Below, piece by piece: positions 1-36,946 of a stretch of 36,946 nucleotides of DNA. A program made the translations under genes and the position numbers. The stretch is from Roseomonas sp. (GTDB lineage: Bacteria; Pseudomonadota; Alphaproteobacteria; Acetobacterales; Acetobacteraceae). The stretch lies in the NCBI GenBank assembly GCA_020249865.1, contig JADCEV010000150.1:1-36946 (forward strand), written 5' to 3'. The notes under the pieces are model-generated. The model saw nothing but the letters and a program-made list of their open reading frames with translations, was not told the origin of the DNA and did no database searches. Within the stretch, counting starts at the first letter, position 1. Every line of letters begins with the position of its first letter.

Positions 1-317
1 GCACAGCCGATATTGAGCACGGCGTCGAAACCACGCGCAATGAACCGCTCAAAATGTGGGTGCAGCGCCTGTTCGTAACAGCCGAGCAGCTTGGGCGCGT
101 TGCAGCCTTCAGCGCTATGCTGGCCAAGCCGCATGCCGGCGAAGGGTCCCGCCTGCACCACCGGGCCATTACGCGCGATGATGCTGTTGGAAATCATCTG
201 ATGCCGCCATTTGCCCATCAGGCGCAAAACACCTTCAAGCTCTTGCACGGAAAGCGGTTCCGGCTTGGCGAGCGCGCGGCGCAGCAGGCTATCCATGGTC
301 TGGTTCAGGCTGGTCAT
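1..317 (-). CDS. Class I SAM-dependent methyltransferase, N-terminal part (cut by window edge)
   Basis: The frame is open from an ATG at 317 to the window edge, giving about 105 residues. The visible part is a helical N-terminus followed by KLLGCYEQ, then HPHFERFIARGF and VLNIGCA. The last segment looks like the first strand and start of the glycine-rich SAM loop (motif I) of class I methyltransferases. The rest of the Rossmann domain lies outside the window, so the substrate cannot be named. The start lies 13 bases past the stop of the M20 amidohydrolase on the same strand, so the two are probably co-transcribed. The ATG has no strong ribosome binding site and may rely on coupling. The family call is fairly secure; the function is unknown. 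Confidence 0.7.
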   Translation of the reverse strand, partial: MTSLNQTMDSLLRRALAKPEPLSVQELEGVLRLMGKWRHQMISNSIIARNGPVVQAGPFAGMRLGQHSAEGCNAPKLLGCYEQALHPHFERFIARGFDAVLNIGC

Positions 318-330
318 GCGCCGTGCCCGA

Positions 331-1506
331 TCACTTCACCCGCGGCAGCTTCTGTTCCACCAGCGCGGCCATCACGCCGCCGCCATAGGGAATGGCTTCG
401 TCATTGAAATCATAATGCGGGTTGTGCACATCGCAGCCGCCCGCATCGCCGGTGCCATTGCCGACATGAATGTAAGCGCCCGGGCGTTGCAGCAGCATAT
501 AGGCGAAATCCTCACTCCCCATCACGGGCGTGCGGTTGCGCTCCACCGCCGCTTCACCCACCAATGATGCGGCGGCATCGGCCAGCGCAGTCGCTTCTTC
601 TGGCGCATTGATGGTGGGGGCGGCGATTTCCTGGAAGGTAATCTCGGCAGTCGCGCCAAAGGCTGCTGCCGTGCCCTGCACCACGGCGCGCATGCGCTCC
701 TCCACCAGACGCATCATTTCCACCTTGAAGGCACGCACCGTGCCCTTCAGCGTCACTTGGTCAGGAATCACATTATAGGCCTGCCCGGCATTGAAGCCGG
801 TCACGCTCAGCACCGCGCTATCCAAGGCCGGCACATTGCGCGCGACCACGGTCTGCAAGGCGGTCACGATCTGCGCGCCCACCACCACGGGATCAATCGT
901 CTGTTCCGGGCGCGCGCCATGGCCGCCCTTGCCTTGGATCAGGATGTCGAAAAATATCGCGCCGGCCATGATCGGGCCCGGGCGGATGGCGAATTGCCCT
1001 ACCGGCAGGCCAGGGCGGTTATGCAGCCCATAGACGGTATCGCAGGGGAAGCGCTCAAACAGGCCATCTGCCAGCATTGCCTGAGCGCCACCGCGCCCTT
1101 CTTCCGCCGGCTGGAAAATGAAATGCACCGTACCATCGAATTTGCGCGTCTCAGCCAGATAGCGCGCGGTGGCCAGCAGCATGGTGGTATGCCCATCATG
1201 CCCGCAGCCATGCATCTTGCCTTCAATGCCCGATTTATGCGCGAAGCCATTGGCTTCCGGCATGGGCAGCGCATCCATATCCGCACGCAGCCCAAGCCGG
1301 CCCTGGCCATTCCCGTTGCGCAGCACACCCACCACGCCGGTCTTGCCAATACCGCGATGCACCTCAATCCCCCAGGAGGCAAGGCGTTCGGCCACCAGCG
1401 CGCTGGTCCGTACTTCCTCAAATCCCAATTCGGGATGGGCATGGAAATCCCGCCGCCAGGCGGTGAGTTCCTCATGCCATTCGCGGATTTTCTCAACAGG
1501 TGTCAC
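331..1506 (-). CDS. M20 family amidohydrolase (hippurate hydrolase/N-acyl amino acid hydrolase type)
   Basis: A 391-residue cytoplasmic metallopeptidase-fold enzyme of the M20D (HipO/AbgB/IAA-amino acid hydrolase) group, full length for the family. Visible motifs are HAHPELGFEE near residues 22-31, RADMDALP (74-81), HGCGHDGH (99-106) with the Cys and His metal ligands, FQPAEEG (131-137) with the catalytic Glu pair, GLHN (160-163) and GSEDFAYML near the C-terminus. These enzymes release an amino acid from N-acyl or N-aroyl conjugates; the substrate here is not determined. The start is GTG at 1506, preceded by a GGGGGA-type ribosome binding site; the upstream ATG is out of frame. It is divergent from the TctC-type receptor gene and leads into the methyltransferase gene downstream. 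Confidence 0.9.
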   Translation of the reverse strand: MTPVEKIREWHEELTAWRRDFHAHPELGFEEVRTSALVAERLASWGIEVHRGIGKTGVVGVLRNGNGQGRLGLRADMDALPMPEANGFAHKSGIEGKMHGCGHDGHTTMLLATARYLAETRKFDGTVHFIFQPAEEGRGGAQAMLADGLFERFPCDTVYGLHNRPGLPVGQFAIRPGPIMAGAIFFDILIQGKGGHGARPEQTIDPVVVGAQIVTALQTVVARNVPALDSAVLSVTGFNAGQAYNVIPDQVTLKGTVRAFKVEMMRLVEERMRAVVQGTAAAFGATAEITFQEIAAPTINAPEEATALADAAASLVGEAAVERNRTPVMGSEDFAYMLLQRPGAYIHVGNGTGDAGGCDVHNPHYDFNDEAIPYGGGVMAALVEQKLPRVK

Positions 1507-1621
1507 GCGATCATCCCCCGGTTCAAGCTTCAGATGAAAAACCTATAGGGCAGCGCCGCGCCCTGGGCTACGCTTGCCGGCAAGAGCCAGAAAGCCGGCC
1601 AAAGCCCCAGGAGGAGACCCG
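1507..1621. promoter_or_regulatory. Divergent intergenic region between M20 hydrolase and TctC-type receptor
   Basis: These 115 bases separate two divergent genes and must hold both promoters. A perfect 12-base palindrome, CTTGCCGGCAAG, lies at 1573-1584, and a shorter inverted repeat (AGGGC / GCCCT) at 1547-1564. Either could be an operator, but no regulator gene is adjacent and no clear -35/-10 pair is visible. The assignment as a regulatory region rests on gene orientation only. Confidence 0.35.
1609..1616 (+). promoter_or_regulatory. Strong ribosome binding site fixing the TctC-type receptor start
   Basis: AGGAGGAG sits five bases before the ATG at 1622. It selects that ATG over an in-frame start 48 bases upstream and places the signal peptide exactly at the N-terminus. 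Confidence 0.75.
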
Positions 1622-2596
1622 ATGCGCCCAACCCGCCGCCATATGCTCGCTGCCCTGCCTGCCGCCGCCCTGATTGGTCGCGCGCAGGCCCAAGGCGCCT
1701 TCCCCGATCGCGCCGTGCGCTACATCGTGCCCTTCCCGCCGGGTGGGCTGACGGACATTATGGCGCGCCTGGTGGGCCAGAAGCTTTCGGAGATTTGGGG
1801 CCGGCCCGTCATCATCGAAAACCGTGCCGGCGGCAATGCGTTGATCGGCGCCGATGCGGCAGCGAAAAGCCCAGCCGATGGTTATACGCTGCTCGCCATT
1901 ACCATGACGCATACGGTGAATGCATCATTGTTCCCCAATGCACCCTTCAATTTCCGCCAGGATTTTACGGCGATTTCCGTGCTCGGGTCGCTGCCGCTTG
2001 TCGTGGTGGTGAATGCAGAACGCAACCCAGCGCGCAGCCTGGCTGATCTGCTGACGCAGGCGCGGGAGCGTAATTTGAATGCCGGATCATCGGGCAATGG
2101 ATCGCCGCCGCATCTGGGGCTGGAATTGGTGCGGCGGGTTTCCGGCGCGGGGGACCGGATTACCCACGTGCCCTATCGCGGTGGCGCGCCTTCGGTCACG
2201 GACCTCGCGGCGGGGAATCTCGATTTCATGGTCTCAAACCTGCCGGAATGCATTGCGCAGATTCAGGGCGGGCGGCTGCGCCCGCTTGCCATCACCTCGG
2301 CCGAACGGCATCCCCTGGTGCCGGATGTGCCCACCGTGCGCGAAGCGGGCTCACCCGAACTTGAAATGACGAATTGGACCGCGATGATGACCAATGCGGC
2401 GGTGCCCGCCCCCATCCTTGCCAAGCTGGAAGCCGATACCCTGGCCGCCATCCGCGACCCTGAAGTGTCTCGGCGCGCGCGCGAAGGCGGCTTTACGGTG
2501 GAAGCCTGGGACAGGGCGCGCAGCGCAGCCTATATCAGCGCCGAGACTGACCGCTGGGCCAGGCTGGTGCAGGAAGCGAAATTGAAGGCGGATTGA
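1622..2596 (+). CDS. Tripartite tricarboxylate transporter substrate-binding protein (Bug/TctC family)
   Basis: A 324-residue periplasmic solute receptor, the usual size for the family. The N-terminus has twin arginines (TRRH) followed by a hydrophobic stretch and an AQA|QG-type cleavage site, so it is exported by Sec or Tat. Family hallmarks are VPFPPGGLTDIMAR (residues 37-50), then IIENRAGG, HVPYRGGAPS and AGNLDFM. These belong to the two-lobed fold that binds carboxylates through bridging waters. The membrane partners TctA and TctB are not encoded here, so this is an orphan receptor, common in Burkholderiales and Acetobacteraceae. The stop overlaps the next ATG (TGATG), so it is translationally coupled to the Ldh2-family dehydrogenase. 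That suggests the ligand is a hydroxy- or dicarboxylate. The ligand itself is not predictable. Confidence 0.93.
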   Translation: MRPTRRHMLAALPAAALIGRAQAQGAFPDRAVRYIVPFPPGGLTDIMARLVGQKLSEIWGRPVIIENRAGGNALIGADAAAKSPADGYTLLAITMTHTVNASLFPNAPFNFRQDFTAISVLGSLPLVVVVNAERNPARSLADLLTQARERNLNAGSSGNGSPPHLGLELVRRVSGAGDRITHVPYRGGAPSVTDLAAGNLDFMVSNLPECIAQIQGGRLRPLAITSAERHPLVPDVPTVREAGSPELEMTNWTAMMTNAAVPAPILAKLEADTLAAIRDPEVSRRAREGGFTVEAWDRARSAAYISAETDRWARLVQEAKLKAD

Positions 2597-3597
2597 TGCG
2601 ACTTTCCCTGATTGAGGCTGAACAACTTGTCACGGCGGCGCTAAGTGCCTCGGGCGCCGGACCCGAGATGGCCAAGCGCACCGCCACTGCCCTGGTGGCC
2701 GCAGAGGCTGCCGGGCAGGCGGGACATGGGCTGTCGCGCGTGGCGCAATATGCGGCGTTTCTGCGCAATGGTCGCGCGGATGGAAAAGCCGTGCCACGCA
2801 TCATCAATGAACGCGGCGGTGCTGCGCTGATTGATGCCAGGCATGGGCTGGCTTACCCGGCGCTGGCGCTTGCGGAACAGGAAGCCGCTTGGCGCGCGCG
2901 GGGGCACGGCATTGCGTTTGTCGGCATCACCAATAGCCACCATTCCGGCGCTATGGGCCTGCCGGTGCGGCGGCTGGCGGAACAAGGACTGGTGGCGCTG
3001 GCCTTCACCAATTCACCCGCCGCCATGCCCGTGCCGGGCGGGCGCCGGCCTTTGATGGGCACCAACCCGGTGGCGGCCGCTTTCCCGCGCCGCGCCGCGC
3101 CGCCGCTCGTGATTGATATGGCGCTATCGGAAGTGGCGCGAGGCAAGATCATGGTCGCCGCCAAGGAAGGTCGCGCCATCCCGGAAGGCTGGGCTTTGGA
3201 TGCCGAAGGCCGCCCCACCACCGATGCCAAGGCCGCGCTTTCGGGCGCCATGCTTGCGATGGGCGGCACCAAGGGCGCCTTGCTCGCGCTGATTGTCGAA
3301 TTGCTCTGCTGCGCACTGACCGGCGCGGCTTTCGGCTTTGAAGCCGACAGCTTCTTCCAGGATGAAGGCAATCGCCCGCGCTTGGGCCAGGCGCTGCTGG
3401 CGATAGACCCCGGCGCGCTTTCCGGTGCTGATGGCTTTGCCGCGCGTATTGAAACGCTCATCACCGCCATGCAGGCCGATGAGGGTGTGCGCCTGCCCGG
3501 CGCCAAACGCGATGCGCAAAGTGCTCGTGCCGGCGCTGAGGGGATCGAAATCCCCGATGCCGTCTTGGAAAAGATCAAGGCACTCTCCAACCCGTGA
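2596..3597 (+). CDS. Ldh2 (malate/L-lactate/ureidoglycolate/sulfolactate) family NAD(P)-dependent oxidoreductase
   Basis: A 333-residue enzyme of the Ldh_2 family, unrelated to classical Rossmann lactate dehydrogenases. Visible family motifs are GHGLSR (residues 43-48), ITNSHHSGAMG (111-121) with the likely catalytic His, MGTNPVAAAFP (154-164), and DMALSEVARGKI followed by IPEGWALD (196-203). Members oxidise 2-hydroxy acids such as malate, lactate, sulfolactate or ureidoglycolate. Substrate specificity cannot be read from the sequence. The ATG at 2596 overlaps the stop of the binding-protein gene, and its own stop overlaps the GTG of the following gene. An alternative TTG one codon upstream is less likely. 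Coupling to a carboxylate receptor supports a role in use of an imported hydroxy acid. Confidence 0.88.
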   Translation: MRLSLIEAEQLVTAALSASGAGPEMAKRTATALVAAEAAGQAGHGLSRVAQYAAFLRNGRADGKAVPRIINERGGAALIDARHGLAYPALALAEQEAAWRARGHGIAFVGITNSHHSGAMGLPVRRLAEQGLVALAFTNSPAAMPVPGGRRPLMGTNPVAAAFPRRAAPPLVIDMALSEVARGKIMVAAKEGRAIPEGWALDAEGRPTTDAKAALSGAMLAMGGTKGALLALIVELLCCALTGAAFGFEADSFFQDEGNRPRLGQALLAIDPGALSGADGFAARIETLITAMQADEGVRLPGAKRDAQSARAGAEGIEIPDAVLEKIKALSNP

Positions 3598-4328
3598 GCA
3601 AAGCCCAGGAACCGGACCTGCATTGCGGCCCCGCTGCCGTGGCCGCGCTTTTCGCGCATCGGCCCGCCGATGTGCTGCGGTTTTTCTACACAACCATGCG
3701 CCGGCAGGAAGCGGGCCCATTATGCGCGGCGCTCGCGAAGCGGCGCTTGCCTTATCGTGAAGTCCCGCCCGAGGAATTGCAGCGCATCGCCGGCACCGTG
3801 CATCATGGTGGCATGGTGGCCGTGGCGCGCCCGCGCGGTGTGACCTTGTTGGACATAAGCGCGCTACCGCCGCTGCTATGGGCCGCACCCGTGCTGCCCA
3901 TACTGGATGGCATCGGCAACCCGCATAATCTTGGCGCCATTGCACGATCCGCGGCGTTTTTCGGCTGCAAGGCGTTGGTGATCTCGGGCGATCAGCGCCA
4001 GGCGCGGCTATCGGACGCCGCGCTCCGCACCGCTGAGGGCGGGCTGGAGGCGCTGGCCGTGTTTCAGGCGCCCGATCTGCCATCGCTGTTACATGCGCTT
4101 GCACCACGCATGTTGAGCCTGGCCGCTGTGGCGCGCGATGGCGTGGCGCCGGAAGCCCTGCCGCGTGGCCGCCCCTTCGCCCTGGTGCTCGGCAATGAGG
4201 AAAAAGGGCTATCGCGCGACAGCATCGCCGCCTGTGCGGCGCACGTGACGCTGCCGGGTTCCGGCGCGGTGGAAAGCCTGAATGTCTCGGTCGCGGCAGC
4301 GGTGCTGATCCATGCGCTTTGGCGATAA
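3594..4328 (+). CDS. TrmH/SpoU family RNA 2'-O-ribose methyltransferase
   Basis: A 244-residue SPOUT-class methyltransferase. An N-terminal substrate-binding region (about residues 8-80, with the TVHHGGMVAVA segment) precedes the knotted catalytic domain. Its three signature motifs are NPHNLGAIARSA (109-120, with the catalytic Arg), LVLGNEEKGLS (197-207) and ESLNVSVAAAV (227-237). These enzymes 2'-O-methylate tRNA or 23S rRNA; whether this one is RlmB-, TrmH- or TsnR-like is not resolved. The start is GTG at 3594, overlapping the preceding TGA by three bases (GTGA). A translation-related enzyme coupled behind two metabolic genes is probably an accident of compaction rather than shared function. 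Confidence 0.9.
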   Translation: MSKAQEPDLHCGPAAVAALFAHRPADVLRFFYTTMRRQEAGPLCAALAKRRLPYREVPPEELQRIAGTVHHGGMVAVARPRGVTLLDISALPPLLWAAPVLPILDGIGNPHNLGAIARSAAFFGCKALVISGDQRQARLSDAALRTAEGGLEALAVFQAPDLPSLLHALAPRMLSLAAVARDGVAPEALPRGRPFALVLGNEEKGLSRDSIAACAAHVTLPGSGAVESLNVSVAAAVLIHALWR

Positions 4329-4388
4329 TCGTCACGCGCTTGAAACACTTGCCGAAATCTCGCAAAGCTGCGTTTGGTAGCAGGTGAC

Positions 4389-5483
4389 ATGACCAAACCC
4401 GGCCTGACATCGCGCGCCGCACCCGAAGGCAAGGTGCTGGCGTTTTCCGGCACGCTGAATGCCGAAGCCGCGGCGGCGCTGTGGCACGCAATGACGCGCG
4501 CCCTGGCTGACAAGCCAAACGCGATTGATCTCTCGGCGGTCGAGAGCATGGATAGCGCCGGCGCCATTCTGGTGCTGCGCGCGGGTGATGCGGTGGCGGT
4601 GCAAGGTGGCTCGGCGGATGTGCTGGCCGTTTTGGAACGCAATCGTGCGGCCTTGAAGGCGGCCCCCGTGCCCAGCGAAGCGCCGCACGATTTCGCGCCC
4701 ATCACGGCCTTGGGCAGTACGGTCTATGGCGGCATTCAGGCCGCGCTTTCCGGCATCGCCTTTGCCGGTGAAGCCTTGGTCGCGGCCTTACGCGTGATGT
4801 TACGCCCGAAGCTCTTTCGCGGCGCGGAATTCCTGCGCCATTTGGATGAGATCGGGCTGCGCGCCTTTCCGCTGACGCTGCTTCTAGGCTTTCTGATTGG
4901 CCTGATTCTGGCCTATCAATCCTCCATCCCGCTCAAGCGTTTTGGGGCAGAGATTTTTGTGCCGAATCTGGTTGGCATTTCACTTTTGCGCGAATTGGGC
5001 GCGCTTTTGGCCGGAGTGGTGCTGGCCGGGCGCACGGGTTCCGCCTTCGCTGCTGAACTCGGCACCATGACGGTGAATGAGGAAGTGAACGCGCTCCGCA
5101 TCATGGGTATCGATCCCATGGTGATGCTGGTTCTGCCGCGTATTCTGGCAGGGATATTGGTGATGCCGGTGCTGACACTGGTGATGAATCTGGCCGGGCT
5201 GACCGGCATGACGGTAGTGATGCAGAGCCTGGGCTTTCCCTGGAGCGCGGTTTCCAATCAATTGCAGCAATGGCTGAGCCTCGGTGATCTGATGGGTGGC
5301 CTGTTCAAATCCGCTTGCTTTGGCCTGGTGATTGCCGCAATTGGCTGCCGCGCAGGGCTTTCCGCCGGCCTGGGCCCGCGCGCCGTGGGCGATGCGGCAA
5401 CGGCAGCCGTGGTGGGCGGCATTGTCGCCATTGTCGCCATGGATGGCGTTTTCGCCATTCTTTTCTTCAGGCTCGGCATATGA
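4389..5483 (+). CDS. mlaE: MlaE-type ABC transporter permease with fused N-terminal STAS (MlaB-like) domain
   Basis: 364 residues. The first roughly 90 form a STAS-like domain (AIDLSAVESMDSAGAILVLR at 45-64), which in E. coli is the separate protein MlaB. The rest is an MlaE permease with about five membrane segments from residue 160 on. It carries the conserved cytoplasmic stretch AELGTMTVNEEVNALRIMG (222-240), which contacts the ATPase. Such permeases move phospholipids between inner membrane and periplasmic MCE proteins to keep outer membrane asymmetry. The ATG at 4389 has a weak AGGTGA-type site and is preferred over a TTG at 4374. The stop overlaps the ATG of the ATPase gene (ATGA). It is first of a four-gene operon. 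Confidence 0.92.
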   Translation: MTKPGLTSRAAPEGKVLAFSGTLNAEAAAALWHAMTRALADKPNAIDLSAVESMDSAGAILVLRAGDAVAVQGGSADVLAVLERNRAALKAAPVPSEAPHDFAPITALGSTVYGGIQAALSGIAFAGEALVAALRVMLRPKLFRGAEFLRHLDEIGLRAFPLTLLLGFLIGLILAYQSSIPLKRFGAEIFVPNLVGISLLRELGALLAGVVLAGRTGSAFAAELGTMTVNEEVNALRIMGIDPMVMLVLPRILAGILVMPVLTLVMNLAGLTGMTVVMQSLGFPWSAVSNQLQQWLSLGDLMGGLFKSACFGLVIAAIGCRAGLSAGLGPRAVGDAATAAVVGGIVAIVAMDGVFAILFFRLGI

Positions 5484-6232
5484 ACGACGATACCGTCATC
5501 CGCGTCGAAAACCTGGCCGTCAGCTTCGGCCCGCGCACCATCTTCAAGGACGTGTCATTTGAAGTGAAGCGCGGGGAAGTCTTCATCATCCTGGGCGGTT
5601 CCGGCTGCGGCAAATCCACCTTGCTCAAGGCGCTGATCGGCATTGTGCCGATTGCGGCGGGACGTTCTGAAATCCTGGGCGTTGATCTGGCGGAAGCGGA
5701 TGCGGAAGGGCGTATTGCGCTGCTGCAAAGGATTGGCGTGATGTGGCAATCCGGCGCGCTTTTCGGCAATATGACGCTGTCCGAAAATGTGGAATTGCCC
5801 CTGGAAGAGCATACGGATTTGCCGCGCCCCGCGCGCGAAGCCCTGGCACGCGCCAAGCTTGGCCTGGTTGGGCTTGGCGATGCAGCGGGGCTTTTGCCAG
5901 CCGAGATTTCCGGCGGCATGGCAAAGCGCGCTGGCATTGCGCGTGCCATGGCGCTTGACCCACCCTTGCTGATTTTGGATGAACCCTCCGCCGGTCTTGA
6001 CCCGATTACCTCGGCGGGTTTGGACAAGCTGATCCTGGATATTGCGCGCAGCACCGGGACGACCTTTGTAGTGGTGACGCATGAATTGCAATCCATTCTG
6101 GCCATTGGGGATCGCTGCATCATGCTGGACAAGGAAGCGCGCGGCATGATCGCCGTGGGCAAGCCGCGCGAATTGCGCGACACCGGCACGCACCCCACGG
6201 TCCGATCCTTCTTCCGGCGAGAGGCTGCCTGA
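5480..6232 (+). CDS. mlaF: MlaF-type ABC transporter ATP-binding protein
   Basis: A 250-residue cytoplasmic ATPase powering the MCE lipid transporter. Walker A is GGSGCGKST (39-47), the Q-loop region is VMWQSGALF, the signature is ISGGMAKRAGIARA (an Mla-style variant of LSGGQ), Walker B is LLILDEPSAGLDP and the switch is VVTHE. The SGGMAKR signature is typical of MlaF/Mkl ATPases rather than importers. It overlaps the permease gene by four bases and is followed after one base by mlaD, so all are one transcript. It would pair with the STAS domain fused to the permease, as MlaB binds MlaF in E. coli. Confidence 0.94.
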   Translation: MNDDTVIRVENLAVSFGPRTIFKDVSFEVKRGEVFIILGGSGCGKSTLLKALIGIVPIAAGRSEILGVDLAEADAEGRIALLQRIGVMWQSGALFGNMTLSENVELPLEEHTDLPRPAREALARAKLGLVGLGDAAGLLPAEISGGMAKRAGIARAMALDPPLLILDEPSAGLDPITSAGLDKLILDIARSTGTTFVVVTHELQSILAIGDRCIMLDKEARGMIAVGKPRELRDTGTHPTVRSFFRREAA

Positions 6233-6233
6233 C

Positions 6234-7238
6234 ATGGCAAAACCGCCCAATACGCTATTCCTCCGCGTCGGCATGCTGGCACTTGCGGCCATTGCGCTTG
6301 CGGTTGGCTTCATCGTCTATCTGACGGCCGGGCAATTCGGCACCAAATCCGATTATTTCGAGACCTATGTCGGGGAATCCATTGTGGGTCTTGATGTTGG
6401 GGCATCGGTGCGCTTTCGCGGCGTGCAGATTGGCCGTGTGACGGAAATCTCCCTCGCTGCCGCGCTCTATGATGTTCCGGAAGCGCGCTCCAACCGTTAT
6501 GCAATGCAATTGGTGGTGATACGCTTTGCCGTCGAAAGAACCCGTGTGGCGCGCATTGCGTCCTTGGAAGATATGATTGCGGGCGGCTTGCGTACGCGCA
6601 TTGCGTCGCAGGGAATCACCGGCGTCACCTATCTTGAAATTGATATTCTTGATCCCGCCCGCTACCCGCCCATTCAGGTGCCCTGGAAGCCGCGTTATGA
6701 TCATGTTCCCGCCGTGCCTTCCACCATCACGCAAGTGACCAGCGCGGCGGAGCAGATTTTGCGTCGCCTGGAAGCGCTAGACATCGAAGCCCTGGTCAAT
6801 AACGCTGCCGGGCTGATGGGCGATTTGCGTAAGCAGATCAGTGAGGGGGAAGTGGCGAGCGTACTGCGCGAAGCGGGTGAGACCGTGGCCGAACTCCGCG
6901 CTGAGCTTCGCAAGGTGCGGCTTGAGGAGACAGCAAATGAATTGCGCGGCGCCATTGCCAGCATGGGTGATGCCGGACGCAGCGCGCAGGAATTGCTGGC
7001 CAGCCGCGAAATCCGCGAGGCCCTGGTGCGTATCCCAGCGGCGGTTACCGCACTTGAACAGACGCTCCGCACCGCGCGCGGCACGACCGCCGATCTGCAA
7101 GCGGATTTGTCGCCGCTGATGCGGGATTTGCGATCCTCGGTCGCCAATCTGCGTGACACGACGGAATCGCTCCGCCGCAATCCATCGCAAACCCTGCTCG
7201 GCGCGCCACCGCCGCCGCCCAATCGGGAACGCCGCTGA
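6234..7238 (+). CDS. mlaD: MlaD-type MCE domain periplasmic lipid-binding protein
   Basis: 334 residues with an uncleaved N-terminal membrane anchor (about 10-32), then a single MCE domain (about 40-145). Typical segments are VGLDVGASVRFRGVQIGRVTEI and the GLRTRIASQGITGVTYLEI strand region. After residue 165 comes a long helical, probably coiled-coil tail ending in a Pro-rich tip (GAPPPPPNRERR). That is much longer than E. coli MlaD (about 183 aa) and more like the Mce/TGD2-style subunits that form a periplasmic tube. It lies between mlaF and the auxiliary lipoprotein gene with one-base spacings. Family is secure; the direction of lipid transport is not deducible. Confidence 0.92.
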   Translation: MAKPPNTLFLRVGMLALAAIALAVGFIVYLTAGQFGTKSDYFETYVGESIVGLDVGASVRFRGVQIGRVTEISLAAALYDVPEARSNRYAMQLVVIRFAVERTRVARIASLEDMIAGGLRTRIASQGITGVTYLEIDILDPARYPPIQVPWKPRYDHVPAVPSTITQVTSAAEQILRRLEALDIEALVNNAAGLMGDLRKQISEGEVASVLREAGETVAELRAELRKVRLEETANELRGAIASMGDAGRSAQELLASREIREALVRIPAAVTALEQTLRTARGTTADLQADLSPLMRDLRSSVANLRDTTESLRRNPSQTLLGAPPPPPNRERR

Positions 7239-7239
7239 C

Positions 7240-7848
7240 ATGAAGACCCTGCATCGCCGCGCCCTGCTGGCCACGCCTTTTCTTGCCTCCGCCTGCTCTG
7301 TGCTGCCGGATCGGCCCTATCAGGAAGTGCTGCGCTATGCGCTGGAGCCACGCCGGCAGGGAGAAGGCTGGCGCGGCAGGGGCCGGCGAACATTGCTGCT
7401 GAGGACGCTGCGCGCGCCGCCGGCGCTGGATGTGCGCGGGCTGCGGAGCATTCGCCCGGATGGGACGGAGGAGATTGATTTCTACGCGGAATGGATCGCC
7501 CCACCAGCGGAAGCGGCAGAACAGGCATTGCGCCGTTGGCTGATGGATGCACGGCTTTTTGCAGCCGTCCTGGCGCCGGGCAGCCGCGCCAATCCTGATC
7601 TAGTGCTGGAAGGTGAATTGACGCGGCTGGTCGCCAATCGCGCCCGGGGTCAGGCCGAGGCTGAGTTGAATTTCGTGCTGATTTCAGAACGCGAAGCCTC
7701 GCCCCGCGTCTTGGGGCAGATGATCAGCACCGGCAGCGCTGCGCTTCCGAACAACGCGCCGCGCCCCGAACAGGCAGCAGCGGCGATGAATGCGGCCTTG
7801 GCCAATGCTTTCGCGTCGTTGGAGCAGGCGCTGTCGCGTTACGCCTGA
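7240..7848 (+). CDS. ABC-type transport auxiliary lipoprotein (PqiC/YmbA-like)
   Basis: 202 residues. The N-terminus carries twin arginines, a hydrophobic stretch and a lipobox ending in ASAC, with Cys19 as the lipidated residue, so it is a lipoprotein, probably of the outer membrane. The remainder fits the ABC_trans_aux (DUF330) family: YALEP early in the mature part, a YAEWIAPPAEA strand, and late FASLEQAL helices. In PqiABC systems this lipoprotein docks the MCE tube at the outer membrane. Its place at the end of an mla-like operon lacking mlaC suggests it does the outer-membrane job here. The 3' end overlaps the convergent DedA gene by ten bases. The ATG at 7240 is one base after the mlaD stop. 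Confidence 0.82.
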   Translation: MKTLHRRALLATPFLASACSVLPDRPYQEVLRYALEPRRQGEGWRGRGRRTLLLRTLRAPPALDVRGLRSIRPDGTEEIDFYAEWIAPPAEAAEQALRRWLMDARLFAAVLAPGSRANPDLVLEGELTRLVANRARGQAEAELNFVLISEREASPRVLGQMISTGSAALPNNAPRPEQAAAAMNAALANAFASLEQALSRYA

Positions 7849-8459
7849 TCCCGCCGGCGCCGCGCACGTCGAAAAGCATAGACCAAATGCAGCGCATAGG
7901 CCGCGATGGAACCGCCCACCACGACCCAGGCCAGCGGCTCCACCCAATGCTGCACTCGATCATAATGGTCTTCCAGCATATAGCCCGCGATGGCGAGGAA
8001 GCTCAGCCAGATCGCTGAACCAATCGCGGTCCAAACATAAAAGACCGGGCGCGGGATCAGCACCATGCCGGCGGGGATGGAAATGATGGTGCGAATGCCA
8101 GGCAGCATGCGCCCGAAGCAAAGCGCGAAAGGCCCCCAGCGCTTCAGCGTGCGTTCCGCCCGATCCATATCTTCTGTTTCGAACGCAAACCATTTGCCGT
8201 AGCGCGCCACCAGCGGGCGGATGCGCCCCATGCCAAACCAGTGCCCGATTTCATACCAAAAGGCATTGCCGACCACGGTGCCGAGCACGGCGACGATGAT
8301 GGTGCCGATCAGTGAAATCTCGCCACGCGCAGCGGCGAAGCCCGACGCGGCCATAATGATTTCGGATGGGATGGGCGGGAAGATGTTTTCCGCCACCATC
8401 AGCATAAACACGCCCATCAGCCCGGTTTCCGCGACCTGGCGCGCCACCCATTCGAACAT
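7839..8459 (-). CDS. DedA family integral membrane protein
   Basis: 206 residues with four to five hydrophobic segments. DedA/VTT hallmarks are visible: ENIFPPIPSE (24-33) with the acidic and proline residues of the first re-entrant loop, and FGRMLPGIRTIISIPAG (115-131) with the two arginines and the Pro/Gly of the second. Members act in the inner membrane in lipid-carrier recycling (undecaprenyl phosphate flipping in some), envelope homeostasis and pH or drug tolerance. The exact substrate here is unknown. The start abuts the stop of the upstream glycosyltransferase gene, which uses lipid-linked sugars. A shared role in lipid carrier handling is plausible but inferred. Confidence 0.92.
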   Translation of the reverse strand: MFEWVARQVAETGLMGVFMLMVAENIFPPIPSEIIMAASGFAAARGEISLIGTIIVAVLGTVVGNAFWYEIGHWFGMGRIRPLVARYGKWFAFETEDMDRAERTLKRWGPFALCFGRMLPGIRTIISIPAGMVLIPRPVFYVWTAIGSAIWLSFLAIAGYMLEDHYDRVQHWVEPLAWVVVGGSIAAYALHLVYAFRRARRRRDQA

Positions 8460-10121
8460 TCAATCCACCTTGAAGATCAGCAGCGTGAGCCAGCGCCCGC
8501 GCACGTAATTGAGCCCGGTGACAGAACCGGCATCGCGCGGCGTGATGCCGCGCTCGGCCGCCGCTGCGCGAAACGCCGCTTCCTGGCGATGCGAAACCGC
8601 CACCACACGTCCGGGCTTCTCTGCCAGAAACTCGGCCGCCGCCGCGCCATCGCGGAGCAGCGCGATACCGCCCCCAAGCGCGAATTGCAGCGAGGGTTCA
8701 TGATAGCCGACCACGCCGAAATCCCGGTCGCGCAAGCCGGGGGCAATCGCGCGCACCTCGGCCGCCAAACGCGGCGAAACCCAAACAGATTGCAAGCGAG
8801 GAATGACGCCTTCCAGCAGGGCGGCATAGACGGGCAGGCTCAGCACCGCGCCCAACAGGGCCGCACGCGCCCAATGCCCGGCGCGTGCCGTGCGCCACAG
8901 CAGCAGGATGAGCGCCACCCCAAAGCCAAGCCCGATCAGGCCGAAGATATCCACGCGCCCTTCCGCGTAAAACGCGGCGGCCATGGCGGCGATGGGCAAA
9001 CCAAGCGCCACACCGCCCAGCGCCAACCAGCCAATCGCGGCCAGCCAACGCGGCGTGGGTCGGCGCAAAGGATCAAGCGCCCAGGCAGCCGCCAGCAGCA
9101 TCAGCGCGGGATAGGCGGGCAGCGCATAATGCGGAAGCTTCGTTGCCACGGCTTCAAACAGCAGCCAGACCGGCACTGCCCAGCCCAACAGAAACCGCGT
9201 TTGCGGCTTCAACCGATCCGCCCAGGCGCCGGGAAGCGCGCGCAGCACAATCCAGGCCGAGGGAAATGCCGTAATGCCGAAAAGGAAAGTGTAAAAACCA
9301 GGCGGGCCCCAATGGCTTTCCTCGCCCGACCCCACCTTGCTCAGCATGTCATCGCCAATGGCTTCGGTGAAAAACCGCCCCTCGGTCGCGATGCCAATGG
9401 CGATGAACCAGGGCGCGGCGCAGGCGATCATCAGCGGCACGCCCCAAAGCGGGCGGAGCGCGACAAACCAGGGCGCGCGGCGATCCATCACCAAAAGCGT
9501 GATGCCGGCCAACAGGGGCACCATGGGCGCAATCGGCCCCTTCAGCAGCACGCCGGCGCCCAGCGCCAGCCAAAAGCCCAAAGCCTGCTTTGTGGTGAAT
9601 TGCGCCGGCGCCAGATAGGCGCGGCCCATCAGTAGCATCGCCGCCGTAATGCTGGCGAGCAACGCCGCATCAGTCTTGGCGATATGGGTTTCCACCACCA
9701 AAACCATGCAAGGTGCCAGCATGCCGGCGGCCAGAAACGCCGCGCGTCGTCCAACCAAGGCGCGCCCCAGATAGCAGGTGGCCAATACCGCGAGCAGCGC
9801 GCCGATCAGCGATGGCAGCCGATAAGCCCAAATGGCACTCCGCGCCGGGATGCCGACCGCTTCCAGCGTATGCACGGTCGCGGCCTGCGCCCAATGAATG
9901 CCTACCGGCTTCTTGTTGCGTTCAACCTCACCGAGCTTGATCCGGACATAATCGCCGGTTTCGACCATCTGTCGGCTCGCCTGGGCGAAGCGGCTTTCAT
10001 CGCGATCCCCGGGCGGGATGGAAAAGAAGCCCGGCAGCCAGACCAAAAGGCAGAGCAGCGCAAGCCACCGGCCTGGGCGGCACGTTTCCGGCAAACGGTC
10101 AAGGAAGCTGCCCAGGGTCAT
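8460..10121 (-). CDS. GT39/ArnT-like membrane glycosyltransferase (PMT_2 domain)
   Basis: 553 residues, mostly transmembrane helices, with the usual GT-C fold layout. The first periplasmic loop holds GDRDESRFAQ (38-47), the catalytic Asp/Glu motif of the dolichyl/undecaprenyl-phosphate sugar-using family, followed by NKKPVGIHW (69-77). A membrane domain of about ten or more helices leads to a soluble C-terminal part. Such enzymes transfer a sugar from an undecaprenyl-phosphate carrier to lipid A or other envelope acceptors; donor and acceptor are not predictable. It is co-oriented with and directly adjacent to the DedA gene. It is divergent from rsmB with only 48 bases between, so the promoters overlap. 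Confidence 0.88.
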   Translation of the reverse strand: MTLGSFLDRLPETCRPGRWLALLCLLVWLPGFFSIPPGDRDESRFAQASRQMVETGDYVRIKLGEVERNKKPVGIHWAQAATVHTLEAVGIPARSAIWAYRLPSLIGALLAVLATCYLGRALVGRRAAFLAAGMLAPCMVLVVETHIAKTDAALLASITAAMLLMGRAYLAPAQFTTKQALGFWLALGAGVLLKGPIAPMVPLLAGITLLVMDRRAPWFVALRPLWGVPLMIACAAPWFIAIGIATEGRFFTEAIGDDMLSKVGSGEESHWGPPGFYTFLFGITAFPSAWIVLRALPGAWADRLKPQTRFLLGWAVPVWLLFEAVATKLPHYALPAYPALMLLAAAWALDPLRRPTPRWLAAIGWLALGGVALGLPIAAMAAAFYAEGRVDIFGLIGLGFGVALILLLWRTARAGHWARAALLGAVLSLPVYAALLEGVIPRLQSVWVSPRLAAEVRAIAPGLRDRDFGVVGYHEPSLQFALGGGIALLRDGAAAAEFLAEKPGRVVAVSHRQEAAFRAAAAERGITPRDAGSVTGLNYVRGRWLTLLIFKVD

Positions 10122-10169
10122 CGCGCGGCGGCTCTAGCACGGGACAACGGCGGGTGCCATGAAGGGGGC

Positions 10170-11441
10170 ATGAATGAAGCCCCATCCCGGCCAAGGCGCC
10201 CGCCCGGCCTGCCCACCAGGCGCGCCGCACGCGATGTGCTGGATGCCGTGCTGGAAGCACATCGGCCGCTGGAAGAAGCGCTGGAGGCGCTGCCCGCCCG
10301 GCTTGAAGCGCGCGACAGGGCGGCGGCGCATCGCATTGCGGCGACCGTGCTGCGCCGGCTTGGCAGCATTGATGCGGTGCTGGAACCCTTTCTCCGCCGC
10401 GAACCGCCGCCACCTGCGCGCCACGCGCTGCGCATCGGGGTCGCGGAATTGCTGCTGCTGGGCACGCCTTCCCATGCGGCGGTGGCCTCCGCCGTGGACC
10501 TCGCGCCACGCGCCTTTGCCGGCTTGGTGAATGCTGTGCTCCGCAAGGTGGCGGCGGAAGGGGAGGCGCTGCTGGAGGGGCTGGATGCGGCGCGGCTCGA
10601 TACGCCACCATGGCTCTGGTCCGCCTGGCACGCTGCCTATGGCCCGGCGGTGCGGAGCATTGCAGAGGCGCATTGTGGGCCGGCGCCCTTGGACATCTCG
10701 ATCAAACCCGGCGCCATACTGCCCGAGGGCGCGGAGGCCCTCCCCGGTGGGTCCTTTCGCCTGCCCGCCGGCACGCGCGTGACGGAACTCCCTGGCTTTG
10801 CCGAGGGCGCTTTCTGGGTGCAGGACGCGGCTGCCGCCCTGCCGGCACGGTTGCTGGCGCCGCGCGCGGGGGAACGCATCGCCGATCTCTGCGCGGCGCC
10901 CGGCGGCAAGACAGCGCAGATTGCGGCAGCGGGTGCGACGGTCACGGCGGTGGAGCGCGATGCGAAACGCGCGGAACGGCTGCGTGAAAATCTGGCGCGC
11001 TTGCACCTGCCCGCAGAGATCATCACCGCCGATGCGGCACAGTTTCGCCCGCCCGTACCCTTTGATGCCATTCTGCTGGATGCGCCCTGCACTGCGACCG
11101 GCACCATCCGCCGCCACCCGGATGTGGCTTGGCTGAAGCGCGCGCGCGATGTCGCGACCGCCGCCGCCTTGCAATCCCGGCTGTTACAATCTGCCGCCGG
11201 GATGTTGGCGCCGGGCGGGCGGTTGGTCTTCGCCACCTGTTCCTTGCAGGCCGAAGAAGGCGAAGCGCATTTGCGCGAAGCGACCGCGCTTGGCCTTCGT
11301 CTTGACCCAATCCGCCCCGATGAAATGCCGGGCCTGCCAGAGGCAATCCTACCAAATGGCGCCGTGCGCACCCGCCCGGATTATTGGGCCGCGCGTGGTG
11401 GCATGGATGGGTTTTTCATCGCACGTTTTGTGAAGGTCTGA
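10170..11441 (+). CDS. rsmB: RsmB/NOP family RNA (cytosine-5) methyltransferase
   Basis: 423 residues, close to RsmB (429 in E. coli). The N-terminal NusB-like RNA-binding domain spans about 18-135 (ARDVLDAVLE, then HALRIGVAELLLLGTPSHAAV). The SAM domain has motif I DLCAAPGGKTAQIAA (239-253), DAPCTATGTIRRHPD (304-318) with the resolving Cys307, and VFATCSLQAEEGE (353-365) with the nucleophile Cys357. RsmB makes m5C967 in 16S rRNA. The chosen ATG at 10170 follows a GGGGG stretch and starts the protein just before the NusB fold; the frame stays open far upstream but is antisense to the glycosyltransferase gene. Other members of the RsmB/RsmF/NOP family are possible, but the NusB domain favours RsmB. 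Confidence 0.93.
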   Translation: MNEAPSRPRRPPGLPTRRAARDVLDAVLEAHRPLEEALEALPARLEARDRAAAHRIAATVLRRLGSIDAVLEPFLRREPPPPARHALRIGVAELLLLGTPSHAAVASAVDLAPRAFAGLVNAVLRKVAAEGEALLEGLDAARLDTPPWLWSAWHAAYGPAVRSIAEAHCGPAPLDISIKPGAILPEGAEALPGGSFRLPAGTRVTELPGFAEGAFWVQDAAAALPARLLAPRAGERIADLCAAPGGKTAQIAAAGATVTAVERDAKRAERLRENLARLHLPAEIITADAAQFRPPVPFDAILLDAPCTATGTIRRHPDVAWLKRARDVATAAALQSRLLQSAAGMLAPGGRLVFATCSLQAEEGEAHLREATALGLRLDPIRPDEMPGLPEAILPNGAVRTRPDYWAARGGMDGFFIARFVKV

Positions 11442-11490
11442 CCGCGTGAAAACCATTGCGCTTCGCCGCGCGCTTCGGCACATCTAAGCG

Positions 11491-12438
11491 ATGCCGCGCG
11501 GAGACCTTTTCCCCGATATCGCCCCTTATGAAACCGGCTTCCTGCCGCTTTCGGCAGGGCATGTCATGTATTGGGAACAGGTCGGCAATCCGCGGGGTCA
11601 GCCTGTGCTGTTCCTGCATGGCGGGCCAGGTGCCGGCGCGGGTGCGGTGCATCGACGCTTCTTTGACCCGCAGCATTGGCGCGTGATCATTTTCGATCAG
11701 CGCGGCGCCGGGCGGTCCCGCCCGCTTGGCGAATTGCGCGACAACACCACACCGCATCTGGTGCGCGATATTGAAGTGCTGCGCCAATTCCTCGGCATCG
11801 AGAATTGGCTGCTGTTTGGCGGTTCCTGGGGATCAACCCTTGCCTTGGCTTACGCGCAGGAACACCCATCACGCGTGCTGGGCTGCGTGCTGCGCGGCGT
11901 ATTTCTGGGCCGGCGCGACGAAGTGAGCTGGTTCCTGGACGGGCTGCGCCGCGTCTTCCCCGATGCATGGGCCGCCTTCGCTGAGCATCTGCCGCCCGAA
12001 GAACGCGGCGATTTGCTTGGCGCCTATCTGCGCCGCCTATGTGACCCCGACCCGGCAGTGCATCTGCCCGCCGCGCGCGCCTGGAGCCAGTACGAGGGGT
12101 CATGCTCCACCCTTCTGCCATCACCCGAAACGGTGGCGAGCTTCGCGCAGGACCGCACCGCCCTGGGGCTGGCGCGGATTGAGGCGCATTATTTCGCTCA
12201 TGACCTGTTTCTGCCGCCTGAGGGTTTGCTCGGCCGCATGGATCGTCTGGCGGGAATTCAGGCCGAGATCGTGCAAGGCCGCTACGATATGGTCTGCCCC
12301 GCGACGAGCGCCTTTGAATTGGCGGCGGCCTGGCCATCTGCGCGCCTGACCGTCATCCCCGATGCCGGCCATTCCGCGCTGGAACCTGGGCTGCGCACGG
12401 CATTGGTGAGCGCGGTTGAGCGTTTCCGCCGGCGGTGA
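11491..12438 (+). CDS. pip: Proline iminopeptidase (alpha/beta hydrolase, S33)
   Basis: 315 residues, the family length. It shows HGGPG (43-47, oxyanion hole), DQRGAGRS (69-76), GGSWGS (110-115) with nucleophile Ser112, a likely acid Asp266 in GRYD, and DAGHSA with His294. The sequence from the N-terminal YETGFLPL to WSQYEGS (198-204) is characteristic of Pip, which removes N-terminal proline from short peptides in the cytoplasm. The cap-domain Glu residues that bind the proline amine fall in the EGS and GRMDRL regions but cannot be proven by eye. It starts 49 bases after rsmB, so read-through is possible. Confidence 0.93.
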   Translation: MPRGDLFPDIAPYETGFLPLSAGHVMYWEQVGNPRGQPVLFLHGGPGAGAGAVHRRFFDPQHWRVIIFDQRGAGRSRPLGELRDNTTPHLVRDIEVLRQFLGIENWLLFGGSWGSTLALAYAQEHPSRVLGCVLRGVFLGRRDEVSWFLDGLRRVFPDAWAAFAEHLPPEERGDLLGAYLRRLCDPDPAVHLPAARAWSQYEGSCSTLLPSPETVASFAQDRTALGLARIEAHYFAHDLFLPPEGLLGRMDRLAGIQAEIVQGRYDMVCPATSAFELAAAWPSARLTVIPDAGHSALEPGLRTALVSAVERFRRR

Positions 12439-12481
12439 GGCGTTCCCTGAGGGGCTGATTTGCGCTATTGACGTGCTTGGT

Positions 12482-12558
12482 GTCCCCGTAGCTCAGCAGG
12501 ATAGAGCACCAGATTCCTAATCTGGGGGCCGTGAGTTCGAATCTCGCCGGGGACGCCA
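12482..12558 (+). tRNA. tRNA-Arg (anticodon CCT), CCA encoded
   Basis: A 77-base cloverleaf. The acceptor stem GTCCCCG (12482-12488) pairs fully with CGGGGAC (12548-12554), followed by discriminator G and encoded CCA. The D-arm starts GCTCAG. The anticodon stem CAGAT/ATCTG encloses the loop TTCCTAA with anticodon CCT at 12516-12518. The T-arm has the standard TTCGAAT. It decodes AGG, a rare arginine codon in a GC-rich genome. It lies between pip and a convergent gene. No integrase or repeated tRNA 3' end was seen nearby, so there is no sign of island insertion. Confidence 0.96.
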
Positions 12559-12645
12559 ATTAAATCAAAAATTTGCGGAGGATCGGCCATTGGCTGGAAA
12601 TTCTGCACTTTCCGCGCGGACTGCATGCGGACCCTTGATCCCCGA

Positions 12646-13602
12646 TCAGCCGCGCCAAGCAAACAACAACAAGAGACTGCGCTGCAGGATGCTTTCATTG
12701 TCATCTGATATCAGCGCCACCAGCGTCTGATCGCCATAGCGCGCCACGGTCACGGCTTCCCAATTCTCGGAAGGCAAGGGCGCATCATCCAAAGTCAGGA
12801 TCGTCTCACCCGTCAGCACCGCGCCTTCACGAGCTAAGCGCAGCGCATCCGGTGCGATGCGCACCAACCGCGCGGCAAAACCGCCCAAAAGGCTGAAGCG
12901 CCTTTCCAGGACCAGCGCGCTGCCATCGGGCAGAATGGCCGCATCGGTCGGGTGAAAGCCAGGCGCGGGCTGCCAATAAAGTGGCACCCAGCGCCCCGGC
13001 GCCCCAAGCCAGGCATGGCGCAATTCAGGGCGGTCGGGCGCGGTGAAGGTCTCGGCAATGGCGAAAAGCCGGCCATCGGGCAGCACGGCCAGGCTCTCCA
13101 ACCCGCCATTTGCCGGCGCGCTTTCCAGGCCCGTCGGTGCCGCGACATAAGCGCCCGGCCCATCCCATTGGCGATAGGCGCGGATGCGATGGCGCCGTTC
13201 AAAGGCGACCAGCCAGGTGCCATCGGGCAGCCGCGCCAGCGCTTCGGCATCGGCGGCGACGCCGCGCGGCAAAACCCGCCCGGCCTCATCACGCAAAGGC
13301 CCGTGGCGGAGCGGCGCGAGGCCAATCGGCGTCAGGCCCTCCAGCAGCAGCCGCGCTTCGGCCCAATGGCCGCGATCACTGATCAGGGCCAGGGTCAAAT
13401 CCGGCGCCAGATGCGCCCCGGAAAAACCGCCACCGCCCAAAGCCTTCGCGTCAATCACCAATCCTCCAAGCGGGCGCAGGGGTCCGGGGAGATCAGGTAG
13501 CGCGAAAGGCTGCGCGGCATTTTGCGCCAAGACCGGTGGCGCGCTTGCAGCGAAACATGCGCCGAGCAGGGCGCGGCGCGAAAGGGAAGGCGCCGGCCCC
13601 AT
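12646..13602 (-). CDS. Exported esterase-like/phytase-like beta-propeller protein
   Basis: 318 residues from the ATG at 13602, placed 16 bases past the cobT stop. The N-terminus SRRALLGACFAASAPPVLAQ looks like a Tat or Sec signal with cleavage at LAQ. The mature part resembles the 'esterase-like activity of phytase' family: GGLVIDAKALGGGGFSG near the start, ISDRGHWAEA, DAEALARLPDGTWLVAFER, SAPANGGLESLAVLPDGRLF, TDAAILPDGSALVLERRF and ENWEAVTV. The repeated LPDG blades fit a propeller, and acidic residues may bind calcium. Substrate and even catalysis are uncertain. An upstream in-frame ATG at 13683 would lie inside cobT and is rejected. It follows cobT on the same strand but functional linkage is doubtful. 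Confidence 0.8.
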   Translation of the reverse strand: MGPAPSLSRRALLGACFAASAPPVLAQNAAQPFALPDLPGPLRPLGGLVIDAKALGGGGFSGAHLAPDLTLALISDRGHWAEARLLLEGLTPIGLAPLRHGPLRDEAGRVLPRGVAADAEALARLPDGTWLVAFERRHRIRAYRQWDGPGAYVAAPTGLESAPANGGLESLAVLPDGRLFAIAETFTAPDRPELRHAWLGAPGRWVPLYWQPAPGFHPTDAAILPDGSALVLERRFSLLGGFAARLVRIAPDALRLAREGAVLTGETILTLDDAPLPSENWEAVTVARYGDQTLVALISDDNESILQRSLLLLFAWRG

Positions 13603-13618
13603 GCGTGGGATCAGCGCG

Positions 13619-15493
13619 TCACGCCACCATGGCGGAACGCTCGGCCGCACTGCGCTGCCAGGCTTCCGCCGCATCCTCATCAAACAATTCCGCGAGCTTC
13701 TTCATCATGGTGCCGCCCAATTCCTCGGCATCCACAATGGTCACCGCACGGCGGTAATAGCGGGTGACATCATGGCCGATACCAATCGCGACCAATTCCA
13801 CCGCGCCACGGCCTTCGATCTCGCCAATCACCTTGCGCAAATGCCGTTCCAGGTAATTGCCGGGATTGACCGAGAGCGTGCTGTCATCCACCGGCGCGCC
13901 ATCGGAAATCACCATCAGGATGCGGCGATGCTCGGGCCGCGCGAGGATGCGCTTATAGGCCCATTCCAAAGCCTCACCATCAATGTTTTCCTTGAGCAAG
14001 CCCTCGCGCAGCATAAGGCCGAGGTTCTTGCGCGCACGCCGCCAGGGCGCATCGGCGGGCTTGTAGATGACATGGCGCAGATCATTCAGCCGGCCCGGAT
14101 TGCGTGATTTGCCTTCCGCCACCCAGCGTTCGCGGCTTTGCCCGCCCTTCCAGGCGCGCGTGGTGAAGCCAAGGATTTCCGTTTTGACCGCGCAGCGTTC
14201 CAAAGTGCGCGCCAGGATATCGCTGCACATGGCGGCAACGGTGATCGGGCGCCCGCGCATGGACCCTGAATTGTCAATCAGCAGCGTCACCACGGTGTCG
14301 CGGAAATCTGTTTCGCGTTCGCGCTTATAGGACAGCGAATGGGTTGGGTTGGCGACAATACGCGCCAGCCGCGCCACATCCAGAATGCCTTCTTCCAGAT
14401 CGAAATCCCAAGCGCGCTGCTGTTGCGCCAGCAAACGGCGTTGCAGGCGGTTGGCGAGTTTGGAAACCACGCCCTGCAAATGGGAAAGCTGCTGATCAAG
14501 CTGTTGGCGAAGGCGCGTGAGTTCATCCGGATCGCAAAGATCATCGGCGGCCACCACCTCATCGAATTGCGTGGTGAAGGCGTGGTAGCGCGTGGTGTCA
14601 TCCACCTGCGGCACTTCGCGGCGCTGCTGCGGGCCACCTGGCTTGTCATCGCCATCGGCTGCCGCGCCATCTTCTTCGGATTCCTCGGCTTCTTCTTCGG
14701 ATGCTTCGCCCTGCATCTGCTCGGGCTGGGCGCCGAGCATTTCATCTTCCTGTTCGGATTGGCTTTGGCCTTCGCCGGACTGATCCTGCTGGGGCGTGCT
14801 TTCGCCGCCTTCTTCGCCTTCTTCGTCCTGCTGTTCGCTTTCCGCTTCCATCTCGGCCTCGGCGAGGTCGAGCGCGGTCAGCAGTTTGCGCGCGGCGCGG
14901 GCGAAGGCGCCTTGGTCTTCCGCCGTATCCGTCATTTCAGTGAGGGCCTGTTCGGCATCCTCACCAATCGTATCGCGCCACAAATCCAGCACGCGATGCG
15001 CGGCTTCGGGCGCGGCTTCCCCGGTCAGGCGTTCACGCGCAATCAGGCCCAAGGCCGCCGGCAGCGGCATCTGGTCCTTGCGCGTCATGCGGTCATAGCC
15101 TTCGGCTTCGCATTCCTCGACAAGCTTGGCGCGCAGATTGGCCGCAACGCCGGCCATGTGGCGGGAGCCCACGGCTTCCACGCGCACCTGTTCCAAAGCG
15201 TCAAACACTTCCTTGGCTTCGCGCCGGGCCGGAATGCGGCTGGCATGCAGCGCTTCATCATGATGGCGGAGCTTGAGTGCCGCGGCATCCGCCGCACCAC
15301 GCAGCTTCGCCATTTCATTGGCGGGCAAGGCGCGGGTTGGCAGCGGCAGGCGCACGCGCTTGCCGGCAACGCCGGAAGGCCCGGGCTGGAAAGCCACCTG
15401 CACTTCCGCATCGGCATGCGCCATGGCGCGCAAAACGCCCGCCGTGGCGCGCTTGAATTCTTCCTGCCGGGTCAGATCCTGCTTGCCGCTCAT
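13619..15493 (-). CDS. cobT: Aerobic cobaltochelatase subunit CobT
   Basis: 624 residues. An N-terminal helical region (1-210) leads to a highly acidic, Gln/Glu-rich linker (about 214-285, with EEGEEGGES and [12 protein letters not shown]). The C-terminal von Willebrand A domain has a MIDAS metal site, [13 protein letters not shown] (404-416). With CobS it forms the AAA+ motor of the CobNST complex, which inserts Co2+ into hydrogenobyrinic acid a,c-diamide in oxygen-dependent B12 synthesis. CobN is not in the window. The start at 15493 has an AGAGAGAAG site and gives the usual MSGKQDL-like N-terminus; a start 21 bases upstream is less likely. It lies 57 bases after cobS. Confidence 0.94.
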
Positions 15494-15550
15494 GTACTTC
15501 TCTCTGGCATGCAATGGCGGCGCCAGGGACTGACGCCGCCGTTACTAGGT

Positions 15551-16558
15551 TCAGCCCGCCTTGCGGAGCATGGAGCCCGAGGGCAATTCCTCATTGAAGC
15601 AGCGCTGGTAGTATTCCGCCACCGTGCTGCGTTCCGCCTCATCGCATTTGTTCAGGAAGGAAAGGCGGAAGGCGAAGCCGACATCACCGAAAATCTTGGC
15701 ATTATCGGCCCAGGTGATGACGGTACGCGGCGACATGACGGTGCTGATATCGCCCGCGATGAAGCCGGCGCGGGTCAGATCCGCCAGCGCCACCATGGCT
15801 TCGACCTGCTTCTTCATCTTGGCATCGCCTTCGGCGCCAAGCTTGGCCAGCACGATTTCGGTTTCCTGCTTATGCGGCAGGTAGTTCAGGGTGGCGACGA
15901 TGTTCCAGCGGTCCATCTGGCCCTGATTGATCTGCTGCGTGCCGTGATAAAGCCCGGTGGTATCGCCAAGCCCGACGGTATTCGCGGTCGCGAAAAGCCG
16001 GAAATAGGGGTTCGGGCGAATGACGCGGCTTTGATCGAGCAGCGTCAGCTTGCCTTCCACTTCCAGCACGCGCTGGATGACGAACATCACATCCGGGCGG
16101 CCGGCATCATATTCATCAAACACCAGGGCGCAGGGGTGTTGCAGCGCCCAGGGCAGAATGCCTTCGCGGAATTCGGTGACCTGCTGGCCATCCTTCAGCA
16201 CGATCGCGTCCTTGCCGATCAGGTCAATACGGCTGATGTGGCTATCAAGGTTCACGCGAATGCAGGGCCAATTCAGCCGCGCCGCCACCTGTTCGATATG
16301 GGTGGATTTCCCGGTGCCGTGATAGCCCTGGATCATCACGCGGCGATTGAAGGCAAAGCCCGCGATGATTGCCAGCGTGGTTTCCTTGTCGAAGCGGTAG
16401 CTGGTGTCAATTTCAGGCACATGTTCCGTGCGCACCGAAAAGGCGGGCACATCCATGTCAATATCAACGCCAAAAGCGTCACGCGCCTTGACGGTGGTAT
16501 CCGGGGCAGAAATCGCCGAAGTCGGCTTGATATCGGCAATAGGGGCGATTTTGTTCAT
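15551..16558 (-). CDS. cobS: Aerobic cobaltochelatase subunit CobS (AAA+ ATPase)
   Basis: 335 residues, family length. AAA+ motifs are Walker [10 protein letters not shown] (78-86), Walker [10 protein letters not shown] (144-152), sensor-1-like [10 protein letters not shown] and the arginine-rich second half. The N-terminal segment [18 protein letters not shown] is typical of CobS. It hydrolyses ATP to drive CobN-catalysed cobalt insertion, forming a hexamer that stacks on CobT. It lies between a J-domain gene and cobT, the usual alphaproteobacterial arrangement away from the main cob operon. Some relatives act in other metal chelation, but the adjacent CobT makes the cobaltochelatase reading strong. 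Confidence 0.95.
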
Positions 16559-16617
16559 CGCTGGTCAGGTTCCGTGCATAGGGAAAGGGACAGTGTAAGC
16601 AGGTAATACCAATCCGG

Positions 16618-17202
16618 CTACCCGGCGGGTACCGGTTGTTTGGCCAGGCGGTGTTTCAGGAGGCTATAGGCGCGGTTGATATCCTTCAAACGCTCCTCGG
16701 CCTGCTTGTCCCCGCCGGTGGCATCGGGATGGTGCTGCTTGGCCAGATCCTTGTAGCGGGCGCGCAATTCCGCTGAATCCAAGGGCCATTTCAGGCCGAG
16801 AAGATCAAGCGCGGCGCGGAGTTCTGGCGGCACGGCGCTTTCCGGCGGCGGGCGGCGCGGGGTGGGGGCTTCAGCGCCCAACACGCCCAAGGGGTCGCGC
16901 AGGATTTCGGGGTCGAAGCGGCCGGAACCGCCGACCCGCCCCAGCGGCCATGTTGGGCGCTGCCAGGATGTATCGGCGCGGAGACAGGCTTCGATCTCAT
17001 CCGGGCCCATGCCCTTATAGAAATCCCAGCTCGCGTTGTAGGCGCGGACGTGATCCAGGCAGAACCAGTGGAAATCCTTGAGCGAGCGGTCGCGGGGCGC
17101 GCGATATTGGCCGGGTTCGGCGCAATCCGGCGCATCGCAAAGCCGCCCAGGGGGCGCTGCGTCATCCGGGGCATAGGCCTTGCGTCGTTTGCGCGCGAAC
17201 AT
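16618..17202 (-). CDS. J-domain (DnaJ-like) protein with N-terminal Cys motif
   Basis: 194 residues. The C-terminal part (about 130-186) is a J domain: LDLLGLKWP, then RYKDLAKQHHPDATGG with the HPD triad at 158-160 that stimulates Hsp70 ATPase, and LKDINRAYSLLK. There is no G/F region or DnaJ zinc-finger repeat, so it is not canonical DnaJ. The N-terminal half has CDAPDC (22-27) and WFCLDHV (Cys48, His51), a possible small metal site, followed by DFYKGMGPDEI. It is conserved next to cobST and bolA in alphaproteobacteria. A role as a specialised co-chaperone for the chelatase or a Fe-S client is inferred only. Confidence 0.88.
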   Translation of the reverse strand: MFARKRRKAYAPDDAAPPGRLCDAPDCAEPGQYRAPRDRSLKDFHWFCLDHVRAYNASWDFYKGMGPDEIEACLRADTSWQRPTWPLGRVGGSGRFDPEILRDPLGVLGAEAPTPRRPPPESAVPPELRAALDLLGLKWPLDSAELRARYKDLAKQHHPDATGGDKQAEERLKDINRAYSLLKHRLAKQPVPAG

Positions 17203-17285
17203 CAGGGCTTTATGGGGGTGGTGGCGCCAAGCCGCAAGGCAGAATGGGACTTGGCAAAAAAGTCACAAACGCGGAAAAACACGCC

Positions 17286-17561
17286 ATGACCCAACGCGCG
17301 GACCGTATGCGGCAAACCCTGGAAGCGCGCTTCCAGCCAGCCCTGCTTGAAATCACCGATGACAGCGCCCGCCATGCCGGCCATGCCGGCGCCAGCCCAG
17401 GCGGTGAGACTCATTATTCTGTGCATATCGTCTCGGCGGGGTTTGCGGGCATGTCGCGCGTGGCGCGGTCTCGTGCGGTACATGAGGCTTTGGCGGGCGA
17501 ATTCGCCACCGGGTTGCATGCGCTGGCGCTCAGGCTGCAAAGCCCTGAGGAGGCTCGTTAG
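17286..17561 (+). CDS. BolA family protein
   Basis: 91 residues from the ATG at 17286. It shows the BolA fold signature: helix ADRMRQTLEARFQP, strand LLEITDDSARHAGHAG with the conserved His residues, then ETHYSVHIVSAGFAGMSRVARSRAVHEALAGEF and final GLHALALRL. The C-terminal His is an iron-sulfur ligand when BolA pairs with a monothiol glutaredoxin. BolA proteins act in Fe-S trafficking or as regulators. An ATG at 17244 would add a Lys-rich tail with no family counterpart; it has an AAGGCAG site, so the start is not settled. The gene is divergent from the J-domain gene with about 80 bases between, the usual alphaproteobacterial synteny. Confidence 0.9.
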   Translation: MTQRADRMRQTLEARFQPALLEITDDSARHAGHAGASPGGETHYSVHIVSAGFAGMSRVARSRAVHEALAGEFATGLHALALRLQSPEEAR

Positions 17562-17563
17562 CC

Positions 17564-17965
17564 CTAAAAAGGAACGTTCAGCCGTGCGCCTGGCGCGGGT
17601 TGGCGGAGCAGACGATCTTCTTGCGCCTGCACGGCAAAGCCCGACCGGCCCAAATGCGGCTGAGCGGCTTCCGGGTGGATCAGGGTGGGGCTGAGGCTTG
17701 CGCGCGGCGGCTCATTCAACCCGCGCGGGGCTTCGATATCGCGGTTGGGAACCGGGGCGGGTTTGCCAGGCGATTCCGGGGCGGTGACAATTTTCTCAGC
17801 CTGCCGGCGTTGGCGGCGCAGCTCAGGGTTACGCGGAGGCACGGGCGAAGCAGCGGGTCGGGGCGCGTTGGGGCGCGTGACGCTTGGCGCCGTATTTTGT
17901 GCCAAGGCCGATCCAGCGCCAAGGCTAGCCAGCAGCCCAGTCAGCAGCGCGCGACGCCCCACCAT
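17564..17965 (-). CDS. Small exported Pro/Arg-rich protein of unknown function
   Basis: 133 residues from an ATG whose A overlaps the stop of the Nudix gene (TGATG), so it is translationally coupled. The N-terminus VGRRALLTGLLASLGAGSALAQ is a clear signal peptide with twin Arg. The mature part is low complexity: rich in Pro, Arg and Ala with a charged block (ELRRQRRQAEKIV), and ends LNVPF. No known domain or catalytic motif is recognised; it is likely disordered in the periplasm. The stop lies three bases from the convergent bolA stop. The frame is open upstream into the Nudix gene, but the signal peptide and overlap favour this start. Coding status is supported by these features, not by homology. 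Confidence 0.6.
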   Translation of the reverse strand: MVGRRALLTGLLASLGAGSALAQNTAPSVTRPNAPRPAASPVPPRNPELRRQRRQAEKIVTAPESPGKPAPVPNRDIEAPRGLNEPPRASLSPTLIHPEAAQPHLGRSGFAVQAQEDRLLRQPAPGARLNVPF

Positions 17966-18540
17966 CAGGAGGCCACAGGCAGGCGATGCACGCCGCGCCT
18001 GTCTTCCTGGGGGTTCAACGCGGCGGCCGGCAAGGCGCCATGGGCGGAATCCCGCCAAGCCTTCAACGCCCAATGGACGGAGGGGAAGGCAAGCTCCTCC
18101 CAGGGAATCTCGGACCAATGAAAGCGAGCAACTTCAAGGCTTTCCGGGCCGGGCGCGAAGCCTGGTTCTGCGAAACGGGCGCGGAAAATCACCTGCACCT
18201 GGCCGATGCGGGCGATGGAATAGACCGCCAGCACCCCATCCAAGGCAATGCGTACCCGGGCTTCTTCCCAGGCTTCCCGCGCCGCGCCTTCTTCGGCGGT
18301 TTCGCCCAATTCCATATAGCCGGCGGGGATGGTCCAAAAGCCGGCCCGGGGTTGAATGGCGCGCCGGCAAAGCAGGATGTGATCCCCTTCCGCGACCACG
18401 CTGCCCACGACCACTTTCGGGTTTTCATAGGCAACATGCCCGCAATCCGGGCACATCAAGCGCTCTCGGTCGTCGCCTTCTGGTATCTGGCGGATGAAGC
18501 GGGTCATCAGGTCCGTAACTGCGAATCGTTGGGAATTCAT
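17965..18540 (-). CDS. Nudix hydrolase with N-terminal zinc-ribbon remnant
   Basis: 191 residues. CPDCG (30-34) and YENPK (38-42) match the ribbon and linker that precede the Nudix fold in NudC-like and ADP-ribose/NADH hydrolases, though only one Cys pair is present. The Nudix box is at 74-96: GYMELGE, then REAWEE, matching the consensus except that the conserved Gly after the EE pair is Arg95. The fold continues with [21 protein letters not shown], and the C-terminal region holds [13 protein letters not shown]. It hydrolyses a nucleoside diphosphate linked to another group; the substrate is unknown. The ATG at 18540 is preceded by AAGGGT. It is divergent from the type I secretion genes. Confidence 0.88.
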
Positions 18541-18718
18541 ATAGGACCCTTGCGGCAGGAATGCGACAAAAACCGAAGCCCGCGGGTCTTGCCGCCCATG
18601 ACAAGCTTTAACTTGCGTCGGGGAGTCGAAACAATTTAGGAATATCAGGGGAGTATGGAGGCACATGGAGCTTTGCTTCGGGGCACCCGCGACATGAGGT
18701 TAAGGATCAAGGCGAAAC
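18541..18718. promoter_or_regulatory. Divergent intergenic region, Nudix gene / type I secretion operon
   Basis: This is the longest gap between genes in the window (178 bases). It must carry the promoter of the secretion operon on the plus strand and that of the Nudix gene on the minus strand. It is more AT-rich than its neighbours around 18600-18660, as expected of promoters. No convincing -35/-10 pair, operator repeat or terminator is visible. AAGG about seven bases before the ATG at 18719 is the likely ribosome binding site. Confidence 0.3.
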
Positions 18719-20473
18719 ATGCGTCCGCATATCCCCGTGGTTAACGCCCAGGCACGCAAAGGATTTGCTTCGCCCGTCTACGCCATTTTGGGGGAGATGA
18801 AGGGCGCGCTTGCGCTGCTTTTCGCAGTCGGTTTCGTCGTCAATATGCTGCAATTGACGGGCTCTGTTTACATGATGCAGGTCTATGATCGTGTCTTGGC
18901 GAGCCAAAGTGAGGCGACGCTTCTTGCACTCACGCTGATCTCGCTTTTTCTGATCTTGATTTATGGTGTCTTGGAAGGTTGCCGGAGCTTTGCGCTGATC
19001 GGGCTCGGGCGTCTCATAGATCGTCGTTTGTCGTCGCGGGTATTCGACGCCTTGTTTGTGCAGGGCAGCCTGCGTGGCAGCGACCGGGTCGGGGTGCAAC
19101 CACTCCGTGATCTTGAACAGGTCCGGTCTTTCATTTCGACAACAGGTCTGACCACGACACTGGATGCACCATGGATACCGGTGTTTCTTGTCATTCTTTA
19201 CATTGTCCATCCCTTTTTCGCTTTTTTCGGTACGGCGGCGGTGCTTTTTGTGATTGGCAGCGCCCTGATCCAAGCCTTCCTTTCGACAAAGAAGCTGGCT
19301 GAAGCTTCCAACAACAATGTCCAGGCCTATGCCTTTGTGGAGGCCAGCATCCGCAACGCCGAAACGGCTGAAGCCATGGGCATGCGGCCGGGGGTTTGGC
19401 AGCGCTGGCAGGAACGCCATTTGGGCATGCTGAACCAACAGCAAACCGCGAGCCAGATTGCAGGCAGTTTCGCTGCCATCATCAAGTTCCTGCAATTGGC
19501 GCTGACCGGGGTACTGACTTTGGGCCTTGGTGCCCTTTTGGTGATTGAACAAGCCGTCACGCCTGGCGCAATGATTGTGGCAACCTTCATTCTGGCGCGT
19601 GCCTTGGCCCCCAGCATGCAGGTGGTGGCACTTTGGCAGCAGGCGATGAATGCGCGTGCGGCGCATCGGCGCCTGTGCGAATTTCTGGCGACAGCGCCGG
19701 CGGAAAAGCAGGGCATGAAGCTGCCGGCGCCGCAAGGCACGGTGGCGGTCGAAAACCTTGTGCTTGCGGTACCGGGAACCGAAACCATCGTATTGCGTGG
19801 GGTGAGCTTTGCCTTGCAGCCGGGCGAATCGCTCGCGGTAATTGGGCCAAGTGCCGCGGGCAAAAGCAGCCTGGCACGCGCGCTTCTGGGCATCTGGCCG
19901 CCGCGGGCCGGGGCGGTGCGACTGGATGGCGCAGATGTGGCGCGCATGCCGCGTGATCAGGTGGGGCAGCATCTGGGTTATCTGCCGCAGGATGTGGAGT
20001 TGTTTGAAGGCACCGTTGCGGAAAACATCGCGCGGCTTGGCACGGTGGATTCCGAAAAGGTGGTGGCGGCCGCCAAGGATGCCGGCTTGCATGATCTGAT
20101 CCTGCATCTGCCCGAAGGCTATGATACGCCGCTTGGTGCTGGCGGGCGTGGGCTTTCGCCGGGTCAGCGACAGCGCATTGGCCTTGCGCGCGCGCTTTAC
20201 GGTTCGCCCAAGCTTGTGGTGTTGGATGAACCCAATTCGAATCTCGATAGCGATGGGGAAGCGGCTTTGGCGGCGGCGCTGGGTAGGCTGCGCGACATGG
20301 GCGTCACTACTGTCATTATCACGCATCGCGCGAATATTCTGGCTGCGGTGGACAAGATCCTGCTGATGCGCGCTGGGGCGGTGGAAGCCTTCGGCAAGCG
20401 TGATGAAATCCTGCCCCGCCTGACCCGCCCGGCCCAGCCGCCACGCCCTGTCACGGCCATCGCGAAAAGCTGA
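18719..20473 (+). CDS. Type I secretion system permease/ATPase (PrtD/AprD family)
   Basis: 584 residues. The N-terminal ABC-transporter membrane domain (about 25-310) contains SVYMMQVYDRVLASQSEATL (49-68), diagnostic of the PrtD/HasD group. The ATPase domain follows: Walker A GPSAAGKSS (376-384), Q-loop YLPQDVELFEGTVAENIAR, signature LSPGQRQRIGLARALYG and Walker B VVLDEPNSNLD. LSPGQ and DEPNSNLD are typical of this family. It lacks an N-terminal C39 or C39-like domain, so substrates would carry an uncleaved C-terminal signal. It exports proteins from the cytoplasm together with a membrane fusion protein (next gene) and a TolC-type channel, which is not in this window. Confidence 0.95.
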   Translation: MRPHIPVVNAQARKGFASPVYAILGEMKGALALLFAVGFVVNMLQLTGSVYMMQVYDRVLASQSEATLLALTLISLFLILIYGVLEGCRSFALIGLGRLIDRRLSSRVFDALFVQGSLRGSDRVGVQPLRDLEQVRSFISTTGLTTTLDAPWIPVFLVILYIVHPFFAFFGTAAVLFVIGSALIQAFLSTKKLAEASNNNVQAYAFVEASIRNAETAEAMGMRPGVWQRWQERHLGMLNQQQTASQIAGSFAAIIKFLQLALTGVLTLGLGALLVIEQAVTPGAMIVATFILARALAPSMQVVALWQQAMNARAAHRRLCEFLATAPAEKQGMKLPAPQGTVAVENLVLAVPGTETIVLRGVSFALQPGESLAVIGPSAAGKSSLARALLGIWPPRAGAVRLDGADVARMPRDQVGQHLGYLPQDVELFEGTVAENIARLGTVDSEKVVAAAKDAGLHDLILHLPEGYDTPLGAGGRGLSPGQRQRIGLARALYGSPKLVVLDEPNSNLDSDGEAALAAALGRLRDMGVTTVIITHRANILAAVDKILLMRAGAVEAFGKRDEILPRLTRPAQPPRPVTAIAKS

Positions 20474-20484
20474 GGGGAAGGATC

Positions 20485-21813
20485 ATGAACCGCAACAACG
20501 CAAGGCCTGAGCTTGGTGCTGCGGCATCAAAGGCACCGATCTGGCGGCCCCTGCGCTTTGCGCTTTTCACCATTCTCTTTGGCGTGGGCGGCGTGTTTGG
20601 CTGGGGCGCCTTTGCCATGATTGATAGCGCCGTGGTTGCGCCGGGCACGTTGATGGTGGAGGGCAATCGCCGCAACGTGCAGCACCTGGAAGGCGGCATT
20701 GTCGGTGAGGTGCTGGTGCGCAACGGCACCATGGTGGTGGCGGGCCAGCCATTGATCCGGCTGGATGATACGCGCGTACGCGCGGGGTTGAATGTGGTGC
20801 TGGATGAAACCGACCGTGTGCGGGCGCGTATCGCGGTGCTGACCGCGGAACGAGAGGAAGCGCCTGCCCCGGTTTTCCCGCCTGAATTGATGGCCCGGCG
20901 GAGTGAGCCCAAGGTGGCCGAGATCCTTGCCGTTCAGGGCGATGAATTCATCGCGCGGCGCAACGCGCTGCAAGGCCAGATCGAAATCCTCACCCAACGC
21001 GCGCTGCAACTGCAAAAGCAGATTGATGGGCTGAATGTGCGCATCGATTCCAATGATCGGCAGCTTGCCCTGGTGCGCCAGGAAATCCTTGGCGTGGAAG
21101 GGCTGGTGCGCATGGGGCTGGAACGCCTGCCGCGCCTGCTTTCCCTGCAACGCGAGGAGGCACGGCTGATTGGTGAACGTGGTGAGGCGATCGAGAATGT
21201 GGCGCGTACCCAACAGGCGGTGGGCGAAGCGGAAATGCAGCGCGCGCAATTGGTGCGTGCCCGTCAGGAAGAAATCGCCAAGGAATTGCGCGAATTGCAG
21301 GGCCGGCTTTTGGAGCTGCGGGAGCGTGAAATCAGCGCCAATGACCAGTTGACGCGCCTGACAATAGATTCGCCTGAAGCCGGCATGGTGATGGATTTGC
21401 GCTATACGACCCGGGGTGGCGTGATTGCGCCCGGATCCCAGGTTGCCTCCATTGTTCCGCAGGAGGAAAGACTGGTGGTGGATGTACAGATCACGCCCAT
21501 TGACGTGGATACGGTGCGCATTGGCATGCCGGCTTCCATCCGGCTTTCCCATGCTGCGGCGCGCACCACCCCCATTCTGGAAGGCTTTGTCGAAAGGATT
21601 TCGCCTGACCGCACGACGGATCAACGCACCGGCATGGCGTATTTCGAGGCGCGCGTTGGCTTCGCGCCAGAGGAATTGGCCAAGCATGATGCCCTGCGTC
21701 TGCAGCCGGGCATGCATGCGGAAGTGCTGATAAGGCGTGGGGAGCGTTCCTTTGCATCCTACCTTGCCCGGCCCCTGGCGGATCGCTTCGCCAAATCCAT
21801 CCGAGAGTTCTAG
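20485..21813 (+). CDS. Type I secretion membrane fusion protein (HlyD/PrtE family)
   Basis: 442 residues: a short cytoplasmic N-terminus, one membrane helix (about 25-46), a split lipoyl/barrel-sandwich half with VQHLEGGIVGEVLVRNG (64-80), a long coiled coil rich in Glu/Arg/Leu (about 100-295), the second lipoyl half (LTIDSPEAGMVMDLRYTT) and a beta-barrel ending in PGMHAEVLIRRGERSF. This is the usual HlyD layout. It spans the periplasm between the ABC exporter and TolC. It starts 11 bases after the exporter gene with a GAGGGG site seven bases before the ATG, so the two form one operon. Confidence 0.95.
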   Translation: MNRNNARPELGAAASKAPIWRPLRFALFTILFGVGGVFGWGAFAMIDSAVVAPGTLMVEGNRRNVQHLEGGIVGEVLVRNGTMVVAGQPLIRLDDTRVRAGLNVVLDETDRVRARIAVLTAEREEAPAPVFPPELMARRSEPKVAEILAVQGDEFIARRNALQGQIEILTQRALQLQKQIDGLNVRIDSNDRQLALVRQEILGVEGLVRMGLERLPRLLSLQREEARLIGERGEAIENVARTQQAVGEAEMQRAQLVRARQEEIAKELRELQGRLLELREREISANDQLTRLTIDSPEAGMVMDLRYTTRGGVIAPGSQVASIVPQEERLVVDVQITPIDVDTVRIGMPASIRLSHAAARTTPILEGFVERISPDRTTDQRTGMAYFEARVGFAPEELAKHDALRLQPGMHAEVLIRRGERSFASYLARPLADRFAKSIREF

Positions 21814-21858
21814 ACTGACAAGCGACGCGACATCGCAGCACCGCTTGAGGAGAAATTC

Positions 21859-22536
21859 ATGCTGTTTCGCCGTTTCCTCGGTGCCTTGGCGCTCTGTCTT
21901 TTTGGCTTTTCCGCCGCGCCGGCACTGGCACAGCAGGGGGACCCTTCCTTCAATCTGGTCAATCGTTCCGGGCGTTTGATTTTTGAGGTTTATGCCTCAC
22001 TCGCCACCGATCAGGATTGGGGGCCGGATCGGCTTGGTGATAATGCGCTGCTCAATGGTCGGAGCTTTACGCTCCGCCTGCCGCAAGGCCCCTGCATCTG
22101 GGATTTGCGCGTGGTCTATGAACGCGCCAATGGCCCCGCCGAGGAAAGGCGCAACATCAACCTTTGCGCCGTGACAGAGGTGGTGTTTGACGGTCGGCAA
22201 ATGGCGCAGCCGCCACAACCACAGCCGCAGCCCCGACCTCAGCCGGCGCCGCCGCAGCGCGCCACACCCAGCGGCAATCCTTCCTTCAACCTGGTCAATC
22301 AAGCGCGCGTGACGGTAATGGAAGCCTATGTCTCGCTATCGACAGAACAGGAATGGGGGCCGGATCGGTTGGGCAATGACGTGGTCGCACCGGGGCGGCA
22401 TTTTGCCATTCGCCTGCCGGAAGGCCCTTGCCTTTATGATGTGCGCTTTGTCTATGAGAATGGCCAAACTGACGAACGCCGCAATGTGAATCTTTGCGAT
22501 GTCACCAATCTGATCCTGCCCTTGCAGCGCCAATAA
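21859..22536 (+). CDS. Exported protein with two tandem copies of one roughly 82-residue domain, function unknown
   Basis: 225 residues, with a Sec signal peptide (LALCLFGFSAAPALA, cleavage before QQ). The mature part is a domain repeated twice, 28-109 and 140-220, joined by a Pro/Gln linker (116-133). Both copies read PSFNLVN, then a Y/S pair, W-GPDRLG, a variable loop, F-RLP-GPC, a D-R-VYE strand, and ERRN-NLC-VT. Each has two Cys (79 and 103; 191 and 213), well placed for a disulfide. No known family is recognised with certainty. An N-terminal signal makes it a periplasmic or surface protein rather than a type I substrate. It follows the fusion protein gene by 45 bases and has an AGGAG-type site, so it probably belongs to that operon. 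Confidence 0.82.
   Translation: MLFRRFLGALALCLFGFSAAPALAQQGDPSFNLVNRSGRLIFEVYASLATDQDWGPDRLGDNALLNGRSFTLRLPQGPCIWDLRVVYERANGPAEERRNINLCAVTEVVFDGRQMAQPPQPQPQPRPQPAPPQRATPSGNPSFNLVNQARVTVMEAYVSLSTEQEWGPDRLGNDVVAPGRHFAIRLPEGPCLYDVRFVYENGQTDERRNVNLCDVTNLILPLQRQ
21940..22518 (+). repeat. Intragenic tandem duplication (period 336 bases)
   Basis: Two related coding copies at 21940-22185 and 22276-22518, 112 codons apart. Nucleotide similarity is still visible in blocks: 21943-21963 versus 22279-22299 differ at a single base of 21, and the GGGGGCCGGATCGG block before the RLG codons is identical in both. This points to a duplication followed by partial divergence and acquisition of a Pro/Gln linker. 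Confidence 0.8.
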
Positions 22537-22548
22537 GCGCAGCGAAGA

Positions 22549-24630
22549 TCAGGCCGGCAGGCTCACATCCAGATTAAGCGCGGCATCGCAGCGCGCGGTC
22601 GCACCCGGCGGTAGCACCAAAGTGCATTCGCGCTCTTCGATCAGCGCGGGGCCTTGCACGCTTTCGCCGGGACGAAGCGCGAGGCGATTGAGCACCGGCG
22701 TCTCAACATAGGCACCGCCAAACCAGGCACGGCGCGTGCCGCGCTGTAGCGAGCCTTCTGCGGCTGCGCCTTGCTGCGTCAGGTCCACCACCGGACGCGG
22801 CCCCGCGACAATCACCTGCCAGGAAACGCATTCCACCGGCAGGCCTGGTTCCGTGCGACCGTAAAGCGCCAGATAGGCGGTTTCGAATTTAGCGCGTAGC
22901 GCTGCCGCATCGCCGCGCGTGATGGCTTCAGCGGGGATTTCCGCTTCTACCTGAAACCCCTGCCCGGCATAGCGCATGGCGCCCAGGATGCGCGCTGAGG
23001 CAGCTTCCGGCGCGACACCCGCCGCCGCTGCCATGGCCTTGCCTTGCACAGTCATGGCGCCGGTAATCTCGCGCAGCTTGGCGAAATCCAGCCCAGCCAG
23101 CGGCGCCACCCAACCCCGCACAAAGGCGAAGGAGATTGGCGCGGCGAGGAAACCGAAAGCCGAAGCAACGCCCGCGCCCAAGGGCACGATGATGCGACGA
23201 AGGCCAAGCTTCATGCCGATATGGCAGGCATGCACCGGCCCCGCACCACCAATTGGTACCATCGCATAGGCATCAATGCGCTTGGCTTTTTCAAGCGCAT
23301 GGATCGCAGCCGCCTGCGCCATATTGCCATTGACGGTTTCATGAATGGCCCAGGCCGCTTCCGGCGCGGAAAGGCCAAGCGGCTTGCCGATATGTTCCGC
23401 CAGCGCGGCTTCCGCCGCCGCGACATCGAGCTCCATCGCGCCGCCCAGAAAGCTTTCGGCGCCAAGATAACCCAACACCAAATCCGCATCCGTCACCGTG
23501 GGCCGCGCGCCACCCAGACCATAGCAGGCGGGGCCGGGATCGGAACTGGCACTCTCAGGCCCCACGCGCACCAGACCAAGGCGATCCACGCGCGCGATGG
23601 AACCACCACCAGCGCCGATTTCGATCATGTCAATGACCGGCACCTTGAGCGGGAGGCCGCTGCCCTTGCGGAAGCGATCCACGCGCGCGACTTCGAAATC
23701 AAGGCTGCGTTGCGCTTCACCATTGTCAATCAGCGCGGCCTTGGCGGTGGTGCCGCCCATGTCGAAACACAGGATATCGCGCGCGCCGGCGGCGGCACCG
23801 TAAATGCCGGTAGCCTCCACACCGCCCGCCGGGCCGGATTGCACCAGGCGGATTGGGTGACGCGCGGCGGTTTCTTCGGCGACGGTGCCGCCATCAGACA
23901 GCATCAGGAAAAGCGGGCCGGTCAGGCCAAAGCCGCGCAAGACATCACTCAAGCGGCGAAGATAGCGTTCAAATACCGGCTGCACATAGGCGTTGCAGAC
24001 AGTGGTGGAGGCGCGTTCATATTCGCCGATTTCCGGCACGACTTCGGATGAAAGACAGATGGTGAGCTCAGGCGCCTCTTCCGCCAGAATATCGCGCATG
24101 CGGAGTTCATGCGCGGGGTTGCGGAAGGCGTGCAGGAAGCACACGGCCACTGCCTTGGCGCCGGCAGCGCGCAAGGCGCGCACCGCTTCGCGCGCACCCG
24201 CTTCATCCAGGGCTTCGCGCACCGAGCCATCCGGCAGCAGCCGTTCTGCGACACCAAGCCTGCGATGGCGTGGCACCAAAGGTTCCGGTACGCGCATGAA
24301 AAGATCATACGTGTCGTGGCGGAGTTCCGTGCCGATTTCCAGAATATCGCGAAAACCCTTGGTGGTGATCAGGCCCGTTGGCACACCGCGCCGTTCGATC
24401 AGCGCATTGGCGACCAAAGTGGTGCCGTGAATCACATGCCGCACTTCATCTGCCCGCGCACCGGTGCGCGCAAGCAAATCGCGCACGCCTTCCAGCACGG
24501 CTTCTTCTGGCGCATGGGGCGTGGTGAGCACCTTGCCATTGAAGATGCGCCCTTCACGCGAATCGAGCATGACCAGATCAGTGAAGGTGCCGCCAATATC
24601 AACACCAATGCGCCAGGGGGCCGTATTCAT
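22549..24630 (-). CDS. hyuA: Hydantoinase/oxoprolinase family protein, HyuA-type subunit
   Basis: 693 residues, the typical length. It is an ASKHA (actin-like) ATPase fold: phosphate-1 motif VDIGGTFTDLVML (10-22), HGTTLVANALIERRG (68-82), and a second glycine-rich loop CFDMGGTTAKAALID; then IGAGGGSIA and VPIGGAGPVHACHIG. With HyuB it makes an ATP-dependent hydrolase that opens cyclic amides such as 5-oxoproline or N-methylhydantoin; homologues also form acetone/acetophenone carboxylases. It overlaps hyuB by four bases (ATGA). As last gene of a minus-strand cluster with gamma-glutamyltransferase, a 5-oxoproline-like substrate is attractive but unproven. Confidence 0.9.
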   Translation of the reverse strand: MNTAPWRIGVDIGGTFTDLVMLDSREGRIFNGKVLTTPHAPEEAVLEGVRDLLARTGARADEVRHVIHGTTLVANALIERRGVPTGLITTKGFRDILEIGTELRHDTYDLFMRVPEPLVPRHRRLGVAERLLPDGSVREALDEAGAREAVRALRAAGAKAVAVCFLHAFRNPAHELRMRDILAEEAPELTICLSSEVVPEIGEYERASTTVCNAYVQPVFERYLRRLSDVLRGFGLTGPLFLMLSDGGTVAEETAARHPIRLVQSGPAGGVEATGIYGAAAGARDILCFDMGGTTAKAALIDNGEAQRSLDFEVARVDRFRKGSGLPLKVPVIDMIEIGAGGGSIARVDRLGLVRVGPESASSDPGPACYGLGGARPTVTDADLVLGYLGAESFLGGAMELDVAAAEAALAEHIGKPLGLSAPEAAWAIHETVNGNMAQAAAIHALEKAKRIDAYAMVPIGGAGPVHACHIGMKLGLRRIIVPLGAGVASAFGFLAAPISFAFVRGWVAPLAGLDFAKLREITGAMTVQGKAMAAAAGVAPEAASARILGAMRYAGQGFQVEAEIPAEAITRGDAAALRAKFETAYLALYGRTEPGLPVECVSWQVIVAGPRPVVDLTQQGAAAEGSLQRGTRRAWFGGAYVETPVLNRLALRPGESVQGPALIEERECTLVLPPGATARCDAALNLDVSLPA

Positions 24631-26225
24631 GGCGTGACATAGCCTTCCTTGATGTCGCGGGCGATGGCGGTGGGATCACGTTCTGCCGGCGGCCCCATGC
24701 CGCCACCGCCGGGCGTTTCATAGGTAATGATATCGCCTGGTTGCAGCACGATGCGCGCCTTGGCTGGAACAGGCTTGCCATTCACCAGATCACGCCCGCC
24801 GCGCCCGGGCGCGCCACCCAGCACGCCGCGCGGCGGATGCTGCACGCGTTCATGACGATAAGTGGCGGTTACTGGTTTTTCGCCGACCACTTCGAAGGAA
24901 AGCCGTTGTGAGAGCCCACCCCGCGTGCGTCCGGCACCGCCGGAATTGGGGATCAGCTCCTTTTCCGTCATCAGCATTGGCACTGCGTTTTCGAACTGTT
25001 CCACCGCTTGCGTCGCGACATTGGATGGGAAGGAAAGGCAGGCTGGGCCATCATGGGCCGGTGCGGCACCATGGCCGCCATTCATGAAGAACATGCGCAC
25101 ATAGCGGCGGCCTTCGGCGTTCTCGCCCGTGAAATACACATTCCAGAGCGGGCTGCCGCTTTCCGCAATCACGCGATCGGGAATGAGTTTCGCAAGCGCC
25201 GCCAGCACCAGCATGGGGAGATAGTGGCCCGTCAGGTGCCGCCCCCATACCGGCGCAGGACGGCGCGGATTCACGATGGAGCCTTCTGGGGCAATGAAGG
25301 TGATGGGCCTGAAGGAGCCATCATTATTCGGCGTCGCGGGATCAAAGGCGCATTTTACCGCATAATTGGAATAGGCGCGGGTGAAATTGAGCGGCGCATT
25401 CACCGGCCGCGCAATCTGCCCATCTGTGCCAGTGAAATCGAGCGTGAGATCACTGCCCTTGATGGTGAGTTTCAGGCGAATAGTGACCGGGTGTTCAAAG
25501 CCATCGGCGGTGACTTCATCTTCCACCACGCCATCAGGGGCGGCGGCAATCGCATCGCGCATGGCGCGTTCGGAACGGGTAAAGATTTCGCCGGCCAGCG
25601 CATCCAGATCATCAATGCCTTCTTCCGCCATAATGCGCGCCAGGCGCTTTTCCGCCTGTTCATAGGCCGCGAATTGCGCGCGGATATCGCCCAATGTTTC
25701 ATCTGGTTGGCGCAGATTGGCTTCCATGAAAGCAATCACATCCTCATTTTCCACGCCACCTTTAAGGATGCGGGTGATGGGGATGGTGAGGCCCTCTTCC
25801 CAGGAATCACGCGCTTCAACAGAAGGCGCGCCGCCGATATCGGTGGAATGGAAGGTGCTGCCCAGCCAGGAAATCACGCGGCCCTTGGCGAAGATGGGCT
25901 TGATCATCGTGATGTCGTTCAAATGGCCAGTGCCGTAATAGCCATCATTCGAAATCAGCACATCGCCGGGCGAAAGCCGCTCCACCGGGTAGCGTTGCAG
26001 CATAATCGCCAAGGTGCGCGGCATGGTGCCCACAAAAGACGGCACAGAACGTGACGATTGCGCGAATTGCCGCCCGGCGCTGTCCATCAGCCCAATCGCC
26101 ATATCCCAGTTATCGCGCACAACGGAGGAGAAGGAGGTACGCACAAAACTCTGCGCCGTTTCATCCATCAGCCCGGCAATGCGCTGCCAGGCGGTGCCAA
26201 GCCGAAGGGCGGAAAAGCTGGACAT
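24627..26225 (-). CDS. hyuB: Hydantoinase/oxoprolinase family protein, HyuB-type subunit
   Basis: 532 residues. Family segments visible are FVRTSFSSVVRDNWDMAIGL (28-47), GDVLISNDGYYGTGHLNDI, VEARDSWEEGL, the middle LTLDFTGTDGQIARPVNAPLNF, and the Gly-rich C-terminal pair PNSGGAGRTRGGLSQ and YETPGGGGMGPP. HyuB pairs with HyuA; the two are fused in eukaryotic 5-oxoprolinase but separate here. GGAGAA lies a few bases before the ATG at 26225. It is 13 bases after the ThDP enzyme gene and overlaps hyuA, so all are one transcription unit. Substrate as for HyuA: lactam or hydantoin type, not settled. Confidence 0.9.
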   Translation of the reverse strand: MSSFSALRLGTAWQRIAGLMDETAQSFVRTSFSSVVRDNWDMAIGLMDSAGRQFAQSSRSVPSFVGTMPRTLAIMLQRYPVERLSPGDVLISNDGYYGTGHLNDITMIKPIFAKGRVISWLGSTFHSTDIGGAPSVEARDSWEEGLTIPITRILKGGVENEDVIAFMEANLRQPDETLGDIRAQFAAYEQAEKRLARIMAEEGIDDLDALAGEIFTRSERAMRDAIAAAPDGVVEDEVTADGFEHPVTIRLKLTIKGSDLTLDFTGTDGQIARPVNAPLNFTRAYSNYAVKCAFDPATPNNDGSFRPITFIAPEGSIVNPRRPAPVWGRHLTGHYLPMLVLAALAKLIPDRVIAESGSPLWNVYFTGENAEGRRYVRMFFMNGGHGAAPAHDGPACLSFPSNVATQAVEQFENAVPMLMTEKELIPNSGGAGRTRGGLSQRLSFEVVGEKPVTATYRHERVQHPPRGVLGGAPGRGGRDLVNGKPVPAKARIVLQPGDIITYETPGGGGMGPPAERDPTAIARDIKEGYVTP

Positions 26226-26238
26226 AACCTATTCTCCT

Positions 26239-27837
26239 TCAGCCGCGCATGGCTTGCAGTTGCGCGGAGTAGCCGGCGGGGTTCACCGTCACGTCAATCA
26301 GGCTTGGGCCTTTATGCGCGAAGGCGGCATCGAGTGCGGCGATATAGTCAGCCTCGGTCGCGGCAGCGAAACCCTTGGCGCCGAAACCTTCCGCGATGGC
26401 GGCGAAATCCGGTCGCGCCCAGCGCACGCCTTCGGGTGGCAATTGCCTTTGCTGCTGCTTGATATCAATCAGCGACAGCGCACCATCATTGAAGACAATG
26501 GTGATGCAGGGCGCGCCGGCTTCAGCAGCGGTGGCGAGTTCCGCAACACACATCATCAGCCCGCCATCACCGGTAAAGGCAATGGCGCCATCGGTTGGGT
26601 TTTCCAGCGCCGCGGCCAGCGCCGCTGGCAGGGCAAAACCCATGGAAGCTAGCCCGTTTGAAATCAGCACATCGCGCGGTGCGGCGCATTCCCAAAAGGC
26701 GGTGGCGGAAAACATATGCGCGCCCGCATCCACGCTGATGCGCGGGCGGCGCCCGGCGCGGTGCGCGGCTTCCTGCGCCAGGGTCACGATACGCGGTGGC
26801 GCGACACCTCCCGAGCCTTGCCAAGTCAAAGCCGCTCGCATCGCGTCCCGATGTGCCGCAATTTCTGCGACCTTCCAGGTGCTGCGCGTGGCGCTTTGCG
26901 TCAGCGCTGCAAAGGCAGGTGCCAGCGCGCCATGCAAGGCAGCGCTTGGTGTGACGTAATGCACTGGATGGGCGCGTAGGCCGATATCCAAGACGGGTGC
27001 CTTGTAGCGCCAGGGTTGCAGGATAAGCTCCACCGGATCGAGCCCCGCGAGGATGATCAAATCCGCATCCTGCACGCAGGGCGCTTCCAAGGAACCGCCG
27101 GTGAAAATGCCGACGAAATAGGGATCAGCATCCGCAATCACGCCCTTGGCCTTATAGGTCACCAGCGCGGGGCAGCCGAGGGCTGCGACCAAAGCGCGCA
27201 GTGGTTCGGCTGCCGCGACAGCCTCCACGCCCACCAGGATCACGGGTTTGCGCGCTGCCGCCAGCATGGCGCGTGCTGTCGCCAGCGCATCGGCATCCAG
27301 CGACGTTGCGATATTGGAAGGCAAGGGCAGCAATTCGCCCGTCGGGCGACGCGCGGCTTCGCTGGTCAAATCCAGATGCACGGGACCGAACGGCGCCTGC
27401 ATGGCAAGATCAAGCATGGCTTCGATCTCAGCGGCTGGGTTGTCGCTGCGCGCTTGCGTATAGCCCTTGACCAATTCCGCGCTGGCGGCGCGCTGATCAA
27501 ACACCTGATGGGTGATGTAGCTGAGTTGCTTTTCGGTGAAGCCATCCGTCAGCAGCAAGACCGGCGCGCGTTCCAAAGCAGCGCAGGCAATGCCATTCAG
27601 CGCATTCATCAGCCCCGGCCCCTTGGTGGTCAGCACCACGCCGGGCGCACCGGTCACTTCTGCATCCGCCACCGCCATCATCGCCGCATTACCCTCATGC
27701 CGCGCCAGGATGAAGCGAATGCCGAAACGCTCAGCCGCCGCGATGATATCCAGCGAAGAACCACCGCCCGGCACGCCATAGATGCGCTTCGTGCCGCGCC
27801 GCGCGAGTGCGGCCAGCAAATACTCAGCGGTATTCAT
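26239..27837 (-). CDS. Thiamine diphosphate-dependent enzyme, acetolactate synthase/decarboxylase-like
   Basis: 532 residues in the three-domain POX/AHAS layout: PYR domain with the cofactor-activating Glu48 in ARHEGNAAMMA, the segment LTTKGPGLMNALNGIA, a central domain (about 190-330), and a PP domain with GDGGLMMCVAELATAAEAG and VFNDGAL, the ThDP/Mg2+ motif (GDG ... ND). The enzyme decarboxylates or ligates a 2-keto acid; acetolactate synthase proper, sulfoacetaldehyde acetyltransferase, benzoylformate-like or oxalyl-CoA types cannot be told apart by eye. There is no regulatory subunit nearby, so a catabolic role is favoured over branched-chain amino acid synthesis. It overlaps the gamma-glutamyltransferase gene by four bases. 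Confidence 0.88.
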   Translation of the reverse strand: MNTAEYLLAALARRGTKRIYGVPGGGSSLDIIAAAERFGIRFILARHEGNAAMMAVADAEVTGAPGVVLTTKGPGLMNALNGIACAALERAPVLLLTDGFTEKQLSYITHQVFDQRAASAELVKGYTQARSDNPAAEIEAMLDLAMQAPFGPVHLDLTSEAARRPTGELLPLPSNIATSLDADALATARAMLAAARKPVILVGVEAVAAAEPLRALVAALGCPALVTYKAKGVIADADPYFVGIFTGGSLEAPCVQDADLIILAGLDPVELILQPWRYKAPVLDIGLRAHPVHYVTPSAALHGALAPAFAALTQSATRSTWKVAEIAAHRDAMRAALTWQGSGGVAPPRIVTLAQEAAHRAGRRPRISVDAGAHMFSATAFWECAAPRDVLISNGLASMGFALPAALAAALENPTDGAIAFTGDGGLMMCVAELATAAEAGAPCITIVFNDGALSLIDIKQQQRQLPPEGVRWARPDFAAIAEGFGAKGFAAATEADYIAALDAAFAHKGPSLIDVTVNPAGYSAQLQAMRG

Positions 27838-29522
27838 GTACGTGCCCGATCCGGCCAGAAACGCACACCAGCGCGCGCAAGGCCACCGCCAAGACCAATC
27901 GCCGTGCCATCCGCGCGCCAGCAGGCCGCACCTTCCATGCTGCCATCGGCGTGGAAGGCAATGGCATTCATCCCGCCACCAACATGCGGCATGGAGGAGA
28001 TTTGGTGCCCGCGCTTGCCGAGTGCTTCCAGCACCAAAGCATCAATGGCCGGCTCCACCTCCACCGCAGCCCCTTGCGTCCATAGTCGCGGCGCTTCCAC
28101 CGCTTCCTGCAGCGACATGCCGTGATCCACCAGATTGAGGAAACCCTGCATGACAGAACCAAAAATCCGCAAACCACCCGGCATGCCAAGCGCATAGGCG
28201 GGCTTGCCATCCTTCAGCGCAATCAGCGGCGCCTGGGATGTGGTGATGCGCTTGCCGGGTGCCACTGACAAAGCCTTGCCGGGGCGTGGGTCAAACAGCG
28301 CCATGTAATTGTTCGGGATCAGCCCCGTGCCCGGCACCAGGAAGCGCGCGCCGAAAAGCGAATTGATGGTCTGCGTCGAGCAAACAATATTGCCCTGATC
28401 ATCCGCGACCGTGACATGGGTGGTATTGGCGCTTTCACCTGGGCCAACACCCGGCCCCCAGGCTTGCGCGCGCGCCATATCCAAGGCGGCGCGGCGTTCA
28501 TCGCCATAGGCGCGCGAAATCAGCCGTGCGACGGGCACATCCACAAAGGCCGGGTCGGCGGTGGCGGCGGCGCGATCAGCGAAGGCAATCTTCAGGGCCT
28601 CGGCCAGCAGATGCAGCGTATCGGCGCTGCCAAAGCCCATCCCGTGCAGATCGAAGCCTTCCAGGATATTCAGCATTTGCAGCACATGCACACCGGAAGA
28701 AGCCGGTGGCGGTGGCAGCAACACCTCATAGCCACGATAGGGGCCGCGCAAGGGCGCGCGTTCAATCGTCGCGAAATCGGCGATATCGGCCGCCGAGATA
28801 ATGCCGCCGGCCTTCCTGATGCCATCGGCAATCGCGCTGCCCAAGGCGCCCTTCAGCACGCCCGAACCTTCGCGCGCAATCAGCGTGAGGGTTTCGGCAT
28901 ATTCGGCCTGGATCAGTCGCGCCCCTGGCTTGATCGGTGCGCCACCAGGCAAAAGCAACGCGGCAATGGCGGGATCGCGCGCCAGATCATGTGCCGCTTC
29001 ATTGATGCATTCCGCCAGATAGGGCGTGACGTTAAAGCCGCGCGCCGCATGGCGGATGGCCGGTGCCATCACATCGGCCAGGGACATGCTGCCGAAGCGC
29101 GCCAAGGTTTCGCACCACGCGCGCAGATTGCCCGGCACCGCGACGGAAAGCGGGCCGACGATATTGGTGCGGCCTGTCGCTTCGAAATTCATCGCATTGG
29201 CCGGTTCGGCCGGTGAGAACATATCGGCGCGTGCGGCGGCGGGGGCGGTGGAAAGCCCATCAATCACCGTGTGCCGTCCATCTGGCAGGCGCAGATGCGC
29301 CATGCCGCCACCCAATATGCCGACCATCATGGGTTCCACCACGGTCAGCGTAAACAGGGCGGCGATGGCGCCATCCACCGCATTGCCGCCGGCGGCCAGC
29401 ATTTCCGCCCCCGCCGCAGAAGCGAGCGGGTGGTTCGTCACCACCATGCCGCGTGTGCCTATGGCCGGGCGCTTATCGGTGGTGAAACGCGAAGCTGCGC
29501 GTGCGCGCCAATCCTGAGTCAT
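27834..29522 (-). CDS. Gamma-glutamyltransferase family protein (Ntn hydrolase)
   Basis: 562 residues, family length. N-terminal GMVVTNHPLASAAGAEMLAAGGNAVDGA (from residue 25; the AxGGNAxDAA-type motif), VGILGGGMAHLRLPDG, PGNLRAWCETL, and PPPASSGVHVLQMLNILEG follow the family order. The autoprocessing site is NTTHVTVAD with Thr367 as the new N-terminal nucleophile. It then has TQTINSLFGARFLVPGTG and NNYMALFDP. No clear signal peptide is visible, so it may be cytoplasmic, unlike E. coli Ggt. It would hydrolyse or transfer gamma-glutamyl groups, though many homologues act on other amides. It overlaps the ThDP gene (ATGA) and lies 12 bases after the MFS gene. Confidence 0.9.
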   Translation of the reverse strand: MTQDWRARAASRFTTDKRPAIGTRGMVVTNHPLASAAGAEMLAAGGNAVDGAIAALFTLTVVEPMMVGILGGGMAHLRLPDGRHTVIDGLSTAPAAARADMFSPAEPANAMNFEATGRTNIVGPLSVAVPGNLRAWCETLARFGSMSLADVMAPAIRHAARGFNVTPYLAECINEAAHDLARDPAIAALLLPGGAPIKPGARLIQAEYAETLTLIAREGSGVLKGALGSAIADGIRKAGGIISAADIADFATIERAPLRGPYRGYEVLLPPPPASSGVHVLQMLNILEGFDLHGMGFGSADTLHLLAEALKIAFADRAAATADPAFVDVPVARLISRAYGDERRAALDMARAQAWGPGVGPGESANTTHVTVADDQGNIVCSTQTINSLFGARFLVPGTGLIPNNYMALFDPRPGKALSVAPGKRITTSQAPLIALKDGKPAYALGMPGGLRIFGSVMQGFLNLVDHGMSLQEAVEAPRLWTQGAAVEVEPAIDALVLEALGKRGHQISSMPHVGGGMNAIAFHADGSMEGAACWRADGTAIGLGGGLARAGVRFWPDRART

Positions 29523-29534
29523 ACGATTTTCTTT

Positions 29535-30698
29535 CTATTGCCGTACCCGCATGAGCATGAGCGCGCCAACCGCCGCCACACCCAGCAAGGCCGTGAACCA
29601 CAAGGACGCCGCGCCGAAATCATCCAGCAGCAGCCCAAACAACAAGGGCGCGAAAGCCTGTGAAGCCCGCGCCGGCGCGGTGATGAAGCCCTGGCGTTGG
29701 CCATAGCCAATGGGACCAAACAGCGCCAAGGGCAGCGTGCCGCGTGTGATGGTCAGCAACCCATTACCCGCGCCATGAATAATCACAAACAGCGCGGCAA
29801 AGGGCGCGCCCAGCGCCATCAGCACCGCCACTGCCACCGGATGCGCGCCCGCGGCGATGCGGGCGGAAAAAAGCGGGTTCATGTTGCGCATGATGGTGAA
29901 TTCAACGATGCGCGCCGCTACCTGTGCTGGGCCCATCAGCGCGCCGGCTGCAATCGCCGCCGCCAGCGAGGTGCCGGCGGATTGCAACAAGCCCGGCAAA
30001 TGCGCGCCAAGCGCGGTGGAGCTGAAACTTGCGGTCGCCAGCACGAAAGCCAGCAGGATCATGTTGCGCTTCTGGTCGCGCATTTCCTCGGCGGATAATG
30101 GCGGCACGGCTGCCTTGGGCGGTGGCGGCGGCGCTTTCGGGATCAGCAGGCGATTGAGCGGCAGGCAGATGAAAAGATGCAAGGCCACCCAGCCCAAGCA
30201 GGCGCCGCGCCAGCCCCATTCCGCTTCCATCAGCGCGGAAAGCGGCCAACCTACCGTACTGGCAAAGCCCGCAATCAGCGTAATGCCGGTGATGCTGTTG
30301 CGCGCATCCTTGCCGTAAAGCCCGGCAAGGGTCGCAAAAGCCGCATCGTAAAGCCCCATCGCCATGGCGATGCCGATGATGAACCAACTCAGGATCAGCA
30401 AGGGCAGACCATTGGCAAAGGCCATGATCAGCAGGCCGAGGATGAAAATGAGATTGGAAATCGCCAGCACATCGCGCCCGCCGCGTTGGTCAATCGCGCG
30501 GCCGGCGGCGGGGCCGAGTAACGCGGTCAGCAGCAGGGAGCCCGAAAACACTCCAAAGACCATGGCGCGCGAAAGGCCAAGATCCTCGGCGATTGGCGCG
30601 GCCAGAATTGCCGGCAGGTAATAGGAAGACCCCCAGGCCAGGGTCTGGGTGGTGCCAAGCACCGTCACCACCCTGGCCTTGGAAGCGGTTGCGCTCAT
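29535..30698 (-). CDS. MFS transporter
   Basis: 387 residues with about twelve membrane helices. A central cytoplasmic loop (PKAPPPPPKAAVPPLSAEE) divides two six-helix bundles, and the loop 2-3 motif is reduced to GRAIDQRGGRDVL. It lies in the inner membrane; it resembles monocarboxylate/OFA-like carriers in general look but the substrate is unknown. Its place directly before gamma-glutamyltransferase suggests uptake of that pathway's substrate. The ATG at 30698 gives MSATASKAR and the first helix soon after; no Shine-Dalgarno is visible since a T-run precedes it. An in-frame ATG at 30767 lies inside the dehydrogenase gene and is less likely. Confidence 0.88.
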   Translation of the reverse strand: MSATASKARVVTVLGTTQTLAWGSSYYLPAILAAPIAEDLGLSRAMVFGVFSGSLLLTALLGPAAGRAIDQRGGRDVLAISNLIFILGLLIMAFANGLPLLILSWFIIGIAMAMGLYDAAFATLAGLYGKDARNSITGITLIAGFASTVGWPLSALMEAEWGWRGACLGWVALHLFICLPLNRLLIPKAPPPPPKAAVPPLSAEEMRDQKRNMILLAFVLATASFSSTALGAHLPGLLQSAGTSLAAAIAAGALMGPAQVAARIVEFTIMRNMNPLFSARIAAGAHPVAVAVLMALGAPFAALFVIIHGAGNGLLTITRGTLPLALFGPIGYGQRQGFITAPARASQAFAPLLFGLLLDDFGAASLWFTALLGVAAVGALMLMRVRQ

Positions 30699-30700
30699 GG

Positions 30701-30738
30701 AAAAAAGCCCAAGCGCGCGATCAATCCGTAATCGCGCG
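30701..30738 (-). terminator. Terminator- or attenuator-like hairpin with T-run between dehydrogenase and MFS genes
   Basis: Read on the minus strand, CGCGCGAT (30738-30731) can pair with ATCGCGCG (30721-30714) across a nine-base loop, an eight-base perfect stem that includes the dehydrogenase stop codon. Seven bases on comes a run of six T (30706-30701), just before the MFS start. The gap between stem and T-run is longer than in a standard intrinsic terminator. Partial termination or translation-linked attenuation is possible; full termination is doubtful. Confidence 0.35.
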
Positions 30739-31779
30739 GCCGCGCGCCTTGGCGTAGCGCTCCGCAAAACGGCCCTTCACTTCCGGGTTGATGATACGCG
30801 GCGGCATTTTGGCGGCGGCGCAGGCGGAAAAGGCTTCCGCCGCAATGCGCGTGATCATGGACCGGCTTTCATGCGTCACACCCGCCGTGTGCTGCGTGCA
30901 AATCACCGCCGGGTGCCATAATAGCGGGTGATCCTTGGGCGGCGGTTCCTGTTCCCAGACATCCAAACCGGCCGAGGCCAATTGGCCAGATTCCAGCGCC
31001 GCCAGCACAGCGTTTTCATCATGGATGGAACCACGCGCGGTGGTCACCAGAATGGCGCCCTTCTTCATGCCGGCCAGCGCCTTGGCATCAATAATGGCGC
31101 GGCTTTCGGGTGTTAAGGGGCAATGCACACTAACGATATCGGATTGCGCCAGCAATTCGGCCAGCTCCACCTTCTCCGCCCCGCGCTTAGCGATGGTGTC
31201 GGCATCCACATAGGGGTCATAGGCCAGCACGCGGCAATTGAAAGCGGCCTTCACAATGGCGGTGGTGCGCGACCCGACATTGCCAATGCCAATCACGCCA
31301 ACCGTCTTATCGAGCAGATTATTGCCCATGAAGACCTCGCGGCGCTTGGCTTCGCCCGCGCGCATGGCGGCGTGGGTCTGTGGCATTTTCTTGATCAGTG
31401 CCAGCATCATGCCAACGGCGTGTTCCGCCACGGCTTCGGCATTGCCGCCGGCCTGGTTCACCAGCAGCACGCCGGCCTTTGTGCAGGAATCTGGGTTGAT
31501 CGTGTCATAGCCCGCGCCCTGGGATGCGACCATCAGCAGGTTGGGCAGGTGCTGCAGCAGCGTATCATTCACGTGAAACGCCTTGGGCAATTCATCGCGT
31601 GATGCACGCACATAATAGCCATCGCATGTGGCAAGTTCCGCGAGCGCGGCCTCTTCACCGTTATCAAGAGAAAGCCGCACCACTTCCAAAGCAGGATCGG
31701 CAGTGGCGGTTTCCAGAAAGCTTGGATGCGGCACGCGTTCCAGATAGGCGACGCGGAATGGCTTATTGACTGCGGACAA
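30721..31779 (-). CDS. D-isomer-specific 2-hydroxyacid dehydrogenase
   Basis: 352 residues from a TTG at 31779. The two-domain NAD(P)-dependent fold shows the substrate-loop SQGAGYDTIN (86-95), the hinge EAVAEHAVGMMLALIK, Rossmann motif GVIGIGNVGSR (161-171), and catalytic ARG (Arg249), EQEPP (Glu278) and QHTAG (His297). It reduces a 2-keto acid to the D-hydroxy acid or the reverse; D-glycerate, phosphoglycerate-like or D-lactate types all possible. Start choice: a GGGGGAAG site lies five bases before the TTG; GTG at 31785 and TTG at 31794 are alternatives, so the N-terminus is uncertain by up to five residues. It lies between the cytochrome c and MFS genes. Confidence 0.88.
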   Translation of the reverse strand: MSAVNKPFRVAYLERVPHPSFLETATADPALEVVRLSLDNGEEAALAELATCDGYYVRASRDELPKAFHVNDTLLQHLPNLLMVASQGAGYDTINPDSCTKAGVLLVNQAGGNAEAVAEHAVGMMLALIKKMPQTHAAMRAGEAKRREVFMGNNLLDKTVGVIGIGNVGSRTTAIVKAAFNCRVLAYDPYVDADTIAKRGAEKVELAELLAQSDIVSVHCPLTPESRAIIDAKALAGMKKGAILVTTARGSIHDENAVLAALESGQLASAGLDVWEQEPPPKDHPLLWHPAVICTQHTAGVTHESRSMITRIAAEAFSACAAAKMPPRIINPEVKGRFAERYAKARGRAITD

Positions 31780-31847
31780 GTTCACTTCCCCCAATTTTTC
31801 GATAGGGGGATGCTAGACCCGGTTTTACGGATACGCCAAGCCGGGGT

Positions 31848-32165
31848 TCACCGCTTCACCGTCAGCAGATAGGCCACGATATCATCCAACTCCTCCCGGC
31901 TCAGGCGGTAATCGGGCATATTCGCATGCGGCGTGCGCAAATACGCGCGCAGCGACATGGAAGTTGTGGAAGGCAGCGCGGCAATGGCGGCGAAGCTTGG
32001 CGCGATATCGGTCGCGGGGCCAGGGCCGCCCGGCGCGATGCGGTGGCAATTGGCGCACCAGGTCGCGGCCAGGCGCTGCCCGGCAATGGGGTCGCCCGGT
32101 TCCATCTGCGCCAGCGCCACACCCGGCAAAGCCGCCAATACGCATGCGATCAGCCAATGGCGCAT
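31848..32165 (-). CDS. Small exported monohaem cytochrome c
   Basis: 105 residues: signal peptide MRHWLIACVLAALPGVALA, haem site CANCH (37-41), and distal ligand Met83 in ANMPDYRLS, followed by the C-terminal helix ELDDIVAYLLTVK. This is a class I cytochrome c fold of the periplasm that carries electrons to or from a dehydrogenase or oxidase. The ATG at 32165 is fixed by a strong upstream AGGAGGA and by the signal peptide; the longer open frame upstream is not used. It sits between SDR and hydroxyacid dehydrogenase genes. No membrane-bound redox partner is encoded next to it. Confidence 0.9.
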   Translation of the reverse strand: MRHWLIACVLAALPGVALAQMEPGDPIAGQRLAATWCANCHRIAPGGPGPATDIAPSFAAIAALPSTTSMSLRAYLRTPHANMPDYRLSREELDDIVAYLLTVKR

Positions 32166-32170
32166 TTTGA

Positions 32171-32177
32171 TCCTCCT
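32171..32177 (-). promoter_or_regulatory. Strong ribosome binding site of the cytochrome c gene
   Basis: AGGAGGA on the minus strand, five bases before the ATG at 32165. It selects this start over in-frame starts further upstream and matches the predicted signal peptide. Confidence 0.7.
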
Positions 32178-32196
32178 GCTGCTGGGTGGCCCTGCC

Positions 32197-32946
32197 TCAG
32201 GCAAGGTAATTGCCCCCATTGATGTGATAAACCTGACCCGTGATCCAGGCGGCTTGATCAGACGCAAGATAAAGCATCAACCCTGCGATTTCTTCCGGCC
32301 GCCCCATCCGCCCCAGCGGGATTTGCTGCGCCATCACCGCAAGCTCCGCTTCGCTATTGCCGTAGCGCGGCTGGGCGGTATCGGTCAGCCCCGGCGCGAT
32401 GGCGTTCACGCGAATGCCATGGGGCGCAAGCGACAGGGCCATTGACCGTGTCATCCCGATAATCCCGGCCTTGGTCGCGGTATAATGCACCCCAAGCGGC
32501 GCCCCCCGGACCGAGGATGACGACAGATTGATGATCACCCCCTTGATCCCAGCGGCCACCATGGCGCGCGCCGCTGCCTGGGCGCAAAAGGCGCTGCCTT
32601 TCAGGTTCACGGAAATCACCCGGTCCCATTCGGCTTCTGTCATGTCCAGAAACTCCACGCGCGGGAAAATGCCGGCATTATTCACCAGCACATCAATCCG
32701 CCCGAGTGTGGCCACTGTCTGTTCCACCAGGGCGGCGGCACCTGCGGCGGTGCCGACATCGCCCCGGATCAGCGCTGCACGGCGGCCTGCGGCGCGGACC
32801 TCAGTCGCGACGGCCTCGGCCTGGGCCTGATCATCCAGCCAATTGATCGCGACATCATGCCCCGCCGCCGCCAGGGCGCGCGCCGCGGCGGCCCCAATGC
32901 CCTGCTGCGCGCCGGTTACCAGCGCCACCCGTGTTTCGCCTGCCAT
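32197..32946 (-). CDS. SDR family NAD(P)-dependent oxidoreductase
   Basis: 249 residues, a classical short-chain dehydrogenase. It has TGAQQGIG (11-18), GDVGTAAGAAALV, NNAG (89-92), catalytic Ser region INLSSSS, YTATK (Tyr155, Lys159), and the C-terminal INGG. The substrate is not predictable; similar sequences are annotated as 3-oxoacyl-ACP reductases or sugar/alcohol dehydrogenases. The ATG at 32946 gives the standard N-terminus (MAGETRVALVTG); the longer upstream frame is a low-complexity read-through. It is first gene of the minus-strand cluster, 31 bases before the cytochrome c gene, and divergent from another SDR gene. Confidence 0.9.
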   Translation of the reverse strand: MAGETRVALVTGAQQGIGAAAARALAAAGHDVAINWLDDQAQAEAVATEVRAAGRRAALIRGDVGTAAGAAALVEQTVATLGRIDVLVNNAGIFPRVEFLDMTEAEWDRVISVNLKGSAFCAQAAARAMVAAGIKGVIINLSSSSVRGAPLGVHYTATKAGIIGMTRSMALSLAPHGIRVNAIAPGLTDTAQPRYGNSEAELAVMAQQIPLGRMGRPEEIAGLMLYLASDQAAWITGQVYHINGGNYLA

Positions 32947-33059
32947 GGTCTGAACCCCCGCTTTCGCGGTCAGGCTAGGCGCAAAAGGCGGGATTGTCTT
33001 GAGGGCTTGCCCCGGCGCGCGCCCGGTGGCACCCCTTGGCAGGAGAGGGAGGCGGCGCA
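32947..33059. promoter_or_regulatory. Divergent intergenic region between two SDR-led operons
   Basis: These 113 bases separate the two catabolic units and must hold both promoters. A ribosome binding site for the rightward operon is visible (33041-33052). No convincing operator or -35/-10 pair was found, and no regulator gene adjoins it. Confidence 0.3.
33041..33052 (+). promoter_or_regulatory. Ribosome binding site deciding the GTG start of the rightward SDR gene
   Basis: AGGAGAGGGAGG ends seven bases before the GTG at 33060. It favours that start over the in-frame TTG at 33036, which lies upstream of this site. Confidence 0.65.
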
Positions 33060-33827
33060 GTGGATATTGCTGGGATATTCTCGTTGCAGGGGCGCGTGGC
33101 GCTGGTGACTGGTGCGTCCGGCGTTTTGGGCGCTCATTTCGCACGGGTTTTGCATGGCGCTGGGGCTTCCGTGGCCTTGGCTGCGCGGCGCGAAGCTGCG
33201 ACTGGGACATTGGCCGCCGAATTGGGGGTGCGCGCCGTATCCGTCCCCTTGGATGTGACAGCGCCCGAGACCATTGCGCCCGCCTTTGCTGCCGCGGAAG
33301 CCGCCTTTGCTGCGCCCTGCGACATTCTGGTGAATAATGCCGGCATCGCCGTAACCAAGCCTGCCTTGCAACAAAGCGCGGAAGATTGGGATTCCGTCCT
33401 GGATGTGAATCTGCGCGGTTGCTTTCTGGTGGCGCAGGAAGCCGCCAAGCGCCTGGTGGAAGCGAAGCGTCCGGGCGTGGTGGTGAATATTGCCTCCGTC
33501 CTTGGGGAGCGCATCATTCCGGGTGTGGTTGGCTATACCGCCGCCAAGGCCGGGCTATTGCACATGACGCGCCATTTGGCGGTGGAATGGGCGCGGCATG
33601 GCATTCGGGTGAATGCGATTGCGCCTGGCTATATCGCCACCGATATCAATCGTGAGTTCTTCGCCTCCGATGCTGGGCAGGCGATGATCAAACGCATCCC
33701 GCAGCGCCGGCTTGGCGCTGCCGAGGACCTTACCGGGCCGCTTTTGCTGCTCGCTTCCGATGCCGGGGCGTATATGACCGGCGCGGTGGTGACCGTGGAT
33801 GGCGGCCATTCGATCAACCCGCTTTAG
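33060..33827 (+). CDS. SDR family oxidoreductase (first gene of the 4-hydroxyacid-like operon)
   Basis: 255 residues from GTG at 33060. Classical SDR motifs: TGASGVLG (17-24), NNAG (92-95), catalytic Ser146 in NIASVLG, YTAAK (Tyr159, Lys163), PGYIATDI and C-terminal VTVDGGHSI. The next gene, an ACAD10/11-like acyl-CoA dehydrogenase, starts 12 bases after its stop. In the Pseudomonas putida levulinate operon an SDR (LvaD) reduces the 4-keto group of levulinyl-CoA to the 4-hydroxy acyl-CoA; this gene may do the same or a 3-hydroxyacyl-CoA oxidation. That role is inferred from gene content, the SDR family itself is certain. Confidence 0.92.
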   Translation: MDIAGIFSLQGRVALVTGASGVLGAHFARVLHGAGASVALAARREAATGTLAAELGVRAVSVPLDVTAPETIAPAFAAAEAAFAAPCDILVNNAGIAVTKPALQQSAEDWDSVLDVNLRGCFLVAQEAAKRLVEAKRPGVVVNIASVLGERIIPGVVGYTAAKAGLLHMTRHLAVEWARHGIRVNAIAPGYIATDINREFFASDAGQAMIKRIPQRRLGAAEDLTGPLLLLASDAGAYMTGAVVTVDGGHSINPL

Positions 33828-33838
33828 GTATTGGTGTC

Positions 33839-35050
33839 ATGGAATTTTCTCTGCCCCCCGAAATTGACGATATGCGCCGACGCATCCGCCGCTTTGTGGA
33901 TGAAAAACTGATCCCGCTGGAAGCGGACCGCGCGAATTTCGATGAGCATGAAAACATCGCGCCGCATGTGCTGGCGGAAATGCGCAAGGCCGCCAAGGCG
34001 GAAGGGCTTTGGGCGCTGCAAATGCCGAAGCGCTTGGGGGGCCAGGAATTGCCGCGCATTGGCATGGCCGCCTGTTATGAGGAAATGAACAGGTCCATCT
34101 TCGGGCCGGTGGTGTTCAATAGCGCCGCGCCGGATGACGGCAATATGATGATCCTGGATCGGGTTTTGCCCGAAGCGATGAAGCCGCGTTGGTTGCACCC
34201 GATTGTGAATGGCGATGTGCAATCCGCCTTCGCCATGACGGAACCGGATGGCTGCGGTTCAGACCCGAACTTGACCTATACCAAGGCAGAACGCGTCGGC
34301 AATGATCGCTGGCGCATCACCGGGCGCAAATGGTTCATCACCGGCGCCGGCAATGCCAAGATTTTCATCATCATCGCGCGTACATCCGATGACCCGCGCA
34401 AGGGGCTTTCGGCCTTTCTGTTCAGCGCTGATCAACCGGGTTGGAAGATCGTGCGCCGCATCCCGATCATGGGGCCGGAAGAACATGGCGGGCATTGCGA
34501 ATTGGAATTCGACGGGTTGGAAATCCCGAATGAGCATTTGTTGATGGGCGAAGGCGATGGGCTGAAGCTCACGCAAATGCGCCTTGGGGTGGCGCGGCTG
34601 ACGCATTGCATGCGCTGGCTGGGCTTGTCTCGGCGTGCTTTGGAAATTGCCATGGAACGCATCGGCCAGCGTGATTCCTTCGGCATGAAGCTGATTGACC
34701 GCGAAAGCGTGCAGGGGCTGGTTGGCCAGGCGGCGATGGAAATCGAGATTGGCCGGCTGCTGACCATGAAGGCGGCCTGGGTGCTGGACCAGGGAGGCTT
34801 CGCGCGAAAGGAAGTTTCCATGGCGAAGATCGTGGTCGCGGATGCCTTGCAGAAATCTGTGGATACGGCGCTGCAATTGCTGGGTGCGCGCGGCTATTCC
34901 AAGGATACGGTGATTGAATGGATGTATCGCTATGCCCGCCAGGCACGGCTGGTGGATGGCGCATCCGAAGTGCATCGCATGGTGCTGGCCAATACCTTGC
35001 GGGCGGAGGGTTCTGGATTCTTCGCCTGGGGTCCGCCCAAGCATGGATGA
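33839..35050 (+). CDS. Acyl-CoA dehydrogenase family protein, ACAD10/11-like (LvaC-type candidate)
   Basis: 403 residues with the three ACAD domains. The N-terminal helical part is followed by the first family signature FAMTEPDGCGSD (131-142), and KWFITGAGNAKIFIIIART in the beta domain; the C-terminal helices hold RESVQGLVGQAAMEIE and LGARGYSKDT. In typical acyl-CoA dehydrogenases the catalytic base is the Glu of the E-G-T/A motif near the C-terminus. Here the corresponding stretch is VDGASEVHR with Asp373. ACAD10/11 relatives have DGPDEVH at this place. Such enzymes, with the kinase encoded next, convert 4-phospho-acyl-CoA to a 3-hydroxyacyl-CoA in the lva pathway. The reaction here is inferred. 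It overlaps the kinase gene by eight bases. Confidence 0.92.
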   Translation: MEFSLPPEIDDMRRRIRRFVDEKLIPLEADRANFDEHENIAPHVLAEMRKAAKAEGLWALQMPKRLGGQELPRIGMAACYEEMNRSIFGPVVFNSAAPDDGNMMILDRVLPEAMKPRWLHPIVNGDVQSAFAMTEPDGCGSDPNLTYTKAERVGNDRWRITGRKWFITGAGNAKIFIIIARTSDDPRKGLSAFLFSADQPGWKIVRRIPIMGPEEHGGHCELEFDGLEIPNEHLLMGEGDGLKLTQMRLGVARLTHCMRWLGLSRRALEIAMERIGQRDSFGMKLIDRESVQGLVGQAAMEIEIGRLLTMKAAWVLDQGGFARKEVSMAKIVVADALQKSVDTALQLLGARGYSKDTVIEWMYRYARQARLVDGASEVHRMVLANTLRAEGSGFFAWGPPKHG

Positions 35051-36050
35051 GGCGCGGCGCGCAAAACTGACGGATTGGCTGCGCGGGGCGACCGGCGCGG
35101 CTGATCTTGAACTTGGCGCCATGGCCTTGCTTTCCGGCGGTGCCATTCAGCAGAATTGGGCCTTGGATGTGAAGCATGCCGGGCGTGATGAAGCCTGGGT
35201 GCTGCGCACCGATAATGCTGCGACCTTGGCAGTTTCCCTGCCGCGTACAGCGGAATTCGCGCTGTTGAAAGCGGCCTTTGGCGCCGGCGTGACAGTGCCG
35301 GAACCGCTTTATCTGTGTGAGGATACCGGCATTCTGGGCGCGCCGTTTTTCATCATGCGTCGTGTACAGGGCATTGCCGCTGGGCACCGCGTGGTGAAAA
35401 GCGAAACGCTTTGCGGTGGGCGGGATTCAGCGGTGCAAGCACTTGGGCGCGAATTGGCGCGCATTCATCGAATCACGCCGCCGCGAGCGGAGTTGGCGTT
35501 TTTGGGCGCGCCGGCGGATGATGCTTGCCTAGCTTTCGTGGCGGAACAACGCCGCGCGCTGGACCGGCAGGCGCTGCCGCGCCCTATCCTGGAATGGGGC
35601 TTGCGGCATTTGGAACGCACCGCGCCACCGCCCTTGCCGCCCGTGCTGAACCATAATGATTTCCGCACCGGCAATCTGATGCTGGCTGAAGCGGGCGTGA
35701 CGGCGGTGTTGGATTGGGAATTCGCTGCCTGGGGCGAACCGCATGCGGACCTCGGCTGGTTCTGCGCCAAATGCTGGCGCTTCGGCAGCGCTTTTGAGGC
35801 AGGCGGCATTGGTACGCGAGAAGCTTTCTATGCCGGCTATGCCGCGGAGGCCGGCCATGCGGTGGATGCGGCGCGCGTGACCTGGTGGGAATTGGCCGCG
35901 CATATCCGCTGGGCCGTGATTGCGATTGATCAGGCGGAACGGCATTTGTCCGGCAAGGAAACCAGCCTGGAACTGGCGCTCACGGGCCATATTGTGCCGG
36001 AGCTTGAATGGGAAATCCTGAACATGACGGGGGTGCCCGATGCAGCGTGA
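35043..36050 (+). CDS. APH-fold phosphotransferase, candidate 4-hydroxyacyl-CoA kinase (LvaA/ACAD10-11 kinase type)
   Basis: 335 residues of the aminoglycoside phosphotransferase/choline kinase family. It shows LLSGGAIQQNWAL (29-41) as nucleotide-binding loop, VLRTD (53-57, Arg in place of the usual Lys region), the catalytic loop NHNDFRTGNLML (203-214) with Asp206 and Asn211, and the metal Asp224 in VLDWEFAAWGEPHADLGW. The family includes antibiotic kinases, but this context (ACAD, DUF6285-like, acyl-CoA synthetase) matches the metabolic kinase LvaA and the kinase domain fused to mammalian ACAD10/11. It should not be called a resistance gene. The ATG overlaps the acyl-CoA dehydrogenase end by eight bases; the 3' end overlaps the next gene by eleven. 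Confidence 0.92.
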   Translation: MDEARRAKLTDWLRGATGAADLELGAMALLSGGAIQQNWALDVKHAGRDEAWVLRTDNAATLAVSLPRTAEFALLKAAFGAGVTVPEPLYLCEDTGILGAPFFIMRRVQGIAAGHRVVKSETLCGGRDSAVQALGRELARIHRITPPRAELAFLGAPADDACLAFVAEQRRALDRQALPRPILEWGLRHLERTAPPPLPPVLNHNDFRTGNLMLAEAGVTAVLDWEFAAWGEPHADLGWFCAKCWRFGSAFEAGGIGTREAFYAGYAAEAGHAVDAARVTWWELAAHIRWAVIAIDQAERHLSGKETSLELALTGHIVPELEWEILNMTGVPDAA

Positions 36051-36399
36051 AGCCCCGGAAGGGCCGGGACTGCTGGCAACCGCCCGTGATGCGTTGTTGC
36101 AGGAGATCCTGCCGAAGCTTTCCGGCACGGATGCCTTCACTGCGCGCATGATCGCCAATGCCATGGCGATTGCGGCGCGAGAGGCGGCGCAGGATGAGGC
36201 TTGGGTCACTGCAACGCGCGCTGCCATGCAGCGCCTGACGGGCGCGACTGACGCACCGGATCGTGCCCTTGCTGCTGCTATTCGCGCGGGCGCCTTTGAT
36301 CCAGGCAACGCGCATCACGCGGAAGTGGCAGAAATGTTGCGCAATGCGGCGCGGATGCGTTGCGCCATCAGCGCGCCACGGGTTTTGGGAAAGGGCTGA
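36040..36399 (+). CDS. Small DUF6285-like protein, candidate kinase partner (LvaB type)
   Basis: 119 residues, all helical by composition, with no signal or membrane segment. Readable parts are LLATARDALLQEILPKLSG (11-29), FTARMIANAMAIAAREA (33-49) and the C-terminal EVAEMLRNAARMRCAISAP. This matches the small protein usually encoded behind APH-type kinases of acyl-CoA operons (DUF6285 as I recall it; not checked). In P. putida the equivalent small protein LvaB is needed with LvaA for phosphorylation of the 4-hydroxyacyl-CoA. Overlap of eleven bases with the kinase gene indicates coupled translation and a stoichiometric partner. Function here is inferred from position. Confidence 0.8.
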   Translation: MQREAPEGPGLLATARDALLQEILPKLSGTDAFTARMIANAMAIAAREAAQDEAWVTATRAAMQRLTGATDAPDRALAAAIRAGAFDPGNAHHAEVAEMLRNAARMRCAISAPRVLGKG

Positions 36400-36402
36400 A
36401 GC

Positions 36403-36946
36403 ATGCAGGATGATTTGCCGAAAACCGCCGCCAATCATGTGGCGCTTTCGCCGGTTTCCTTCCTGCCGCGTGCGGCGCATATCTGGGGCAAGCGTATCGC
36501 CATCATTCATGGCGCGCGGCGCATCACCTATGCGCAGTTTCTGGAACGCAGCCGGCGCCTGGCATCCGCCTTGCGCGATGCTGGGATTGCGCCGGGTGAT
36601 GTGGTGGCAGCACTTTTGCCGAATATCCCGGAAATGCTGGAGGCGCATAATGGCGTGCCGATGGCGCATGCCGTGCTGTGCCCCATCAATACGCGGCTGG
36701 ATGCGGCAACAGTACGCTTCATTCTGGGCCATTCCGGCGCAAAAATCCTGCTGCTGGACCGTGAATTTGCCGCGCTGACGCATGCAGCCTTGGAAGGGAT
36801 GGAAAACCCACCGAGCGTCATCATTATTGATGATCCCGAAGGCCCGGGTGGTGCAGCGATTGACGCAATGCCTTATGAGGAATTCATCGCCGGCGGTGAT
36901 CCCACCTTTTCTGTGACGCCACCATCAGATGAATGGGCGGCCATTA
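36403..36946 (+). CDS. Acyl-CoA synthetase (AMP-forming), N-terminal part cut by window end
   Basis: The frame is open from the ATG at 36403 to the window end, about 181 residues. It reads as the N-terminal domain of an ANL-superfamily ligase: SPVSFLPRAAHIWGKRIAI (residues 16-34), RITYAQFLERSRRLASALRD, IAPGDVVAALLPNIPEMLEA, LCPINTRLDAATVRFILGHSGAKILLLD and a final SDEWAAI, the segment that directly precedes the P-loop motif (YTSGTTGxPK) in related enzymes. The P-loop and A8 motif lie beyond the window. It activates a carboxylic acid to its CoA thioester and fits LvaE as the first step of the operon's pathway. It follows the small gene by three bases. Confidence 0.9.
   Translation, partial: MQDDLPKTAANHVALSPVSFLPRAAHIWGKRIAIIHGARRITYAQFLERSRRLASALRDAGIAPGDVVAALLPNIPEMLEAHNGVPMAHAVLCPINTRLDAATVRFILGHSGAKILLLDREFAALTHAALEGMENPPSVIIIDDPEGPGGAAIDAMPYEEFIAGGDPTFSVTPPSDEWAAI

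Follow-up and report, generated by a model that had tools for sequence, protein, structure and literature searches.

The five genes at the end of the window (the whole stretch of 36,946 nucleotides that was analysed, which is an entire contig, C58 of 154 in this genome) probably belong to a catabolic operon through which a 4-hydroxy acid, supplied as such or derived from a 4-keto acid or gamma-lactone, enters beta-oxidation by lva-type chemistry. The operon is defined on the basis of homology, residues, operon structure and conservation. Open reading frames and Pfam domains between 33060 and 36946 identified an SDR, an acyl-CoA dehydrogenase (ACAD), an APH-type kinase, a DUF6285 protein and an acyl-CoA synthetase, all on one strand:

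33060..33827, forward strand, SDR oxidoreductase, LvaD-like (255 aa from GTG at 33060; Pfam adh_short_C2)
33839..35050, forward strand, acyl-CoA dehydrogenase of a clade sister to LvaC (ATG, 403 aa; Pfam Acyl-CoA_dh N-terminal, M and C-terminal domains)
35043..36050, forward strand, APH-fold kinase, LvaA-type (ATG, 335 aa; Pfam APH)
36040..36399, forward strand, DUF6285 small protein in the place of LvaB (ATG, 119 aa; Pfam DUF6285, 70.3 bits against a cut-off of 28.1)
36403..36946, forward strand, PRK08162-type acyl-CoA synthetase, LvaE-like, 5' part (ATG to the contig end; Pfam AMP-binding)

The SDR and ACAD frames were separated by 11 bases and the DUF6285 and synthetase frames by 3, while the ACAD and kinase frames overlapped by 8 bases and the kinase and DUF6285 frames by 11. 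An earlier note had described five same-strand genes with such gaps and overlaps, and the coordinates and domains bore this out. An in-frame TTG at 33036 offered an alternative start for the SDR. On the divergent side of the operon, the 5.2 kb upstream in the window encoded another SDR, a cytochrome c, a 2-hydroxyacid dehydrogenase, an MFS protein and a GGT, as judged by Pfam. A scan for promoters and terminators returned nothing exceeding shuffled sequences.

The synthetase was truncated by the contig end, and its 3' remainder was found on a small contig, C89 (locus L039). In relatives with a 98% identical ACAD, the operon continued into CaiB, ACAD-alpha, ACAD-beta and enoyl-CoA hydratase genes. 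Two close relatives, L092 and L094, showed an identical gene order through both synthetase pieces, which lie 18 bases apart, and then on to a CaiB gene and an ACAD gene; translation of the L094 synthetase showed it to be intact. CaiB and the second ACAD were added to the operon by C89 as well as by L092 and L094, with ACAD-beta and the hydratase seen further on in the latter two. An operon ending after five genes was rejected, since all three loci carry further genes; the earlier description was right as to the five genes but not as to their being the whole.

The kinase and elimination steps have been demonstrated by others for LvaA/LvaC and for ACAD10/11, and the proteins of this operon would perform the same steps. 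In the order envisaged, the synthetase, or the CaiB transferase in the longer operon, would make a CoA thioester; the SDR would convert a 4-keto group to a 4-hydroxyl; the kinase and its DUF6285 partner would phosphorylate that hydroxyl at the expense of ATP; the ACAD would eliminate the phosphate, with no net oxidation, to leave a 2-enoyl-CoA; and a hydratase together with ordinary beta-oxidation would complete the breakdown.

The lva operon of Pseudomonas putida comprises lvaR and lvaABCDEFG. It was represented here by L272 and L279, which include DUF485 and SSF genes, and by L172, which does not; the lva-type operons recovered were arranged as a PrpR-type regulator followed by kinase-DUF6285-ACAD-SDR-synthetase-DUF485-SSF. 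The operon in the window has the same five enzyme parts, including an LvaA-type kinase with its DUF6285 partner and an LvaE-like synthetase, and the key ACAD residues are identical. However, its order is SDR-ACAD-kinase-DUF6285-synthetase (D-C-A-B-E) rather than kinase-DUF6285-ACAD-SDR-synthetase, its ACAD falls in a sister clade outside LvaC, and its close relatives extend into CaiB, an ACAD pair and a hydratase. Neither LvaR (PrpR-type) nor LvaF and LvaG (DUF485, SSF) were seen in the 5.2 kb upstream in the window or among the downstream ORFs of L094.

The SDR was 50% identical to the lva-type SDR, and when the SDR of L172 was compared with this genome, the operon SDR was the best match (231 bits; next 162). 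The synthetase was the most similar of the five parts, at 61% identity to its lva-type counterpart (measured on L094). The L172 synthetase scored 525 + 172 = 697 bits on the two contig pieces, while the best single match in this genome was a paralogue on C66 (584 bits); the operon synthetase was classed as LvaE-type, and was the best in its own genome only with the two pieces summed.

The kinase was placed on the 112-row LvaA-type side of the kinase tree, within a 92-row set that included the lva reference (95*). It was 46–47% identical to the lva kinases of L172 and L272 and 25% identical to the ACAD11 kinase, and no other match to it was found in the genome at E 0.001. Its motif, HNDFRTGN, includes D206 and N211, which occupy the places of D220 and N225 in ACAD11. 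A role as an antibiotic-resistance APH was rejected, the NCBIfam APH models scoring far under their cut-offs.

In the ACAD tree, the operon ACAD belonged to a clade of 46 rows (100/100), sister to an 11-row LvaC clade (98/92), and the two together joined ACAD11 (99/94). Membership of the LvaC clade was rejected by the tree and by a score gap of 656 versus 385 bits; membership of the 14-row ACAD11 clade (100/99) was rejected by the tree. Identity to the lva-type ACADs of L172 and L272 was 40–42%, and the operon ACAD was the best match in this genome to that of L172 (272 bits; next 211). R248, H256, R259 and the catalytic D373 correspond to R626, H634, R637 and D753 of ACAD11, a set retained in 46/46 rows of its own clade, 11/11 of LvaC and 14/14 of ACAD11; in the portion of PMC12440821 consulted, these residues are tied to the site that ACAD11 and LvaC have for 4-phosphoacyl-CoA. 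Asp was the residue at the catalytic position throughout the three clades (71/71 rows). In 23 other ACAD rows (judged by the four commonest residues per group) this position was Glu, Gly, Ala or gapped, and the phosphate-site set was largely missing. The residues flanking the catalytic Asp consistently differed between this clade and LvaC, and the acid substrate may therefore differ also. A published comparison gives LvaC 62% identity to ACAD10 and 56% to ACAD11 (PMC11342911); these figures disagree with the 37% measured here against mouse ACAD11, for which the reference was an lva-type ACAD and not LvaC of KT2440.

A grouping of kinase and ACAD with unrelated clades, which the earlier note had held to count against its proposal, was looked for, and the trees instead placed the kinase on the LvaA-type side and the ACAD beside LvaC. 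The match to lva that it had drawn holds for gene content and predicted chemistry, but the ACAD represents a sister subfamily and not the LvaC clade. Its comparison with mammalian ACAD10/ACAD11 and their unfused bacterial relatives is more apt for the dehydrogenase than for the kinase, which is of the LvaA type (46% identity to lva against 25% to the ACAD11 kinase). Likenesses to ACAD10/11 are the predicted logic of phosphorylation followed by elimination and the four ACAD residues; differences are that kinase and ACAD are separate ORFs here, not fused, that this ACAD lies outside the ACAD11 clade, and that its kinase is accompanied by DUF6285, which is found with 0/30 kinases on the ACAD11 side.

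Conservation was assessed in loci encoding this ACAD subfamily (103 after dereplication), 87 of which had sufficient flank. An SDR lay immediately upstream of the ACAD on the same strand in 65/87 loci; the ACAD strand also carried a kinase in 70/87 (a count inflated by loci L071-L090, which were picked by their kinase), DUF6285 in 53/87 and a synthetase in 38/87. Because these neighbours recur across the 87 loci, their grouping is not due to chance. In 17/87 loci no kinase was detected close to the ACAD, and there the pathway would need an unlinked one. Kinase and ACAD were neighbours across Alpha-, Beta- and Gammaproteobacteria and Myxococcota. A Sulfitobacter plasmid relative included a BktB thiolase, a TRAP transporter and an alpha/beta hydrolase, and branched-chain-type ABC transporter genes occurred downstream in 7/103 loci, including those of Marinobacter, Salinisphaera and Pollutimonas. 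The synteny counts are based on tblastn and HMM matches because a gene caller using codon-position GC missed genes in some loci; the neighbour clusters, including the ABC transporter counts, rest on that type of caller and may be incomplete.

It is unlikely, though not negligibly so, that this is the levulinate pathway itself with only its gene order and control changed; this would be a sub-case of lva-type chemistry, and its probability overlaps with that of the general reading. All five lva parts are present, the synthetase is close to the lva-type enzyme, and Rand et al., as cited in part of PMC6692424, are reported to have traced homologues of lvaABCD to Alpha-, Beta- and Gammaproteobacteria. 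Against levulinate stand the separate ACAD clade with its altered residues around the catalytic Asp, the lack of LvaR, LvaF and LvaG in the flanks examined, and the different transporters of relatives (TRAP and branched-chain-type ABC), while the second ACAD pair and hydratase of the extension would seem needless for a C5 acid. Rather than levulinate, the operon probably handles a different 4-hydroxy or 4-keto acid or else a gamma-lactone; the caution of the earlier note on this point stands.

It is improbable that the target of kinase and ACAD is a different hydroxyl, such as a tertiary alcohol of an isoprenoid or steroid side chain, removed by phosphorylation and elimination after the manner of 25-hydroxy steroid kinase. 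This enzyme, from Sterolibacterium denitrificans, shares the kinase fold, and its structure (9fsg) was the one that a modelled kinase-DUF6285 fusion matched best (TM 0.59, normalised by query length); CaiB, ACAD-alpha, ACAD-beta and the hydratase in L092 and L094 would also suit a longer or branched acid. However, by sequence-profile score 9fsg came below the ACAD11 kinase, 3dxp and 9o56 (59.5 bits against 88, 87 and 84, respectively), the ACAD keeps the full 4-phosphoacyl-CoA residue set, and the synthetase is LvaE-like. The substrate of the steroid kinase is a steroid side-chain alcohol, according to the portion of PMC8449060 consulted. Least probable, and already disfavoured, is an ordinary fatty-acid beta-oxidation operon in which an unrelated APH-family kinase is a passenger. 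SDR, ACAD, synthetase, CaiB and hydratase are indeed common catabolic parts, but the kinase adjoins the ACAD in all four of the groups named above, and the catalytic-place Asp and phosphate-site residues set the 71 rows apart from the other 23.

Among loci fetched by their ACAD, DUF6285 followed or was fused to the kinase in 49/49 LvaA-type cases (two more were cut by contig ends) and in 0/28 ACAD11-side cases, which suggests that DUF6285 may be a constant partner of a single kinase type. This link to kinase lineage is new in this analysis; one literature search by the word DUF6285 found no paper. In L272, DUF6285 occupies the lvaB position, and was equated with LvaB by position and not by the LvaB sequence of KT2440. 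LvaB is reported, in the part of PMC6692424 consulted, to be required in P. putida. In the pathway proposed here, DUF6285 would be a required kinase subunit. Together with natural kinase-DUF6285 fusions, the link provides a direct way to test the role of LvaB.

It is quite possible, if somewhat short of probable, that this operon family, which occurs in Alpha-, Beta- and Gammaproteobacteria and Myxococcota, runs parallel to lva as a second 4-hydroxyacyl-CoA pathway and has a substrate of its own. The ACAD would pair either with an LvaA-type kinase, inoperative without DUF6285, or with a partner-free ACAD11-type kinase, and DUF6285 would complete the former as its substrate-binding or activating subunit. 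Few substrates have so far been assayed for the chemistry of lva and ACAD10/11. The wide occurrence of a sister clade whose operon is conserved, but whose residues by the catalytic Asp are altered, points to 4-hydroxy acids or lactones in nature that are as yet unassigned.

The DUF6285 protein of the window was the only match to this family in the genome and was 37–41% identical to its counterparts in L172 and L272. One alignment that combined kinase with DUF6285 rows (A4) seemed to be misaligned, and A5 and A6 were used in its place. A tblastn search of plasmids with the window's DUF6285 produced no match, and was evidently too insensitive because the plasmid records L215 and L216 annotate DUF6285 beside such kinases. 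Neither a profile search (best E 0.22) nor the best PDB match to the fold (E 2.3) gave a hint of function; the predicted structure was all-helical, with a mean pLDDT of 92.

The five-gene layout described in the earlier note was borne out: the open reading frames lay where they had been placed, and Pfam named all five.

33060-33827, + strand, SDR
33839-35050, + strand, acyl-CoA dehydrogenase (ACAD)
35043-36050, + strand, APH-type kinase
36040-36399, + strand, DUF6285 protein
36403 to window end, + strand, acyl-CoA synthetase (remainder on contig C89)

The genome comprises 154 contigs, the window being C58, and the sequence past 36946 was recovered on C89, where CaiB-type CoA transferase and ACAD genes came next after the rest of the synthetase. 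Gene order was kept in two close relatives, L092 and L094, each with an ACAD 98% identical to that of the window. The L094 synthetase was intact (536 residues) and was followed 3' by CaiB, ACAD-alpha, ACAD-beta and enoyl-CoA hydratase (Pfam); ORFs matching this extension in place and size were present in L092. The C89 edge (L039 end) read GTTCDPKG against GTTGDPKG in L094, probably an assembly-end error. A divergent block on the minus strand (window 27834-32945) comprised SDR, cytochrome c, 2-hydroxyacid dehydrogenase, MFS and GGT; its SDR, dehydrogenase and MFS also adjoined the operon in relatives L071, L091, L092, L094 and L095. Within the family the kinase is conserved and its distribution patchy (32 of 150 genomes at E 1e-30 or better, own genome counted).

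As the earlier note had claimed, kinase-ACAD-SDR-DUF6285-synthetase content was shared with lva in a different order. Alignment with the lva stand-ins L172 and L272 showed that all five parts corresponded at 37-61% identity: SDR 50%, ACAD 40-42%, kinase 46-47%, DUF6285 37-41% and synthetase 61%, the last measured between L094 and L272. When the L172 SDR, ACAD and synthetase were used as queries against the own genome, the window genes were the best matches to SDR and ACAD, with clear margins; the best single match to the synthetase was a paralogue on C66 (584 bits), while the two contig pieces of the operon synthetase summed to 697 bits. A single DUF6285 match and a single hit of the window kinase were found in this genome. 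Judged by sequence, the operon would perform known chemistry of the lva kind in a lineage sister to lva.

L172 combined a divergent PrpR-type sigma-54 regulator with kinase-DUF6285-ACAD-SDR-synthetase, and had AraC-type regulators downstream in place of DUF485 and SSF. L272 and L279 held the whole lva set, DUF485 and SSF included, agreeing with the gene content (lvaR, lvaABCDEFG) reported in PMC6692424, where the P. citronellolis cluster matched our L284-type loci (histidine phosphatase, DUF485, SSF of 548 residues, ALAD). Identities between L172 and P. citronellolis-type loci (L280-L287 and L289, where the gene was found) were 53-58% for kinase, 77-79% for ACAD, 63-70% for SDR and 50-52% for regulator, running parallel to the values of 59, 78, 67 and 52% in the published comparison of KT2440 and P. 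citronellolis. These parallels in content and identity point to LvaB as a likely DUF6285 protein. However, the L172 ACAD was 37% identical to mouse ACAD11, conflicting with the 56% given for LvaC (62% to ACAD10) in PMC11342911. Strain LA18T is reported in PMC6692424 to lack an lvaB homologue, although in L284, an lva cluster of the P. citronellolis type, a DUF6285 ORF (8350-8724) separated the kinase from the histidine phosphatase; the homologue may have been overlooked in that strain.

The most useful lead of the analysis was the rule linking DUF6285 to kinase lineage. A quick-method tree of 142 distinct kinases, with some long branches, placed 112 on an LvaA-type side and 30 on an ACAD11 side (support for the split 97*), the latter including L173 and L190, which were nearer to the PDB entry 9o56 than to ACAD11. 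Among ACAD-fetched loci (L091-L218), DUF6285 accompanied 49 of 49 LvaA-type kinases (44 adjacent, 5 in the same ORF; two further loci, cut by contig ends, stood outside the 49) and 0 of 28 ACAD11-side kinases; dereplication at 60% reduced this set to 22 and 11, so independent events are fewer than these counts. A cruder distance rule applied earlier had scored 13 of 112 LvaA-type kinases as lacking DUF6285. Loci fetched by kinase or DUF6285, a biased sample, gave 58/61 and 0/2; two of the three LvaA-type exceptions (L291, L295) matched DUF6285 within the reading frame of the kinase, leaving L085. No DUF6285 match was found genome-wide in G537, G161, G374 or G283, the 4 of 16 window-ACAD genomes whose locus kinase was ACAD11-side. 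An ACAD11-type kinase stood beside the window ACAD subfamily, without DUF6285, at L114, L115, L124, L135 (Bordetella, Achromobacter), L153, L155, L163, L168 and L170, an apparent kinase swap. Pfam confirmed a natural kinase-DUF6285 fusion in L197, and the L169 fusion was modelled with mean pLDDT 89.6 and pTM 0.88, the linker being low. DUF6285 alone gave a helical model (mean pLDDT 92.1) for which no PDB match was found; one search of a literature collection for the term DUF6285 gave no papers.

In an ACAD tree of 94 rows, with bootstrap not fully settled, the window ACAD fell in a 46-row clade (support 100/100) whose sister (98/92) was an LvaC clade of 11 rows including Thermus pTT27; a 14-row ACAD11 clade stood beside both (99/94 for all 71 rows). 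The grouping of kinase and ACAD with unrelated clades, which the earlier note had named as refuting its reading, was not found. The window subfamily occurred at 656 bits or more in 16 of 398 genomes of the phylum (own included), the next-best ACAD match scoring 385 bits. R248, H256, R259 and D373 aligned with ACAD11 R626, H634, R637 and D753, whose roles are taken from PMC12440821, and were invariant in 71/71 rows. Near the catalytic Asp, the window subfamily differed from LvaC by nearly fixed A369 for F, V372 for Y and A375 for P, with further such differences at F88, D100 and Y353; these suggest that its acyl chain may differ from that of LvaC. Another ACAD group adjoined LvaA-type kinases, with DUF6285 separate or in frame (L270, L271, L291-L295, L303, L304, L307, L308); the four phosphate-site/catalytic residues were absent in 5/5 of its tree rows, Glu replacing Asp, and this is possibly another kinase-dependent pathway.

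Neighbours were counted over 87 loci with enough flank, and gene clusters over 103 dereplicated loci, identities coming from Pfam scans of cluster representatives only. SDR, kinase, DUF6285 and synthetase were all present in 23/87; no kinase was found near the ACAD in 17/87. A branched-chain-type ABC transporter (binding protein plus permease) occurred in 7/103 (L122, Salinisphaera; L128, L139 and L147, Marinobacter; L143, Pollutimonas; L191; L192), TctC receptors in 9/103, thiolase-like genes in 7/103 and alpha/beta hydrolases in 4/103; a Sulfitobacter plasmid locus had BktB, TRAP transport and a hydrolase in addition. By their annotation these genes would be consistent with uptake of a carboxylic acid or lactone that is finally degraded by beta-oxidation. 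A histidine phosphatase recurred by kinase-ACAD clusters, Thermus pTT27 included (L215:10475-11128, L284:7641-8357, L118:15011-15736).
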